DNA of 64,000 nt from Thiorhodococcus sp. (GTDB taxonomy: Bacteria; Pseudomonadota; Gammaproteobacteria; Chromatiales; Chromatiaceae). Made by a program: the position numbers and the translations under genes. The notes under the pieces were generated by a model, which had not been told where the DNA came from, searched no databases, and worked only from the letters and a program-made list of their open reading frames with translations. This document shows positions 1 through 64,000 of this stretch, in pieces (position 1 is the first letter of the stretch; every line of letters starts with the position of its first letter). Location of the stretch: positions 1 through 64,000 of the forward strand of contig JARIBS010000043.1 in the NCBI GenBank assembly GCA_029257385.1, written 5' to 3'.

Positions 1-383
1 ACAAACTGTCGACTGCATTCTTGACACCGATGATTTTGCTTTCCGGTTGCATTGATTCCATTCTTCACGATTCCGCTTGAGCCACACTTTGGACAATGCA
101 TTGCTAATTATTTATCCTATAGATAAGAGCACTACCAATTTCTGTGCTAGACAGATGCTGCCTAGCACCCACTCCACATTGACCCCGTTCGTCCGCGCGG
201 CTCAGCTACACCCTGGAAATCTCTCGCCAACATTGCTGCTAGGCGCCTCATGCCATCTATTCGCGACGACAAACGCAGTATAGCCCAGCCGTATCAGACA
301 GAAACTGAGTCCCCAACCCGACGCCTTCCGTTGCAATACTGATGGAGACCGGCGGACGGCTTGATATTAGACCCGGTCTGTGA
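1..383. other. No gene recognised at left edge
   Basis: I see no convincing coding region here. The only open frame of any length (about 77-283, plus strand, 68 codons) has low-complexity, unrecognisable translation and no clear ribosome binding site. The base composition is more mixed and AT-richer than the housekeeping genes to the right. Because the Uma2-like gene that follows is missing its front part, this stretch may be replacement DNA brought in by a past rearrangement, but no terminal repeats or transposase motif can be seen. Confidence 0.5.
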
Positions 384-821
384 GTGGGGGCAATTAGAAG
401 CTCATCGTTGAGGTCATCCCAAACCGCGCGCCGTGCGCTCTGGGAGAACAAGCTCCAAGAGAATCGCGAGCCTGAGCTTCACCTTGGAGCGGATATTCTG
501 GTGCCCGATCTCGCTGGCTGGCGGCGCGAGCGGATGCCGACGCTCCCCGAAACCGCCTGGTTCGAACTCGCGCCGGATCGGGCCTGCGAGATCCTGTCGC
601 CCTCGACCGTCAGGATCGACCGGGCGGCCAAGATGCCGCTCTATGCGCGTGAAGGCGTGGCACATCTGTGGCTGGTGGACCCGAATGCATGCACGCTGGA
701 GGTCTATGCACTCCATGACAGCCGACACTGGTTGCTGCTCGATACCCTTAAGGAAGAGGACAGTGTCCGCCAGCCGCCGTTCGACGCCGTTGCGTTTCCA
801 TTGGGGAGTTTATGGGCATAA
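384..821 (+). pseudogene. Uma2-family endonuclease, 5'-truncated
   Basis: The translation from about codon 20 onward matches the Uma2 (DUF820) restriction-endonuclease-like fold that is abundant in cyanobacteria and purple sulfur bacteria. Visible hallmarks are LVPDLAGWRRERMP, CEILSPST, the lysine in the RAAKMPLYAREGV segment and WLVDP, giving the acidic/acidic/lysine active-site set of the PD-(D/E)XK type. Family members are normally 180-200 residues; this one has 145 and lacks the N-terminal helices and the usual segment before the PELHLG strand. The GTG start is only the first in-frame start and has no good ribosome binding site. Most likely a decayed gene whose front was lost. The family's biological role is unknown. 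Confidence 0.7.
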
Positions 822-864
822 TCTTGGCTGTTCCGGAAATACACCGGGCCAGTGGCCAATGGAC

Positions 865-904
865 AAAAAAAATCCCCGTCTTCGACAGAAGACGAGGATT
901 TTTC
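865..904 (-). terminator. Rho-independent terminator of tRNA-Asn
   Basis: Read on the minus strand, a perfect GC-containing stem (ATCCTCGTCTTC class arms, with one G-U type position) closes on a four-base TGTC loop and is followed by a run of eight T. It sits seven bases beyond the 3' CCA of tRNA-Asn, so it should end that transcript. Confidence 0.85.
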
Positions 905-911
905 ACTTGCT

Positions 912-987
912 TGGCTCCCTGGGACGGGCTCGAACCGCCGACCTAGTGATTAACAGTCACCCGCTCTACCAACTGAGCTACCAGGGA
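912..987 (-). tRNA. tRNA-Asn (GTT)
   Basis: The minus strand folds as a 76-nt cloverleaf. The acceptor stem is TCCCTGG paired with CCAGGGA, the D arm carries the usual AGCTCAGTTGGTAGAG, the anticodon loop reads CTGTTAA giving anticodon GTT, and the T arm contains GGTTCGAGCC. The discriminator base is G and the 3' CCA is encoded in the DNA. It has its own upstream promoter and a downstream intrinsic terminator, so it is a single-gene transcription unit. Confidence 0.97.
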
Positions 988-1003
988 ATGTCGTGAGCTA
1001 GGT

Positions 1004-1031
1004 ATTTTAACTGGCTAAACTATTAAGTCAA
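1004..1031 (-). promoter_or_regulatory. Sigma-70 promoter of tRNA-Asn
   Basis: On the minus strand a TTGACT -35 hexamer (1026-1031) is separated by 16 bases from a TAAAAT -10 hexamer (1004-1009). Transcription would begin about 7-10 bases before the mature 5' end of tRNA-Asn at 987, a normal spacing for a tRNA gene. It lies just downstream of the stop codon of the aminotransferase gene. Confidence 0.75.
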
Positions 1032-1048
1032 GACGCCGTGGCTCTGCC

Positions 1049-2233
1049 TCAGCCAGCCACCTTGGCGATCCGGTCCAGCGCCTGCTCCAGGTTCGTGAGG
1101 CTGGTGGCGATGGAGATGCGCGCATGGCCATCAAGACCGAACGCCGATCCGGGCACCAGTGCAACACCGGCCTGTTCGATGAGATACTCGGCCAGCTCCA
1201 GATCGGTGCCGATGCCGTCGATACGCTCGATCAGCCCCTGAACTCGGGGGAAGACGTAGAACGTGCCGTCGGTTGGCAGGCAGTCGATTCCCGGTATCTG
1301 GTTGAGACGCTCAACGACGTAATCATGACGCTCGACGAACGACTTGAGCATGACGCCAATGCACTCCTGCGGCCCTTCCAGCGCAGCCTGAGCCGCGACT
1401 TGGGCGATCGAGTTTGGATTCGACGTGCTCTGCGACTGCACTTTCTTCATCGCCTTGATGACTTCGACGGGGCCGCCAGCATAGCCGATACGCCAGCCGG
1501 TCATCGAGTAAGCCTTGGAGACGCCGTTGAGCACCACGGTGCGCGGCATTAGATCCGGGCAGGCGTTGGCAATATTGACGAAGGGCGTAGCACTCCAGCG
1601 GATGTGCTCGTACATGTCGTCGGTGGCGATCAACACCTTCGGATACTCACGCAAAACCGCTCCGAGCGCCTCCAGCTCTTCGCGGCTGTAGGCCATACCG
1701 GTGGGGTTCGATGGGCTGTTGATCACCATCAGCCGGGTCTTGTCGTTGAGGACGCCCTTGAGCTGCGCAGGCGTGATCTTGAATGACTGGTCCGCGCTGG
1801 CATGCACTAAAACGGGCACGGCGCTCGCGAGTAGCACCATGTCTGGATAGGAGACCCAGAAGGGCGCTGGAATCACGACCTCGTCACCTGGATCGAGATA
1901 TGCCTGGGCAAGATTGAAAAAGCTCTGCTTGCCACCGCAGGAGACCAGAACCTGATCGAGCGCGTACTCCAGAGCGTTGTCCCGCTTGAACTTATCAATG
2001 ACGGCTTGCTTGAGTTCAGTCGTCCCGTCAACGGCGGTGTATTTGGTAAAGCCCGAACGAATCGCCTCGATCGCGGCGGCCTTGATATGATCTGGGGTAT
2101 CGAAGTCGGGTTCTCCGGCCCCAAGCCCAATGACATCTTTGCCCTCCGCACGGAGCGCTTTGGCGCGAGCTGTGATGGCAAGTGTTGCGGAGGGCTTGAT
2201 AGCCTGGACGCGGGCGGCAAGTTTGATGGTCAT
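1049..2233 (-). CDS. aspB: Aspartate aminotransferase, class I (subgroup Ib type)
   Basis: A 394-residue fold-type-I PLP enzyme expected to transfer the amino group between aspartate and 2-oxoglutarate (some relatives also use prephenate) in the cytoplasm. Landmarks are the N-terminal ARAKALRAEGKDVIGLGAGEP block, the NSPSNPTG motif near residues 172-179, Asp206 for the pyridine nitrogen, and SKAYSMTGWRIGY with Lys240 as the Schiff-base lysine. Length is typical of the Ib subgroup found in bacteria and thermophiles. It diverges from uvrB and ends just before the tRNA-Asn promoter. Substrate preference between aspartate and aromatic/prephenate donors cannot be decided from sequence reading alone. 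Confidence 0.93.
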   Translation of the reverse strand: MTIKLAARVQAIKPSATLAITARAKALRAEGKDVIGLGAGEPDFDTPDHIKAAAIEAIRSGFTKYTAVDGTTELKQAVIDKFKRDNALEYALDQVLVSCGGKQSFFNLAQAYLDPGDEVVIPAPFWVSYPDMVLLASAVPVLVHASADQSFKITPAQLKGVLNDKTRLMVINSPSNPTGMAYSREELEALGAVLREYPKVLIATDDMYEHIRWSATPFVNIANACPDLMPRTVVLNGVSKAYSMTGWRIGYAGGPVEVIKAMKKVQSQSTSNPNSIAQVAAQAALEGPQECIGVMLKSFVERHDYVVERLNQIPGIDCLPTDGTFYVFPRVQGLIERIDGIGTDLELAEYLIEQAGVALVPGSAFGLDGHARISIATSLTNLEQALDRIAKVAG

Positions 2234-2348
2234 CGGCGGATGTCTCTAGGTAACTACAAAGTTTGGATGCATGAGGATCGGTCACGAATAATAGCGAATC
2301 GGCTCATTCTCGGCATCTAGATTGAAGCAGGTGTCTTGAGCACCATAG

Positions 2349-2364
2349 GTGCGTCGTGACGCAC
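2349..2364. promoter_or_regulatory. Inverted repeat upstream of uvrB
   Basis: GTGCGTC and GACGCAC form a perfect 7-bp dyad around a 2-base centre, about 35 bases before the uvrB start in the divergent aspB-uvrB spacer. It does not fit the gammaproteobacterial LexA box (CTGT-N8-ACAG), so SOS control is not supported. It could be an operator or chance. Confidence 0.25.
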
Positions 2365-2399
2365 TGCGTCGTGCGGTCTGTTTACGATGAGGATTTTCC

Positions 2400-4405
<2,006 letters not shown>

Positions 4406-4409
<4 letters not shown>

Positions 4410-5200
4410 TCTGGCGCGGGCTAGGCGCCCTGCTCTGCGCCGCGCCCCTGAGCTGCGCGTGCGGTCAGCCGGTCGGCGATACCTGGCAAACCGCGCAGCC
4501 CGTGCATGGCTTTCGGGTCATCGCGAGCTATCCGCATGACACCCGCGCTTTTACCCAAGGCTTGGCCATCCAAGCCGGACAGCTCTACGAAGGGACCGGG
4601 AACTACGGCGCATCCGCGCTCAGACGCGTCGAGCTGACGAGCGGCGCAATTCTCCAAGAGATCCGCCTCCAGCCGAGCCTCTTTGGCGAAGGGATTACGC
4701 TCTGGGGTGAGACCATCGTGCAACTGACCTGGCGCGAACAGCGGGGATTCATCTACGACCGAGACAGCCTGCGGCGACTGCGTAGCTTTCACTTCGACGG
4801 ACAAGGTTGGGGAATTACCCACGACGGGCGTCACTGGATCGCCAGCGACGGCAGCGAGGTGCTGCGCTTTCTCGACCCCGACACCCAGGCGGTCGTGCGT
4901 CGGCTGCGGGTGCTCGACGTGGAGCGGCCGGTGCCGTATCTCAATGAGCTGGAATACATCAAGGGCCGAATCTGGGCCAATATCTGGCACAGCGACATGA
5001 TCGCTCAGATCGATCCCACCACCGGGCAGGTCGATGCCTATCTCGACCTTGGCGGACTCTATCCGCACGCCAAGCGCACGGATCCACAGCAGGTGCTCAA
5101 CGGCATCGCCTACGACACGGCCTCGGATCGATTATTCGTCACCGGAAAGCACTGGCCGCGACTCTATGAGATCGCGGTGGTGCCCGAACGGGCACGCTGA
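4406..5200 (+). CDS. Glutaminyl-peptide cyclotransferase (glutamine cyclotransferase family)
   Basis: A 264-residue protein of the plant/bacterial glutamine cyclotransferase family (five-bladed beta-propeller), which converts N-terminal glutamine to pyroglutamate. Typical stretches are [37 protein letters not shown] and VLNGIAYD. The first 20 residues form a hydrophobic export signal with a cysteine (PLSCACG) that might be lipidated, so a periplasmic location is likely. Translation starts at a TTG overlapping the uvrB stop codon (TTGA), indicating translational coupling. The link to uvrB is probably only positional. The family assignment is firm; the physiological substrate is unknown. Confidence 0.88.
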
Positions 5201-5221
5201 CTGATCGGGAGCTGGAGCTGG

Positions 5222-5821
5222 CTACTCGGGGCAGACCAGCATCTCGATGACCTCACACATGAAGTGCCCCAGCACGAGATGCAGCTCTTGGATGCGCGGG
5301 GTTTCCCGTGATGGAACTGCAAGCACCAAATCGACGGCTTTGGGGAGATCGGCGTGTCTGGCGCCAGTGAGCAGCACACTCGTCACCTCGCGCTCGGCCG
5401 CGACCGTGAGTGCGCGCAGGATGTTCGGCGAGCGCCCGCTGGTGGAGAGCGCCCAGAGCACATCGCCTGGACGCGCCAGTGCACCGAGCTGCCGGGCGAA
5501 GACCTCGTCGAAGGAGAAATCATTGGCCACCGCGCTGGTCGCGCTGGTGTCGAAACCCAATGCAATGGCGGGCAGGGCACGACGGTTTTTGTTGGCGAAC
5601 GGGCCGATTAGCTCGCCGCTCAGATGCGTCGCCTCGCCGGCGCTGCCGCCGTTGCCGCAGATAAAGAGGGTGCCGCCCTGGATGATGGCATCGGCCGTCG
5701 CCGTGGCCGCCGCGAGGGTTGCCGAGAGAAGTTGCGCATCTTCTGCAACCGCCTCGATCAACGCCTTGGTTGCGCCAAGCCGACTGGTCAGCAGTGCGGC
5801 CAGATCCGAGCGATTAATCAT
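5222..5821 (-). CDS. gmhA: Phosphoheptose isomerase (sedoheptulose 7-phosphate isomerase)
   Basis: A 199-residue single SIS-domain protein. GmhA converts sedoheptulose 7-phosphate to D-glycero-D-manno-heptose 7-phosphate, the first step to ADP-heptose for the lipopolysaccharide core. The phosphate loop CGNGGSAGE lies at residues 55-63, the second loop is STSGRSPN, and the catalytic pair is represented by Glu70 (LSGELIG) and His181 (RIQELHLVLGH). The paralogue DiaA, a DnaA-binding replication regulator, has the same fold; here both catalytic residues are kept, which favours GmhA. hldE, which acts two steps later, is in the same window at 13962. Convergent with the cyclotransferase gene. Confidence 0.85.
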   Translation of the reverse strand: MINRSDLAALLTSRLGATKALIEAVAEDAQLLSATLAAATATADAIIQGGTLFICGNGGSAGEATHLSGELIGPFANKNRRALPAIALGFDTSATSAVANDFSFDEVFARQLGALARPGDVLWALSTSGRSPNILRALTVAAEREVTSVLLTGARHADLPKAVDLVLAVPSRETPRIQELHLVLGHFMCEVIEMLVCPE

Positions 5822-5858
5822 CTAAAAACACACCGACTCCCTCAACTCGGACCGGACC

Positions 5859-7742
5859 TCAGTTGCTCAGCTTGGGGCCAGAGCGAGGTTCGCGTTTGGA
5901 TGGCTTGACATCTTTTCTGCTCGACGAGTGGCGCGCTGCGCCACTCTCGCCACCCGGACGGCGCATGCCAGCGGCATGCCGCGGCTTGGCCTGACTTGGT
6001 CTGGAGTCGCCCTCAGCCAGAGAGATGCGCAACGGCTGACCACAGACGAACACGCGCTTGAGATGATTGAAAATCTCGCTTGGAATGCCACTGGGGAGAT
6101 CGACGACGGAATGGTCGTCGGCAATCTCGATGCGGCCGATATAGCGACCATCGAGTCCGGTTTCATTGGCAATGGCACCCACAATCTCGCGTGGTGATAC
6201 ACCATGCTGATAACCCACCTCAATGCGGTAACTGGCCAGATCGCCGTCGTCGCGGCGTCCTTGCGGGCGTGGCCGATCTTCGCTGCCTCCCGGCGCACCA
6301 CGGCTTGGATTCCAATCGCCACCGCCACCGCCGGCGCGATCACGTCCACGGCTAGATGGGCGTTGAGCGCGTTCTGGGCGCGAGTCCAGCCGGTCGCGCC
6401 GGGGTGGCCGCGCCACCTCCTCCTTGATATCGAGCGGACGCTCGCGCTGGCTCAGATAGGCCAGCGCGGCGGCGATATCCATCATTTCGATCTCTTGCTC
6501 TTGGCTGATGCGCGCCAGCAGACGATAGAAAAAGTCGAGGTCCTGCTCGGCGAGTGTTTTGGTCAGCTCCTCGGTGAAGCGATCGACGCGCGACTCACTG
6601 AGCGCAGCCGCAGATGGCGGGTCCATGGCCGGCACTTGGCGCCGGATGGTCCGCTCAATGGCGCGCAGCAGGCCACGCTCACGCGGCTCGACGAACAGGA
6701 TCGCGCGCCCGGCTCGGCCCGCCCGCCCGGTACGCCCGATGCGATGGACATAGGCCGAGGGATCGGTGGGAATGTCGTAGTTGACGACATGGCTGATACG
6801 CTCGACGTCCAGCCCGCGAGCCGCTACATCAGTGGCCACCAGAATATCGAGCTGTCCCTGCTTGAGCCGCTCGACGGTGCGCTCGCGCATCTCCTGATTC
6901 ATGTCGCCATTGAGCGCCTCGGCCGCGAAGCCGTGCGCCTTGAGCTTGTCGGCCAACTCAGCCGTGGCGTTTTTGGTGCGCACGAAGATCAACATGGCGT
7001 CGAAGGGTTCGAGTTCCAGCACCCGCGTCAGTACATCGAGCTTATGGAAGCGCGTCACGACGCAGTGATGCTGATCGATGGTGTCGACGGTCTCCGAGCT
7101 TGAGGCGATGCGCACCTCGACCGGATTGGTGAGCCGCTTCTGGGCGACCCGGCGGATGGCCTGCGGCATGGTCGCCGAGAAGAGTGCGACCTGGCGCTCG
7201 GGCGGGGCCTGGTCGAAGATCCAGTCGATATCCTCCGCAAAGCCCATGTTAAGCATCTCGTCGGCCTCGTCCAGCACCAGGGTGCGGATACCATCCAGCG
7301 GCAGGGTGCCGCGACGGATGTGGTCCATCACCCGGCCTGGCGTACCGACGATCACCTGCGGATTGCGTCTGAGCTGACCGAGTTGAAGCCCATAGGCCTG
7401 GCCGCCGTAGATCGGCAGGATCTGAAAGTTCTTGAGATGACGCGCGTAGTCCTGAAATGCCTCCGCGACCTGGAGTGCCAACTCACGGGTTGGGGTCAGG
7501 ACCAGCACTTGAGGATGTCTGATATCCGGGTCGATGCGGCTGAGCAGTGGCAGGGCGAAGGCAGCGGTCTTACCGGTGCCGGTTTGGGCTTGGCCGAGCA
7601 GATCGCGGCCCTCTAGCAGATGGGGAATGCATTGACTTTGAATGGCCGTCGGCGACTCGTAACCGAGATCCTCAATGGCTTGAGCGATAGCGGGAGCAAG
7701 ACCGAGCGCGTCGAAGCCGGTGCTCGTGTCGGGGGTTTCCAT
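5859..7742 (-). CDS. deaD: DEAD-box ATP-dependent RNA helicase
   Basis: A 627-residue RNA helicase of the DeaD/CsdA type, involved in ribosome assembly and mRNA decay, especially in the cold. Motifs from the chosen start: Q motif (about residues 10-38), Walker A AQTGTGKT (52-59), PTRELALQV, TPGRVMDH, VLDEADEML, SAT, and helicase C motifs ATDVAARGLDVE and HRIGRTGRAGR. A basic, arginine/glycine-rich linker leads to a DbpA-type RNA-binding domain (YRIEVGYQHGVSPREIVG onward) and a basic tail. An in-frame start at 7844 exists but its extra 34 residues look non-conserved; METPDTSTGF at 7742 gives the same length as E. coli DeaD. The leader carries a palindrome (7827-7845). Confidence 0.95.
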   Translation of the reverse strand: METPDTSTGFDALGLAPAIAQAIEDLGYESPTAIQSQCIPHLLEGRDLLGQAQTGTGKTAAFALPLLSRIDPDIRHPQVLVLTPTRELALQVAEAFQDYARHLKNFQILPIYGGQAYGLQLGQLRRNPQVIVGTPGRVMDHIRRGTLPLDGIRTLVLDEADEMLNMGFAEDIDWIFDQAPPERQVALFSATMPQAIRRVAQKRLTNPVEVRIASSSETVDTIDQHHCVVTRFHKLDVLTRVLELEPFDAMLIFVRTKNATAELADKLKAHGFAAEALNGDMNQEMRERTVERLKQGQLDILVATDVAARGLDVERISHVVNYDIPTDPSAYVHRIGRTGRAGRAGRAILFVEPRERGLLRAIERTIRRQVPAMDPPSAAALSESRVDRFTEELTKTLAEQDLDFFYRLLARISQEQEIEMMDIAAALAYLSQRERPLDIKEEVARPPRRDRLDSRPERAQRPSSRGRDRAGGGGGDWNPSRGAPGGSEDRPRPQGRRDDGDLASYRIEVGYQHGVSPREIVGAIANETGLDGRYIGRIEIADDHSVVDLPSGIPSEIFNHLKRVFVCGQPLRISLAEGDSRPSQAKPRHAAGMRRPGGESGAARHSSSRKDVKPSKREPRSGPKLSN

Positions 7743-7826
7743 GGTGGGGCCTCTCGAAGGAGATGTTCGCGCCCCAGTGGAAGACCGGCAGGACCGTCTT
7801 GAGAGAGGTCGCGAAAGTAACAGAGT

Positions 7827-7845
7827 ATTGTCAATGATTGACAAT
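7827..7845. promoter_or_regulatory. Perfect 9-bp palindrome in deaD/aarF divergent region
   Basis: ATTGTCAAT and ATTGACAAT flank a single G, making a 19-bp perfect dyad. A further near-copy of the half-site (TGTCAATCATT) lies at 7874-7884, 45 bases away. The dyad is upstream of the chosen deaD start and between divergent genes. The form is typical of a dimeric repressor operator, but it matches neither a canonical FNR nor CRP site exactly. Confidence 0.45.
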
Positions 7846-7988
7846 GCACGCGCAAGTAATATCCAAATTTATCTGTCAATCATTATGGGGCGATACCCGA
7901 GCACACGGCTTGCGCTCTTCGTCCGGTGGCACCAGATCACGCCACAGCCTAATTATCGTACGAACTCAACGTCATTGCAGGAAATCCC

Positions 7989-9317
7989 ATGCCACAACCA
8001 CCGAAGTCAGGCGGCATCGCCGTTCCAAGTAAACGACTGAGCCGCCTCTGGCATCTGGGGCGCGCGACCGGCGATCTCGCCGCCGGGATCGGGGTCAAGG
8101 GTCTCATCGACCTCGCCCGCAACCGTGGCGGGGCACAGCCCGCGCGCATCCAGCTCTCGGCCGAGCACACCCGCCGCTTCACCAACCGGCTCGCGCACAT
8201 GCGTGGAGCGGTGATGAAGATGGGACAACTCATGTCCATGGACGGCTCCGACATCTTCACACCGGAAGCGGCCGAGATCATGGGCACACTCAGAGATCGC
8301 GCCGAGCAGATGCCTTTGAGCCAGCTCGCGCATGTTTTAGAGATAGAATACGGTGGCGATTGGAACAAGCGTTTCAAGCGTTTTGACTTCACCCCCATCG
8401 CTTCGGCCTCGATCGGTCAGGTCCACCGCGCCGAGACTCGCGATGGGCGCAGCCTCGCGCTCAAGATCCAGTTCCCCGGCGTGCGCGAGAGCATCGACAG
8501 CGACATCAATAACCTGGCCTTTATCGGGCGTTCGTTCGGTATGGCGCCAAAAGGGCTGGACATCAACCCGTTTCTCGATGAGGCGCGCCGCCAGCTCCAC
8601 CGCGAGGCCGATTATGACGCCGAGGCGGATGCATTCGATGCTTATCGCGTCCAGGTCGGCGAGGATGAGGATTTTTTCATTCCCACCGTCCACCGTGATC
8701 TGACCACCCGCAACATTCTGGCGATGGATTTCGCCGAGGGTGTCTCGGTCGACCGTCTGGCCGGTCCCGACTATCGCCGCGCCGAGCGCGACCGTGCAGC
8801 CAGCCTGCTGATGCGCCTGACACTGCGCGAGCTGTTCGAGTTTGGCCTGGTCCAGACCGACCCGAACTTCGGCAACTATCTCTACGACGCCGCCAGCGGT
8901 CGCATCGTGCTGCTGGACTTCGGCGCGACCAAAACCGTGTCACCTGCGCTGGTGGAGCAGTTTCGCGCCCTTGCCAAGGCCGCGATGGCCAATGACCGTG
9001 ACGGGATGCGCGCCGCGTGCGTGGCGCTTGGCTATGTCGGGGAAAACGACCCGCGCGAACATATCGATGCCATGCTCAATCTGCTTGAGATGTCCGCCGA
9101 ACCCATGCGGCACCAGGGCCATTACGATTTCGGCGCATCGGATTTGTTCGAGCGGGTCTATCATCGCGGCCGCGAGCTATTCCAATCGGGCGTCTTCAGC
9201 ACCGCGCCAGATGCCGAAACCATGTTCCTGCATCGCAAGTTCATGGGTTCGTTCATGACCTCACGGCGACTGCGCGCACGGGTCAATCTCGCCGAGATGG
9301 CGCACGACTGCATCTAA
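7989..9317 (+). CDS. ABC1/UbiB (AarF) family atypical kinase-like protein
   Basis: A 442-residue member of the ADCK/UbiB atypical kinase family. Visible signatures are the inhibitory KxGQ motif (KMGQLMSMD, residues 77-80 onward), the alanine-rich loop ASASIGQVHRAE that replaces the glycine-rich loop, VHRDLTTRNILAMDF, QTDPNFGNYL (metal-binding DPN) and LLDFGATK. It lacks the two C-terminal transmembrane helices of true UbiB, so it is one of the soluble paralogues that are common beside UbiB and may act in quinone or lipid metabolism. An AGGA ribosome binding site precedes the ATG. Not in an obvious operon. Confidence 0.85.
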   Translation: MPQPPKSGGIAVPSKRLSRLWHLGRATGDLAAGIGVKGLIDLARNRGGAQPARIQLSAEHTRRFTNRLAHMRGAVMKMGQLMSMDGSDIFTPEAAEIMGTLRDRAEQMPLSQLAHVLEIEYGGDWNKRFKRFDFTPIASASIGQVHRAETRDGRSLALKIQFPGVRESIDSDINNLAFIGRSFGMAPKGLDINPFLDEARRQLHREADYDAEADAFDAYRVQVGEDEDFFIPTVHRDLTTRNILAMDFAEGVSVDRLAGPDYRRAERDRAASLLMRLTLRELFEFGLVQTDPNFGNYLYDAASGRIVLLDFGATKTVSPALVEQFRALAKAAMANDRDGMRAACVALGYVGENDPREHIDAMLNLLEMSAEPMRHQGHYDFGASDLFERVYHRGRELFQSGVFSTAPDAETMFLHRKFMGSFMTSRRLRARVNLAEMAHDCI

Positions 9318-9378
9318 ATCCGCGTCAGCACACTGCACAAGCAGCACACGGCGAGCCGGAACTTGTTAAAGTCCGACA

Positions 9379-11079
9379 ATGGAATTGCAGAGTTTTATCT
9401 TCTCCGCCATCGTGCTGCTGACCGCGGCGGCGCTTGCCGTCGCGCTCTTTAAGCATCTCGGACTCGGCGCCATCCTTGGGCTTTTGGTCGCGGGGATCGC
9501 CGTGGGTCCGCATTCCATTGGCCCTTATGTCACGACCCACGTCGATGATGTGCGCAATTTCACCGAGCTGGGGGTGGTGCTGCTGCTGTTTATGATCGGC
9601 CTGGAAATGCAGCCCAAGCGACTCTGGGCGCTGCGCCGGGAGGTCTTCGGCTTGGGGACGGTGCAGATTCTGCTCTGTGGGCTCGGTATCGCGGTCTATA
9701 TCTCGTTCTATCAGACCTCCTGGCAGGCCGCGCTCATCATCGGGCTGACCATGGCCCTGTCCTCCACTGCGCTGGTCATGCAGCTGCTGCAAGAGCGCGG
9801 GGAGCTTGCGACCCGTCACGGTACCAGCGCATTCGCCATTCTGCTGATGCAGGACTTGGCCGTAGTACCGATGCTGGCGATCGTGCCGCTGCTCTCGGAT
9901 CTCGCCTCGTCCACGGCCGAGACGTCGTTCGTCCAGCAACTCCTCACGGTTGTCGGTCTCATTACGCTGGTCATGGTCCTCGGGCGCTATATCGTCCCCT
10001 TCGCACTGGAGCGTCTGCTGCGCCAGAACAATCGCGAAGCCTTCGCGCTGGTCATCATGCTGGCGGTCTTCCTGGCCGCTTGGGCGATGCACAAGGCCGG
10101 ACTGTCGATGGCGCTCGGGGCCTTTATGATGGGGATGCTGCTCTCGACCTCGCGCTTCAGTTTTCAGATCCAGGCGCATGTCGAACCCTTCAAGGGTCTG
10201 CTGATGAGCCTGTTCTTCGTGGCCGTGGGCATGTCCATCGATCTGCCCGCAATCGCCGCTCAGCCCTTGCTGCTCGCACAGCATGTGGTGGTCATCGTCG
10301 CCATCAAGCTGATCGTGCTGTTTGTGATCTCGCTGCTGTTTGGGCTGTCGCGCGGGGTTGCGACCAGGGTCGCCTTCTTGCTCGCTCAGAACGGTGAGTT
10401 CGGTTTTGTGCTGTTTGGCTTCGCCAAGTCCATGGGTGTCATCGACGACGCAACTTTCGTCATCGCCGTGAGCGTGATTTCGGTCAGCATGCTGCTGACT
10501 CCGCTGCTGGTGCGCATCGGCGACGATCTGGCGCGCCGTGCCGAGCGGCGCAAGAAGATGCCCGATGTGCTCGATTTAGAGTCGAGCGGCACACGGCCTG
10601 GCGCAAGGGTGGTCATCGCCGGTTACGGGCGGGTGGGCCATACCATCGCAACCCTGTTGGAGGTCAACCAGATTCCTTTCATCGCCTTCGACACCAATCC
10701 GGTCAACGTCGAGTCCGGCGTGCGCGACGGCCGCGCCGTCTACTACGGCGATATCGGCGATATGGAGTTACTCACGGCCGCGCGGGTCGGGAACGCCTCG
10801 TTGGTGATCCTGACCATCGATCACGGCCCTACCGCAATGCGCGCGGTCTCGCATATCCGCACTGCCTATCCGCACGTTCAGGTGATCGCCCGCGCGCGTG
10901 ATCTCGAAGCCTGCGGCAGCCTGATTCGCGCCGGTGCCACCCGCGCCTACCCCGAGACTATCGAGAGTAGCCTGCGTTTGGGCGCGGAGGCGCTGGAGAT
11001 GCTCGGGATCTCGACCGAGGAGGTCGACGACTTACTGAAAGGCGTACGCGGCCAGAACTACGCCCAAGTGATCGAATAA
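9379..11079 (+). CDS. CPA2 monovalent cation:proton antiporter with RCK domain (Kef-like)
   Basis: A 566-residue inner-membrane protein. Residues 1 to about 375 contain roughly 12 hydrophobic helices of the Na+/H+ exchanger fold, including GIAVGPHSIG, LLLFMIGLEM and LMQDLAVVPMLAIVPLL, where the aspartate is the ion-binding residue. Residues about 405-520 form a TrkA-N/RCK nucleotide-binding domain beginning VVIAGYGRVGHTIATLL. The arrangement is that of KefB/KefC and YbaL: potassium or sodium efflux gated by a cytosolic ligand. A KefF/KefG ancillary oxidoreductase is not adjacent, so glutathione gating is not supported by context. Exact ion specificity cannot be given. Confidence 0.88.
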   Translation: MELQSFIFSAIVLLTAAALAVALFKHLGLGAILGLLVAGIAVGPHSIGPYVTTHVDDVRNFTELGVVLLLFMIGLEMQPKRLWALRREVFGLGTVQILLCGLGIAVYISFYQTSWQAALIIGLTMALSSTALVMQLLQERGELATRHGTSAFAILLMQDLAVVPMLAIVPLLSDLASSTAETSFVQQLLTVVGLITLVMVLGRYIVPFALERLLRQNNREAFALVIMLAVFLAAWAMHKAGLSMALGAFMMGMLLSTSRFSFQIQAHVEPFKGLLMSLFFVAVGMSIDLPAIAAQPLLLAQHVVVIVAIKLIVLFVISLLFGLSRGVATRVAFLLAQNGEFGFVLFGFAKSMGVIDDATFVIAVSVISVSMLLTPLLVRIGDDLARRAERRKKMPDVLDLESSGTRPGARVVIAGYGRVGHTIATLLEVNQIPFIAFDTNPVNVESGVRDGRAVYYGDIGDMELLTAARVGNASLVILTIDHGPTAMRAVSHIRTAYPHVQVIARARDLEACGSLIRAGATRAYPETIESSLRLGAEALEMLGISTEEVDDLLKGVRGQNYAQVIE

Positions 11080-11169
11080 CCAAGTATTTTTCGCTAAATT
11101 GCTCTAAATACCCAAACTGAATAGGCTCCACGCAAGCCTTGGGATAACGACAAACTCGGGGATAGTCCG

Positions 11170-11835
11170 ATGGAAAGCAGCATGCAACAGGCGCGATTTA
11201 ACATGATCCAGCAGCAGATCAGACCCTGGGGGGTTCTCGATGACCGCGTTCTGGAGGTGATGGATACGATTGCACGCGAGTCGTTCGTCCCGGATGCCTA
11301 TCGCGCGCTCGCTTACAGCGACATCGATATTCCCATTGGCGAGAACACGAGCATGCTTGCCCCGAAGCTCGTCGGTCATCTGCTGCAGGCGCTCGCCGTG
11401 CGTGCCGGTGACAAGGCGCTTGAAGTCGGTACCGGCACCGGCTATGTCAGCGTCTGTCTGAGCAAGCTCGGCGCGCGGGTGACCAGTCTCGAGATCGACC
11501 CCGTACAAGCGGCTGCGGCCCGCGACCGGCTCGCGGCACTCGGGGTGGAGCATGTCGAGATCCGCACGGGCGATGGTCTCGCCGCTGCGGTGCCCGGCGG
11601 ACCCTATGACGCCATCGCGGTGACTGGCTCGATGCCAACGGATGGCGAATTGCCCCTGTTCCAGGGACAACTCGCCATCGGCGGACGCCTCTTCTGCATC
11701 CTCGGCGAGGCGCCCGTCATGGAGTGCCTACTCATCACGCGCGCCAGCAAGAACGACTTCCATCGCGACTCCCTGTTCGAGACTTGCGTGGCACCGCTGC
11801 GCAATGTCACGGAGCCGGCCGGATTCCAATTCTGA
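11170..11835 (+). CDS. Protein-L-isoaspartate O-methyltransferase family protein
   Basis: A 221-residue SAM-dependent methyltransferase of the PCMT family, the group that repairs isoaspartyl residues in damaged proteins. It begins with the family pattern ARFNMIQQQIRPWGVLD and has the SAM-binding segment ALEVGTGTGYVSVCL followed by an acidic strand end (SLEIDP). It belongs to the divergent subgroup often found upstream of tolC in proteobacteria, whose members keep the fold but whose repair activity is less certain. No tolC follows here. The next gene starts about 165 bases downstream. Confidence 0.82.
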   Translation: MESSMQQARFNMIQQQIRPWGVLDDRVLEVMDTIARESFVPDAYRALAYSDIDIPIGENTSMLAPKLVGHLLQALAVRAGDKALEVGTGTGYVSVCLSKLGARVTSLEIDPVQAAAARDRLAALGVEHVEIRTGDGLAAAVPGGPYDAIAVTGSMPTDGELPLFQGQLAIGGRLFCILGEAPVMECLLITRASKNDFHRDSLFETCVAPLRNVTEPAGFQF

Positions 11836-11949
11836 GATCTGATAATGTCTGTGAGGCTGGCAGACAGCTGCGAATAACGCGCGGGTCGCCGGTCATTATT
11901 GGCTTTCGCAATCCTTGATTCTGATAAGGCTAACAGCGCAAACTCCGTC

Positions 11950-11968
11950 GACTCCCGTGCCGGGAGTC
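11950..11968 (+). promoter_or_regulatory. Hairpin in leader of isochorismatase-like gene
   Basis: GACTCCC and GGGAGTC form a 7-bp stem with a five-base loop, 32 bases before the start codon at 12000 and before its CGGAGGA ribosome binding site. No T tract follows, so it is a weak terminator candidate for the upstream gene at best; it might stabilise the leader of the downstream mRNA. Confidence 0.3.
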
Positions 11969-11999
11969 TAGACGTATAACAATTTCGGAGGATCGGCCA

Positions 12000-12584
12000 A
12001 TGCCTGTGACTGTCCATCAGCCCCAGATACCGCTGTGTCAACGCGCGGCGTCCCAGCTTCTCATCATCGACGCCCAGGAGCGGCTCGCCGCGGCAATGCC
12101 GCCGGACGAGCTCGACCTGGTCGTCGGCAATATCAACCGGCTGATCACCGCTGCCAAGACCTTGGGGGTTCCGGTGATCGCGACCCAGCAATATTCCAAA
12201 GGACTCGGTCCCATTATCGAGACCATTCGCGACAACCTGCCCGATGCCCACGAGCCGACCGAGAAGACCGCATTTTCCTGCTGCACCGCCCCAGGCTTCG
12301 AGCGCAATATCTCACTGCATCCCGAGCGCCGCCAATTGGTAGTCGTCGGTATGGAGGCGCACATCTGCATCGTGCAGACGATCTCGGGTCTGCAGCGCTG
12401 GGGCTATCAAGTCTTTGTGCCGGCTGACGCAGTCGTCTCGCGCAACCCGCAGCACAAAGAGTGCGTCCTGGAGCGCATGCGCCATTGCGGCGTGCAGGTC
12501 GTGTGCACTGAATCCGTCGGGTTTGAGTGGATCGGCGACTCTTCCGACGCGCAATTTCGCACCGTGTCATCGCTGTTTAAGTAA
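12000..12584 (+). CDS. Isochorismatase-fold cysteine hydrolase (YcaC-like)
   Basis: A 194-residue cysteine hydrolase with the isochorismatase alpha/beta fold. The catalytic triad is visible as Asp24 (LIIDAQERL), Lys89 (EPTEKTAFS) and Cys123 (MEAHICIVQTI). The cis-peptide-containing GMEAHICI turn is typical. Family members hydrolyse nicotinamide, isochorismate or related amides; this one resembles the YcaC-like group with no known substrate. A good CGGAGGA site supports the ATG at 12000. Its last eight bases overlap the end of the convergent waaA gene. Confidence 0.85.
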   Translation: MPVTVHQPQIPLCQRAASQLLIIDAQERLAAAMPPDELDLVVGNINRLITAAKTLGVPVIATQQYSKGLGPIIETIRDNLPDAHEPTEKTAFSCCTAPGFERNISLHPERRQLVVVGMEAHICIVQTISGLQRWGYQVFVPADAVVSRNPQHKECVLERMRHCGVQVVCTESVGFEWIGDSSDAQFRTVSSLFK

Positions 12585-13869
12585 CCGGGTATTGCCGCGC
12601 GTAGCAGTCGTCGATCACCGCGATCAGCCGATCTAGTGCGCCGCGATTGCGCGCCACCACCTCCCGGCCTCGCTCGCCCACCTGAGCGCGCAAGGCCGCG
12701 TCGCTCAGCCAGCTCGCCATCAGCGCAGCAAGCGTGCTGGCGTCCGCGACGCGTGCTGCGGCACCCTCCTCGACCAGCATCTCGGTGATCAACGCGAAGT
12801 TGAAAGTATGCGGCCCAACCGCCACGGGCACACCCGCCGCTGCTGCTTCCAGCAGGTTGTGACCGCCGCTCGGCACCAGACTGCCGCCGATGAAAGCGGC
12901 ATCCCCGGCGGCAATAAAGGCCGGCAGCTCGCCCATGGTGTCGACGAGCAAGACCGCCGTCTCGTCGCTGCAACGCTCCCGCCGACTGCGTCTGGCCAAT
13001 GAGAAACCGCGTCTGGACACCAGCGCGGCGACCCGGTCGAAACGCTCCGGATGTCGTGGCACCAGCACCAGCAGCGCCTCCGGGATGCGCGCCAGCAGTT
13101 GGCGATGCGCCTCAAGCACCTGGCTCTCCTCGCCCTCGCGCGTGCTTGCCGCGACCCACACCGGCCGTTGTCCCCACAGACGCCGCATGGCCTCTGCCTG
13201 ATTGAGCAGACTGGCGGGCTGGCGCAGGTCGAACTTGATGCTGCCGGTCACGCTCAGACACGCGGGATCGGCACCCAAAGCAATGAAGCGCTGCGCATCG
13301 GCGTGGCTCTGCGCCGCGATGCGTGTGAAGCGTGCGAACGTGGCACGGGTCAGTGCGGCGAGGCGAGCATAACCGCGCGCCGAACGCGCCGACAGCCGGG
13401 CATTGGCCAAGATCACCGCAATGCCCCGCCGCTCGCAGACGGCCAGGGTATTGGGCCAGATCTCGGTCTCCATCACGATCACCAGTGTGGGCCGCACCCG
13501 ATCGAGAAAACGCGCGATGATTCCCGGCAAGTCATAGGGAGTGTAGCGATGCGCGAGCGCATCGCCGAAGAGATCGTGCACACGCGCGGCGCCGGTCGGC
13601 GTCGTCGTGGTGACCAGCAGCCTCAGCGCTGGCTCGCGGCTCATCAGCCGCCGGATCAGCGGTTCGGCCGCCTGCACCTCGCCGACCGAGACGGCATGAA
13701 TCCAGAGATCGGCACCTGACGGAGGCGGTCCCCAGCCGAGACGCTCCCCGACACGGCGCCGATACGCGGGCGCCTTGAGACTGCGCCAGTACAGTCGTAG
13801 CATCACGAACGGCAGCGCCAGACGCAAAAGGACGGTGTAGAAGCCGAGAGACATGAAGGCGGGTTTCAA
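12577..13869 (-). CDS. waaA: 3-deoxy-D-manno-octulosonic acid transferase
   Basis: A 430-residue inner-membrane-associated GT30 glycosyltransferase (KdtA) that adds Kdo from CMP-Kdo to the lipid A precursor. One N-terminal hydrophobic helix (about residues 5-24, FYTVLLRLALPFVMLRLYW) anchors it. Recognisable segments include IHAVSVGEVQAAEPLI, TTTTPTGAARV, HRYTPYDLPG, METEIWPN, NARLSARSARGY and, in the C-terminal CMP-Kdo domain, GGSLVPSGGHNLLEAAAAGVPV. Full length. It is followed upstream on the same strand by hldE about 90 bases away, so the two lipopolysaccharide core genes are probably expressed together. Its 3' end overlaps the convergent hydrolase gene by 8 bases. Confidence 0.95.
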   Translation of the reverse strand: MKPAFMSLGFYTVLLRLALPFVMLRLYWRSLKAPAYRRRVGERLGWGPPPSGADLWIHAVSVGEVQAAEPLIRRLMSREPALRLLVTTTTPTGAARVHDLFGDALAHRYTPYDLPGIIARFLDRVRPTLVIVMETEIWPNTLAVCERRGIAVILANARLSARSARGYARLAALTRATFARFTRIAAQSHADAQRFIALGADPACLSVTGSIKFDLRQPASLLNQAEAMRRLWGQRPVWVAASTREGEESQVLEAHRQLLARIPEALLVLVPRHPERFDRVAALVSRRGFSLARRSRRERCSDETAVLLVDTMGELPAFIAAGDAAFIGGSLVPSGGHNLLEAAAAGVPVAVGPHTFNFALITEMLVEEGAAARVADASTLAALMASWLSDAALRAQVGERGREVVARNRGALDRLIAVIDDCYARQYPVT

Positions 13870-13961
13870 TTGTCAGTTGTCAGTCAGTAGAGTGCGGCGA
13901 GTCGGTTGTTTCCCGGAAACCGCCTGATGAGGATTCGGTCGGATCGTGTTTCGAGTTCGGG

Positions 13962-15455
13962 TCAGGTGTCGCGGATCGCCCCGATAATGCGGCTGGTGGA
14001 GCGCCCGGGTAGGAACTCCAGGACACGCACCTCGCCGCCATCGGAGCGCACGCAGTCGCCACCGGCAATCTCGTCGGGGCGGTAGTCGCCACCCTTGACC
14101 AGGATATCCGGCTTGACGCGGCAGATGAGCGATTGCGGGGTGTCCTCGCCGAATGGACAGACCCAGTCGACCGAGGCCAGACCGGCCAGGACCGCCATGC
14201 GTTGCGCGACGCTGTTGATGGGCCGATCCGCGCCCTTGAGCCGACGCACCGAGTCGTCGTCGTTTACCGCCACCACGAGCCGATCACCGAGTCGCTTGGC
14301 CTGCTGTAGATAGGCCACATGACCCTCATGGAGAATGTCGAAGCAACCGTTGGTCATAACCACACGCTCGCCTGCGGCGCGTGCCGCCGCGACCGCCGCG
14401 ATCAGCGCCGACTTACCCAGCACGGGCTGCCATTCGATGCCCTGATAAGCCCGCTCCAGCTCAGCGGCCGAGACGCTGACCGTGCCCAGCTTGCCAACCG
14501 CCAGAGCGGCCGCACAATTGGCCAGGGCGCAGGCCCGCGCCATCTCGACCCCGGCGCCTAGGGCTGCCGCCAGTGTAGCGATCACGGTGTCGCCCGCGCC
14601 CGTGACATCGAAGACCTCACGCGCCTGGATCGGCAGGTGCAGTGCCTCGGCGTCTTGGCGCAGAAGTAGCATGCCGCGCTCGCTCAGCGTTATCAGCAGG
14701 GCGCTCAACTCCAGTTCAGCGCAGAGCCGCCCTCCCCGCTCGATCAGCATCGCATCGTCGGTGCAGACGCCGACGATACCCTCGAATTCGCTCCGGTTCG
14801 GGGTCAGCAGGGTCGCGCCCCGGTAACGACCGAAGTCGCGACCCTTGGGATCGACCAGCACCGGCTTACCCAACGCCCGCGCTGCGGCGATCAGACGCTG
14901 GGGATCGGCCAGCGTCCCCTTGGCGTAGTCCGAGAGCAGCAGCAGATCGCAACCAGCCAGCCAGGCATTGATCAGTGCGGGCAAGGGATCGGAGTCCAAG
15001 GGCGCGAGCGACTGCTCGAAGTCGAGCCGGATGAGCTGCTGATGGCGGCTCATCACCCGCAGCTTGGTGATGGTCGGCACATCCGCGCGTCGCTCAAGCC
15101 GCGTCTCGATTCCCCGCGCTGCGAGCAGATCGGCGAGGATGTCCGCCGCCGCGTCCGCCCCGGTCACCCCGACCAGCGCGGTGCGTACACCAAGCGCAGC
15201 CAGATTGAGGGCGACATTGGCGGCGCCGCCCGGGCGGTCCTCGACCGCGCCGACATGGACAACCGGCACCGGCGCCTCAGGAGAGATACGCCGCGTCGCA
15301 CCTGTCCAGTAGCGATCGAGCATCAGGTCGCCCGCCACCAGGACGCACGCGCGGCTGAAGTCGGGAAAGGCGCCAACGCTATTGGGATCCAAGGGATCGA
15401 GGCTCAAGACCGGCTCCAGAGAGAGACATCGCAGCAGTCTAGCCCGAAGGTCCAT
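13962..15455 (-). CDS. hldE: Bifunctional heptose-7-phosphate kinase / heptose-1-phosphate adenylyltransferase
   Basis: A 497-residue two-domain enzyme of ADP-heptose synthesis. The N-terminal ribokinase-type domain (to about residue 340) shows VAGDLMLDRYW, RISPEAPVPVV, GGAANVALNLAALG and the catalytic loop DVTGAGDTVIATLA. The C-terminal nucleotidyltransferase domain has VMTNGCFDILHEGHVAYL with the HxGH motif and ends VKGGDY/ GGEVRVLEFLPGRSTS. It phosphorylates D,D-heptose 7-phosphate and later adenylates heptose 1-phosphate. Compared with E. coli the N terminus appears about 30 residues longer; the true start may be a GTG just before GAFPDFSRA. It works with gmhA (5222) and waaA (12577). Confidence 0.95.
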   Translation of the reverse strand: MDLRARLLRCLSLEPVLSLDPLDPNSVGAFPDFSRACVLVAGDLMLDRYWTGATRRISPEAPVPVVHVGAVEDRPGGAANVALNLAALGVRTALVGVTGADAAADILADLLAARGIETRLERRADVPTITKLRVMSRHQQLIRLDFEQSLAPLDSDPLPALINAWLAGCDLLLLSDYAKGTLADPQRLIAAARALGKPVLVDPKGRDFGRYRGATLLTPNRSEFEGIVGVCTDDAMLIERGGRLCAELELSALLITLSERGMLLLRQDAEALHLPIQAREVFDVTGAGDTVIATLAAALGAGVEMARACALANCAAALAVGKLGTVSVSAAELERAYQGIEWQPVLGKSALIAAVAAARAAGERVVMTNGCFDILHEGHVAYLQQAKRLGDRLVVAVNDDDSVRRLKGADRPINSVAQRMAVLAGLASVDWVCPFGEDTPQSLICRVKPDILVKGGDYRPDEIAGGDCVRSDGGEVRVLEFLPGRSTSRIIGAIRDT

Positions 15456-15561
15456 GGCTGACTACCGAGCCGGCGTGGCTCGGCCTTGGGGGCGGCGTTT
15501 GGATGGTCCCCGCAATAGATTTCGCACACCATCCATGAGTTGGAGGCGAACTTTTGTGCGC

Positions 15562-16353
15562 TCACGGGGGAGCGTTGCGCCACTGCGCCAGCGCCGGTTT
15601 AGGCGCGTGCTTGACGGCGACCTTCCACCAGAAACCGAGCAGATCGTCGCCATAGGAGATGGCCTTGCGCGGCAACACCAGCGGGTGGTCGGCGTGCATG
15701 GCCGCGCCGCGCAGACAGGTGGTGGCGCTGCGATAACCGGCCTCTTCGACCACCCGGATGGTCTCCAGATCGAAACTGCCGAAGGGGTAACAGAAATCCA
15801 CCACCGGCTCGCCCAGGACATCCTCCAGCGCGGACTTGCTGTCGCGGATCTCGCGTCGTTTGGTCGCAAGATCGACCTCGCCGAGCTTGAGGTGATTGAC
15901 CGTGTGCGAGCCGATACTGATGCCCGCCGCCCGCAGCGTGCGCAGCCGCTCGCCGCTCATCAGCGTCGGGATCGCACGACCGGGATCTTTGCCGAACCAC
16001 TCCGCCCTGCACCCGAGCCAACCGCTGATAGCGTAGACCGTCGCCGTAAAGCCGTGACGCTCCAGGACCGGCAAGGCGTAATCGGCGAAATTGTCATAGG
16101 CATCGTCGAAGGTCAGCACCACGGCTTTTGGCGGGATGGGTCGGACGCCGCGCAGACACTCCAGCGCTTCGCCCAGACTCAACACCACATAACCGAAGCG
16201 CGCAAGCAGGTCCATCTGGACCGCGAAACGGCGGTGGTCGCAATAGTTCGCCCGGTGCCTTTTCATGGGGGCGAACTCGCCGATCTGGTGATACATGAGG
16301 ATCGAAATGCGCTCACGAAGTTCGCGCACGGGTTTTTGATCGAGATGATTCAA
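15562..16353 (-). CDS. Polysaccharide deacetylase family protein
   Basis: A 263-residue CE4/NodB-fold protein. The domain starts at ISILMYHQIG and includes the metal-site motif VVLTFDDAYDNF (catalytic Asp and metal-binding Asp), SIGSHTVNHLKLGE (the HxxxH metal ligands) and CYPFGSF. It probably deacetylates an N-acetylated cell-surface sugar; no signal peptide is evident, so action on a lipid-linked intermediate on the cytoplasmic side is possible. The only start upstream of the domain is a TTG at 16353, and transposase-derived DNA begins within about 50 bases upstream, so its native promoter may have been replaced. Next to hldE, suggesting a surface-polysaccharide role. Confidence 0.82.
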   Translation of the reverse strand: MNHLDQKPVRELRERISILMYHQIGEFAPMKRHRANYCDHRRFAVQMDLLARFGYVVLSLGEALECLRGVRPIPPKAVVLTFDDAYDNFADYALPVLERHGFTATVYAISGWLGCRAEWFGKDPGRAIPTLMSGERLRTLRAAGISIGSHTVNHLKLGEVDLATKRREIRDSKSALEDVLGEPVVDFCYPFGSFDLETIRVVEEAGYRSATTCLRGAAMHADHPLVLPRKAISYGDDLLGFWWKVAVKHAPKPALAQWRNAPP

Positions 16354-16404
16354 TTTTTCGGTTTCAATGCGCTAGAGTCATGTGGATGCGAAAAGCACGT
16401 AGCC

Positions 16405-16524
16405 CGCCTAGATCCCTGGCTGGAGAAACACCGAAAGCTATGGAAGAACTGCGAGCGCCTGCTCAATACCAGCCTGCAGTTCGTCCACTTAGTCTTCTTG
16501 GTTGTGCTGCTCAGGAGACCTTAA
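16405..16524 (+). pseudogene. C-terminal remnant of an IS5-type DDE transposase
   Basis: A 39-codon open stretch ending in TAA reads as the tail of a DDE transposase: a PWLEKHRKLWKNCERLL helix followed by NTSLQFVHLVFLVVLLRR. From memory this matches the C-terminus of IS5-superfamily elements; I could not compare it to a database. The catalytic domain and both terminal inverted repeats are missing, so the element is dead. It lies between the polysaccharide deacetylase start and a broken aldehyde dehydrogenase, marking the edge of an accessory block. Confidence 0.55.
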
Positions 16525-16545
16525 ACAGGTTCTTATGCCGGGGCA

Positions 16546-16916
16546 TCAATTGATGCCACTCGCACCAGCTTTTTGTTTACGAATTCCTGGGGGCTTAAAA
16601 GGTTCGGGGGCGAGGAAACGCTCGGCGTTCTTGGCGTAGTAGTCGATGATGTCCGCACTCAACTCCACTTCGCCCCTCGCTTCGGCGGTGAGCTTGCCCA
16701 TTTCGAGAGTCACGAGCTGGGCAAACTCATCGATTCGCTCGCGCATGAGAGAGGCGGCTTTTGCCGCGATGGCTCCACGCTCGGCAAAGGTGGCGCGCTG
16801 CCATTTCTCGAAACAGTTTGCGGCGCTTTCAAGCGCCGCAGCGAGTTGCGTGTTGGTCAGCTCTTCAAACGTCTTCACGGTTTTCCGTCAAGGGGATTCA
16901 CACTTTGGTAGCTCAT
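16546..16916 (-). pseudogene. NAD-dependent succinate-semialdehyde (aldehyde) dehydrogenase, frameshifted N-terminal fragment
   Basis: On the minus strand an ATG at 16916 opens MSYQSVNPLDGK, the standard start of bacterial succinate-semialdehyde dehydrogenases. The frame then stops at TGA, while the next frame continues as TFEELTNTQLAAALESAANCF through GEVELSADIIDYYAKNAERFL, again typical. One base is missing in the A run of GGAAAACCGTG; restoring it would join the two parts. The protein then breaks off after about 120 residues of an expected 450-460, losing the NAD site and catalytic cysteine. A degraded fragment, probably cut by the neighbouring insertion sequence. Confidence 0.8.
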
Positions 16917-17170
16917 GATCTTTTCCTTTTGGGTGGTTTGGCACAGACGCGGCGCATTTAACCGTTCGGCGGCATTGCCGACCATCACTTCGGTGTGGAA
17001 AAGGTGCCAGGGAGGAGTTTGTGGATCATGAATTCTTAGTCAGGGGGCGTTTGGCCTCCCTCAGCTCATTGCCGAATGTGCGCAGCGCCTCGCGGACCTG
17101 GAGCAAAGGATAGCTCCTTATCGGAATAGAGTCACACAGGATGCGACAGGTGGCTAAACTCGACAGACGC
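16917..17170. other. Non-coding remnant DNA between pseudogene and PLD gene
   Basis: No intact gene is visible. On the minus strand a short open stretch (about 17034-17155) encodes a basic helix-like peptide containing VREALRTFGNELREAKRP, which I do not recognise. It may be the tail of another broken gene. The stretch separates the dehydrogenase fragment from the phospholipase D gene. Confidence 0.35.
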
Positions 17171-18700
17171 TTAGAGAAGCCACTCCACCGGCAGCCATCC
17201 GATCACCGTCAACGCGAGGTTTCGCAACGTGCTCGACCCCGGCTCCTCGGTGGTGACTGTGCCGGCCGCCGGATCGACCCATGCAAGCTCGCCATGCTGC
17301 GCCTCGACCCGCCAGGCGATACCACTAAACTCGTCATCAAAAGCCGTATGCAGCCCGTTCGCGAGGGCTTCGCTGTCGATCAGCAGGCCCATCTCGGTGT
17401 TGAGCTGGACTGAGCGTGGATCGAAGTTGAACGAGCCGATGAATATGCGCACACCGTCAACCGCAAAGGTCTTGGCGTGCAGGCTTGCCCCCGAAGAGCC
17501 GAAGATGCCCAGATCATCGGGGGTGTCCGGCGTGGCCTCACGGCGAAGCTCGTAGAGGGCGACACCGGATGCAAGCATCGCCTTTCGCCGCTTGGCGTAA
17601 CCTGCGTGGACCGGCAGGACGTCCGTGGCCTCCAGCGAGTTGGTCAGCATCCGGACTTCCATGCCCTGGGCCTCCAGCGTAGCGAAGGCTTCGACACCCG
17701 CCGCACCTGGAACGAAATAAGGCGTGACGCCGTCAATGCGCCTCTCGATGGTACCGACCGCGCGGGTCAACTGGCCGGTCAGAAGATCCTCGCGCGGCAC
17801 AGCCCCCTGGCCTTTTACCGGGTCATCGCTGACCAGCACTGCGTTGGCCCACTCTAAATCAAGGGTGCCATCGGCCAGTGACGCCATGATGATGTCCGAA
17901 GCCTGCAGGATCGCCTTGTATTCATAAAACAGGGGGTCATCATGCCAGCGCGTCAAACGGTCGGAAATTGGGTCGCCGCGCGTCGCCTCCACGATAGCGC
18001 CGACCGGATGGACTGAAGGGCTGGCCCAGTAGCGGTCGAAGTCGGCGGCCACCTCGGGGACAATCTTGCCTACGGCCAGAATGTCCAGATCGACGAACAG
18101 CGGCGTGGGGCCGATTCCGAAGTACTCGTCACCGATATTACGCCCGCCGACGATTGTAGCGAGTCCGTCGACGGTGAACGACTTGTTGTGCATCCGCCGG
18201 TTGAGCCGGAAGAAGTCGAAGCCGTAGCTGAGCATTTTCAAGCGGCGCAGGTTGAACGGGTTGTAGAGCCGTACTTCGGCGTTCTCGTGCGCGTCGAGCT
18301 GTGCGAGTTCCGCATCCAGACCGGACGTGCCGTTATCATCCAGCAGCAGTCGCACGCGCACACCACGATCCGCCGCGCGGTGCAGAGCGTCGAGCAACAG
18401 CGAGCCTGTCAGGTCACCGTGCCAGATATAGTATTGCGCGTCGATGGAGGAGACGGCGGCATCAGCCAACAGAATACGGGCGGCAAAAGCGTCTGCGCCA
18501 TAGCCAAGGGGTTTGACGCCGGTCAGACCGGAGCGGTTGCACCCAGCACGATTGGCCAGCTGGCCGTCTGCCGGAGGCGACAGGGCGACATCGTCGACCC
18601 GCCCCTCGACGTCCGGGAGTGCGAAAACAATCCGTGCCAGCACGATTGCGCATGCGGCCACGATTAACAGGGTCGCCAGGGCTTTCAGAAGCCACATCAT
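17171..18700 (-). CDS. Phospholipase D family protein, ClsC-like cardiolipin synthase
   Basis: A 509-residue protein with two HKD catalytic motifs, HNKSFTVDG (about residues 168-176) and HAKTFAVDG (about residues 413-421), the signature of the phospholipase D superfamily. The overall pattern (DAQYYIWHGDLTG, LLLDDNGTSGLD, NRRMHNKSF, GGRNIGDEYF) is that of ClsC/YmdC, which makes cardiolipin from phosphatidylglycerol and phosphatidylethanolamine. An N-terminal hydrophobic helix (residues 4-28) anchors it to the membrane. ClsC normally needs the partner YmdB, which is not adjacent. It lies in the accessory block beside the RND efflux genes, with which it shares strand but not an operon. Confidence 0.85.
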   Translation of the reverse strand: MMWLLKALATLLIVAACAIVLARIVFALPDVEGRVDDVALSPPADGQLANRAGCNRSGLTGVKPLGYGADAFAARILLADAAVSSIDAQYYIWHGDLTGSLLLDALHRAADRGVRVRLLLDDNGTSGLDAELAQLDAHENAEVRLYNPFNLRRLKMLSYGFDFFRLNRRMHNKSFTVDGLATIVGGRNIGDEYFGIGPTPLFVDLDILAVGKIVPEVAADFDRYWASPSVHPVGAIVEATRGDPISDRLTRWHDDPLFYEYKAILQASDIIMASLADGTLDLEWANAVLVSDDPVKGQGAVPREDLLTGQLTRAVGTIERRIDGVTPYFVPGAAGVEAFATLEAQGMEVRMLTNSLEATDVLPVHAGYAKRRKAMLASGVALYELRREATPDTPDDLGIFGSSGASLHAKTFAVDGVRIFIGSFNFDPRSVQLNTEMGLLIDSEALANGLHTAFDDEFSGIAWRVEAQHGELAWVDPAAGTVTTEEPGSSTLRNLALTVIGWLPVEWLL

Positions 18701-18744
18701 GTCGTGTCCTTTTTGATAGAGCTAGGCTGTCCACGTCAAGCAAG

Positions 18745-18945
18745 GTGACGATCTTCGTGTTTGAGCAGGACGGCGAAATCCGGACATCCGTAGACGTCTG
18801 GATGGCAGACCTGCAGATGGCAAGGCGCGAAGCGTTCATCCAGGAGCAACGCCAGATCAAGGAGCAAGGGTTCTGGAAGGTCATGTGGCCTAGGGCGCTG
18901 CTGATGGCCGTAATGTTCGGTCTGTGGGTGCTTCTTCTAATGTAA
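18745..18945 (+). CDS. Small single-pass membrane protein, uncharacterised
   Basis: A possible 66-residue protein starting at GTG 18745, or 47 residues from ATG 18802. It has a charged, glutamine-rich amphipathic middle (ARREAFIQEQRQIKEQGFW) followed by one C-terminal hydrophobic helix (MWPRALLMAVMFGLWVLLLM) ending at the stop. The orderly division into charged and hydrophobic parts is unlike random sequence, but there is no clear ribosome binding site and I recognise no family. It lies in the 425-base gap between the ClsC-like gene and the RND pump, on the opposite strand to both. Confidence 0.4.
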   Translation: MTIFVFEQDGEIRTSVDVWMADLQMARREAFIQEQRQIKEQGFWKVMWPRALLMAVMFGLWVLLLM

Positions 18946-19125
18946 ATTTTTTAACCGGGAACAGGGCCTGAGCAAGGATGGGTTCTATCCCTCCGCTCAC
19001 ACGGTCATCGGTTGGGTCTGTCTGGTTGGTTTGAACCGCCGCATCCCTTGCTCCCTTGCTCGGGTCGCCTCGTGAGATTGTTCTGCACGATCGGCGGGGG
19101 CCGCTGCGAAAAGCACGCCGCGCGC
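18946..19125. other. Spacer without recognised gene
   Basis: Between the small membrane-protein frame and the end of the RND permease gene I see no conserved coding pattern, no good hairpin with a T tract and no tRNA. Confidence 0.4.
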
Positions 19126-22100
19126 CTATGTCGCCTGGCTGCCACGCATGCCGTGGAACCATTCCCGCATCGACTGAATGGCATAGTAGAGCGCGGGGAT
19201 GACAAAAAGGCCGATCACCGTCGCGCCGATCATGCCGCCGACGATGGTCACGCCGACGGCATTCTGCGCACCGGCCCCCGCCCCGCTGGACAGCACAAGC
19301 GGCAATACACCGGTGATGAACGAGAGCGAGGTCATCAGAACGGCACGCAGCCGCGCCGAGGCCCCGTTCGCAGCCGCCTCGCGCGGCGATTGGCCTTCTT
19401 CGGAGCGATCTTTGGCAAATTCCACGATCAGGATCGCGTTTTTTGCTGCGAGACCGATCAACAGCACAAGGCCGATCTGGACATACAGGCTGGTTGGCAT
19501 GCCCAAAAGGAACACCGCCAGCAGCGCGCCAAACGCCGCCGCCCCGAGCGATAGGATGATCGCCACCGGCAGCATCCAGCTCTCGTAGAGCGCGACGAGG
19601 AAGAGGTAAGCGAAGAGGAGGGCCATGCCGAAGATCACCAGTTCGCTCCCGCTAGTCTGCGACTCCTGGAAGGTCAGGCCAGACCATGCAACATCGTAGC
19701 CGTCCGGCAGCGTTTCCGAGGCGATGCGCCTGATCGCATCCATCGCTACCCCGGTGCTGAATCCGGGGGCGACCTGGCCGTTGATTTGAGCCGCCTGGTA
19801 GAGGTTGTAACGCTCGACGGTGTAAGGGCCCAGGTCGTCGCGTACGGTGATCACGTTCTCGATCGGGACCATGCGGCCCTGTTTGTTGCGCACGCTGAGG
19901 GCCAGAATGTCCTCGAACGTAGCGCGATAGGGTGCGTCGGCGGACATCCGGACCTGGAACACCCGCCCGCCGAAGTTGAAATCATTGATGTAGCGGGCGC
20001 TGAAATGGGCACCGATCGTGTCGTAGATGTCGCTGATGCTCAGCCCCAGACGTTCGGCACGCAGGCGATCGACCTCGACGTAGAGTTGTGGCACGGAGGC
20101 CGAGTAGGTCGAGTTCAGCCCGGCGATCGCCGGATCCTGGTTGGCGGCGCCGACGAGCGCGGCCAACGCCGAGGCCATCTCCTGAGGCGATTGCCCCTCA
20201 AGCGCCTGAAGCCGCATGTCAAGCCCGCCCACGACGCCGACGCCCGGAATTGCCGGAGGTGCGAAGACGCCGATAATCGCGCCGGGAATGGTTGAGAATT
20301 GTCTGTTCAGCTGACCGACGAGGGCGCCGATCTGCACCTCGGGCGAGGTCCGCTCTTCCCAGGGGTCAAGTGCCGCGATCATCATTCCGCCATTGGGCAC
20401 CAGCGTGCCCTGGAGAATCGAGAAGCCGGAAACCGAGATCGCCTGGTCTACTCCGTCCGTTGCGTCGAGTGTTGCAGAGATCTGGGCGAGGATTTCTTCG
20501 GTCCGTGACAGCGAGGCCGCATCGGGCAACTGCACGTTGATGAAGAGTGCGCCCTGGTCCTCGTCCGGCAAGAATGTGGCAGGCAGTGTGGTAAAGAGCC
20601 AAAAGGCACCGCCGAAACAGACGGCGAGCACGGCCAGTGGCACTGGCCAGACCTTGAGAAGCCGAGTGACGCTTCGGCTATAGGCGCTGCGCGTGGCCTC
20701 GATCGCCCGACCGACGTAGTGCAAGGGTCCGCGCCGCGCGCCGGTATCAGGTTTGCGCATCAGCACTGCGGCCAGGGCCGGACTCAGCGTCAGTGCCACG
20801 ATGGATGACACCACCAGTGCCGATCCCACAGTGACCGCAAACTGGCGGTAAAGCTGGCCGTTGATGCCGGGCAGGAAGCCGGTCGGCGTGACAACCGCCA
20901 GAAGTACGAGCGTCGTCGAGATGATCGGGGCGGTAATCTGATCCATCGCACGCTTGGCGGCACCACTGACACTCAAGTCAGGATCATCCTCCATGACGTG
21001 CTGGACGTTCTCGACGACCAGGATCGCGTCGTCGACCACCAGACCAATGGCCAACACCAAGGCGAGCAGCGAAATGATATTGATCGAATAGCCCAGCACC
21101 AGCAAAACCGCCAGTGCGCCCAACAGCGACACTGGGATCGCGATCGCCGTGACAATGGTTGCACGCCAGTCCCGAAGGAACAAAAACACCACCACGATCA
21201 CGATGACCAACGCCTCGACGAGAATTCTCAGGATCAGCGAGATGCTGGAGCTGACGAAGTTCGTCGCGTCATAGGTAATGCGATATTCCAGACCTTCGGG
21301 AAAGCTCTCGGCAAGGCCCTCTAGTGTCGCGAGCACCGCATCGCGGGTCTCCAGTGCGTTGCCACCGGGTGCCTGGTTAATCCGGATCATCGAAGCGTCG
21401 AGCGTACCGACCCGCGCCGAGGCATCGTAGCTTTGTGCGCCGAGTTCGATTCGGGCAATGTCCGAGAGGCGGATAATCGCGCCGTCGGCACCCTCACGTA
21501 TCACGATGTTCTCAAAAGCTTTCTGAGTCGATAGCCGCCCCTCTCCAGTGATGGTGTACTGAAACTCGACCTCCCCGATGGAGGGCGCTGCACCGACAGC
21601 GCCGAGTGTGGCCTGGACATTCTGGCGCCGAACCGCGTTGGAGACGTCCGCAGGCGTGATACCGAGCGCCTCCATCCGCGGCTGTTCGAGCCAGATCCGC
21701 ATCGCGTATTCCGACGTGCCGATGGTCGATGCCTCACCCACGCCGTCCACGCGCATCAGCGGGTCGATCAATCGGGTGGCGACGTAGTTGGCGATCTCGA
21801 GCCTACTCATGCTGTCGTCGGGCGCGACCAGGGCAATGGCGAGCAGGAAGTCGGGCGAGCGCGCGCCAACCGTGATGCCCTGCTGCTGCACTTCGGTCGG
21901 CAACTGCGACATGGCGGTTTGCAGGGCGTTTTGGACATCGACCTGCGCCAGATCGGGATCGGTGCCGACTGCGAAGGTAACAGTCAGCGAATAAAACCCG
22001 GCATTGGAGCTCGTCGACGTCAGGTAGAGCATGTCGTCGACGCCGTTCACCGCCGTTTCGATCGGGGAGGCTACCACCTCGGCGATCGTGGTCGCATCGG

Positions 22101-22254
22101 CGCCGGGATAGGTGGCTCTGACGTATATCGTCGGTGGTGTGATGTTTGGATATTGCTGAATCGGCAGCAGTTGTAGCGCGATCGCGCCGACGATCGAGAT
22201 CACCAGGGAGACGACAATGGCAAAGCGGATCCGGTCGATAAAAAAGCGCGACAT
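19126..22254 (-). CDS. RND multidrug efflux permease, HAE1 (AcrB) family
   Basis: A full-length 1042-residue inner-membrane proton-drug antiporter. It starts [18 protein letters not shown] (first transmembrane helix) and shows [12 protein letters not shown] and the periplasmic pore domain. The proton relay is intact: the double aspartate in TM4 ([16 protein letters not shown]) and the TM10 lysine ([13 protein letters not shown]). Two large periplasmic loops and twelve membrane segments give the usual duplicated layout. Its start codon overlaps the stop of the adaptor gene (ATGA), so both are translated together. No TolC-type outer-membrane channel and no TetR-type repressor are next to it, so the pump must borrow a channel encoded elsewhere. 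Substrate unknown. Confidence 0.95.
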
Positions 22255-23369
22255 CAGTCATCCTTCCGCGCAGCGGCGCTCGGCGTCACTGTCACGCCGT
22301 CGGAGAGGCGCTGGAGCCCCTGAACGACGACAACCTCACCCGCCTCCAGACCGCCCGTGACAGCCCAACCGCCCTGGACCAACGAGTCGACCTCGATGCG
22401 GCGCTGCGCGACGGTGTCATTTTCGCCGAGGACATAGACATAGCGGCCATCGCGGTCCTGGAGCACCGCCGTTTGCGCCACCACAGGGAGCACCGGCGGG
22501 TCGGCTGGTCCGACGACCACGTCGACGAACTGGCCGGGGATCAGCAGCCGGTCGGGGTTTTCAACGATCAGCCGCACCGGGACGGTGGCAGTGACCGGGT
22601 CGGCCTCGTTTGCGATAAATTCGATCCGTGCGGGCGCGTTGTAGCGGTCGCCATTGGCGAGATCCAGCCGGAAGGCCAAATCCGGTGCATTGCCCTCGGC
22701 GATTTCGCGACGGACATCAAGCAGGATACGGTCGGAAATCGAGAAGACGATCCGCACCGGATCAGTATTGACTAATCGAGCCAGCGGTCCCGAGGTCGGC
22801 CCAACCAGCGCGCCCCGCGAAAAGAGTTCGCGCCCGATTTCGCCTGTAAAAGGCGCCATAATCTCGACATAACCCAGTTCGATCCGCGCCTGCTCAAGAT
22901 TGGCCTCGGCGACCTCCACGCCGGCCTCGGCCACAGCCTGCGCCGCGACCGCAGCTTCTAGAGTCGCCTGCGAGGCAACCTCGCGTTCCCGCAAGGTCTG
23001 CTGGCGAGAAAACTCCTGGTTGGCGTTCAGAAGCTCGGCATTGGCTTGTGCCAGCTGCGCCTGGGCACCGGCGACCGCAGCCGCATACGGCGCGGACTCG
23101 ATCTTAAACAGCACATCGCCCTCTGCGACCTGATCGCCTGCCTCGAACGCGATCTCGTCAATGAAGCCCTGCACACGCGCGACGATATCGACTTCCTGGA
23201 TCGCCTCAACGGTTCCGCTGAAGCGGCTTGGAGCGGAAATTGGTTGTGCCGAGACCTCAACGACAACGACGGCCGGTGGCGGCGGCTGGTCTTGCGCGGA
23301 AACGGACGCAGCGGACGCGAGAAGCAGTATGACGAACGTGAGCATGGCGTGTGTACGAAAAGGCATCAT
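22254..23369 (-). CDS. RND efflux periplasmic adaptor (membrane fusion protein)
   Basis: A 371-residue HlyD/AcrA-type adaptor linking the RND pump to an outer-membrane channel. A Sec signal peptide (residues 1-25, ending ASVSA/Q) without a lipidation cysteine is followed by a beta-barrel/lipoyl half ([18 protein letters not shown]), a long coiled-coil hairpin (about residues 95-165, rich in [19 protein letters not shown]), the second lipoyl half ([10 protein letters not shown]) and C-terminal barrel and membrane-proximal domains. Two adjacent ATGs (23369, 23366) are possible starts; neither has a strong ribosome binding site. Overlaps the permease gene by 1-4 bases. Confidence 0.92.
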
Positions 23370-23543
23370 GGGTCGAAGTTTGTCCGAAGCTCGCGCGTGT
23401 TTGCGGGCAGATGTGAATGGCTGCTGTCGGCGCTCTTGGGAGCGCTGCGAGCCTAACTGTTTGGAATGCAGATTGAGCGATTTAAATTATTTCAGCAAGA
23501 ATGAAATATCAATCCAGACACTGCAACCAGGTATGATTCGTCG

Positions 23544-25133
23544 GTGACAGCGCCCGCTGCCGCATCTCCAGGTAACACGACAATGGTTCAAGACGATCTG
23601 ATCCGGCTCTTTTTGCAGTTTGGACTCGCCGCACTACTCGGTTTTATCATTGGTCTGGAGCGAGAGCTTCGCGATCAAGACAGTGTTTCCGTCGGTATCC
23701 GTGACTTTGTGTTCTTCGCCCTGCTCGGCGCGGCCTCCAGCTATGTTGCTCTGGAGTATGACCATGCCTGGCTGATCCTGGCCGGTTTCACCGGTTTTCT
23801 GGCGATGTTGCTGTCGAACTACTGGGCCAAGCGCGACCATGGTCCAGGGATCACCACCGAGCTGGCGGCGGTGCTGACGTTCTTTCTCGGGGTCATGATC
23901 ACAATCGGGTCCACCGTGATTGCGATTGCGCTGGCGATTCTGGCCCTCGGGGTGCTTTTCCCCAAGCATTTCATCAAGCGCTTCCGCTCAAACGTGCGAG
24001 TGCATGAGATGCGCGCGATACTGCTGTTTCTGATCATTACCTTCATCATCCTGCCGATCCTGCCGCGCCAATCGCTCGATAACTTCCTGACCTATCCGGT
24101 CGGAACAGTCACCGCAGTCGATCAGACCACGGGACGCGTCGACATCGCGCTTGAGGGGGGTAAGCGCCTGAATATAGGCGATGATGTCTGGTTGTTCGGC
24201 GCGGATTGGGACGTCTTGGGCCACGTCGAGGTGGACGCCTCGCGTCGCGCCACCGCAAGTGGCCTGTACGAGGGCACGCACCTGGTGGATGTCCATCCCG
24301 ACATCGGCGCGCGCAGTGGTCTGGGCATCGAGCCTCTTGAGGTGATGGCCTCGGCGGTTAAGCCCTATAAGCTCTGGCTGATCGTGGTGCTGGTGTCATT
24401 TGTCAGTTTCATCGGCTATGTGCTGATCAAAATCATCGGCAGCAGCGCCGGTATCGGGCTGACCGGATTGGTTGGCGGGCTGGTCTCCAGCACGGTCACG
24501 ACGCTGAGCTTTGCCCGCCGCAGTATCGAGTCTCCCGGTGCCAACCGCTTGTTCGCCATGGCCATCATCCTTGCCAGCTCGGTGATGTTTCCGCGCCTGC
24601 TCCTGGAGATCGCCGTGGTCAATCCGACGCTGATGAAAAACATCGCGGTACCGCTGACGGTGATGGGGGTCACAGGCGCTCTGATGGCGGGGCTGCTCTA
24701 TCTGAGAGCGAGCAAGGACGCAGTAGCCACCGCGCAGGTGGAGTTCAACAACCCGTTCAGCCTCAAGTCGGCGGTCAGCTTCGGCCTGGTCTTTGCCGGG
24801 ATTCTCATGTTCACTCGGCTGGCCACCCACTATCTGGGCGACTCTTGGTTGCCGGTCGTCGCGCTCGTGAGCGGGCTGACCGATGCCGACGCCATTGCTT
24901 TCTCGCTCAGCAGCCTGCAGGCATCGGGGGTCATTCATATCGACTGGGCCAGCTTCAACCTGGTGCTGGGGGCCATTTCCAACACCTTCATGAAGCTGTT
25001 TCTGGTGCTGGGGCTTGGGGATCGTGGGCTATTCAAGAAACTGATCGTTCCATTTGTGGTGATCGGTCTCTCTGGGCTGATCACCACGTTCTTGTACTAC
25101 GATATTGTTGATTTCTTACCCGTGTTCAATTGA
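23544..25133 (+). CDS. MgtC/DUF4010 family membrane protein with inserted soluble domain
   Basis: A 529-residue integral membrane protein. Residues about 20-145 form an MgtC/SapB domain (GLAALLGFIIGLERELR, GIRDFVFFALLGAAS, ITTELAAVLTFFLGVM). Residues 275-525 form a DUF4010 domain of eight or so helices (KPYKLWLIVVLVSFVSFIGY, GLVGGLVSSTVTTLSFARRS). Between them, residues about 185-265 hold an 80-residue hydrophilic segment rich in beta-strand and glycine (GTVTAVDQTTGRVDI, LNIGDDVWLFG) that usual family members, as I know them, lack. The start is GTG 23544 or, with fewer extra residues, ATG 23583. MgtC-like proteins are linked to magnesium limitation and ATP synthase inhibition; the function of DUF4010 is not known. 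Confidence 0.82.
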   Translation: MTAPAAASPGNTTMVQDDLIRLFLQFGLAALLGFIIGLERELRDQDSVSVGIRDFVFFALLGAASSYVALEYDHAWLILAGFTGFLAMLLSNYWAKRDHGPGITTELAAVLTFFLGVMITIGSTVIAIALAILALGVLFPKHFIKRFRSNVRVHEMRAILLFLIITFIILPILPRQSLDNFLTYPVGTVTAVDQTTGRVDIALEGGKRLNIGDDVWLFGADWDVLGHVEVDASRRATASGLYEGTHLVDVHPDIGARSGLGIEPLEVMASAVKPYKLWLIVVLVSFVSFIGYVLIKIIGSSAGIGLTGLVGGLVSSTVTTLSFARRSIESPGANRLFAMAIILASSVMFPRLLLEIAVVNPTLMKNIAVPLTVMGVTGALMAGLLYLRASKDAVATAQVEFNNPFSLKSAVSFGLVFAGILMFTRLATHYLGDSWLPVVALVSGLTDADAIAFSLSSLQASGVIHIDWASFNLVLGAISNTFMKLFLVLGLGDRGLFKKLIVPFVVIGLSGLITTFLYYDIVDFLPVFN

Positions 25134-25140
25134 CCTGACG

Positions 25141-25171
25141 TCATGCTCGGGATGAAGCTTCCCGAGCATGA
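25141..25171 (+). terminator. Hairpin after MgtC/DUF4010 gene
   Basis: TCATGCTCGGG and CCCGAGCATGA form a perfect 11-bp stem around a nine-base loop, eight bases after the stop codon. It lacks a T tract, so it is either a bidirectional mRNA-stabilising hairpin or a factor-assisted terminator. Confidence 0.5.
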
Positions 25172-25251
25172 CGGCGAGCGCAAACGCCGTTAAGATTGGG
25201 CGGCTAACCACGCACTCAGAACCTACCCCTGCCTAACAGCGAGAAGCCGGC

Positions 25252-25890
25252 ATGCCCACCCCCCTTTCAGCAATCGAGGCGCTCGAGCGTCTGCGAGAAG
25301 GCAATTTGCGTTTTGCCAATGATCTCTCCGATCCGGGCAAACTGCTCACGCACCAGCGCCGTTTGGAACTCGCGAGCGGACAAGAACCCGTCGCGATCAT
25401 CCTCGGCTGCTCGGACTCGCGCGTTCCAGCCGAAATCGTCTTCGATCAGGGGCTTGGCGATCTGTTCGTCATCCGGGTCGCGGGCAACATCGTCGCGCCC
25501 TCGCAAATCGGCAGCGTCGAGTTTGCCGTCTCCCGCTATCAGACGCGTCTCGTCGTGGTCCTGGGGCACTCCCACTGCGGTGCGGTAACCGCCACACTGG
25601 AAACTCTGTTGGATGGCGAGGGGAGCGAATCGCGCAATATCAGCGCCATCGTCGATCGGGTCAAACCCTCGGTCAAAGAACTCCTCGACACAGAGCTACG
25701 CCATGACCGCAATGAGCTGCATCGTGCCTGCGTACGCGCCAACATCCGCGCTTCGGTGGACCATCTGCGCCACGGATCGGCGATTCTCGAATGGCAGATC
25801 GCGCAGGGTGGTCTGCTGATCGTCGGGGCGGAATATGCGCTTGAGACCGGTCTGGTCGATTTTTTCGATGGCGCACCCAGCGAGCGCTGA
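25252..25890 (+). CDS. Beta-class carbonic anhydrase
   Basis: A 212-residue zinc enzyme interconverting CO2 and bicarbonate. The zinc ligands are visible: Cys53 with Asp55 in CSDSRVPAE, and His106 and Cys109 in GHSHCGAV. The phrase LGDLFVIRVAGN is characteristic of the clade common in proteobacteria and cyanobacteria. No signal peptide, so cytoplasmic, where it may supply bicarbonate for carboxylases, consistent with an autotroph. Own transcription unit after the hairpin at 25141. Confidence 0.93.
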   Translation: MPTPLSAIEALERLREGNLRFANDLSDPGKLLTHQRRLELASGQEPVAIILGCSDSRVPAEIVFDQGLGDLFVIRVAGNIVAPSQIGSVEFAVSRYQTRLVVVLGHSHCGAVTATLETLLDGEGSESRNISAIVDRVKPSVKELLDTELRHDRNELHRACVRANIRASVDHLRHGSAILEWQIAQGGLLIVGAEYALETGLVDFFDGAPSER

Positions 25891-25925
25891 GTCATTTAAA
25901 ACACGCTGCAGCCTGACGGATAGCC

Positions 25926-26567
25926 ATGACGCGCAATCGCCTGTTGGTCGCCATTGCGGTGCTTCTTACGCTCATCATCTGGATGCTGCTCTACTGGGAG
26001 CCGACCCGGATGATCGGTCGCGAGGCCGCTCAGGGTCACTCCATGCTGGAGCTGGCATCCAAGCCGACGGGCGGTGATTTTACGCTCGCCGCGTCTGGGG
26101 GGGCGGTGCATCTCGGTGATTTGCGGGGTCGTATCGTGCTGATCTATTTCGGCTACACTGCCTGCCCAGACGTCTGTCCGACGAATCTTTTCCTCATCGC
26201 CAAGGCGCTCGACGCGCTGAGTGAGGCCGAGCGCGCGCACGTGCAAGTGCTCTTCATCAGTGTCGACCCGCAGCGCGATGATGTACAGCGGCTCGCGGAC
26301 TATGTTGACTATTTTCATCCCAACATTCTGGGTATCACCGGGAGCGCGGAGCAGGTGGCGGAGGTTGCAGCGCTGTATGGTGCGGCGTATCGTCGCATCG
26401 ACACAGAGACTGCGATGGGCTATCTGGTTGACCACTCAGCCTATACCTATGTCATCGACGCATCGGGCAAGCTCGTACAGACGCTCGATCATGCGACCGC
26501 ACCCGATGAGATCGTGAAAACGCTTCGCGAGTTGCTCGTCGAGACCGCGCCAGAGGCGGCGCGATGA
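25926..26567 (+). CDS. SCO1/SenC family copper protein
   Basis: A 213-residue thioredoxin-fold protein anchored by one N-terminal helix (residues 6-23) with its domain in the periplasm. The copper site is Cys80 and Cys84 (CPDVC) plus His170 (YLVDHSAYTYVID). SCO proteins deliver copper to, or reduce the CuA site of, cytochrome c oxidase, and act in redox signalling. The following gene encodes a PCuAC chaperone, its usual partner, only 39 bases downstream, so the pair likely forms a copper-delivery operon. No oxidase genes are in the window. Confidence 0.93.
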   Translation: MTRNRLLVAIAVLLTLIIWMLLYWEPTRMIGREAAQGHSMLELASKPTGGDFTLAASGGAVHLGDLRGRIVLIYFGYTACPDVCPTNLFLIAKALDALSEAERAHVQVLFISVDPQRDDVQRLADYVDYFHPNILGITGSAEQVAEVAALYGAAYRRIDTETAMGYLVDHSAYTYVIDASGKLVQTLDHATAPDEIVKTLRELLVETAPEAAR

Positions 26568-26606
26568 CGACCTTCCTTCCCAACCAATTGCCAGAGGGCA
26601 AATCCC

Positions 26607-27065
26607 ATGCTCGGCTACAAGGCCATCCTGGCAGCCACCTTGCTCGCGGGCTGCCCGCTGCTGCTGGCGGGTACCGCCGATATCAGCGTCATCGATCCCT
26701 ACGCACGCGCTGTTCCACCAGGACAACCCAATAGCGCCGCCTTCATGTCGTTGAGCAATAGTGCCTCCGAGGCACGCGCGCTCGTGGACGCACACAGCAG
26801 CGCAGCCGATGTCGTCGAGCTGCATACCCATATCAATGAAGACGGCATGATGCGCATGCGCCGTGTCGACAGGATCGATATCCCGGCGGGCGAGCGGATC
26901 GTGCTCAAACCAGGTGGGCTGCACATCATGCTGATCGGGCTCAAGCAGGATCTTGCGCCGGGCGACGCGCTCGATCTGACACTCGTGTATGACAACGGAG
27001 CACGGCAATCTATTGAGATCCCGGTGCGTGAACTCGATATGAACCAGATCAACAACGAGAAATAA
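26607..27065 (+). CDS. PCuAC periplasmic copper chaperone
   Basis: A 152-residue exported chaperone (DUF461) that passes Cu(I) to cytochrome oxidase with SCO. The Cu(I) motif H-x10-M-x21-H-x-M is complete: His73, Met84, His106 and Met108. A signal peptide covers residues 1-22 (AILAATLLAGCPLLLAG). A cysteine at residue 16 lies within the hydrophobic core and is not a good lipobox. Follows the SCO gene on the same strand. Confidence 0.93.
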   Translation: MLGYKAILAATLLAGCPLLLAGTADISVIDPYARAVPPGQPNSAAFMSLSNSASEARALVDAHSSAADVVELHTHINEDGMMRMRRVDRIDIPAGERIVLKPGGLHIMLIGLKQDLAPGDALDLTLVYDNGARQSIEIPVRELDMNQINNEK

Positions 27066-27250
27066 GGGCGACGACCGTGTCGATTTCAAGCGAGTGGGAT
27101 ATTTTCAGCGCCACCCCTGTCATACCTGCCTGAGCATTGAGGCAATGTACGTGGTTTGACCTCTGTGCCGACTGTCTGATATATCTTTATGGATTTTTCG
27201 CGTATCAAACACACCCATTGGCTGTCTGTCGGCCCGAACGACACGGTCAC

Positions 27251-27274
27251 GAACACGAACACGAACACGAACAG
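27251..27274. repeat. Tandem hexamer repeat GAACAC
   Basis: Four head-to-tail copies of GAACAC (the last ends GAACAG) lie just before the cytochrome c4 start. In the cytochrome frame they would encode a His-Glu dipeptide repeat if translation began further upstream. The copy number of such short tandem repeats can change, which could alter leader length. Confidence 0.7.
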
Positions 27275-27289
27275 ATGCAGGCTATTGCG

Positions 27290-27919
27290 ATGATGAAGAC
27301 TTGGCTGATAACGGTTTCAGTAGCGGCGGCATTGACGAGCGGCGTGGCATGGTCGGCAGATGATGCGCTGGTGCCAGACATCAAAGCTGGCGAGGAAAAA
27401 GTAAACGGTATCTGTATGGCCTGCCATGGACCGCAAGGCAATAGCCTTGTTCCTCTTTGGCCCAAGCTGGCCGGACAGCATCCCGAATACATCAAAAAAC
27501 AGTTGATGGATTTCAAGGCGGACAACCGCTACAACGTCCAGATGACGCCGATGGCGATGCCGCTGACCGACCAAGAAGTTGTCGACGTAGCGGCCTATTT
27601 CTCGAGTCAAGCCCAATCCGGCGGCGAGGCCGATCCCGAACTGGCAAAACTGGGTGAGCAGATCTACCGCGCCGGAAACCCGTCCACAGGCGTTCCCGCA
27701 TGCAGTGGTTGTCATGGACCGGCCGGTATGGGGCAAAGTCTTTCCAAGTTCCCGCGCATCTCCGGACAGCATGCCGATTACTCCAAGCAGACCCTTGAGC
27801 ATTTCCGTTCGGGAGAGCGTGCAAATGACCCTAACTCCATGATGCGCGGGGTCGCCGTTCGCATGACCGACGAGGAAATCTCCGCCGTATCCGAATATGT
27901 GCAGGGTCTCTCAAGATAA
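27290..27919 (+). CDS. Diheme cytochrome c4
   Basis: A 209-residue periplasmic electron carrier made of two class-I cytochrome c halves. Heme sites are CMACH (42-46) and CSGCH (138-142), each followed by methionine-containing segments (QMTPMAMPL; NDPNSMMRGVAVRMTDEE) that supply axial ligands. A signal peptide spans residues 1-22 (cleavage after VAWSA). The frame is open upstream to 27137, but the extra part is a His/Glu repeat with no export signal, so I start at ATG 27290 (ATG 27293 is equally possible). Cytochrome c4 feeds terminal oxidases, in line with the neighbouring SCO and PCuAC genes. Confidence 0.92.
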   Translation: MMKTWLITVSVAAALTSGVAWSADDALVPDIKAGEEKVNGICMACHGPQGNSLVPLWPKLAGQHPEYIKKQLMDFKADNRYNVQMTPMAMPLTDQEVVDVAAYFSSQAQSGGEADPELAKLGEQIYRAGNPSTGVPACSGCHGPAGMGQSLSKFPRISGQHADYSKQTLEHFRSGERANDPNSMMRGVAVRMTDEEISAVSEYVQGLSR

Positions 27920-28035
27920 GCCCCGTCAGACTCAGGCAACCGATCGACGGTTGCCTTTTGGCCCCAGGTTTCCCTATGCCATGGCCCACGCAATGCCGAT
28001 GCATTCCTTTATTTTGACTCGCCCCTGCTTAAAAC

Positions 28036-28839
28036 ATGCGGTATCTCAATCTGCTGACCTACAACGTACAGGCGGGCATCTACTCGCGTCAGTACAGCGA
28101 CTATCTCACCAATAGCTGGAAGCACGTCCTCCCGCACCCGGAGCGACTGGTCAATCTGGCGCGCATCGCACAGTTGCTGCGCCAGTTCGATCTCATCGGG
28201 CTTCAGGAGGTCGATGCCGGAAGCTTGCGCAGCTCCTATATCGATCAGGTCCAATATCTCGCCCGGCACGGCGGTTTTGCCCATTGGTACCGCCAGATCA
28301 ACCGCAACCTCGGACCCTTTGCCCAGCACAGTAATGGCATTCTGTCGCGGATGCGTCCAAGACAGATCACCGAGCACAAGCTACCGGGTCTGCCAGGGCG
28401 CGGGGCCGTTCTGGCTGAATTCGCGCTCACCAACGATGCGGTGCTTGCGGTTGCGATCGTCCATCTCGCGCTCGGCTCGCGCGCACGCAAGCGTCAGTTT
28501 GATTTCCTGGTGAGCCTGACGGAGCGCTACCCCTACCTGGTTATCATGGGCGACTTCAATTGCGGCTGTGATTCAAAAGGGCTGCGCGCCATGGTGCGCA
28601 TGACGCAGATGCAAGGATTGGACTGCGAGCGCAAGACCTTTCCGAGCTGGCGTCCACGGCACAATCTGGATCACATCCTGGTCTCCAGATCACTCAGGAT
28701 GGTCGCGGCGCGGGTCGTCGATTATGCCCTGTCGGATCATTTGCCGATCAGCATGCGTATTGAGCTTCCAGACGAGTTGCGCTTTGCCGAACCCAGCATA
28801 CGGCAAGGACCAGCTCTGACCCAACCGAGCGCGGCCTAA
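28036..28839 (+). CDS. Endonuclease/exonuclease/phosphatase (EEP) family protein
   Basis: A 267-residue metal-dependent phosphodiesterase fold. Diagnostic residues: the early Asn in LLTYNVQAGI, Glu in IGLQEVDAG, GDFNCG (Asp/Asn pair) and the final SDHLPISM (Asp/His). No signal peptide, unlike secreted nucleases. Related proteins act on DNA, RNA or phosphoinositides, so the substrate cannot be stated. It is convergent with ftsX, ending 24 bases from it. Confidence 0.85.
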   Translation: MRYLNLLTYNVQAGIYSRQYSDYLTNSWKHVLPHPERLVNLARIAQLLRQFDLIGLQEVDAGSLRSSYIDQVQYLARHGGFAHWYRQINRNLGPFAQHSNGILSRMRPRQITEHKLPGLPGRGAVLAEFALTNDAVLAVAIVHLALGSRARKRQFDFLVSLTERYPYLVIMGDFNCGCDSKGLRAMVRMTQMQGLDCERKTFPSWRPRHNLDHILVSRSLRMVAARVVDYALSDHLPISMRIELPDELRFAEPSIRQGPALTQPSAA

Positions 28840-28862
28840 CGCTCCATGTGATGGCGTGGGTT

Positions 28863-29846
28863 CTATTCCGGCTGTGCTCCACGCAGATGACGGTTGACCG
28901 CAACCCAGCTGCCGATCAAACCCAGCAGCATGCTTGATGCCAGAATAGCGCCGGTGGGGCTCAACCCCAATCCCGTGAGTTCAAATTCGCTGCGGTAGAG
29001 GCCGGCGAGCTGCGATACCGATTGTCTTAACAGCAGCACGGCCCCAGACACCAGCAACCAGGCCATGATGCCGCCAAGCAGGCCATACCAGGCCCCGGTG
29101 TAGAGGAAGGGGCGCCGGATAAAGGCCGCGGTGGCCCCCACCAGTTCCATGATCTCGATCTCGACGCGGCGATTGAGGATCTCGAGCCTGATGGTGTTGC
29201 CAACGATCAGCAGCACACCAATCCCCAGCAACCCGCCGAGCAGCAGCGATGCGCTCTGAATCAGATTCAGGATAGCCTGGAAGCGCTGGAGCCAGAGCAT
29301 GTCCATGCGTGCGAAATCCGCTTCCGGCAGCTTCAGCAGCTTGTTTTGCAGGATATCCAGGCGCTCGGGCGTAGCGAACGCCTGGGTCGGGTAGATCGCC
29401 AGCACCACCGGCAGTGGATTCTCTTTGATCTGTTCCAACGCCTCCTCGAAACCACCGAGTGCACGGAACTCTTCGAGCGCCTGATCGCGGGTGATGACAT
29501 GCACACGCGCGATCTCCGTCCAGGTCTTGAGTCCTACGGCCATGCGCTCGGCATGTGTGTCGTCGGTCTCGAAATTGAGAAACAGCGAGATCGCCGCAGT
29601 CTGGTCCCAGCCACCGGCCATGGCGCGCAAGTTCTCGGTCATGACATAGAGTGCAGCGGGCAGGGCCAGCGAGATACCGATCACGGCCACGGTCATACTC
29701 GAGGGCAGCGGAGCGTCCGCAAACCGGCCAAAAGTCGCGATGGCCGTTTGGAGATGCTGACCGAACCAGATCCCCGGCAGGTCGAGCAGACGTGGCCCGC
29801 GTCTACGCCGGGCGCGCACAACCGGCTGGGAGCGGCGCCTCGCCAT
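28863..29846 (-). CDS. ftsX: Cell division protein FtsX
   Basis: A 327-residue inner-membrane subunit of the FtsEX complex, which activates peptidoglycan hydrolases at the septum. Residues 1-20 are very basic. Four membrane helices are evident (near residues 50-70, 200-222, 248-268 and 293-315) with a periplasmic domain between the first two. The C-terminal part has the FtsX/MacB permease pattern EIEIMELVGATAAFIRRPFL. Lies directly downstream of ftsE (3-base gap) and ftsY, the conserved gammaproteobacterial order; rpoH, which often follows, is absent here. Confidence 0.95.
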   Translation of the reverse strand: MARRRSQPVVRARRRRGPRLLDLPGIWFGQHLQTAIATFGRFADAPLPSSMTVAVIGISLALPAALYVMTENLRAMAGGWDQTAAISLFLNFETDDTHAERMAVGLKTWTEIARVHVITRDQALEEFRALGGFEEALEQIKENPLPVVLAIYPTQAFATPERLDILQNKLLKLPEADFARMDMLWLQRFQAILNLIQSASLLLGGLLGIGVLLIVGNTIRLEILNRRVEIEIMELVGATAAFIRRPFLYTGAWYGLLGGIMAWLLVSGAVLLLRQSVSQLAGLYRSEFELTGLGLSPTGAILASSMLLGLIGSWVAVNRHLRGAQPE

Positions 29847-29849
29847 GGC

Positions 29850-30518
29850 CTACCAGTCCCCCGTGTCGTTGATCAGACGTCCGTCACCAAGCGAGAGTGT
29901 GCGATGGCGCATGCTCTCGACCAGATTGAGATCATGGGTTGCGATCAGTAGCGTGACACCGACATAGTGGAAGCGCTCGAAAAGCTCAAAGATTTCGCGC
30001 GAGAGTTTCGAGTCCAGATTGCCGGTTGGTTCGTCGGCAACAAGCACCGGCGGTCGGGCTACGACGGCGCGGGCGATGCCGACGCGTTGCTGCTCACCGC
30101 CCGAGAGCGCAACCGGCGTTGCGCGCTCACGCGCGAGCAGGCCGACTTGATCGAGCGCGGCGCGCACGCGTCGACCGATCTCTTTCTGACCTAGACCCGT
30201 CACGACGAGCGGGAGTGCGACATTGTCAAAGACGCTGCGATCAGGAAGCAGACGATGGTCCTGGAAGATCATTCCGACCTCGCGCCGGTAGTAGGGAATC
30301 TGACGACGCGGCAGCGTCGCCAGATTACGCCCGTTGACCAGGATCTGGCCGCGGCTCGGGCGCTCCAGCAGGGCGATCAAGCGCAGCAGGGTGCTCTTGC
30401 CGGCACCTGAGTGACCGGTGAGAAAGATCATCTCGCCGGTCTCGACCTCGAAGTTGATATTGCTTAAGGCTTCGCCGCGCTCGGGATAGCGCTTGAAGAC
30501 ATGCTGGAACTGAATCAC
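29850..30518 (-). CDS. ftsE: Cell division ATP-binding protein FtsE
   Basis: A 222-residue ABC ATPase that drives FtsX. Motifs: [13 protein letters not shown] start, Walker [11 protein letters not shown] loop MIFQDHRLL, signature [15 protein letters not shown], Walker [14 protein letters not shown] and the H loop IATHDLNLV. Full length. It sits 11 bases after ftsY and 3 bases before ftsX on the same strand, so ftsYEX form one operon. Confidence 0.97.
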
Positions 30519-30529
30519 CGATCATTCCC

Positions 30530-31744
30530 TCAGCCGAGCAAGGCATCGATGAGTTCATCGGCGTCGAATGGGCGCAGATCCTCGATGGACTCGCCTACGC
30601 CAATGAAGCGGATGGGCACCTTCAGCCGCTCGGCAATGGCGAAGAGAATGCCGCCCTTGGCGGTGCCGTCGAGCTTGGTGAGTGTGATGCCGGTCAGCCC
30701 TACGGCGCGGTGGAAGTGCTCGGCCTGGCTCAAGGCATTCTGGCCCGTGGTGGCATCGACCACCAGCATCACCTCGTGCGGTGCTTGTGGATCAATCTTT
30801 TTGAGCACCCGAGCGACCTTGGCGAGCTCGTCCATCAGATTGGACTTGGTATGCAAACGCCCGGCGGTGTCGGCGATGAGCACATCCACCCCGCGCGCCG
30901 TAGCCGCCTGTAGCGCATCGAAGACCACCGATGCCGAATCCGCCCCGGTCTGCTGCGCGATCACCGGGATGGCGTTGCGCTCGCCCCAGGTGGCGAGCTG
31001 CTCGACCGCTGCGGCGCGGAAGGTGTCGCCAGCGGCGAGCATGACGCTGTTGCCTTCACGCTGGAGGCGCTGGGCCAATTTGCCGATGGTGGTCGTCTTG
31101 CCGGCGCCGTTGACGCCGACCATGAGGATGACCTGCGGACGGCCGGGTTGCGGTTGCTGCACCGGGCCATCGGCGGCCAGCAGGATGTCGCGTAGCGCGA
31201 CCTTGAGCGCGACGAGCAGCGCCTGCGGGTCGGCAAGCGACTTGCGCTTCACACGCTCGGTCAGATCCGCGATGATACGGGTGGTGGTCTCCATACCGAC
31301 ATCGCCCATGATGAGCAGCGTCTCGAGCTCCTCCATGAGGTCGTCGTCGATGCGCTTGCGCCCGAGAAAGAGATTGCCCAGTCCGTCACCGAGGTGTGCG
31401 CGACTGCGTGTGAGCCTGCCGCGCAGCCGGGTGAGCACACCGCGCTCGTGCTCGGCGTCCAGCGCTGGATCAGAGACCGGTTGTGCAGGCGCTGCGCTCG
31501 GTTGCGCTGGCGGATGCGCCTTGACCGATTCGAGCGGCTCCTGCACTGTCTCTGCCTGAGCGGCATCGAGATCCTGGGCATCTTCAGCAGGTTGTGGCTT
31601 GGCGGGCTTGAACAGTTTGCCAAACCAGGCTTTGCGCGGAGGTTGCGTCTCTGGCGTTTGTCCAGGCGCCTCCCCGGTCTCGGTCGACTGCGGGCCGACT
31701 GCAGAGTCATCTGGTGTTTTTTGCTTTTTTCCGAGACCAAACAT
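30530..31744 (-). CDS. ftsY: Signal recognition particle receptor FtsY
   Basis: A 404-residue SRP GTPase that docks SRP-ribosome complexes at the membrane. Residues 1-100 form an acidic/proline- and glutamine-rich A region with a short lysine-rich lipid-binding start. The NG domain follows: GVNGAGKTTTIGKLA (P-loop), AAGDTFRAAAVEQL, DTAGRLHTKSNLM, TKLDGTAKGG and GVGESIEDLRPF. First gene of the ftsYEX operon; diverges from the M16 peptidase pair. Confidence 0.97.
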   Translation of the reverse strand: MFGLGKKQKTPDDSAVGPQSTETGEAPGQTPETQPPRKAWFGKLFKPAKPQPAEDAQDLDAAQAETVQEPLESVKAHPPAQPSAAPAQPVSDPALDAEHERGVLTRLRGRLTRSRAHLGDGLGNLFLGRKRIDDDLMEELETLLIMGDVGMETTTRIIADLTERVKRKSLADPQALLVALKVALRDILLAADGPVQQPQPGRPQVILMVGVNGAGKTTTIGKLAQRLQREGNSVMLAAGDTFRAAAVEQLATWGERNAIPVIAQQTGADSASVVFDALQAATARGVDVLIADTAGRLHTKSNLMDELAKVARVLKKIDPQAPHEVMLVVDATTGQNALSQAEHFHRAVGLTGITLTKLDGTAKGGILFAIAERLKVPIRFIGVGESIEDLRPFDADELIDALLG

Positions 31745-31957
31745 AGAGTTGTGCTATCGATTTTGATGGTGGACGGTCGGTCATAGTCAACCAACCAGCA
31801 TGATCGCCCCATGCTACCAGATCGCCATTTCACTCGCCCGGGTGCCCCAACATCTGGTAACGGAGCGTGATCCAAAAAACGATCGCCGAGAACAATGTTC
31901 CCATTTCCTCCCTAAGTCTTCCATTCAACCCTCACAGAGTCACTGATCGGAGTCTCC

Positions 31958-33337
31958 ATGCAACGACGATCCATCGCCGTCCTGATGTGTCTGCTGCCGC
32001 TTGTGGCGGCCGCCTCGCCGAACGTCCAAGAGCGCACGCTCGACAACGGGCTCAAGGTTCTGGTCAAGCCCGACCATCGTGCCCCGATTCTGACCTCGCA
32101 AGTCTGGTACAAGATCGGTTCGAGCTACGAGTATGGCGGGATCACGGGCGTCTCGCATGTGCTCGAGCACATGATGTTCCAGGGCACCGAGAACCTGGCC
32201 CCAGGCGAGTTCTCGCGTATCGTCGCCGAGAACGGTGGCGAGGAGAACGCCTTCACCGGGCGGGATTTCACCGCCTACTATCAGAATTTGGCCAAGGACC
32301 GTCTAGAGGTCTCGTTCAAACTCGAATCCGAGCGTATGCGCCATCTGGCGCTGGCGCAAAAGGAGTTCGTCAAAGAGTTGGAAGTGGTCAAGGAAGAGCG
32401 ACGCACGCGCACCGACGACAACCCGCAATCCCTGACGTATGAGCGCTTCAACGCCGTCGCCTTCGATGCCTCGCCCTACCGCAACCCAGTCATCGGCTGG
32501 CCGAGCGATATCGCGCAGCTCCAGCTTGCCGATCTGCGCGACTGGTATCGTCTCTGGTATGCCCCGAACAATGCGATCCTGGTGGTTGCCGGAGACGTGG
32601 AACCCGAACAGGTTTTCGCGCTGGCCGAGCAGTACTTTGGGCCGCTGGCGGCCGAGGAGATCCGCCCGCCCAAGACGCGGGTCGAGCCGGAGCAGCGCGG
32701 CGAGAAGCGTCTGCGGGTGAAGGCACCCGCCAAAGAACCCTATCTGCTGATGGGCTACAAGACCCCCTCGATCGCCGATGCTGCCGAGTCCTGGGAGCCT
32801 TATGCGCTGGAGATCCTCTCATCCATCCTCGATGGCGGTGACAGCTCCCGGTTCGCCCGCTCGCTGGTCCGGGGCGATCAGATCGCCTCCTCCGCCGGCG
32901 CGAGTTACAGTGCTTTCCGGCGGCTGTCCGGACTCTTCCTGCTCGACGGCGTGCCAGCCAAGGGCCGTGGGATCGATGAGTTGGAAGCCGCCCTGCGCGC
33001 GCAGATCGAGCAGGTGCGCACCGAGCCGGTCAGTGACGCCGAATTAGAGCGTGTACGCAATCAGGTCGTCGCCGCCAAGGTCTATGAGAAGGATTCGCTC
33101 TTCTATCAGGCGATGTTGCTCGGACAGCTCGAAACGATCGGACTCGACTGGCGTCTCGCCGACACCTATGTCGACGCGCTGGCGGCGGTCACGCCCGAGC
33201 AGATCCAGGCCGTCGCCAATAAATACCTGACCACGGATCGGCTCACCGTCGCGGTGCTCGATCCCCAGCCGATTTCTGACACAGAAGCCGCTCGCACCAC
33301 CGCCACCGGACCGGGAGGACACACCCATGCTCGCTGA
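31958..33337 (+). CDS. M16 zinc peptidase, catalytic subunit
   Basis: A 459-residue insulinase/mitochondrial-processing-peptidase-like metalloprotease. A signal peptide (residues 1-20) suggests the periplasm. The inverted zinc motif HxxEH is at residues 67-71 (HVLEH), with the third ligand in the ELEVVKEERR region. It pairs with the next gene, which overlaps it by 11 bases and lacks the zinc motif, giving the usual active/inactive two-gene peptidase. The order M16-M16-rsmD-coaD beside ftsYEX is common in gammaproteobacteria. Natural substrates are probably periplasmic peptides. Confidence 0.93.
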   Translation: MQRRSIAVLMCLLPLVAAASPNVQERTLDNGLKVLVKPDHRAPILTSQVWYKIGSSYEYGGITGVSHVLEHMMFQGTENLAPGEFSRIVAENGGEENAFTGRDFTAYYQNLAKDRLEVSFKLESERMRHLALAQKEFVKELEVVKEERRTRTDDNPQSLTYERFNAVAFDASPYRNPVIGWPSDIAQLQLADLRDWYRLWYAPNNAILVVAGDVEPEQVFALAEQYFGPLAAEEIRPPKTRVEPEQRGEKRLRVKAPAKEPYLLMGYKTPSIADAAESWEPYALEILSSILDGGDSSRFARSLVRGDQIASSAGASYSAFRRLSGLFLLDGVPAKGRGIDELEAALRAQIEQVRTEPVSDAELERVRNQVVAAKVYEKDSLFYQAMLLGQLETIGLDWRLADTYVDALAAVTPEQIQAVANKYLTTDRLTVAVLDPQPISDTEAARTTATGPGGHTHAR

Positions 33338-34703
33338 TCGATACTGCGCGGCTCGCCGCCCTTCACCTCTTGCGATGGCGAGCCGCTGGCTTGCCCCCCT
33401 GCTGCTGCTTGCCGGCGGGGCCGTCCAGGCGACACCCGAGATCCAGACCTGGGAGACGCCCAACGGGGCCAGAGTCTTCTTCGTCGCTGCGCCTGAAATC
33501 CCCATGGTCGATGTGAAAGTGGTCTTCGCCGCCGGGAGCGCCCGGGATGGCGAACACTCCGGGCTGGCCTCGATGACGGCCGCCATGCTCGACGAGGGTG
33601 CCGGCGAATGGGACTCAGACGCCCTCGCCGATCGGATGGATGCGATCGGTGCCTCGCTGAGCGCCGGGGTCGACCGTGACATGACCTCGGTGTCCTTGCG
33701 CTCGCTCACCCGGCAGCCAGCCCTCGAGACGGCCGTCGAGACCTTCGCGACGGTGCTCGCCGAGCCGACCTTCGCACCAAAACCGCTGGAGCGGGTGCGC
33801 CAGAATCGCCTCATCGGGCTGCGTCAGGATGATGAATCACCACGCAAGGTCGCCCAGAAGGCGCTCTATCGCGCAGTCTTCGCCGATCATCCCTATGCTG
33901 CCGATCCAGCGGGTGCGCCCGAATCGATTGCGGCGATCTCGCGTGAGGATCTCGCGGCCTTCCATGCGCGCCACTACGTCGGGACCAATGCCGTCGTGGC
34001 CATGGTCGGCGATCTCGATCGCGCCAGTGCCGAAGCGCTCGCCGAACGCATCACCGCTGGACTTGCCAAGGGCGAAGCGGCAGCATCCCTGCCGGAAGTC
34101 TCCGGGCTTGCCGAGGGCGCGCTCGCAACGCTCGACTTCCCTTCCAGCCAGACGACGGTGCTGGCTGGCCAGCCGGGCACGTGGCGTGGCGACCCGGATT
34201 ATTTCCCGCTCTATGTCGGCAACCACATCCTGGGCGGCAGTGGACTGGTGTCCATCCTGATGGACGAGATTCGTGAACAACGCGGCCTGTCCTACAGCAC
34301 CTACAGCTATTTCCTGCCGCTGGCGCAGCAGGGACCATTCCTCATGGGGCTACAGACGCGCAACGACCAAGCCGAGCAGGCGCGCAAAGTCATGCTCGAT
34401 ACGCTCACGGATTTCATCGAACGCGGGCCGAGCGCCGAGCAACTGACCGCTGCCAAGAAGAACATCACTGGCGGGTTTCCGCTCAAGATCGCGAGCAATG
34501 GCGATATCATCCAATACCTGGCGGTGATCGGCTTCTACAATCTGCCGCTGGATTATCTGGACCGCTTCACCGATCGCATCACGGCCATTACCGCCGAGCA
34601 GATCCGCGACGCCTTCGCGCGTCGCATTCACCCCGAGCGGCTCGCCATCGTTACTGTCGGCGGCAAGACCGAAGGGCCTTCCAAGACCAGTGGCTCAGAC
34701 TAG
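33327..34703 (+). CDS. M16 peptidase-like protein, non-catalytic subunit
   Basis: A 458-residue M16 homologue in which the HxxEH motif is replaced by the HSGLAS region, so it cannot bind catalytic zinc and should act as a partner of the upstream peptidase. The core PNGARVFFV, VDVKVVFAAGSARDGE, GLASMTAAMLDEG and the C-terminal RGLSYSTYSYF are family-typical. A good GGGAGGA ribosome binding site supports ATG 33327; a second in-frame ATG at 33375 opens directly on the signal peptide. The 3' end overlaps the rsmD start by 14 bases. Confidence 0.92.
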   Translation: MLADRYCAARRPSPLAMASRWLAPLLLLAGGAVQATPEIQTWETPNGARVFFVAAPEIPMVDVKVVFAAGSARDGEHSGLASMTAAMLDEGAGEWDSDALADRMDAIGASLSAGVDRDMTSVSLRSLTRQPALETAVETFATVLAEPTFAPKPLERVRQNRLIGLRQDDESPRKVAQKALYRAVFADHPYAADPAGAPESIAAISREDLAAFHARHYVGTNAVVAMVGDLDRASAEALAERITAGLAKGEAAASLPEVSGLAEGALATLDFPSSQTTVLAGQPGTWRGDPDYFPLYVGNHILGGSGLVSILMDEIREQRGLSYSTYSYFLPLAQQGPFLMGLQTRNDQAEQARKVMLDTLTDFIERGPSAEQLTAAKKNITGGFPLKIASNGDIIQYLAVIGFYNLPLDYLDRFTDRITAITAEQIRDAFARRIHPERLAIVTVGGKTEGPSKTSGSD

Positions 34704-35280
34704 GAACCGACTCAGGATCATCGGCGGTCGTTATCGCGGCCGCCGCCTGGCTTTTCCCGATCAGCCCGGTCTGCGGCCCACGTCCGACCGGGTGCGCGAG
34801 ACCCTATTCAACTGGCTGGCCCCAGTCATCGCCGGGGCGCGCTGTCTGGATGTCTTCGCCGGCAGCGGGGCGCTGGGGTTCGAGGCCGCCTCGCGGGGCG
34901 CGGCCGAGGTGGTCATGCTCGAACGTGCCTCACCGGTCGCCCGTCAGCTCGAGGCCAACGCCCGCATGTTGGATGCTGCGCGGATCAGCATTCATCGGGT
35001 CGATGCGCTCCAATGGCTGAGTAGTCCTGGCGAGCCCTTCGATCTGATTTTTGTGGACCCGCCGTTCGCCGACGGTTTGTTGAGTCCCACGATTGAGCGG
35101 CTACACGACAACGGTTGGGTCGCGCCTGGCACGCGCATCTATCTCGAGGCGCCGATCCAGGTAGGACTCCCCGCGCTACCTTCGGGTTGGGAGCTGATCC
35201 GCGACAAGACCGCCGGGCGGACCTGCTACGGCCTCGTGAGCGTGATCGCGGAGGATTCGAGTCACGCCTGCGGCACTTGA
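34690..35280 (+). CDS. rsmD: 16S rRNA (guanine966-N2)-methyltransferase
   Basis: A 196-residue SAM-dependent methyltransferase modifying G966 of 16S rRNA. It starts with a GTG inside the preceding gene and shows RIIGGRYRGRRL, RPTSDRVRETLFNWL, DVFAGSGALGFEAASRGA and the catalytic DPPF (FVDPPFADGLL). The length is normal. Located between the M16 pair and coaD, the usual rsmD-coaD neighbourhood. Confidence 0.95.
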   Translation: MAQTRNRLRIIGGRYRGRRLAFPDQPGLRPTSDRVRETLFNWLAPVIAGARCLDVFAGSGALGFEAASRGAAEVVMLERASPVARQLEANARMLDAARISIHRVDALQWLSSPGEPFDLIFVDPPFADGLLSPTIERLHDNGWVAPGTRIYLEAPIQVGLPALPSGWELIRDKTAGRTCYGLVSVIAEDSSHACGT

Positions 35281-35409
35281 GCCGTTAAGGCGTGCGAGTC
35301 AATCGCATTCCCACAACGTTTATACGCCATCGTTTTACTCAGGTTTGTGTTATCGTGCGCGCCGACGATAGCCAGCCTGTTCGGGCGGCGCATTCAGCGA
35401 CTCGGATGA

Positions 35410-35994
<585 letters not shown>

Positions 35995-36005
35995 GATCAG
36001 CCTAG

Positions 36006-36299
<294 letters not shown>

Positions 36300-36301
36300 C
36301 C

Positions 36302-38005
36302 ATGACGCCTCGTCTCTGCAGCCCCACCACGGGGCTCAGACTTTTTCTCTATTGCGCACTCATACTTGCACTCCCGCGTTACGCCGAAGCCGATCTCCCG
36401 GCTACAGCCGCAATTGCCTCTGCCCATCCACTGGCGACACAGGCCGGCCACACCATCCTCGCTGAGAGCGGTAATGCCTTCGATGCCGCAGTCGCTGTCA
36501 GCGCCGTGCTCGCGGTCGTCGAGCCTTACAGTTCGGGTCTTGGCGGCGGTGGTTTCTGGCTGCTGCATCGTGGCGCCGATGGTTTCCAAACAATGCTCGA
36601 CGGGCGCGAACGCGCCCCGCTGGCGGCCCATCGTGATCTCTTTCTCGGCCCTGATGGCCGCTTCGTGCCCAAGCTGGCGCTCGACGGTCCGCTGGCGGCG
36701 GGCATTCCCGGCGCACCGGCGGCGCTCTGCCATCTGGCCGAGCACTATGGTCGCCTGACGCTTGCCAAGACGTTGGCGCCGGCGATCGACGTCGCCCGCG
36801 ACGGTTTCGAGGTCGATCCATATTATCAGCGCATGGTCTCCATGCGGCTGGAGACGCTGGGGACTTCTGCTGCGGCCGCGAGCCAGTTTCTCCTCGACGG
36901 CGCGGCACCGCCCCTGGGACATCGGCTGCGTCAGCCGGATCTGGCCGAGACCCTGACCACTCTGGCGCAACAGGGCTGCGCCGGATTCTATACCGGTCCA
37001 CTAGCGCAGCGCTTGGTCGCTGGCGTGTGCGAGGCCGGCGGCATCTGGACTCTGGAAGACCTGGCGCAATACCGGGTAGTTGAGCGCACTCCGATCGTCG
37101 GCTCCTACCAGGGCTGGCGGCTGGTGAGCGCTGCCCCGCCGTCTTCGGGTGGCGTACTGCTGGCACAGATGCTCAATATGCTCTCCGCGCTGCCTGCGCC
37201 GCCGCCCGATAGTGGTGAGCATTCGACCCATGCCCTGGTCGAGATAATGCGTCGCGCCTACCGCGACCGTGCGGCCTATCTGGGTGATCCCGATCAGGTG
37301 TCGATGCCCATAGCGCGTCTCACCGACGCGCATTATGCGGCCGGACTGATGCGCAATTTCGATCCCGCGCACGCGACACCCAGTCGCCTGGGCGAGCGCG
37401 GTTCTGAGGTGACACGCGGCGAGGGCCAGGACACGACCCATTTCTCGATACTCGACCGCGAGGGCAACCGGGTCGCGGCAACACTCAGCATCAACTACCC
37501 TTTCGGCAGTGGCTTCGTTCCGCCCGGCACGGGTGTCTTGCTCAACGACGAAATGGACGACTTCTCCGCGCAGTCATGGACCGCGAACATCTATGGCTTG
37601 GTCGGCACAGAGGCCAACGCCATCGCACCGGGCAAGCGGATGCTCTCAAGCATGTCGCCGACCTTTCTGGAATCCGACCGGGGCGTCGCGATCCTGGGCA
37701 CGTCGGGCGGCAGCCGGATCATCAGCATGGTGCTGCAGAGCGTACTCAGCGCCGTGGCGGGCGAGCCGGTGAGCAATTGGGTCTCGGGTGCGCGCGTTCA
37801 TCATCAATATCTGCCCGACACAATCGCGTTTGAACCCGGCGCGCTCGACGCCGCCGAACAGTCGGCGCTGATTGCCAAGGGTCATCGGCTCAAGCCACTC
37901 GCTCGACCTTATGGCAATATGCAGGCGATCTTCTGGGACCGGACCAATGGGCGCGTGGAGGCAGCGAGCGATCCGCGCGGCATCGGCAGCGCCATCGTTC
38001 GCTGA
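36302..38005 (+). CDS. ggt: Gamma-glutamyltransferase
   Basis: A 567-residue Ntn-hydrolase that cleaves and transfers the gamma-glutamyl group of glutathione or glutathione amide (the latter is the thiol of purple sulfur bacteria). A signal peptide ends near residue 30 (YAEA), so periplasmic. Autoproteolysis should occur before Thr378 in GQDTTHFSILD, splitting large and small subunits. The GSG(F)VPPGTGVLLNDEMDDF and SSMSPT segments of the active site are present. Overlapping spacing with fdx (2 bases) suggests co-transcription, but a functional link is not clear. Confidence 0.94.
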   Translation: MTPRLCSPTTGLRLFLYCALILALPRYAEADLPATAAIASAHPLATQAGHTILAESGNAFDAAVAVSAVLAVVEPYSSGLGGGGFWLLHRGADGFQTMLDGRERAPLAAHRDLFLGPDGRFVPKLALDGPLAAGIPGAPAALCHLAEHYGRLTLAKTLAPAIDVARDGFEVDPYYQRMVSMRLETLGTSAAAASQFLLDGAAPPLGHRLRQPDLAETLTTLAQQGCAGFYTGPLAQRLVAGVCEAGGIWTLEDLAQYRVVERTPIVGSYQGWRLVSAAPPSSGGVLLAQMLNMLSALPAPPPDSGEHSTHALVEIMRRAYRDRAAYLGDPDQVSMPIARLTDAHYAAGLMRNFDPAHATPSRLGERGSEVTRGEGQDTTHFSILDREGNRVAATLSINYPFGSGFVPPGTGVLLNDEMDDFSAQSWTANIYGLVGTEANAIAPGKRMLSSMSPTFLESDRGVAILGTSGGSRIISMVLQSVLSAVAGEPVSNWVSGARVHHQYLPDTIAFEPGALDAAEQSALIAKGHRLKPLARPYGNMQAIFWDRTNGRVEAASDPRGIGSAIVR

Positions 38006-38127
38006 TCGCGTCCGCGAGCGCTTGAGCAGGAGTGCCGGGCGGCACGCCGACGAGCGCCTACCCAGCACACATGAATTTTCCGCCGCACACGGCGATTTCA
38101 ATCAGGTCGCTCGCCCCCTAATCACAC

Positions 38128-38943
38128 ATGCCAGCGCTGCAACCTATCGGTGTATTCGACTCAGGATTCGGCGGTCTCACCGTACTGCGCGAGATCCGGC
38201 GTCTGTTGCCGCATGAGGATCTGCTGTATGTGGCTGATTCGGCTCATGCGCCCTATGGCGACAAAGCCATGTCGCATAGCGAAACCCGCTCGGTCGCGAT
38301 CACCGAGCACCTGCTCGAACAAGGCGCCAAGGCAATCGTTGTGGCCTGCAATACCGCAAGCGGGGCGGCTGCGCAGCTATTGCGCACCCGCTACAGCGTC
38401 CCGATCGTGGCGATGGAGCCTGCCGTCAAGCCAGCGGTCGAGCGCACACGCTCGGGTGTGGTCGCGGTGCTTGCGACACGCCAGACGCTGGCCAGCCAAA
38501 CTTTTTCGGTTTTACTCGGGCGTCTCGGGCAGGGCGTGGAGATCCTGCTACAACCCTGCCCCGGATTGGTCGAGCAGATTGAGGCGGGAGATCTCAACGG
38601 GGAGCATACCCGTGAGCTACTTGCTGGATACCTGGCCCCGCTGATCGCGCGCGGGGCCGATACATTGGTGCTCGGCTGCACCCACTATCCCTATCTGACC
38701 ACGCTGATCGAGGAACTGGCCGGCCCAGGCGTCCAGGTGCTGAACTCCGGCGCAGCGGTTGCGCGACAGCTTCAGCGCCGACTCAGCGAGGCCACTCTGC
38801 TCGCACCGCGACAAGCACCCGGACGGGAGCGTTTCTGGACCAGTGGACACCCGGCAGTCGTGCGCGATCTCATGACCAGGCTCTGGCAGGCTGAGATCAG
38901 CCTGGAGCACCTCAGCAGCGGGTGCATGCTGGAAGCCAGCTAA
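38128..38943 (+). CDS. murI: Glutamate racemase
   Basis: A 271-residue cofactor-independent racemase making D-glutamate for peptidoglycan. Both catalytic cysteines are present in their motifs: CNTASGAAAQLL and LGCTHYPYL. The N-terminal GVFDSGFGGLTVLREI and YVADSAHAPYGDK are diagnostic. Full length; convergent with rsmI. Confidence 0.95.
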   Translation: MPALQPIGVFDSGFGGLTVLREIRRLLPHEDLLYVADSAHAPYGDKAMSHSETRSVAITEHLLEQGAKAIVVACNTASGAAAQLLRTRYSVPIVAMEPAVKPAVERTRSGVVAVLATRQTLASQTFSVLLGRLGQGVEILLQPCPGLVEQIEAGDLNGEHTRELLAGYLAPLIARGADTLVLGCTHYPYLTTLIEELAGPGVQVLNSGAAVARQLQRRLSEATLLAPRQAPGRERFWTSGHPAVVRDLMTRLWQAEISLEHLSSGCMLEAS

Positions 38944-38950
38944 ACCGCGC

Positions 38951-39811
38951 TCAATCGCCCCGCGCGGCCAGACCCAACTCGAGTCCAAGTCGATACAGAC
39001 GGTTCTTTTTGGCCCCTGTCAGGCGCGCACCCACCGCCGCCGCCTGACTCAGCGGCAACGACTCGCAGAGCACGCGCAGCACGCGCTCCCACTCGGCACA
39101 CTGCGCCTCATCGGGCGCACTCGCAGCGCCTTGCACCAGGATCACCAGCTCTCCCAGACGCTGCTCGGCATCGTGTTCCAGGCGCTCTATCAACTCCCCG
39201 GGCAGTCCGTCGAGAAACGTCTCGAAACGCTTGGTGAGTTCACGTCCAATCACCACCCGGCGCTGTTGGCCCAATACCGCTTGCAGGTCCTCAAGCGATG
39301 CCAGCGCGCGTTTTGCGCTCTCGTAGAAAATGAGTGTGCCAGGCTCGTGGGCGAGCGATTCGAGCAAGACACGGCGTTGAGCACGACCGCGAGGCAAGAA
39401 GCCGAGAAACAGGAAGCGATCGCTCGGCAGGCCGGATGCAGAGAGCGCGCAGATCAGTGCGCTCGGACCAGGCACGGGCACCACGGACAGGCCGCGCTCG
39501 CGGGCCGCGGCAACCAATGTGTAGCCAGGGTCGCTGATCAGCGGTGTACCGGCATCCGACACCAGCGCGATGCTGCGGCCTTCTTCGAGCATTCGCAGCA
39601 AGGGTTCGCGCATGGCCGTTTCGTTATGCTCATGATAAGCGCGCAGCTTGGCCGTGATCCCGAAGTGACTGAGCAGACGCAGGGTCTCGCGTGTGTCCTC
39701 AGCGGCGATCAAATCCACTTCGGCCAAGACTTTGCGCGCGCGCTCCGTCATATCGCCGAGATTGCCGATGGGCGTGGCGACCACGTATAGTACCCCGCTG
39801 TGCTGCTGCAT
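38951..39811 (-). CDS. rsmI: 16S rRNA (cytidine1402-2'-O)-methyltransferase
   Basis: A 286-residue TP-methyltransferase that 2'-O-methylates C1402 of 16S rRNA. Signatures: YVVATPIGNLGDMTERA, AAEDTRETLRLLSHFGI, SDAGTPLISDPGY, PVPGPSALICALSASGL and FLGFLPR. It diverges from lpoA with only 38 bases between the start codons, the conserved yraL-yraM arrangement, so their promoters must overlap. Confidence 0.95.
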   Translation of the reverse strand: MQQHSGVLYVVATPIGNLGDMTERARKVLAEVDLIAAEDTRETLRLLSHFGITAKLRAYHEHNETAMREPLLRMLEEGRSIALVSDAGTPLISDPGYTLVAAARERGLSVVPVPGPSALICALSASGLPSDRFLFLGFLPRGRAQRRVLLESLAHEPGTLIFYESAKRALASLEDLQAVLGQQRRVVIGRELTKRFETFLDGLPGELIERLEHDAEQRLGELVILVQGAASAPDEAQCAEWERVLRVLCESLPLSQAAAVGARLTGAKKNRLYRLGLELGLAARGD

Positions 39812-39849
39812 CTTCTGTCCTCTTCCGTCTTTTAGTCAGGGAATGGATC

Positions 39850-41688
39850 ATGTCCGAAATTCAAGCCGTGCGCCGCTGTCTGCCCACCCTGGCGCTGCTG
39901 ATGCCCTTGTTGTTGCCGGCGATCTTTACCGGCTGCGCAGTCAGCCCGATCCAGGACGAATCCACGATACTCGCTCCGCTCCCGCGTGCCGATCTCGATC
40001 GCGCCACGGCACTTGAGGCACAAGGCAAGTCGGCAGAGGCCGCGAAGCTCTACCAGGAGCTGTCGGAAAAGGCACAGCCACCGGCGCGGGCGCAGTTGCG
40101 GATCAAGTCCGCCCAAGCCTATCTCGATGCCGGTGAAACGGCGCAAGCCAAGCAGACCCTCGATGCGATTCCCCAGCCAAACCTGACCGCTGGCCAGCGG
40201 GAGCTACTACTGCTGACTCGTGCGGATCTGGCTCTGGCCACGGGCCGTCCCAAAGACGCCATCGTCGACCTCGAACGCATGCGCGCCCGCGGGTTGCCGG
40301 AGTCGATGCAAGCGCAACGCCTCGGCACGCTTGCCGCCGCTCAACGCCTCGGCAACGATCCGGTCGCCGCAGCCGAAACACTCGGCTCGCTCGATAAGCT
40401 CCTGAATGACCAGGGTGAGCGGCTCGCCAACCAGGTTTCGATTGTCTCGACCCTGAGCCTGCTCAGCCAGCCGCAACTCCAGCAGTTGACACGCCAGGGT
40501 CGGGGCGCCATGAAGGGCTGGGCGGACATCGCGCTCCTGACCCAGCAGAGCGGGGCTGATCCCAAGGGACTCGATGCGAGCTATCGCCAATGGCAGCAGA
40601 GACACCGCAGCCATCCGGCGCTCCCCGGTCTGGGCCGCGCCTATGCCGACACGCTCACAGGCGGATACCAGCCTGGCGACAAGATTACCGTCATGCTGCC
40701 ACGCAGCGGGCGCTTTGCCAGCGCGGCCAAGGTGATTCGCAATGGCATCGAAGCGGCGAGCCGCGCGGACGCCGGCGGACAACGCCCGACGCTCGCCTTC
40801 GTCGACAGCACCAATACCAGACGCGTCAAGAACCTGCATGCCACGGCCACGAAGCAGGGCGCCGACTACCTGATCGGCCCGCTGGAGAAACCCGCAGTCG
40901 ATAGCCTGTTGGCCACACGCACCCTATCGGCACCCACGTTGGCCCTCAACGAGGCGAGCCGTGACGGCCGTGCGGAGAATCTCTTCCAATTCTCACTCTC
41001 ACCCGAGAACGAAGCCGCCGAAGTCGCAAGCAAAGCGGCCGCGATGGGCGCAAAGCGCGCTTTACTGCTCTACCCCAAGGGTGACTGGGGCGAGCGTTTG
41101 GCGAGCGCGTTCCGCCGTCAATGGAGCAGTCTCGGCGGGACGGTGTCGGGACAGGCAAGCTTCGACCCATCCTGGTCCACCTACGACAAGACGCTCGCCA
41201 AGCTGATCGACGGTAAGGATGCGGACATGCTGTTCCTCGTAGCGACCACCGAGATGGCGCGCAAAGTCTATCCGCAGATTCGCTCCGCGACGCCCCTGCC
41301 AGTCATCTCGACCTCTCACGTCTATTCGGGCGGCTTCGACCCTGTAAAAGACCAAGCATTGATCGGGCTATACTTCGTCGACATCCCCTGGATGCTCGAC
41401 ACCGGCGGTAGCGACTCGCGCGCCCGCCGCGCGCTCGCGGGAAACGCCTCAAGCGCGAAAGGACCGCTAGCGCGTCTCTATGCCATGGGGATCGATGCCT
41501 ATCGGTTGGCACCGCGTCTGAGCGCCCTTGCCAATAGTCAGGGCGCCTATTATCCCGGTCAGACCGGCGGTCTTGCGCTCGACCCACTCGGGCGAATTAC
41601 CCGTCAGCTCATGCTGGGCCGCTTTAGCGAAAACGGGCCACGTCCAGCCGATTCACTCACCGACGCACCTCAGACACAACGCCAATAG
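39850..41688 (+). CDS. lpoA: Outer-membrane lipoprotein LpoA, activator of PBP1A
   Basis: A 612-residue lipoprotein (LppC/YraM family). The signal peptide ends in a lipobox at Cys29 (IFTGC). Residues 45-270 are helical TPR-like repeats (ALEAQGKSAEAAKLYQEL); residues 290-600 are a periplasmic-binding-protein-like domain (KITVMLPRSGRFASAAKVI, LLYPKGDWGERL). LpoA reaches through the periplasm to stimulate peptidoglycan synthase PBP1A. The open frame extends to 39691 but the ATG at 39850 follows an AGGGA site and opens the signal peptide. Followed by a strong hairpin and yraN. Confidence 0.93.
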   Translation: MSEIQAVRRCLPTLALLMPLLLPAIFTGCAVSPIQDESTILAPLPRADLDRATALEAQGKSAEAAKLYQELSEKAQPPARAQLRIKSAQAYLDAGETAQAKQTLDAIPQPNLTAGQRELLLLTRADLALATGRPKDAIVDLERMRARGLPESMQAQRLGTLAAAQRLGNDPVAAAETLGSLDKLLNDQGERLANQVSIVSTLSLLSQPQLQQLTRQGRGAMKGWADIALLTQQSGADPKGLDASYRQWQQRHRSHPALPGLGRAYADTLTGGYQPGDKITVMLPRSGRFASAAKVIRNGIEAASRADAGGQRPTLAFVDSTNTRRVKNLHATATKQGADYLIGPLEKPAVDSLLATRTLSAPTLALNEASRDGRAENLFQFSLSPENEAAEVASKAAAMGAKRALLLYPKGDWGERLASAFRRQWSSLGGTVSGQASFDPSWSTYDKTLAKLIDGKDADMLFLVATTEMARKVYPQIRSATPLPVISTSHVYSGGFDPVKDQALIGLYFVDIPWMLDTGGSDSRARRALAGNASSAKGPLARLYAMGIDAYRLAPRLSALANSQGAYYPGQTGGLALDPLGRITRQLMLGRFSENGPRPADSLTDAPQTQRQ

Positions 41689-41720
41689 CCACCGACAAAC
41701 AACCTTGGGACTGATTGGCA

Positions 41721-41747
41721 ACGGCTGCGCGCGCAGCCGTCTCTTTC
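41721..41747 (+). terminator. Probable intrinsic terminator after lpoA
   Basis: ACGGCTGC and GCAGCCGT form an 8-bp perfect stem around GCGC, followed by CTCTTT. It lies 33 bases after the lpoA stop and before yraN, so it could reduce read-through into yraN-dolP. Confidence 0.55.
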
Positions 41748-41783
41748 CAGACCTGACGCACGGAGTTTCTCGCAGAAAAACTG

Positions 41784-42170
41784 ATGAAACCTGACTCCGG
41801 ACCGCGCAACGCATCCCCAAGGACGACAGCGATCGGCCAAGAAAAAGAACGTCTAGCCGAAGCGTTCCTGTTGAGCAATCAATTAAAGCTCATTGCGCGC
41901 AACCACAGATGCAGGTTTGGCGAGATCGACCTCGTCATGCGCGATGGCGCAGTACTGGTGTTCGTCGAAGTCCGTTATCGGCGCTCGGTGCGTTTCGGCA
42001 CACCAGCCGCGACCGTCGATGCACGCAAACAGCGGCGTCTGGCGACGACGGCCCGGCACTATCTAAAGACCCACCCCACTCAGCTGGCCTGCCGGTTCGA
42101 TGTCGTCGCCATCAGCGGACAGGATACTATCCAATGGATCAGAAATGCCTTCACCCTCGACACGTTTTAG
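41784..42170 (+). CDS. yraN: UPF0102 family protein YraN
   Basis: A 128-residue protein with a predicted endonuclease-like fold. The conserved acidic strand pair is visible as RCRFGEIDLVMRDG and VLVFVEVRYRRS, followed by DARKQRRL. No biochemical function is established for the family. Its place after lpoA and before dolP is the standard yraLMN order; diaA, which E. coli has next, is missing. Confidence 0.9.
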   Translation: MKPDSGPRNASPRTTAIGQEKERLAEAFLLSNQLKLIARNHRCRFGEIDLVMRDGAVLVFVEVRYRRSVRFGTPAATVDARKQRRLATTARHYLKTHPTQLACRFDVVAISGQDTIQWIRNAFTLDTF

Positions 42171-42207
42171 ACTGCCACGCTTAATCCACACCGCGCATGC
42201 CCCGATC

Positions 42208-42822
42208 ATGCGCAGCACACTCGCCCGCCAGCTTCGAACGTTGAAGCTGTTAGCGCTGCTGCTCGCGTTCCTGGTCGCCCTGAGCGGCTGCACACCGATC
42301 GTCGTCGGAGGCGCGGTCGTCGGTGCCTCGACAATCTATGACCGGCGTCATTACCAGATTGTTATCGACGATCAGCAAATCGAGTTCTCGGCCCTGCATG
42401 CTCTGTCTCAGGATGAGGAGGTGCAAGGGCAATCGCGGATTTCGGCCACCAGTTATAATCGCACCGTCCTGCTGACCGGACAGGCGCAATCCGACGCGAT
42501 TGCACAGCGCGCCAGCGAGCTCGTCAGCCAGGTCTCCAAGGTCGAGCGCGTGGTCGATGAGATCGGCATCGGACCCGCGCTCTCGATCGGCAAACGATCA
42601 GAGGACGCCTATATCACTTCGCGCGCGAAGTTTGTGCTGACCAAGATCTCGCTGCCGGACTTCAACCCACTGCGGGTCAAGGTCGTCACGGAGAATGCGG
42701 TCGTGTATCTGATGGGACTCGTCAGCCAAGAAGAGGCCGATGCAGCCGCCGAGCAGATCCGCCATGTCCCCGGCGTCACACAGGTGGTCAAGCTGTTTGA
42801 GCGCAATGTCCCCGCCGTCTGA
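42208..42822 (+). CDS. dolP: Division- and outer-membrane-stress lipoprotein DolP (dual BON domain)
   Basis: A 204-residue lipoprotein with a classic lipobox at Cys28 (ALSGC) and two BON domains: about residues 50-115 (SRISATSYNRTVLLTGQA) and 125-195 (ITSRAKFVLTK, VKVVTENAVVYLMGLV). DolP (YraP) maintains outer-membrane integrity and septal amidase activity. The open frame begins at 42100, inside yraN, but ATG 42208 opens the signal peptide directly. Its end overlaps the next gene by 17 bases. Confidence 0.92.
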   Translation: MRSTLARQLRTLKLLALLLAFLVALSGCTPIVVGGAVVGASTIYDRRHYQIVIDDQQIEFSALHALSQDEEVQGQSRISATSYNRTVLLTGQAQSDAIAQRASELVSQVSKVERVVDEIGIGPALSIGKRSEDAYITSRAKFVLTKISLPDFNPLRVKVVTENAVVYLMGLVSQEEADAAAEQIRHVPGVTQVVKLFERNVPAV

Positions 42823-44194
42823 ACTCAGCGCGGGTTTTCGGGCATCGCTCGCCCAAGCCGCCGGTAGCGCGGCCATGCTCACCGACCCGGCCGACTGCTG
42901 GCCATACGGTTACGACAACTCCAGGCGTCATGCGCTGCCCCAAGCGGTGGTCTTCGCGCGCGAGGCGGCGCAGATCGCGGCAGTCGTCGCACTGTGCGCC
43001 GAATCTGCCACCGCGCTGACGGCGCGCGGCATGGGCACCGGGACGACTGGGGCTACGGTTCCAGAGCGTGGCGGCGTCGTGCTCTCATTCGAGCGGATGG
43101 ACGAGATCCTGCGCATCGCACCGGGCGATCGTCTCGCCGTGGTCCAGCCCGGCGTCATCAACGCCAATCTACAGAAAGCCCTTGCGACATCGGGCTTTTT
43201 CTGGCCACCCGATCCCACCAGCGCGGCAGTCTGCACCATTGGGGGCAATCTCGCCTACAACTCGGCTGGACCACGGGCGGTGAAGTACGGTACGCCGCGC
43301 GATAACACCCTGGGCCTGCGCGTCGTGAGCGGGACTGGCGAGATGCTGCGAACCGGTGTGTCGACCAGCAAGGGCGTAGTCGGCTACGACTTGACCCGGC
43401 TCATCATCGGCTCCGAGGGCACCCTGGCCCTGATCACCGAAGCCACGCTCAAACTGACCCCGCTGCCAGAGGCCAAGCGCACCCTGCGTGCCACTTATGC
43501 CGACATCCATGCCGCAGCGGCTGCCGTTTCATCGATCATGGCCCAGGCGGTGACGCCGTGCGCACTGGAGTTTATGGACGCCTCGGCCATCGCCATGGTC
43601 AGTCGCTATTCCAAGCTCGATCTGCCCGAGGGCGCCGGGGCGCTGCTGATGATCGAGGTGGACGGACCAGCCGCCTGCATCCACGAGGCTCAGGCAGCCG
43701 TGGCAGCGGCTGCTCAATGCGACGGGCTGCTTGAACTGCGACTGGCCGAGAGCGCCGAGGAGGTCGCGGCTCTGTGGAAGACGCGCAAGGCACTCTCACC
43801 CGCACTGCGTCATATCGCCCCGAAGAAAATCAATGAGGACGTCGTCGTGCCCGTCTCGCGCATGGGTGAGTTCATTGAGGCGCTCGATCGGCTCGCGCAC
43901 GAAAGCGGCATCCGTATCGTCAATTTCGGTCACGCGGGAAACGGCAATATTCATGTCAATCTGCTGATCGACCCCAATGACCCCGATGAGGTTGCGCGCG
44001 CAGCAACCTGTCTGGATGCCGTCTTCTCGCTGGTCTTGCGCCTGGATGGCACGCTCTCGGGCGAGCATGGCATCGGGCTGGAAAAACGCGACTTCGTCGA
44101 GCGCGAACTCGATCCGGTCGCGCTGCGACTGATGCACGATCTAAAGCGCTGCTTCGATCCGGCTGGCATTCTCAATCCCGGCAAGGGTTTGTAG
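42806..44194 (+). CDS. FAD-binding oxidase, GlcD / D-lactate dehydrogenase family
   Basis: A 462-residue flavoprotein of the VAO family. The FAD-binding PCMH domain holds VVALCAESATALTARGMGTGTTGA, VQPGVINANLQ, FFWPPDPTSAAVCTIGGNLA and GYDLTRLIIGSEGTLALITEATLKL. The C-terminal substrate half ends NFGHAGNGNIHVNLL and SGEHGIGLEKRDF, with the His of GHxGxGNxH. It oxidises a 2-hydroxyacid such as glycolate or D-lactate. The partners GlcE and GlcF are not present here. ATG 42806 lies within dolP, so expression is probably coupled. Confidence 0.88.
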   Translation: MSPPSELSAGFRASLAQAAGSAAMLTDPADCWPYGYDNSRRHALPQAVVFAREAAQIAAVVALCAESATALTARGMGTGTTGATVPERGGVVLSFERMDEILRIAPGDRLAVVQPGVINANLQKALATSGFFWPPDPTSAAVCTIGGNLAYNSAGPRAVKYGTPRDNTLGLRVVSGTGEMLRTGVSTSKGVVGYDLTRLIIGSEGTLALITEATLKLTPLPEAKRTLRATYADIHAAAAAVSSIMAQAVTPCALEFMDASAIAMVSRYSKLDLPEGAGALLMIEVDGPAACIHEAQAAVAAAAQCDGLLELRLAESAEEVAALWKTRKALSPALRHIAPKKINEDVVVPVSRMGEFIEALDRLAHESGIRIVNFGHAGNGNIHVNLLIDPNDPDEVARAATCLDAVFSLVLRLDGTLSGEHGIGLEKRDFVERELDPVALRLMHDLKRCFDPAGILNPGKGL

Positions 44195-44218
44195 CGACAT
44201 CACTCAAGGGAGCGTGCA

Positions 44219-47200
44219 ATGGCGCGGCTGTTTCGGATTTCCGGTTTTCTGTCCTATGTCCTGATGATCTTTCCCAATGCCTTCGTGGACTTGGGGCACA
44301 AGATCGTCATCCAGAATACGCTCTTCAAAACCTACGACGGCGACACCCAGATTCTGCTCACCGCCATCGTCAATGCACTGATTCTGCTGCCCTTCGTCCT
44401 GCTGTTTACACCATCGGGATTCATCGCTGACCGTTTCCCGAAGAATCGGGTGATGCGCGCGAGCGCCTGGATCGCGGTTGCGCTGACCCTGTGCATCACG
44501 GCCTTCTACTATCTCGGCTGGTTCTGGCCGGCGTTTGCCATGACCTTCCTGCTCGCCGCGCAGAGCGCCTTCTATTCACCGGCCAAGTACGGCTATATCA
44601 AGGAACTGGTCGGCAAGGAGGCGCTGACCTCGGCCAATGGCTGGGTCCAGGCCACCACCACCACGGCGATCCTGGCTGGGATCTTTGTCTTCTCGATCCT
44701 CTTCGAGGGCCGTCTCGCCGACAGGACCTTCAGCACTCCCGACGAGATCATGCATCTGGTCGCGCCGGTCGGCTGGGTGCTGGTGGCCTGCTCGCTGTTT
44801 GAGGTCTTCATGGCCTATCGCCTGCCGCAGACCAACAGCGGCAGCGCACTGGATTTCGAGTGGGGCCGGTACGCCTCCGGGAGCTATCTCAAACAGAACC
44901 TCGGTGCGGCCTGGGGCAATCAGGTCATCTGGCTGTCGATCGTCGGGTTGTCGGTGTTCTGGGCCATCTCGCAGGTCATCCTGGCGGCCTTTCCCGCATT
45001 CGCGAAAGAGAGCCTCAACGAGAACAATACGGTCGTCATCCAGGGCATGCTCGCCTGTTCCGGGCTGGGCATCATCCTGGGTTCTTATATCGCCGGGCGT
45101 GTCTCGCGTAACCATATCGAGACGGCCTTGATCCCGATCGGGGCCATCGGTATCGCCATCACGCTGTTTATCCTGCCGGGGCTGGGATCGGCTTGGGCGC
45201 ACGGGTTGAATTTCCTGGTGCTGGGTGTCCTAGGCGGGCTCTTTCTCGTGCCGCTCAATGCGCTGATCCAGTTCAACGCCGGTGAGGACGGACTCGGGCG
45301 GGTGCTGGCCTCCAACAACTTCGTCCAGAACATCGTGATGCTCGGCTTTCTTGGGCTGACGGTGCTGGCTGCTTTCCTGGAAGTCGGCGGGCTGCTGGTG
45401 ATGCTCGCGCTCGCCGTGGTCGCCCTGCTCGGCGCCGTCTACACCCTCTATCAACTGCCCCAGTCGCTGGTGCGGTTCCTGATCGGGCGCGTCATGTCGA
45501 CCCGCTATCGGCTCAACGTCATCGGGCTTGGGAACATGCCAGCCCAGGGCGGCGTGCTGCTGCTCGGCAATCACGTGAGCTGGATCGACTGGGCCATGGT
45601 GCAGATGGCAAGCCCACGGCCGGTGCGCTTCGTGATGGAGCGATGGATCTACGAGCGTTGGTATCTGCGCTGGTTCCTGGACTTCTTCGGCGTGGTGCCG
45701 ATCTCGCGCGCGAGCAGCCGGCAAGCGATCCAGACCGTGACCCACCTGCTCGACGCGGGTGAGGTCGTCTGTCTATTCCCCGAAGGTACGTTGAGCAAGA
45801 ACGGCCAGCTCTCGGAGTTTAAACGCGGCTTCGAGCTGTCCGCCCGCGAGGCCCATTCCGGCGTCATCCTGCCCTTCTATCAACGCGGTCTCTGGGGGAG
45901 CCGATTCTCCTATGCCAGCGAAAAGCTCCGATCCAATCGCAAGGACGGACGGGTGCGCGACATCATCGTCGCCTTCGGTCCGACCCTGCCGCTGGAGTCT
46001 AGCGCCGAGCGCGTCAAGCAGGCGGTGTTTGAGCTTTCGGCGACGTCCTGGGAGACCTATGTCAGCGCCCTGCCCAGCCTGCCCCATGCGTGGCTCATGA
46101 GTGCGAAGCGCGCCCTCGGCGCCACGGCGGTGATCGATTCCGTCGGCACCGTTCTGACCAATCGCCGGCTGGTCACGGCGGTGCTGCTGTTCACCGGGCG
46201 GATTCGACGCCTGGCGCCAGAACCCGTGATCGGCATCCTGCTCCCGGCGAGCAGCGCGGGTGCCATCGCCAATCTGGCCGCCCTGCTCGCGGGCAAGACG
46301 GTCGTGAACCTCAACTACACCGCCAGTGCCGAGGCGTTGCGCGCGGGCGTGGAACAGGCCGGTGTGCGCCACGTCGTCACGGCCGATCGCTTCCTGCGCA
46401 AGCTCGAGCAGCAAGGGATCGATCTTGGTTCGGCCTTGCCTGGCGTAACACTGCACCCTATGGAGGCGATGCGCGCGAAGATCGGCCGAGCGCGGGCGCT
46501 CGCGATGCTGGCGACCGCAAGCCTCCTGCCAGCGCGGCTGTTGCTGCACCTTTTCGGGCGATCGACGCACCCCGACGCCACGGCCGCCATCCTCTTCTCC
46601 AGCGGCAGCGAAGGCACGCCCAAGGGGATCGAACTCACGCATCGCAACATCCTGGCCAACGTGCGCCAGATCTCGGACGTGCTCAATACCCGGGCCGATG
46701 ACGTCGTGCTGTCCAATCTGCCGCTTTTCCATGCCTTCGGTCTGACCGCGACGACCTTCATGCCACTGCTGGAAGGCATCCCCATGGTCTGTCATCCGGA
46801 CCCCACGGATGCGCTCGGCGGCGCCAAGGCGATCGCCCTGCATCGCGCGACCGTGCTGTGCAGCACCTCGACCTTCCTGCGGCTTTATATCCGCAACCAG
46901 CGCGTGCATCCGCTGATGCTCCAGTCGCTGCGCATCGTCGTCGCCGGGGCCGAGCGTCTGAGTCCGCAGGTGCGCGAGGCGTTCGCTCTCAAATTCCACA
47001 AACAGATCCTCGAAGGCTACGGCGCGACCGAGACCACGCCCGTGGCGAGCGTGAACGTGCCCGATGCGTTGGAGATGGACACCTGGAAGATCCAGTCCGG
47101 CGCGCGCGCCGGCACCGTCGGTATGCCCTTGCCCGGAACCAGTTTCCGCGTAGTCGACCCGGCAACTCTCGAACCGCTCCCGGCGGGCGAGGACGGGCTG

Positions 47201-47665
47201 ATCCTGATCGGCGGGGTGCAGGTCATGAAAGGCTATTTGAAAGCACCCGAGAAAACCGCCGAGGCCGTCATCGTGCTCGACGACATGCGCTGGTACAAGA
47301 CCGGCGACAAGGGGCATCTGGATGCCGATGGCTTCCTGACCATCGTCGACCGCTACTCGCGCTTCGCCAAGCTCGGCGGCGAGATGATCAGCCTCGGCGC
47401 GGTCGAGGAGCAGGTGCGCCGGGCGCTGGGTCGCGCGGAGCTGGAAATCGCGGCGGTGAACGTCCCCGATGAACGCAAGGGCGAGCGCATCCTGCTGCTG
47501 GTCGCCGAGGACATCGATGCGGATGCGCTGCGCAAGGCCATGCTGGATGCCGGTGTGAATCCGCTGAGTATCCCGTCCGAGGTGGTGCGGGTCGCAGACA
47601 TCCCCAAGCTCGGCAGCGGCAAGACCGATTTCGGTGCGCTCCGAAGGCTCGCGCTGGCCGCCTGA
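44219..47665 (+). CDS. LplT-PlsC-acyl-ACP synthetase fusion (Aas-type lysophospholipid recycling enzyme)
   Basis: A 1148-residue three-part membrane protein. Residues 1 to about 400 are an MFS transporter like LplT, the lysophospholipid flippase. Residues 425-610 are a PlsC acyltransferase with the HxxxxD motif (His452-Asp457 in NHVSWIDW) and FPEGTLSKNG. Residues 640-1140 are an AMP-forming acyl synthetase with FSSGSEGTPKGIELTH (about 793-808), GYGATETTP and YKTGDKGHLD. In E. coli lplT and aas are separate adjacent genes; fusion would couple uptake of lysophospholipid to its re-acylation. A comparable fused form is known from other proteobacteria. Confidence 0.93.
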   Translation: MARLFRISGFLSYVLMIFPNAFVDLGHKIVIQNTLFKTYDGDTQILLTAIVNALILLPFVLLFTPSGFIADRFPKNRVMRASAWIAVALTLCITAFYYLGWFWPAFAMTFLLAAQSAFYSPAKYGYIKELVGKEALTSANGWVQATTTTAILAGIFVFSILFEGRLADRTFSTPDEIMHLVAPVGWVLVACSLFEVFMAYRLPQTNSGSALDFEWGRYASGSYLKQNLGAAWGNQVIWLSIVGLSVFWAISQVILAAFPAFAKESLNENNTVVIQGMLACSGLGIILGSYIAGRVSRNHIETALIPIGAIGIAITLFILPGLGSAWAHGLNFLVLGVLGGLFLVPLNALIQFNAGEDGLGRVLASNNFVQNIVMLGFLGLTVLAAFLEVGGLLVMLALAVVALLGAVYTLYQLPQSLVRFLIGRVMSTRYRLNVIGLGNMPAQGGVLLLGNHVSWIDWAMVQMASPRPVRFVMERWIYERWYLRWFLDFFGVVPISRASSRQAIQTVTHLLDAGEVVCLFPEGTLSKNGQLSEFKRGFELSAREAHSGVILPFYQRGLWGSRFSYASEKLRSNRKDGRVRDIIVAFGPTLPLESSAERVKQAVFELSATSWETYVSALPSLPHAWLMSAKRALGATAVIDSVGTVLTNRRLVTAVLLFTGRIRRLAPEPVIGILLPASSAGAIANLAALLAGKTVVNLNYTASAEALRAGVEQAGVRHVVTADRFLRKLEQQGIDLGSALPGVTLHPMEAMRAKIGRARALAMLATASLLPARLLLHLFGRSTHPDATAAILFSSGSEGTPKGIELTHRNILANVRQISDVLNTRADDVVLSNLPLFHAFGLTATTFMPLLEGIPMVCHPDPTDALGGAKAIALHRATVLCSTSTFLRLYIRNQRVHPLMLQSLRIVVAGAERLSPQVREAFALKFHKQILEGYGATETTPVASVNVPDALEMDTWKIQSGARAGTVGMPLPGTSFRVVDPATLEPLPAGEDGLILIGGVQVMKGYLKAPEKTAEAVIVLDDMRWYKTGDKGHLDADGFLTIVDRYSRFAKLGGEMISLGAVEEQVRRALGRAELEIAAVNVPDERKGERILLLVAEDIDADALRKAMLDAGVNPLSIPSEVVRVADIPKLGSGKTDFGALRRLALAA

Positions 47666-47675
47666 TGGAGTCACA

Positions 47676-47704
47676 CTTAATTTTTCACGAAAAAATTCTA
47701 TACT
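47676..47704 (+). promoter_or_regulatory. Candidate promoter of hsp20
   Basis: TATACT at 47699-47704 is one mismatch from the -10 consensus; 17 bases upstream is a weak -35 (CTTAAT). The surroundings are strongly AT-rich, unlike the neighbouring genes. No sigma-32 type CCCCAT -10 is seen. It would give a leader of roughly 80-105 bases before hsp20. Confidence 0.4.
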
Positions 47705-47726
47705 ACTGATTTATAAAAATAATAAT

Positions 47727-47753
47727 AGCCCAAAAAAGGTTACCAACCGGGCT
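47727..47753 (+). promoter_or_regulatory. Bulged hairpin in hsp20 leader
   Basis: AGCCC (47727) pairs with GGGCT (ends 47753), and inside it GGTT pairs with AACC around ACC, leaving an A-rich bulge on the 5' side only. It is followed by GTTTAGG, so it could end the upstream fusion gene or form part of a leader structure of hsp20. Confidence 0.4.
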
Positions 47754-47817
47754 GTTTAGGCTATATTTGAAGTAGGAGCACAGAAAGATGAAGTCCAAGC
47801 AGAATAGGAGAACAATA

Positions 47818-48303
47818 ATGAAAACCAAACGCAAAGATATGACCAAGATGGCTCTGCGTGATTCCATGACGATGTTCGACGAGATGGAGCGGGCCTTCCA
47901 AACCATGATGAATCCGGGGTGGATGTATCCATTCCGCAGTCTCTGGCCGGAGGGGATGGGCATGGAGCACATGTTGGCAAGCATGCCGAAGGTCGATGTG
48001 ATTGAGCGCGAATCCGAGATTCTGGTTCGCGCCGAAGTGCCGGGTATCGACAAGAAGGATCTGCACATCGAGCTTGCCGGTAATCTCCTGACCATCAAGG
48101 GCGAGCATGAGCACAAGGAGGAGACCAAGGAGGAAGGCACCTTTCACCGGTCTGAGATCAAGCGCGGCAGCTTCATCCGCACTATCAGGCTTCCTTCGGA
48201 AGTGGCGCTTGATGAGACGAACGCGGAGTTCAAAGACGGCGTGTTAGAGATCCTCCTGCAGAAGGCGCTCAAGACCGAGAAACGCCGCATTGATGTCAAA
48301 TAA
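47818..48303 (+). CDS. Small heat shock protein Hsp20 (alpha-crystallin family)
   Basis: A 161-residue ATP-independent holdase chaperone. Residues 1-50 are a methionine- and arginine-rich variable arm, residues about 55-145 the alpha-crystallin domain (VDVIERESEILVRAEVPGIDKKDL, GTFHRSEIKRGSFIRTIRLP, AEFKDGVLEI), and the tail ends RRIDVK, an I-x-V type assembly motif. Two in-frame starts, ATG 47788 and ATG 47818, each follow a GGAG; the second has the better spacing. Own transcription unit. Confidence 0.93.
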   Translation: MKTKRKDMTKMALRDSMTMFDEMERAFQTMMNPGWMYPFRSLWPEGMGMEHMLASMPKVDVIERESEILVRAEVPGIDKKDLHIELAGNLLTIKGEHEHKEETKEEGTFHRSEIKRGSFIRTIRLPSEVALDETNAEFKDGVLEILLQKALKTEKRRIDVK

Positions 48304-48362
48304 GCTTGCAGTGCGGCTGGACGGCGGTTTCGGACGAAACGCAATCACCGCCAGCGACTGAA

Positions 48363-48386
48363 AAGGCCGGCCACTCAGTCGGCCTT
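48363..48386 (+). terminator. Hairpin terminator after hsp20
   Basis: AAGGCCG and CGGCCTT form a 7-bp stem with a ten-base loop about 60 bases past the hsp20 stop. Only a short T pair follows, so efficiency is uncertain. Confidence 0.5.
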
Positions 48387-48510
48387 CATGTCTGCGGTGA
48401 TCAGTTTTCAGTTGAGTGAATCGAGCTTTTCGCGAACGACCGTGGTAAGCGGGGTTGAGATTGCGTAGATTGAATTGATCGTCAACGCAGTGCTCATCGA
48501 CGGCGGTCAG

Positions 48511-49461
48511 ATGACTTCTAACAAACCAAGCTTCACGATACTGGGTACCGGCGCCTTGGGCGGATTCTACGGCTCGCGCCTGCTACTGGGCGGCGCCGAG
48601 GTGCGTTTCATCGCCAATAGCGATGTCGAACACATTCGCGACCATGGGTTGCGCGTGGATTCGCCGCTCGGCGATCGGCATCACTTCCCGATCGCGGTCT
48701 ATCGTGATTCAGATCCCGTGCCTGCGAGCGATGTCGTCTGCGTCGCGCTCAAGACGACCCAGAATCACCGCTTGATCGAGTTGCTGAAGCCCCTGGTGCA
48801 TGAGGGCACGGTCATCCTGAATTTCCAGAATGGCCTGACCATGGAAGACGAATTGGCGGCGGCTTTTCCCGAGGCCAGTATTATCGCCGGACTCTGTTTC
48901 CTGTGCTCCAACAAGGTCGGCCCAGGACATATCGTTCATTTGGATTCCGGGCTTGTGAGCCTGGCTTCTTACGATGAGCGAGGTCAGGCATGGATTGAGC
49001 GTCTGATGGATGCCTTCAGCGCCGGCGGCGTCCAGGTTGAAACCCTGCCGTCACTGCTCAAGGCGCGCTGGCGCAAACTTGCCTGGAACATCCCCTTCAA
49101 TGGCCTGTCCGTCCTGCTCGGGGTCGATACCGATGGCATCATGGCCGATGCGCATGCCCGGGGACTTGCCAAGCAACTCATGGAAGAGGTGGCTGTCGGC
49201 GCTGCGGCCTGCGGGGTGCCGTTTGAGGCCGGATTCATGGAGCATCTGCTTGATATAACGCGGAAAATGCCCACTTACGCACCCAGCATGCGTGTGGATT
49301 ATCTCGCCAAGCGTGAACTCGAGATCGAGTTCATGTACGAACGCCCCTTGCGCGAAGCGGCCAAGCAGGGAGCGCGACTCTCCGCAGTGGAAGCGATCGC
49401 GAGACAATTGCGCTATGTCGACGGACTCAATCGCACAGTGCACCATCTAGGCTTATCGTAG
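48511..49461 (+). CDS. panE: 2-dehydropantoate 2-reductase (ketopantoate reductase) family
   Basis: A 316-residue NADPH-dependent reductase expected to make pantoate for coenzyme A and ACP. The Rossmann motif is LGTGALGGFYGSRLLLGGAEV at the N terminus; the catalytic lysine region is ARWRKLAWNIPFNGLSVLLG, and the C-terminal domain has PTYAPSMRVDYLAKRELEIEF. An upstream TTG at 48475 would add 12 residues with no conserved content, so I start at ATG 48511. Some members of this family reduce other 2-keto acids; the assignment to panE is by similarity only. Confidence 0.85.
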   Translation: MTSNKPSFTILGTGALGGFYGSRLLLGGAEVRFIANSDVEHIRDHGLRVDSPLGDRHHFPIAVYRDSDPVPASDVVCVALKTTQNHRLIELLKPLVHEGTVILNFQNGLTMEDELAAAFPEASIIAGLCFLCSNKVGPGHIVHLDSGLVSLASYDERGQAWIERLMDAFSAGGVQVETLPSLLKARWRKLAWNIPFNGLSVLLGVDTDGIMADAHARGLAKQLMEEVAVGAAACGVPFEAGFMEHLLDITRKMPTYAPSMRVDYLAKRELEIEFMYERPLREAAKQGARLSAVEAIARQLRYVDGLNRTVHHLGLS

Positions 49462-49555
49462 TGCTCAGACGGTATCGCGAACGCCATCACGCCCTCCAGC
49501 CCCGAGTCTGTGTAGTATATGTTTTGTTTCAGGCTGGCAACCTGACGAGACAATT

Positions 49556-51796
49556 ATGGTCGAGAAAAAAATCTGCAATGTTGTCCCGTTCAGTAATGGC
49601 GCAAGCAACCTGAGTACGACAATGCTCGGGGATGCGACCACCATACTTGCGGCATGCCGGGATCGGTTAGTCGATGGCGTCAGCGCCGTCTTCACTCGCC
49701 ACATCGGACGCGCGAGCGACGAGTTCATTGCCATGGCTGACCACGCGAGCAGTATGGAGCAGCAGCAACTGTGCTCCAGCGCGGCACAGTTTCTCTCCAA
49801 CCGCTCGCCCCAATTGCTGCAACAGTTCCGTGCAACCTATATCGAGGTCTGCACGCAGATGCTGAGCGCCTCGACAACGCCACGCCAGACACAGGCCGTT
49901 GAGCTGCCCAACGAACTGAGCCTCCTCGACGAGGAGGACTTCGAGGAAGAGCTTGCCATCACCAAACTCACCACGCGGGCGGCGTTCAACTGCTCTCAGC
50001 AACTGGTGGCGCTCGATAGGCGGTTGGCCGTCCTGATGCGCGTTCAGCGTATGATGCAGGAAGACAATCCGCTCTACCCAGGGGTGATTTTCACGTCCAT
50101 GCTCCAGGCGTTGTCGCGGATGGATGTCGACCGCCAGCTCGCACTGACATTGCTCCAGTCGTTCGAGCGCCAGACGGCACCCGAACTGCCAAAGATCTAT
50201 GCCGAAATCAACCACTATCTGATCGAGCGCGGCGTACTGCCGAAGATGTCGCCGAAGACATCCATGGACCCGCTTGCCTCCTCGGGAGATGGCATTCAAG
50301 GCAGCGATGCAATCGCTGGGCAGAGCGGCGGACTCGGTGCGCCCCAAGGACCAAATCAAGACGTCTTCAGCCAGCTGCTGCATGCCATCCAGGCGGCTAG
50401 TAGCCGACGCTCGGGTGGTTCCGGCTGGCAGAGCGCGCAGCAGGTGGGGCCTCGTATGCCGGGACAGGGCATGGGACCACAACCCTTTGCCAGCAGCCAG
50501 CTCATTTCAGCACTCGGTGAGCTTCAGCGCGGCCAGGCCGATACGAGCATGCCTGGTCTGGGGTCGGTCCAGATCAACCCCCATGGCAGCAATGTGCTGC
50601 GACAAATCCGCTCAACGCCCATGGCGAACTGGTCACAACCCATTGATGTGATGACCATGGACATCGTGGCGATGCTCTTCGACGCCATCTTCCGAGATCC
50701 AGAGCTGCCCGCCAGCGTGCGCGCTGAGATCGCCAAGTTGCAGATCCCGGTGCTCAAGGTCGCGCTGCTCGACAAGCAGTTCTTCTCCGAGCGCGAGCAT
50801 CCGGCGCGGCGTCTGCTCGATGCGATTGCCCAGGCAGGCATCGGGCGCAACGCACAGGACGAGCCGCGCTTGCTGGCAAAGATCAGCAGTGTCGTCGACG
50901 CAGTGATCGCAGGTTTCGACTCCGATATAGGCATCTTCGAGACACAGATCGAGACGCTCGGCGATTTTCTGCAGGATGAGGAAAAAACCGCCAGCGACAA
51001 GGCGGTCGGCATGGTCGATGCGCTCGCCGTACGTGAACGCGAAGAGTTGGCCGAAGGACGCGCGATTGCGGAAGTGGACTCACGCATCAATCATCGCGCG
51101 ACACCGGCGCTGATCGCCGATTTTCTCACACGCCATTGGCGGCTCGTGCTGGTCGATGCCTTTGCACGCCATGGCGAATTTAGCACCCAGTGGAGTGAAT
51201 CCCTGCAACTCATGGACGAACTGACCTGGAGTGTGATCGCCAAATCCAGCTCGCAGGAGCGCGATCGACTGGTGATGATGTTGCCAACGATGCTCAAGGG
51301 GCTGCGCGAAGGAATCGAACAGGTTGGCAGGCAAGACATTTGGAACGACTTTTTCAGCGATTTGATTCAGCTCCATGTCGCGGCCTTGCGCAAAGATGCC
51401 CCAGCGCAACCCCACCCGCCAGCCCAGTCCGAGACGCGTAAGGTCGTTGCCTCAAACACCGAACACCCAATTAACGACGATTATGACGGCCTGGTGCACA
51501 AACTGGAGGTTGGCGCCTGGGTCGAGTTCCAGAGCGCGCGCGGTACGCGCAATACACTGCGACTGAACTGGGTGAGCGAGTTTCGGCGCGTGTTCCTGTT
51601 TACCAACCGTCAGGGTGAGAACGCCATGACCCTGGCCGCCAGCAGCCTCGCAGATCATCTACGCAAGGGCACGGCGCGGTTACTAAGCCAGAACCCGCTG
51701 ACCGAGCGCGCGGTCGCCGAGGTCATGGAGCAGGTCATGCCCGCGAGCGTCGAACCAACCTCGGAATCTCGTCCACGAGGCTATGCCTGGGAGTGA
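49556..51796 (+). CDS. DUF1631 family protein
   Basis: A 746-residue cytoplasmic protein of the DUF1631 family, known mainly from gamma- and betaproteobacteria and without established function. It is largely helical, with a conserved acidic N-terminal block (LPNELSLLDEEDFEEELAI), a glycine/serine/glutamine-rich linker around residues 245-330 and a second helical core. The C-terminal 90 residues (VGAWVEFQSARGTRNTLRL, FRRVFLFTNRQGENAM) look like a small PilZ-like beta-barrel, suggesting, as inference, ligand or c-di-GMP-related sensing, although an RxxxR PilZ signature is not clear. Its last 62 bases overlap the antisense epimerase gene. Confidence 0.85.
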   Translation: MVEKKICNVVPFSNGASNLSTTMLGDATTILAACRDRLVDGVSAVFTRHIGRASDEFIAMADHASSMEQQQLCSSAAQFLSNRSPQLLQQFRATYIEVCTQMLSASTTPRQTQAVELPNELSLLDEEDFEEELAITKLTTRAAFNCSQQLVALDRRLAVLMRVQRMMQEDNPLYPGVIFTSMLQALSRMDVDRQLALTLLQSFERQTAPELPKIYAEINHYLIERGVLPKMSPKTSMDPLASSGDGIQGSDAIAGQSGGLGAPQGPNQDVFSQLLHAIQAASSRRSGGSGWQSAQQVGPRMPGQGMGPQPFASSQLISALGELQRGQADTSMPGLGSVQINPHGSNVLRQIRSTPMANWSQPIDVMTMDIVAMLFDAIFRDPELPASVRAEIAKLQIPVLKVALLDKQFFSEREHPARRLLDAIAQAGIGRNAQDEPRLLAKISSVVDAVIAGFDSDIGIFETQIETLGDFLQDEEKTASDKAVGMVDALAVREREELAEGRAIAEVDSRINHRATPALIADFLTRHWRLVLVDAFARHGEFSTQWSESLQLMDELTWSVIAKSSSQERDRLVMMLPTMLKGLREGIEQVGRQDIWNDFFSDLIQLHVAALRKDAPAQPHPPAQSETRKVVASNTEHPINDDYDGLVHKLEVGAWVEFQSARGTRNTLRLNWVSEFRRVFLFTNRQGENAMTLAASSLADHLRKGTARLLSQNPLTERAVAEVMEQVMPASVEPTSESRPRGYAWE

Positions 51797-52757
51797 AGCC
51801 AAGCGTTCGGCTGAGCTTCTCGGATGAGTACCAGGCATCCCCGATCAGCTTGTCGAGTCCGGCGCGCGTCAGTGGCATGCGCCGACGCAGCACCCACTCG
51901 GCGAGTGTGCCACCCCAAGCCGCAAGGCGCAGTAGCCACGCAGGTACCGTCCAGCGCGGGACGCAACGCCCCAGCGCCAGCAGGATCTGTTCATACATCC
52001 AACGGGTCGAATAGCTGCACCCATCCGTGACGCAGTAGACCTGACCGGCGCTCTCGGCGTTCCGGGCGATGAGGATGGCGGCCCTGACCGCGTCCTCGAC
52101 ATGGATCGCCGAGCGATGATTGTCGATCCGCGGCCAGGGCGGAAAGCGCCTTGCCGCGACCGCTGCGATCATGCGCGCGAGATTCCCGGCACCGTCAAGT
52201 CCATACACCATGGGCAGCCGCATGACGCTGGCCTGGATACCCCGCGTACGCCCCACCTCCAGGACTTGGTGCTCCGCCGCGAGCTTGGCGCGGCCATAGA
52301 GCGTATCTGGTTGCGCCGCGCTATCCTCGCTGGCGGGTCGCCCAAGCGCCCCGGCCGCATCGCCGATCGCCTTGACGGTGCTGACATACACCAGCCGCTT
52401 GAGGCACGCTGCGCTGGGATCGGCCAGTAGATTGGCGGTGCCGGAGACGCTCACCTCCCAATGGCGCGGGGCGTTGTAGAGATCGGGTTCGCCGGGTGCA
52501 GGCGCATAACTGGCCAGATGAAAGAGCGTATCGATCCCGTCGAGCGGTGCGTTCAGGCTGGTCGCATCGGCGAGATCCGCCTCACGCACACCCACTGCGC
52601 CATCCGGCCAGAGACGCTGTGCGACCTCGGGCGAGCGGGTGAGCACGCTGACTGCACAACCCTCCGCCAGCAACGCCGCGACCAGTACACGACCGACCCG
52701 ACCGGTCGCACCAGTCACCAGTACGGTCCCCAGATCGCCCTGCCCTGGCTGATTCAT
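51735..52757 (-). CDS. NAD-dependent epimerase/dehydratase (extended SDR)
   Basis: A 340-residue sugar-nucleotide-type SDR. TVLVTGATGRVGRVLVAAL is the NAD-binding turn, LFHLASYAP and VYVSTVKAIGDA are the central strands, and YGRAKLAAE carries the YxxxK active-site pair. Likely acts on an NDP-sugar or a related lipid-linked substrate for surface polysaccharide, since it is preceded by two glycosyltransferase genes on the same strand (ATGA overlap with the first). The open frame continues upstream to 53009, but that part overlaps the transferase and is not conserved. Its 3' end overlaps DUF1631. Confidence 0.87.
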   Translation of the reverse strand: MNQPGQGDLGTVLVTGATGRVGRVLVAALLAEGCAVSVLTRSPEVAQRLWPDGAVGVREADLADATSLNAPLDGIDTLFHLASYAPAPGEPDLYNAPRHWEVSVSGTANLLADPSAACLKRLVYVSTVKAIGDAAGALGRPASEDSAAQPDTLYGRAKLAAEHQVLEVGRTRGIQASVMRLPMVYGLDGAGNLARMIAAVAARRFPPWPRIDNHRSAIHVEDAVRAAILIARNAESAGQVYCVTDGCSYSTRWMYEQILLALGRCVPRWTVPAWLLRLAAWGGTLAEWVLRRRMPLTRAGLDKLIGDAWYSSEKLSRTLGFTPRHSLVDEIPRLVRRSRA

Positions 52758-53671
52758 CCAACTGTCTCCCCAGGCTGACGCGCCAGCACCCGTCGTGCGG
52801 CGAGCACGCTGGCCTTGAGTCCGAAATGCAGCCAGATTCCCATAACAACCAGCCTGCTGAAGAGACGGGGATAGCGGTGATATTGATAGGTGCGAAAGAA
52901 GCGCTCCATCCCGCGATGTTTGTGGCGCTCCACCGCAATCGGCGCACCCGTGCTGCACGCGCCCTTGTGGTGGATAACGCTGACATCCGGGACCAGGGCG
53001 ATCTTCCATCCGGCACGCTGGAAACGCACGAACCAGTCCAGATCCTCGCAGTGCAGAAAGTAGCCCTCGTCGAGCGGTCCGACCGCATCGAGCGCGGCGC
53101 GGCGCACAAACATGAACGAGCCTGAAATCGCCTCGACCTCTATCGGCTCAGTCGGCAGTGGCGCGGCGCTCTGATCGAGACGCCGAGCGTCGGATCGCCA
53201 GCCCAGACGATCCAGACGCAGGATGCGTTTCAAGGCAATCCAGGGATCAGGGATGGCACGTCGACAGGCGACCTGCTCGCCGCCGTCCGGATCGAGCACC
53301 AGACAACCGGCCATGCCGACGTCCGCCCGAGCGCCCAGAAAAGCCGCCATACGCCCCAAGGTGTCTGGCGAGACCAAACAGTCCGGGTTGAGAAACAGCA
53401 GCCATTGCGCACGGGTTAGTGGCAGCGCCCGGTTGTTGGCCTTCGCGAACCCCAGGTTGGCGCCGTTCTCCAAGATAGTCAGACGCGCATCATCGTCCCA
53501 GTCGCGCCGCAGCGCCTCGAGACTGGCGTCGCTCGAACCATTGTCACTGACGATGACCTCCACCGCGACATCGGACGCCAGCACCGCCGCGACACATTGG
53601 TGCAGCAGCGCGCCCGCGTTGTAGTTGACGATAATGACCGAGACCTTGGGAGGCACGCTCATGGCAGACAC
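52754..53671 (-). CDS. Family 2 glycosyltransferase (rhamnosyltransferase-like)
   Basis: A 305-residue GT-A fold transferase. Motifs: [51 protein letters not shown] (acidic metal site region), the acceptor-domain sequence [34 protein letters not shown] and VIHHKG. It resembles WbbL/RfbF-like transferases of O-antigen and capsule assembly. It lies between the large transferase (13-base overlap) and the epimerase (4-base overlap), forming a three-gene polysaccharide operon. Confidence 0.9.
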
Positions 53672-55773
53672 TGCGGGCCGAGCGCCTCGCGCACGGCCCG
53701 CTCGGCCGCGGCGAAGCTGAAATGTGCCTCCATGACACGCAAGCCGCCATCGGAGAGTCGCTGCCAGAGTTGTGCGTCGGCATGCAGACGCAGGATCGCG
53801 TCGGCGAACTCCGCCGGCGTATCGGCAATCGACACCGACTCGCCGTCAACCAGATGCATGCCCTCGACGGCGATCTGAGTGGCAACCACGGGCAGGCCGT
53901 GGGCGAGACTCTGATTGATCTTGCCCTTCACCCCGGCGCCATAGCGCAGTGGCGCAATCGACATCCGACAGCTCGCGAAGTAAGGCGCGACATCCGGGAC
54001 ATAGCCAAGGATGGCGACATCCTCGCGCGCGCAGGCCACAATCTCGGCTGGCGGATCGGCGCCGATCACCTTCAGCACAATGCCCGGATCGCGCGCGCGA
54101 ATCAGCGGCATGACCTCCCGGCAGAAGAAGCGCACGGCATCGCGGTTGGGCGGATGGGCGAAGGCACCGATGAAGAGCAGGCCATGGCGCTCGTGCACGG
54201 GTCTGGCCGAGCCGAAGATCTGGTGGATATTGGACACGACACGGACCTCGACGTCCGGGGCTTCGACGGCCAGCAGATCGCGCTCGTGCTCGCTGACGAC
54301 CAGGGTCAGATCGGTCTGGCGCATCAGGTCCAGCTCTTGGCGCTTGCGTGCCTCGGCGACCAGGTGTGTCGCACGATCGCCGCGCAGCTCCGCCAACCGT
54401 CGCTCGCGCAGAAAATGCAGATCCACCGTGTCGAAGAGGATGCGCGCCTGGGTGCAGTGGCGTCGCGCGGCACCGATGACCTGCGCGGCGGCATCCGCGC
54501 GGCTGAGGATGACCAGATCGTAATCCTGTCCGCGCGCGGACAGATGGCGTGCGATCGAACGGACATAGGGCCGGTAGAGCACCTCGACCCCCATGCGCTG
54601 AAGATCCGCGACATAGGGCTGCGGCGCCTCCAGATTGGCGGCAGCGAAAGTCACCTTGTAGCCGAGTCCCTGCAGAATGCGGAACAGATTGAGCATCCGC
54701 AGCGATCCAGACTCCCGGTCCGGTGTGACCATGTAATTGTCGATCACCAGCGCGCGTCGGCGCACGCCCCGCTCTTTCAGATGCTCCAGCTCGTCGCCGC
54801 GCTCGCCAAAGTCCGCCAGCTCCCGCGCCCAGCGCCGCCGGAAGGTCTCGGCGTGGATGCGCTGATAGCGTTTGAGTCCCGTCTCTGCCCGCTCGTCGCG
54901 CCCAGCCGTCACGCCCTCGAAGTGAACGACCAGCGATTGCGGCTGGTAGTAGACCTCATGGCCCGCCTGTCTGACGCGAAAGGCCAGGTCGGTGTCTTCA
55001 TAGTAGGCGGGCGCGAAGGCCGGATCAAAGCCGTCGAGCCGCCGGAACAGGCTGGTACGGATCGCCAGCGCCGCCCCAGAGCAATAATCCACGGCGCGAC
55101 GGTAGCTGTATTGCGGCTTGTAGGGATCGTCCAGATGGCCGTAGTTCCAGGCCGAGCCATCGCTGAAGAGGATGCCGCCGGCCTCCTGTAGACGACCGTC
55201 TGGATAGATCAGCCTGCTGCCGACAATCCCCGCGTCCTCAACCTCCACGAACGTCAGCACCAGCGCATCAAGCCAGCCTGGCTGAACCTGGGTGTCGTTG
55301 TTCAAAAAGACGATGAAGTCACCCCGAGCCAGCTCCGCCCCCCGATTGCAGGAGCCGACAAACCCCAGATTCTTGGCGTTACTCACCAGCTTAACGCCAG
55401 GATAACGGCTGATGCGCGAGGCGCTATCGTCGCGCGAACAATCGTCGACCACGATAACCTCAAAGTCGATCTCTGCTCCGGCCTGAGCAAGCGCGCACAG
55501 ACAATGATGCGTGTAGGCGAACTGGTCGTGGACAGGGATGACGATCGAGACCAGCGGTGCGTCGGTCTCGGCAAAGGCGATCGGGACATAAGGCTCGGCA
55601 AGTCTCAGCAGCGCGGGCGGTCCCTTGATGACGAGCGGGGTTGTGCTCAGACGCCGTCGGAGCTTGCGCACGAGGACGCTGGCACCCTCGGTGCGCAGAA
55701 CGTGCAGGATTCTAGGGAGATAACGGAAGGCGATTTCGCGCAGACTCGCGCCCCGGCTCGGTACGGTCGACAT
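53659..55773 (-). CDS. Two-domain glycosyltransferase (GT2 + GT4)
   Basis: A 704-residue protein with two transferase modules. Residues about 70-310 form a GT2 domain ([60 protein letters not shown]). Residues about 345-695 form a GT4-like GT-B domain ([70 protein letters not shown]). Such double enzymes often add two successive sugars. First gene of the polysaccharide operon. Sugar specificity cannot be read from the sequence. Confidence 0.9.
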
Positions 55774-55826
55774 TTAACGCAACCTGCACCTCGGTCGCGA
55801 CGGGCGCGATCTCCGGTTGAAAGCGA

Positions 55827-56303
55827 TCACCAGTCGATCGCCGCTTCGGAAACTGCTTTGAGCATGTCCGCTACATTGACCATGGCCGTGCTCGATGCCA
55901 GCTCCTCGGTCGGAATCTCGCGGTGAACCAGATAAGTGTTATCCAGATCGTCGGGGCGCTGATACACACTGATGATGAAAGGACAATTGACGATACGCGC
56001 CGGGTTCTCGCTGACCATCTCACGCGCGAGCAAAACACTACAAAACTCTACCGAACGGGCTTGGGCATACATGCGCTCATCCGCGCCCAGGTCCTTGCCG
56101 GTGCGCTTGAGCATCCCGCCGATATCGAGCACATTGTTGATGTAAAACCCGCGCTCCTCGATCGCGAACCTCAACCCATCGAGCACGGTCTCGAAAGAGG
56201 CTGCGCTACGGTAGACGACATAGCCCTTCTCGTCGGCGGATACGGCAACGGAAGATCCGCAAACAAGCGCCAGCGCAAGCAGTGGACGGGCGAATTTCAG
56301 CAT
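55827..56303 (-). CDS. Exported DUF302 family protein
   Basis: A 158-residue protein with a Sec signal peptide (residues 1-23, cleavage after AVSA). The remainder is a DUF302 domain: YRSAASFETVLDGLRFAIEERGFYINNVLDIGGML and VNCPFIISVYQR. DUF302 proteins are periplasmic and often occur in sulfur-oxidising and phototrophic bacteria, but no function is proven. Stands alone between the polysaccharide operon and the globule-like protein. Confidence 0.85.
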   Translation of the reverse strand: MLKFARPLLALALVCGSSVAVSADEKGYVVYRSAASFETVLDGLRFAIEERGFYINNVLDIGGMLKRTGKDLGADERMYAQARSVEFCSVLLAREMVSENPARIVNCPFIISVYQRPDDLDNTYLVHREIPTEELASSTAMVNVADMLKAVSEAAIDW

Positions 56304-56404
56304 GGATCAGTAGCTCCTAGTGGATGACGGCGAATCTTAACAGGGGAGCCGTTCTGCGGCGATCTTCCAGCTTTCGGCGCTATCAGCTACCAGATGTTGG
56401 TGCT

Positions 56405-56435
56405 GAAACGAAAGCCCCGCCAGGACGGCGGGGTT
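56405..56435 (-). terminator. Rho-independent terminator of the sulfur-globule-like gene
   Basis: On the minus strand CCCCGCC and GGCGGGG form a 7-bp stem with a five-base loop, followed by CTTTCGTTTC. It lies 12 bases after the stop codon at 56447. Confidence 0.8.
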
Positions 56436-56446
56436 CGGGCGCGTGA

Positions 56447-56899
56447 TCAGTACTGATCCATCGGCCTGAAGGCGGGGGCGGACGGCCAATCGTCCGAGCG
56501 AGGTTGCGGTTGGGTCTGCTGCTGTCTGGCCTCCAGTTCCTCGATGCGTCGTTTCAAGGCTTCCACCTCGCTGCTGTCACGGCTGCCCTGGGCCGGGGCC
56601 GGTACGGCACCGTATCCAGGCGCACCGTATCCGGGGGCTGGAACACCGCCGAACCCAGGGGCTGCGTAGGGTACGCCGTAGGGCGAGCCGTATACTCCCG
56701 GATAGCCGTAGCCTCCTCCATAAGGAGGCCCACCCCAGTAGGGATCGTCATAGCGATTGTCGTAACGGTCGCTTCCCATCCATCGGCTGGGATTCATCAT
56801 GTTGCCAAAGTTGAACGCTTCGCTCAGTGGCGCATGTGCCATCAGAACGGTCGCCAGGGCCGTTGTCGACAGAAACGCTTTGATGGGTTTTGAAAACAC
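56447..56899 (-). CDS. Exported Tyr/Gly/Pro-rich protein, sulfur globule protein-like
   Basis: A 150-residue exported protein. A signal peptide covers residues 1-28 (cleavage after LSEA). The mature part begins FNFGNMMNPSRWMGSDRYD, then becomes a tyrosine-, glycine- and proline-rich region (about residues 50-105) with repeats of the YGxP/GYG kind, and finishes with a short coiled coil (SSEVEALKRRIEELEARQQQ) and a disordered tail. The composition and start resemble SgpC-like sulfur globule envelope proteins of purple sulfur bacteria, which coat periplasmic sulfur droplets. The match is from composition and memory, so it could be another structural envelope protein. Strong terminator follows. 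Confidence 0.6.
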   Translation of the reverse strand: MFSKPIKAFLSTTALATVLMAHAPLSEAFNFGNMMNPSRWMGSDRYDNRYDDPYWGGPPYGGGYGYPGVYGSPYGVPYAAPGFGGVPAPGYGAPGYGAVPAPAQGSRDSSEVEALKRRIEELEARQQQTQPQPRSDDWPSAPAFRPMDQY

Positions 56900-57005
56900 T
56901 GCTGCGAATCCTCCAGAGCTGGTTTGGTTGTTTGCAGTCTTATTATTATCCTACGCTGTAAGCCGCTTTTGGGCGACACAGGCATCGGCCAAACGCCAGA
57001 GGCGC

Positions 57006-57869
57006 TCAGCCGTGGCTGTGTACGTGATGCTGCTGTCCAGGCGCACCCTGCTCCGATGCGATCTGACGGCGCACGCCGTTATTGTGGATGTTGGGCCCAA
57101 TGGTGCGCCCAAGCTCAAGGCGCGCGCGCTGGGCGTGCAACTCGTCCTGAAGCCACTGGAGCCAGGGCGTCAGATCGCTGCTAGCGCGTGTCGAGACGCT
57201 CTCGAACGGGGCCGCGCTGGCGAGATCGCGCAGATAACGCTCGGCCCGATCGGGTTGGAACTCTGGCATCAAGGGCAGCAGATCGGCCTTGGCGCAGAGC
57301 ACCAGATCGGCGCACCGGAACATGACTGGATACTTTGCCGGTTTATCATCACCCTCGGGGACCGACAGCAGGATGACGTTGCGATGCTGGCCAAGATCGA
57401 AGCTGGCGGGACAGACCAGGTTGCCGATATTCTCGATGAAGAGGATGTCGATTCCGCTCAGATCCAGGCGTTGCAGGGCATCATGCACCAGATGTGCATC
57501 GAGATGGCAGGCGCTGCCGGTGGTGATCTGGATCGCCTGCACACCCTTGGCGCGAATGCGCTCGGCATCGTTCTCGGTTTCGAGAGCACCCTCAATGACG
57601 GCGATCCCAAAGTGCTGCCCCAGGATCTCGATGGTGGCCTCAAGCAGACTGGTCTTGCCGGAGCCGGGAGCGGACATGAGGTTGAGCGCCAGTAGGCCCC
57701 GGCTGTCGAAGTGCTGACGATTGCGCGCGGCCTGATGATCGTTCTCCGAGAGCAGCCCTTGGAGTACGGTGACGGCTGCACGACCATCCGCGGTCTTGGC
57801 GTGCTTACCCTCGCCACGCACGAGGTGCTCGTTGCCCGGTGTGATGTTGCAGCCGTAGGTTTCGCACAT
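57006..57869 (-). CDS. hypB: Hydrogenase nickel incorporation GTPase HypB
   Basis: A 287-residue SIMIBI GTPase that drives nickel insertion into [NiFe]-hydrogenase (or supplies urease). The P-loop is APGSGKTSLLE (67-77); the G-domain metal site includes GSACHLDAH and the cysteine in FIENIGNLVCPASFDLG; DLVLCAKADLLP is the base-recognition loop. The N terminus, normally CxxCGC, reads CETYGC, keeping two of the three usual cysteines. The C-terminus ends in a short histidine-rich tail (HHVHSHG). No hypA, hypC or hydrogenase gene is adjacent. Confidence 0.93.
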   Translation of the reverse strand: MCETYGCNITPGNEHLVRGEGKHAKTADGRAAVTVLQGLLSENDHQAARNRQHFDSRGLLALNLMSAPGSGKTSLLEATIEILGQHFGIAVIEGALETENDAERIRAKGVQAIQITTGSACHLDAHLVHDALQRLDLSGIDILFIENIGNLVCPASFDLGQHRNVILLSVPEGDDKPAKYPVMFRCADLVLCAKADLLPLMPEFQPDRAERYLRDLASAAPFESVSTRASSDLTPWLQWLQDELHAQRARLELGRTIGPNIHNNGVRRQIASEQGAPGQQHHVHSHG

Positions 57870-58055
57870 AAAGGCATCTCCCAGCTAAAACTGCAGTCTA
57901 AGTCATGGCAGAGCAAAGAGTTAGCATTTCAGTCATTCCGCGTCACCCGGAATTGTCAACCCCAGATTCGCCAGCAGCAGAGCAGATGCGTTGCATGCAT
58001 GTGTCTCAACGAGAGACCAGTCATGTCCGTGCACGCCCTGGCGCGCTCATGCGAC
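57870..58055. other. Intergenic stretch between speA and hypB
   Basis: No gene or strong terminator is apparent in this 186-base gap. A short dyad GTCTC-AAC-GAGAC lies near 58002-58014. The hypB promoter should lie here, but I cannot identify it. Confidence 0.4.
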
Positions 58056-59936
58056 TCAGGTATCAAGGTAAGTGTAGCCATAGAGTCCCGCCTTGAGTTC
58101 GATGAACAGCCGCTCGCGAGTCGGGCGATCCAGCCCGGTCGCCTCAAGCTTGCGTCGGTAGTGCGCAAGCAGTGCGCGCGGCTCGAAATGGACATAGCTC
58201 AGCAATTCATCGGTGGTATCGCCACGTTCGGCATCAAGCAGGCGATAGCCCTCGGGTGCACTCGGGTCCAGCGCGACATTGACCGCGTCGGTGTCGCCGA
58301 ACAAATTGTGCATGTCGCCGAGGATCTCCTGATAGGCGCCGACCATGAAAAAGCCCAGTAGATAAGGCGCATCAAGGCCCGTGTCGGCATGCACCGGCAG
58401 GCTGGCCTCAATGCCGCCCGCGTCGACATAGTGGGCGATACAGCCGTCGGAGTCGCAGGTGAGATCGTACACGACCGCGCGCGCTTGTGGGGCTTCGTTC
58501 AGACGCTGGATGGGCACGATCGGGAAGATCTGATCGAGCGCCCAGATGTCGGGCAGCGACTGAAACAGCGAGAAATTGCAAAATAGCTTGTCCGCCAGTA
58601 GAGCGTTGATCTCATCGGCCAACTCGCGGTGACGGCGCACGCCGGGATCGAGACGCTTGGCAAGCGCGCGGCAGATGGCAAAGAACAGCTCCTCTGCCCG
58701 CGCGCGCCCGGCCAGATCGAGACGATCCTGAGCGAAGCACTCGCGGGCCACGCCGAGCAGCTCGCGGGACTCGGCATAGACCTCCTGCGGCGAGGACTGG
58801 CCGGCAGTGCGCAGTTGATGCGCTAGCGCCTCCAGGGTGGCATCGTCCTCGCTGTCGCGTACCATGACATCCAGCCCGCCGGCCAGCTCGCGGTCGATGA
58901 CATTGGTGATCAGCACGGCGTGATGGGCGGTCATGGCCCGCCCGGACTCGCTGAGCAGGTCCGGCTCGGGCAGCGCGTCGCGGCGGCACTCGGCGGCGAT
59001 GGTGTTGACGATCGCTGCGGCGTAGTCCTCGAAGCCGTAGTTTACCGAGCAGTAATTGCGGGTGCTGGTGCCTTCATAGTCCACCCCGAGACCCCCGCCG
59101 ACGTCGATCACCCCGATGGGCGCACCCAGACGACGCAGCTCGGCATAGAAACGAGCAAGCTCTGCCGCACCGGCGCGGATGTCCTGCAAACTCGGGATCT
59201 GGGAGCCTAGATGTGCATGCAGCAGCGAGAGCCAGCCGAGCTTACCCGCGGCCTCCAGCATCCGCACCAGCTCCAAGAGCTGATGCGCCGCCAGACCAAA
59301 TTTGGCCTTCTCCCCGCCGCTGCTCTGCCAGTTACCGGCCGCGGCGGCGGCCAGTCGCACCCGCACACCGAGCAGCGGCTCGACTCCCAGCCGTTCGGCT
59401 TCTTCCAGGATCAACGGCACCTCGGAGGGCTTCTCGATGACGATATAGACACGCAGCCCAAGGCGTCGGCCGATGAGCGCGACGCGGATGTATTCGCGAT
59501 CCTTATAGCCGTTGCACACAACCAGTCCGCCAGGCGGCGAGAGCGCCAGCACCGCCATCAGCTCCGGCTTGCTACCGGCCTCTAGACCGGCCTGACCCGA
59601 GTGCAGAATCTCTTGCACCACGCTCGCCTGCTGATTGACCTTGATGGGATAGACCGGCTGATAGCGCCCAGCATAGCCGCAGGCGCTAATAGCCTTCGCA
59701 AAGGCCCGATCCAGCGCATGCACCCGATGTCGCAAAATGTCGTTAAACCGCACCAGCACCGGCAGAGAGAACCCTTCGGCCTGGATACGCGCCGCGAGCA
59801 GCGACAGATCGATCTCAGTCGGATCGCCAGGATCGGGCCGCGCGCACAGATGCCCGAGCGCGTTGATGCCGAAATAGCCCTCGCCCCAACGGTCGATGGC
59901 GTAGATCTTTTTACAGCGTTGGACCGATTGGTCCAT
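58056..59936 (-). CDS. speA: Biosynthetic arginine decarboxylase
   Basis: A 626-residue PLP- and Mg-dependent decarboxylase converting arginine to agmatine for polyamine synthesis. Lys99 in YPIKVNQQASVVQEIL binds PLP; GSKPELMAVLAL, HAHLGSQIPSLQD, VIDVGGGLGVDYEGT and CNFSLFQSLPDIWALDQIFPI are diagnostic. Full length compared with E. coli SpeA. No speB or aguA gene is next to it. Confidence 0.96.
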   Translation of the reverse strand: MDQSVQRCKKIYAIDRWGEGYFGINALGHLCARPDPGDPTEIDLSLLAARIQAEGFSLPVLVRFNDILRHRVHALDRAFAKAISACGYAGRYQPVYPIKVNQQASVVQEILHSGQAGLEAGSKPELMAVLALSPPGGLVVCNGYKDREYIRVALIGRRLGLRVYIVIEKPSEVPLILEEAERLGVEPLLGVRVRLAAAAAGNWQSSGGEKAKFGLAAHQLLELVRMLEAAGKLGWLSLLHAHLGSQIPSLQDIRAGAAELARFYAELRRLGAPIGVIDVGGGLGVDYEGTSTRNYCSVNYGFEDYAAAIVNTIAAECRRDALPEPDLLSESGRAMTAHHAVLITNVIDRELAGGLDVMVRDSEDDATLEALAHQLRTAGQSSPQEVYAESRELLGVARECFAQDRLDLAGRARAEELFFAICRALAKRLDPGVRRHRELADEINALLADKLFCNFSLFQSLPDIWALDQIFPIVPIQRLNEAPQARAVVYDLTCDSDGCIAHYVDAGGIEASLPVHADTGLDAPYLLGFFMVGAYQEILGDMHNLFGDTDAVNVALDPSAPEGYRLLDAERGDTTDELLSYVHFEPRALLAHYRRKLEATGLDRPTRERLFIELKAGLYGYTYLDT

Positions 59937-60542
59937 GGGGCTTTTTCTCCTGAGGTTGGTTTTGAGTCAGGGTTTTTCGCACCACTGCGGCGCGAGACAT
60001 CGGGCGTTGATGGGCGAATGGTAATGTTCGACGTCGCCCCAGACCAGCGGGATGTCGATGATTTGAATACGTGCGGATTTATATAACCCCGAGGCATACA
60101 GGACGAAGCCGGGAATCGGCGGACTTGTTCAGGCAGCTCGTTTCGGCCTACGTTGCACACCCTCTCTATCGATTGTTCGTCTCCCGAGCGACCGAGTCGC
60201 AGCCAGACCCCGCGACCAGCGCAACGGCACACGCCGCGATCCTGGATGATTTCCCGAGAACACAAGAACCCGACCGGATGTGCATGGCCACCAAACCCAC
60301 GGATTTGTGCGCTACATCTCAAATCGTATCTGTTTCCGCTGGAGCGACGGGCTTTCTTCACGCCCCGGTTTCGTTCGGGGTTATCTTGCACACGATACGG
60401 TGGTCAGAGTAGTGGGCGACTGCTTCCTGCTGTCGCGTTCCGTACTAGACAGGAGCTGTTGAGTACGGTGGACGCAGAATCTGTCTAGTATGACGAACGT
60501 AGATTCTATCTAATCAACCGTTAGCTTTTACGCGCAACTATT
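59937..60542. other. 606-base spacer upstream of RelA/SpoT gene
   Basis: The part next to speA is its leader and promoter region. The rest contains several overlapping open frames on both strands, none with recognisable or gene-like translation. From about 60470 the composition shifts to AT-rich, coinciding with two imperfect direct repeats and the start of the atypical gene. I see no tRNA, hairpin terminator or transposase motif here. Confidence 0.5.
60476..60512. repeat. Imperfect direct repeats upstream of the RelA/SpoT gene
   Basis: AGAATCTGTCTA (60476-60487) and AGATTCTATCTA (60501-60512) agree at 10 of 12 positions and are spaced by 25 bases, or about two and a half helical turns. They lie 31-67 bases before the start codon, where an operator would be expected. 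Confidence 0.4.
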
Positions 60543-61607
60543 ATGAATTGGATTGAACTAGCGTTTTCCAAGAAGCAAGTTCGTCGTGCAGGTGATTATC
60601 TGATCGAAAAGCAGGACGTTTCTGATGTAGATAAATTGTTTGAGTCATTTGATGTCCTTTCTAACTGGAGATCATCACATGCGTATCCAATGCATTCGAT
60701 GCTCATGTACTTTCGAAATAAGGCATTTCTTGTTGACGCAAAAGCTTTGGTTGTACAAAGGCTCAAACGCACGCCCTCTATCTTAGCTAAATTGCGAAGA
60801 GAGAGCGGTATGAAATTGGACCGGATGGAAGATGTTGCTGGTTGTAGAATCGTAGTTTCAACCAAGGCAGACGTTTATTTGACACGAGACTTGATAGTTG
60901 GTGGTAGAACTCGAAATATCCTACATCGAGAAAGAGATTATATAGCCAACCCAAAGGATTCTGGATATAGAGGAATCCATTTAGTGTATAAATATAGCGG
61001 AGCAAAAAAACAATATAACAATCACAAAATAGAATTACAAATACGAAGTAAAATACAGCATTCTTGGGCAACAGCCGTCGAAGTAGTTGACGCTTTTACT
61101 GGTCAAGCCTTGAAAGCTAGCCAAGGTCATGATGCGTGGCTAAATTTTTTCAAGTACACAAGCGTCGCTTTTTCTGACATGGAAAACCGAAAGCTCGCGA
61201 AAGACGCAAGTAGCACTGAAAGGCATGAGTTAATTAAATATATTAGTCGTCTAGATGTATTGTCCAGACTCAGGGCATTTGCAGTATCAACAAGACATTT
61301 GGGCAAAGACACAAGTAATAAAAATGATTTTTTTCTGCTAACATTGGAAATAGATAAATCTAATATCAAAGTGAGACGATTTCCTTCTGACCAATTGGGA
61401 TATGCATCAAGAGAGTACGCCGAACAAGAAGCCAAATTCAAAGACAATGACCAAAAAGATGTCGTCCTTGTAGCAGCATCGTCTATTCATAGCTTAAAAA
61501 AAGCCTATCCGAACTACTTTGCGGACACTACAGAATTTGCTAAGTATCTCGAGAAAATAATAGAAGCTGACAAGAAAATTCACCCGACCTCCTCTGTCGG
61601 CGGGTGA
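60543..61607 (+). CDS. RelA/SpoT-domain nucleotide pyrophosphokinase, stand-alone
   Basis: A 354-residue protein with a (p)ppGpp-synthetase-type domain and no hydrolase (HD), TGS or ACT domains. Key parts: RMEDVAGCRIVV (Arg94, Asp97), DYIANPKDSGYRGIHLVYKY (Tyr142 in the G loop) and IELQIRSKIQHSWA (Glu164, Gln172-His173). The N-terminal 90 residues (WRSSHAYPMHSML, RLKRTPSILAKL) and the last 150 (ending AYPNYFADTTEFAKYLEKI) are extensions seen in a broad family of long stand-alone members. It could make (p)ppGpp or (p)ppApp, or pyrophosphorylate tRNA like toxic SAS enzymes. The gene is strikingly AT-rich compared with all neighbours, indicating transfer. No separate antitoxin is adjacent. Confidence 0.85.
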   Translation: MNWIELAFSKKQVRRAGDYLIEKQDVSDVDKLFESFDVLSNWRSSHAYPMHSMLMYFRNKAFLVDAKALVVQRLKRTPSILAKLRRESGMKLDRMEDVAGCRIVVSTKADVYLTRDLIVGGRTRNILHRERDYIANPKDSGYRGIHLVYKYSGAKKQYNNHKIELQIRSKIQHSWATAVEVVDAFTGQALKASQGHDAWLNFFKYTSVAFSDMENRKLAKDASSTERHELIKYISRLDVLSRLRAFAVSTRHLGKDTSNKNDFFLLTLEIDKSNIKVRRFPSDQLGYASREYAEQEAKFKDNDQKDVVLVAASSIHSLKKAYPNYFADTTEFAKYLEKIIEADKKIHPTSSVGG

Positions 61608-61610
61608 TTT
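61580..61610 (+). terminator. Hairpin overlapping the RelA/SpoT stop codon
   Basis: TCACCCG (61580) and CGGGTGA (to 61607) form a 7-bp stem whose right arm contains the stop codon, followed by TTTATA. It is GC-rich within an otherwise AT-rich gene and may end its transcript. Confidence 0.45.
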
Positions 61611-62051
61611 ATACGTTATGTTTCAGGCAGATCGAGAGTCGGTGCAAGCCCGCCAGCCCAGACGTGCTGGCAGTTCGAAGAATGGCTCGCGGTTGGATTT
61701 GTCGTAGGCTCCCCCCGAGACATCGACATCAAGCCGCTTTCTCGATCTTGATCGTCAGGCGTCGGCCCAGCGCGAGCAAAGCCCGCTCCAGCGTCGCCGC
61801 CTTGCTGGCGTGACGGGGGTCGAGCAGGCGTCGTGCCTCCTTTGTTGAGGCTCTAGAGCAACGCCTAGGGTGTGCGCTCCAGCGACGCAAGCCAGGGCCG
61901 AAACCGCAGCAACGAGACGATCACACCCAGGATCTTTTCTCGCTCCCGAATCGAATTCCGTAAACTGTACTGGGAACTGACTGAGCGCTGTTTCGCCCCG
62001 TCAGATGCCAGTGGTCTTGTTTGCTTGTAATCGAGCGATTACGATCATGCG
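61611..62051. other. Decayed intergenic stretch
   Basis: Apart from the HicB-like fragment listed separately, I see no intact gene here. The composition returns to GC-rich. The part from 61850 to 62040 holds only short unrecognised frames. The promoter of the toxin-antitoxin pair should lie near its right end. Confidence 0.45.
61729..61848 (-). pseudogene. HicB-like / HTH antitoxin C-terminal remnant
   Basis: On the minus strand about 39 codons read STKEARRLLDPRHASKAA then TLERALLALGRRLTIKIEKAA and stop. The pattern RLLDPxHAxKxxTLxRALxALGRRL is the C-terminal HTH of HicB-type and related antitoxins. The N-terminal part is missing and no HicA-like toxin is adjacent, so this is a relic of an earlier toxin-antitoxin locus. 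Confidence 0.6.
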
Positions 62052-62348
62052 ATGTTCACGGTCAAGCAAACGCCCGCCTTTGCCGCCTGGCTGTCCGGCC
62101 TCAAGGACGGCTTGACGAAGCGGCGTCTGGCGCGTCGGCTCGAAAAGGCCCAACTCGGCAATCTCGGCGACGTGAAACCAGTGGGCAAGGCTATTTTCGA
62201 GATGCGCGAGCATTTCGGGCCTGGCTGGCGGATGTACTACGTCCAGCGCGGTCCGGTGCTGATTCTGATGCTGGGTGGCGGTGAGAAGTCGACTCAGCAG
62301 GCCGACATCGACAAAGCCGTGGCACTTGCGTCCACCATCGAGGATTGA
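62052..62348 (+). CDS. RelE/ParE-superfamily toxin (HigB-like, HI1419 type)
   Basis: A 98-residue toxin of the 'addiction module killer' family: PAFAAWLSGLKDGLTKRRLARRLEKAQLGN, GKAIFEMREHFGPGWRMYYV and LMLGGGEKSTQQADIDKA are all characteristic. These proteins are expected to act as ribosome-dependent or free RNases, or gyrase poisons. The gene ends 3 bases before the antitoxin gene, the usual toxin-first order of this family. Confidence 0.92.
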   Translation: MFTVKQTPAFAAWLSGLKDGLTKRRLARRLEKAQLGNLGDVKPVGKAIFEMREHFGPGWRMYYVQRGPVLILMLGGGEKSTQQADIDKAVALASTIED

Positions 62349-62351
62349 CCC

Positions 62352-62726
62352 ATGACTGAGAAGATCCGAGTCGCCGATTTGCCCGAATTCGATATCACCG
62401 AGTACCTGGAAGGCGATCAAGCGATCGCCGAATATCTGACCATCGTTCTGGAAGAAAACGATCCCGCCGCCTTGGCGCAAGCGCTGGGCACTGCAGCCCG
62501 CGCGCGAGGAATGACCGAGATCGCCAAGGCGACGGGGTTGGCGCGTGAGGCACTCTACAAGGCGTTACGCCCCGGATCTCAACCGCGGTTTGACACAATT
62601 AACCGTGTTTGCCACGCACTAGGAGTCAAACTTGTGGCGCAACCAATCATGTTGGAGAACGCGGCAGCGCGGCCTGGTAAGGCCGCGTGTTCTAGCGGGT
62701 GTGGCTCCCGCCTGGGTAATCGTTAG
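62352..62726 (+). CDS. HTH antitoxin (HI1420 type) with extended C-terminus
   Basis: A 124-residue DNA-binding antitoxin. FDITEYLEGDQAIAEYLTIVLEENDPAALAQALGTAARARGM, then TEIAKATGLAREALYKAL (Xre-type HTH) and FDTINRVCHALGVKL define the family. Members normally end about here, at 95-105 residues; this one continues for some 25 residues that are cysteine- and arginine-rich (KAACSSGCGSR) and encoded by two successive DNA hairpins, so the original stop was probably lost. It should neutralise the upstream toxin and autoregulate the operon. Confidence 0.88.
   Translation: MTEKIRVADLPEFDITEYLEGDQAIAEYLTIVLEENDPAALAQALGTAARARGMTEIAKATGLAREALYKALRPGSQPRFDTINRVCHALGVKLVAQPIMLENAAARPGKAACSSGCGSRLGNR
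62657..62712. repeat. Two adjacent hairpins inside the 3' end of the antitoxin gene
   Basis: AGAAC...GTTCT encloses a perfect 8-bp inner stem (CGCGGCCT at 62669 and AGGCCGCG to 62688, loop GGTA). Immediately after it GCGGG (62696) pairs with CCCGC (to 62712). Both lie in the abnormal C-terminal extension of the antitoxin, suggesting what was once a downstream terminator or repeat. Confidence 0.55.
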
Positions 62727-62860
62727 ACACGAGCCGGGGGGCTACTGCAAACCGGTATCCTTGATGCGGCCGATGACTTGGCCCCTGCTAGAAAGCTTGG
62801 TCGTTTCCGTCAATTACCCCGCCCTGAAGGACGCGGTTTCTCGCCGAGGACCGGATAGAC

Positions 62861-63298
62861 TCAAGTCTCCAGCCAGAAAGTCACCGGACCGTCATTGAGC
62901 AGACTGACCTGCATATCGGCACCGAAGCGCCCGGCGGCCACATGTGGATGTTCGCCGAACGCGCGCGCAAGGAGCGCATCGAACAGACGCTCGCCTTCAT
63001 CCGGTGGTGCCGCCGACGTAAAACTGGCGCGGGTGCCTTTTCTGGTATCCGCCGCGAGGGTGAACTGCGGGACCAGCAGGAGAGCGCCGTCGATGTCGCG
63101 CAGGCTCAGGTTCATTCGATCTTGCGTATCGGGAAAAACGCGATAGCCGAGCAGACGCTCCAGCAGCCGATCCGTGCGCGCCAGGGTGTCGCCCTTCTGC
63201 ACGCCGACCAACACCAACAACCCCCGGTCGATCGCGCCGATGATCTGGCCGTCCACCTCGACTCTGGCCCAGGCGACCCGTTGCAGCAGAGCGATCAT
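62861..63298 (-). CDS. dtd: D-aminoacyl-tRNA deacylase
   Basis: A 145-residue homodimeric enzyme that removes D-amino acids (and glycine from tRNA-Ala) from charged tRNA. It begins [17 protein letters not shown] and includes [11 protein letters not shown], the SQ-type strand [13 protein letters not shown] and the Gly-cisPro motif [10 protein letters not shown] near the end. Full length. It starts 4 bases after the stop of pip, so both form an operon. Confidence 0.95.
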
Positions 63299-63302
63299 CG
63301 CG

Positions 63303-64000
63303 TCAACCTAGTTCCCGCGCGAAGCGGTCGGTGGCGGCGACCAGGGCGCGGCGGATGCCCGGCTCGAAGGCCGAATGGCCAGCGTCGGCGATCACCTGCA
63401 ACTCAGCGCCCGGCCACGCTTGATGCAGATCCCAAGCCGAGCGCATGGGGCAGATGAGATCGTAGCGACCCTGCACGATGACGCCTGGAATGTCGGCCAG
63501 ACGCTGGGCATCGCGCAAAAGCTGGTTAGGTTCCAGGAACGCCTGATTGACGAAGTAGTGGCACTCGATACGCGCCAGGCTCAGCGCGACATGGTGGTCG
63601 GCAAAGTGGGCCTGAACACCCGGACTCCCAAGCAGGGTGGCGGTGCGCCCTTCCCAGATCGACCACGCCTGGGCTGCGCGCACCTGCTGCGCCTCGTCCG
63701 TGCTGGTGAGACGTCTGTGATAGGCCATGAGCAGATCGTGGCGCTCGGCCTGCGGGATCGGCGCCAGATAATCCTCCCAGTAGTCGGGGAAGACACAGCT
63801 TGCGCCCTCTTGATAGAACCAGCGGATCTCGGTCTCACGACACAGAAAGATCCCGCGCACCACCAAGGCCGAGACACGCTCGGGATGGCGCTGGGCATAC
63901 GCCAGCGCCAGGGTCGAACCCCAAGAACCGCCGAAGACCAGCCAGCGCTCGATGCCCAATCGTGTACGGATCAGCTCCATGTCCGCAACCAGATCCCAGG
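63303..64000 (-). CDS. pip: Proline iminopeptidase, cut by window edge
   Basis: The C-terminal 230 or so residues of an alpha/beta-hydrolase peptidase (S33) that removes N-terminal proline. The nucleophile elbow is [14 protein letters not shown], the acid is in [10 protein letters not shown] and the histidine in [10 protein letters not shown]. The frame continues past position 64000 (WDLVAD precedes the first in-window methionine at 63980), so the N-terminal portion is outside the window. Followed by dtd, a common gammaproteobacterial pairing. Confidence 0.93.

Follow-up and report, generated by a model that had tools for sequence, protein, structure and literature searches.

A fused CapRel toxin–antitoxin gene, probably carried as an integron cassette, between dtd and speA of a Thiorhodococcus genome

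The 64-kb stretch of Thiorhodococcus sp. DNA analyzed here (the window) carries a stand-alone gene with a RelA/SpoT-type synthetase domain whose 354-residue product is, on the basis of sequence and predicted fold, a fused CapRel over its whole length, in which a toxSAS toxin and an in-cis antitoxin and phage sensor share one chain. By the sequence of its two ends, the gene is an integron gene cassette of 1,095 bp. We consider it highly probable that the protein is a one-protein toxin–antitoxin for abortive anti-phage immunity, and that it has travelled as an integron cassette. The features of the locus are the following:

59937–62860, no strand: 2.92-kb insertion between speA and dtd, delimited by comparison with three relatives
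60521–61615, plus strand: integron gene cassette of 1,095 bp with CapRel as its sole gene, from the shared GTTAGC boundary and the GC segment
60543–61607, plus strand: gene for a fused CapRel of 354 aa, with a toxSYNTH toxin and a C-terminal antitoxin/sensor domain, from PADLOC PDC-S33, phmmer and fold match
60756–61073, plus strand: toxSYNTH core (RelA_SpoT, residues 72–177, with Arg73, Asp97, Arg102, Tyr142 and Glu164), from Pfam, conservation and the SJ46 register
61113–61568, plus strand: C-terminal part (about residues 191–342) with anchor-1, pseudo-zinc-finger and anchor-2, the predicted in-cis antitoxin and presumed phage sensor, from BLASTP against SJ46, the AlphaFold2 model and conservation
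61506–61517, plus strand: YXXY neutralization motif Y322-P-N-Y325 (YPNY), aligned with Y352/Y355 of SJ46
61565–61621, plus strand: attC site overlapping the final 14 codons of CapRel and its stop, from geometry scan and covariance model
62052–62726, plus strand: RelE-type toxin (62052–62348) and HTH antitoxin (62352–62726) of the HI1419/HI1420 type, above the cut-offs of TIGR02683 and TIGR02684

A preliminary description of the window had reported an intact synthetase ORF of 354 residues with a base composition sharply different from that of its neighbors, and both observations hold. The ORF begins with ATG at 60543 and runs to 61607 on the plus strand with no internal stop. The cassette as a whole (60521–61615) has a GC content of 39.3% and CapRel a GC3 of 34.6%, as compared to 56–60% GC for the adjacent non-coding DNA and toxin–antitoxin genes and 64% for the host genes speA and dtd. 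The low-GC segment that is best by likelihood, 60479–61580, coincides with the extent of the cassette. A gene-neighborhood comparison, which had been suggested as a check, showed that dtd and speA adjoin each other at a distance of approximately 130–180 bp in two genomes of the same genus (G101 and G022) and in one of the same family (G018), versus 2.92 kb here. Similarity to these relatives ends at the dtd and speA gene ends, and the inserted DNA holds CapRel and a RelE/HigA-type pair. In a further genome of the genus (G070, locus L032), dtd is followed only by fragments of speA-like sequence, and full speA was not found in that genome; judging from this locus, the dtd–speA junction may be a variable site. 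Direct repeats had also been described before the gene; a repeat is present upstream of CapRel, but it is weak (12 of 17 positions identical, 25 nt apart), and the repeat search did not list it. A perfect 10-bp inverted repeat (TACTAGACAG...CTGTCTAGTA, 60443–60452 and 60481–60490) lies just 5' of the cassette; the repeats at 60443–60490 correspond neither to an attC site nor to a listed promoter.

No array and no intact integron integrase was detected at the CapRel locus, and the attC site of CapRel is the only one in the 64-kb window, indicating that we are dealing with a stranded cassette and not with an integron. In the host genome, integron integrases are present in broken or fragmentary form only. 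A frameshifted integron integrase on contig C39 (L145:1201–2199, minus strand) matches TIGR02249 with 122 bits, above the Xer models and at profile positions 87–176 only. Positions 1–114 of contigs C63 (L154) and C83 (L153) encode the same 38-residue C-terminus of an integron integrase, and unrelated genes come next; this shared start looks like a repeated integrase remnant. Contig C96 carries an attC-like site of 27.7 bits (L163:985–1068, minus strand) where an HNH-like ORF has its 3' end; a RelE/HigA-type pair follows after 43 bp, and the site probably marks another cassette unit.

The promoter scan gave no convincing promoter 5' of CapRel, and the flanking host genes are oriented opposite to it; with no good promoter and pointing against these host genes, CapRel may be silent here. 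The alternative that survives best is that of a silent passenger, a CapRel cassette that has been left without a promoter at a place away from any integron and has no current role in defense of its host. In its favor are the lone cassette with no adjoining integrase or array, the degraded state of the host integrases, the lack of a convincing promoter and a foreign base composition that has been kept, and we regard it as a serious possibility, if short of an even chance. On the other side, the reading frame and all catalytic and autoinhibitory residues are intact, and cassette genes can carry their own promoters.

The reading of the protein as a fused CapRel begins with its domain content. Pfam places a RelA_SpoT domain at residues 72–177 (E = 4.8e-20) and finds neither an HD hydrolase nor any other domain in the 354 residues, in agreement, as far as Pfam is concerned, with the preliminary claim that hydrolase and regulatory domains are absent. 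A search of toxSAS and CapRel families had been recommended, and it returned the PADLOC model PDC-S33 (PDLC04999) with E = 6e-117 over residues 1–342. The same model matches CapRel-SJ46 along its whole length (E = 7e-87); since it covers both proteins end to end, PDC-S33 is in effect the fused-CapRel family. A phmmer search of solved structures retrieved CapRel-SJ46 (7ztb, 9erv) with E of approximately 4e-41 over residues 5–340, the next-best family reaching 1e-12 and covering the synthetase part only. By tblastn, the SJ46 gene is 30% identical over 96% of the query, and the C-terminal 164 residues alone match the antitoxin part of SJ46 by BLASTP (E = 7e-13).

Structure prediction, which had been proposed for the C-terminal region, was carried out on the whole protein with AlphaFold2, using 53 window and locus sequences as input, and yielded a model with pLDDT 88.3 and pTM 0.84. 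The model fits 7ztb from residue 5 through residue 342 (Z = 26.5, 275 residues aligned at rmsd 3.0), whereas the next family, synthetases lacking an antitoxin such as RelQ or RelP, is matched in the synthetase part only (Z = 15.2). The earlier suggestion of a CapRel-like toxSAS is thus borne out by sequence, by PDC-S33 and by the predicted fold over residues 5–342. The proposal that the system is undescribed did not stand, since fused CapRel has been described and PADLOC models the family as PDC-S33.

A small alarmone synthetase, whose product (p)ppGpp or (p)ppApp would serve as a signal or as a metabolic toxin and whose C-terminal extension would have some other role, would also explain why the core matches the YjbM GTP diphosphokinase model (E = 3e-15) and the RelQ/RelP structures (Z of about 15), and would carry the same active-site residues, which are common to all such enzymes. 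We judge this unlikely, as the CapRel match is far stronger and takes in the whole protein, including the YXXY motif and the antitoxin fold, while the NCBIfam synthetase models score far below their cut-offs and the protein is placed apart from SAS and RelA-type enzymes in the tree.

In that tree, built on synthetase domains in a sample without PhRel and FaRel, with weakly supported deep branches and with one outgroup row (L001; 49 aa, wrong frame) disregarded, the query, SJ46 and other CapRel-like proteins group together, and the query forms a clade with its four nearest relatives (support 99/97). The distribution of CapRel is sporadic: a single one of the 146 genomes from the family of the host carries the gene, as do 9 of 369 genomes drawn from the class and 6 of 398 drawn from the phylum, while relatives are encoded on at least 145 viral-contig stretches and, in many cases, on plasmids, mostly enterobacterial. 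The preliminary description had named placement in a housekeeping RelA clade of ordinary distribution as the outcome that would speak against its reading; the protein groups with CapRel instead, and a housekeeping RSH or an ordinary SAS is rejected on domain content, family scores, tree and distribution. In one relative (L156, genome G817; 41% identity), the matched stretch contains one in-frame TAG, and this is possibly a decayed copy.

When the fused CapRel is placed in register with SJ46, Arg73 corresponds to R79, Arg102 to R116 (ATP stacking), Tyr142 to Y155 (G-loop), Glu164 to E180 and Tyr322/Tyr325 to Y352/Y355. The catalytic set of Arg73, Asp97, Arg102, Tyr142 and Glu164 is invariant (69/69) in a set of homologues clustered at 85%, so that the conservation of Asp97, Tyr142 and Glu164 indicated by the preliminary description is confirmed, and the two tyrosines of the YXXY motif are kept in 67 and 65 of the 69. 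The segment that carries this motif (residues 313–342) is well conserved, while residues 246–312, which presumably act as the sensor, rank with the least conserved parts of the protein in nearly every comparison. Such a variable region next to a conserved YXXY has been described for CapRel, in which phage specificity is set by the antitoxin domain (PMC9712102, PMC11578894). There is no Cys after residue 101, and the C-terminal pseudo-zinc-finger is therefore devoid of zinc cysteines. The trigger contacts in anchor-1 of SJ46 (L270, D273 and N275) align with His252, Lys255 and Thr257 and are not conserved; as the SJ46 contact residues for Gp54 are not kept, the trigger should differ here. The idea that the C-terminal 150 or so residues act as a built-in regulator gains support from the match of this region on its own, from the CapRel fold and from the presence of YXXY.

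The mechanism that we propose follows that of CapRel-SJ46, whose autoinhibition and activation have been described (PMC9712102, PMC11578894, PMC11782079) and which is triggered by a capsid protein or by Gp54. At rest, the pseudo-zinc-finger domain of the C-terminal part would fold onto the N-terminal toxSYNTH, with the YPNY motif blocking the donor site for ATP, which lies between Arg73 and Arg102. Binding of a phage protein to the variable C-terminal domain would open CapRel, which would then pyrophosphorylate the 3'-CCA ends of tRNAs; translation would stop and phage production would be limited. The gene very probably travelled as an integron cassette, and it now lies outside any recognizable integron, in a host gene cluster. 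By analogy with the SJ46 family, we infer toxicity, a tRNA substrate, triggering and a defense role for this CapRel; its expression and the mobility of its cassette are presumed. Its identity to any tested CapRel is approximately 30%, and thus neither the substrate (tRNA versus nucleotide) nor the trigger can be read from the sequence.

The preliminary description had recorded a hairpin at the stop of the gene, and this hairpin indeed folds better than shuffled sequence (−13.7 kcal/mol, z = −2.3); its nature had been missed, since it corresponds to an integron attC site. The elements of the site follow in the order R'' (AGCTGAC), spacer AAGAA, L'' (AATTCACCCG), a 14-nt loop, L' (CGGGTGATT), spacer TATAC and R' (GTTATGT). 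The inner arms form 9 of 9 pairs, with one extrahelical base in the left arm (position 4), and the two 5-nt spacers are unpaired. In a geometry scan of both strands of the 64 kb, 61565–61621 was the sole 9/9 match, where 0.025–0.05 such matches per strand are expected in random sequence of like composition. A covariance model trained on 11 attC sites from the arrays of L004, L005 and L006, with all sites of CapRel cassettes left out, gave the same stretch as its single match in the unfiltered window (26.2 bits, E = 7e-4); this E-value and those below are rough, the model having been trained on shortened loops with a short calibration.

The boundaries of the cassette are G|TTAGCT at 60520–60526 on the 5' side and G|TTATGT at 61615–61621 on the 3' side. 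The 5' GTTAGCT forms six standard pairs and one G-T pair with the cassette's own R'' (AGCTGAC); it departs from GTTRRRY at position 6, and relatives share its GTTAGC. An attC site ending at this upstream GTTAGCT was considered and rejected, as the pairing is weak and the arm geometry absent; the upstream boundary is accordingly read as target DNA.

The stop hairpin could also be taken for an ordinary transcription terminator, in an AT-rich segment that arrived by another route, for example through an AT-rich phage or plasmid. The contigs on which CapRel relatives were found are mostly phage- or plasmid-like, and CapRel is AT-rich with respect to its flanks in several hosts. This reading is nevertheless quite improbable: the hairpin has the full attC geometry, with two 5-nt unpaired spacers and a single extrahelical base, the independently trained covariance model detects it, and the three closest gammaproteobacterial relatives have an attC site at the same place. 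In addition, the 3' tail (TTTATACG) contains no T-run, and the terminator scan has no plus-strand entry at this position.

The neighboring addiction genes mentioned in the preliminary description are confirmed as the RelE-type toxin and HTH antitoxin identified by TIGR02683 and TIGR02684. The pair lies outside the CapRel cassette, differs from it in GC content (60% versus 39%), and is probably an incidental neighbor. A second cassette was considered for these genes; GTTAGAC at the stop is suggestive, but there is no attC in the rest of the insertion. That the pair could form one defense unit with CapRel, or control it, is scarcely credible in spite of the shared dtd–speA insertion, the spacing of 445 bp, the common orientation and the presence in L006, too, of a RelE/HigA-type pair within a few ORFs of CapRel, given the difference in GC content, the end of the CapRel cassette before the pair, the lack of another attC in the insertion and CapRel's possession of its own antitoxin domain.

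The carriage of fused CapRel as a cassette recurs in its closest relatives (66–70% identity), which come from Aliidiomarina, Marinimicrobium and Methylomonas and show the same cassette design. Two of the loci, L004 (Aliidiomarina) and L006 (Methylomonas), are evident integron arrays, in which attC sites separate small ORFs of common orientation. At the 3' ends of CapRel, the covariance model gave 36 bits for L004, 26.8 bits for L006 and 18.5 bits for L005 (E = 0.045), and GTTAGC is found 15–30 nt before the CapRel start in L004, L005, L006 and the window (60520). Among 100 loci of CapRel relatives, an attC site of strict geometry is present in L004 and L006 only, which indicates that cassette carriage is a trait of this close clade and not of CapRel generally. 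In a cyanobacterial MAG (L007), an attC-like GCCTAAC...GTTAGGC lies just 3' of CapRel; the covariance model did not confirm it. On balance we favor the view that these proteins constitute a distinct fused-CapRel clade adapted to cassette travel, with attC in the last codons, that has moved between Aliidiomarina, Marinimicrobium, Methylomonas and the present host, and perhaps a cyanobacterium. At dtd–speA, we infer that the CapRel cassette was inserted by an integrase. If such a cassette-adapted clade exists, phage-sensing translation shut-off would be among the functions that integrons can shuffle, and the switch could also come to rest at places in the chromosome that lie outside integrons.

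CapRel-SJ46 of Salmonella phage SJ46 (7ztb, 9erv) resembles the query in being a single ORF that joins toxSYNTH to a pseudo-zinc-finger antitoxin with YXXY and a variable sensor, and in matching PDC-S33. The query, at 30% identity, belongs to another clade and does not conserve the anchor-1 contacts; SJ46 is carried on a P1-like phage-plasmid, and the query on an integron cassette. CapRel-Ebc of Enterobacter chengduensis is named beside it as the closest known system. In the bicistronic toxSAS systems FaRel2/ATfaRel2 and PhRel/ATphRel, a toxSYNTH toxin is likewise neutralized by a YXXY antitoxin (PMC11782079), which is encoded by a separate gene, whereas the query has its antitoxin in cis and, as had been noted, CapRel has no antitoxin-like ORF next to it. 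The PADLOC family to which query and SJ46 belong, PDC-S33, is a model with neither name nor mechanism, and this candidate now gains an identity and a testable mechanism.

That integrons carry anti-phage cassettes is a known principle (reviewed in PMC12409362; also PMC12444791), and the accessible portions of these articles cite Darracq 2025, Getz 2025 and Kieffer 2025 for the anti-phage cassettes of chromosomal and mobile integrons. As presented there, such cassettes resemble the query in that a defense gene forms a one-gene cassette with attC; the query cassette differs in its position between dtd and speA, away from any array. Those portions of PMC12409362 and PMC12444791 do not mention CapRel as one of the anti-phage cassettes. 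Among 5.39 million open-access papers, a single one was retrieved that brings CapRel and integrons together, and a CapRel cassette is not described in it; subscription papers were outside this search, and priority is not established. CapRel and its mechanism, as well as anti-phage integron cassettes, are thus known, and what seems undescribed is the carriage of CapRel on an integron cassette.

Few bacterial immune sensors are understood as well as CapRel, in which a single protein both senses the phage and stops translation; its presence on integron cassettes connects it with the recent finding that integrons store anti-phage genes. Cassette carriage offers such sensors a route between distant bacteria, and a self-inhibited one-gene toxin–antitoxin suits a cassette, since it can do without a partner gene and without an operon. 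In the Aliidiomarina array (L004:602–10295), many one-gene cassettes of no assigned role stand beside CapRel, and these may include further defense genes.
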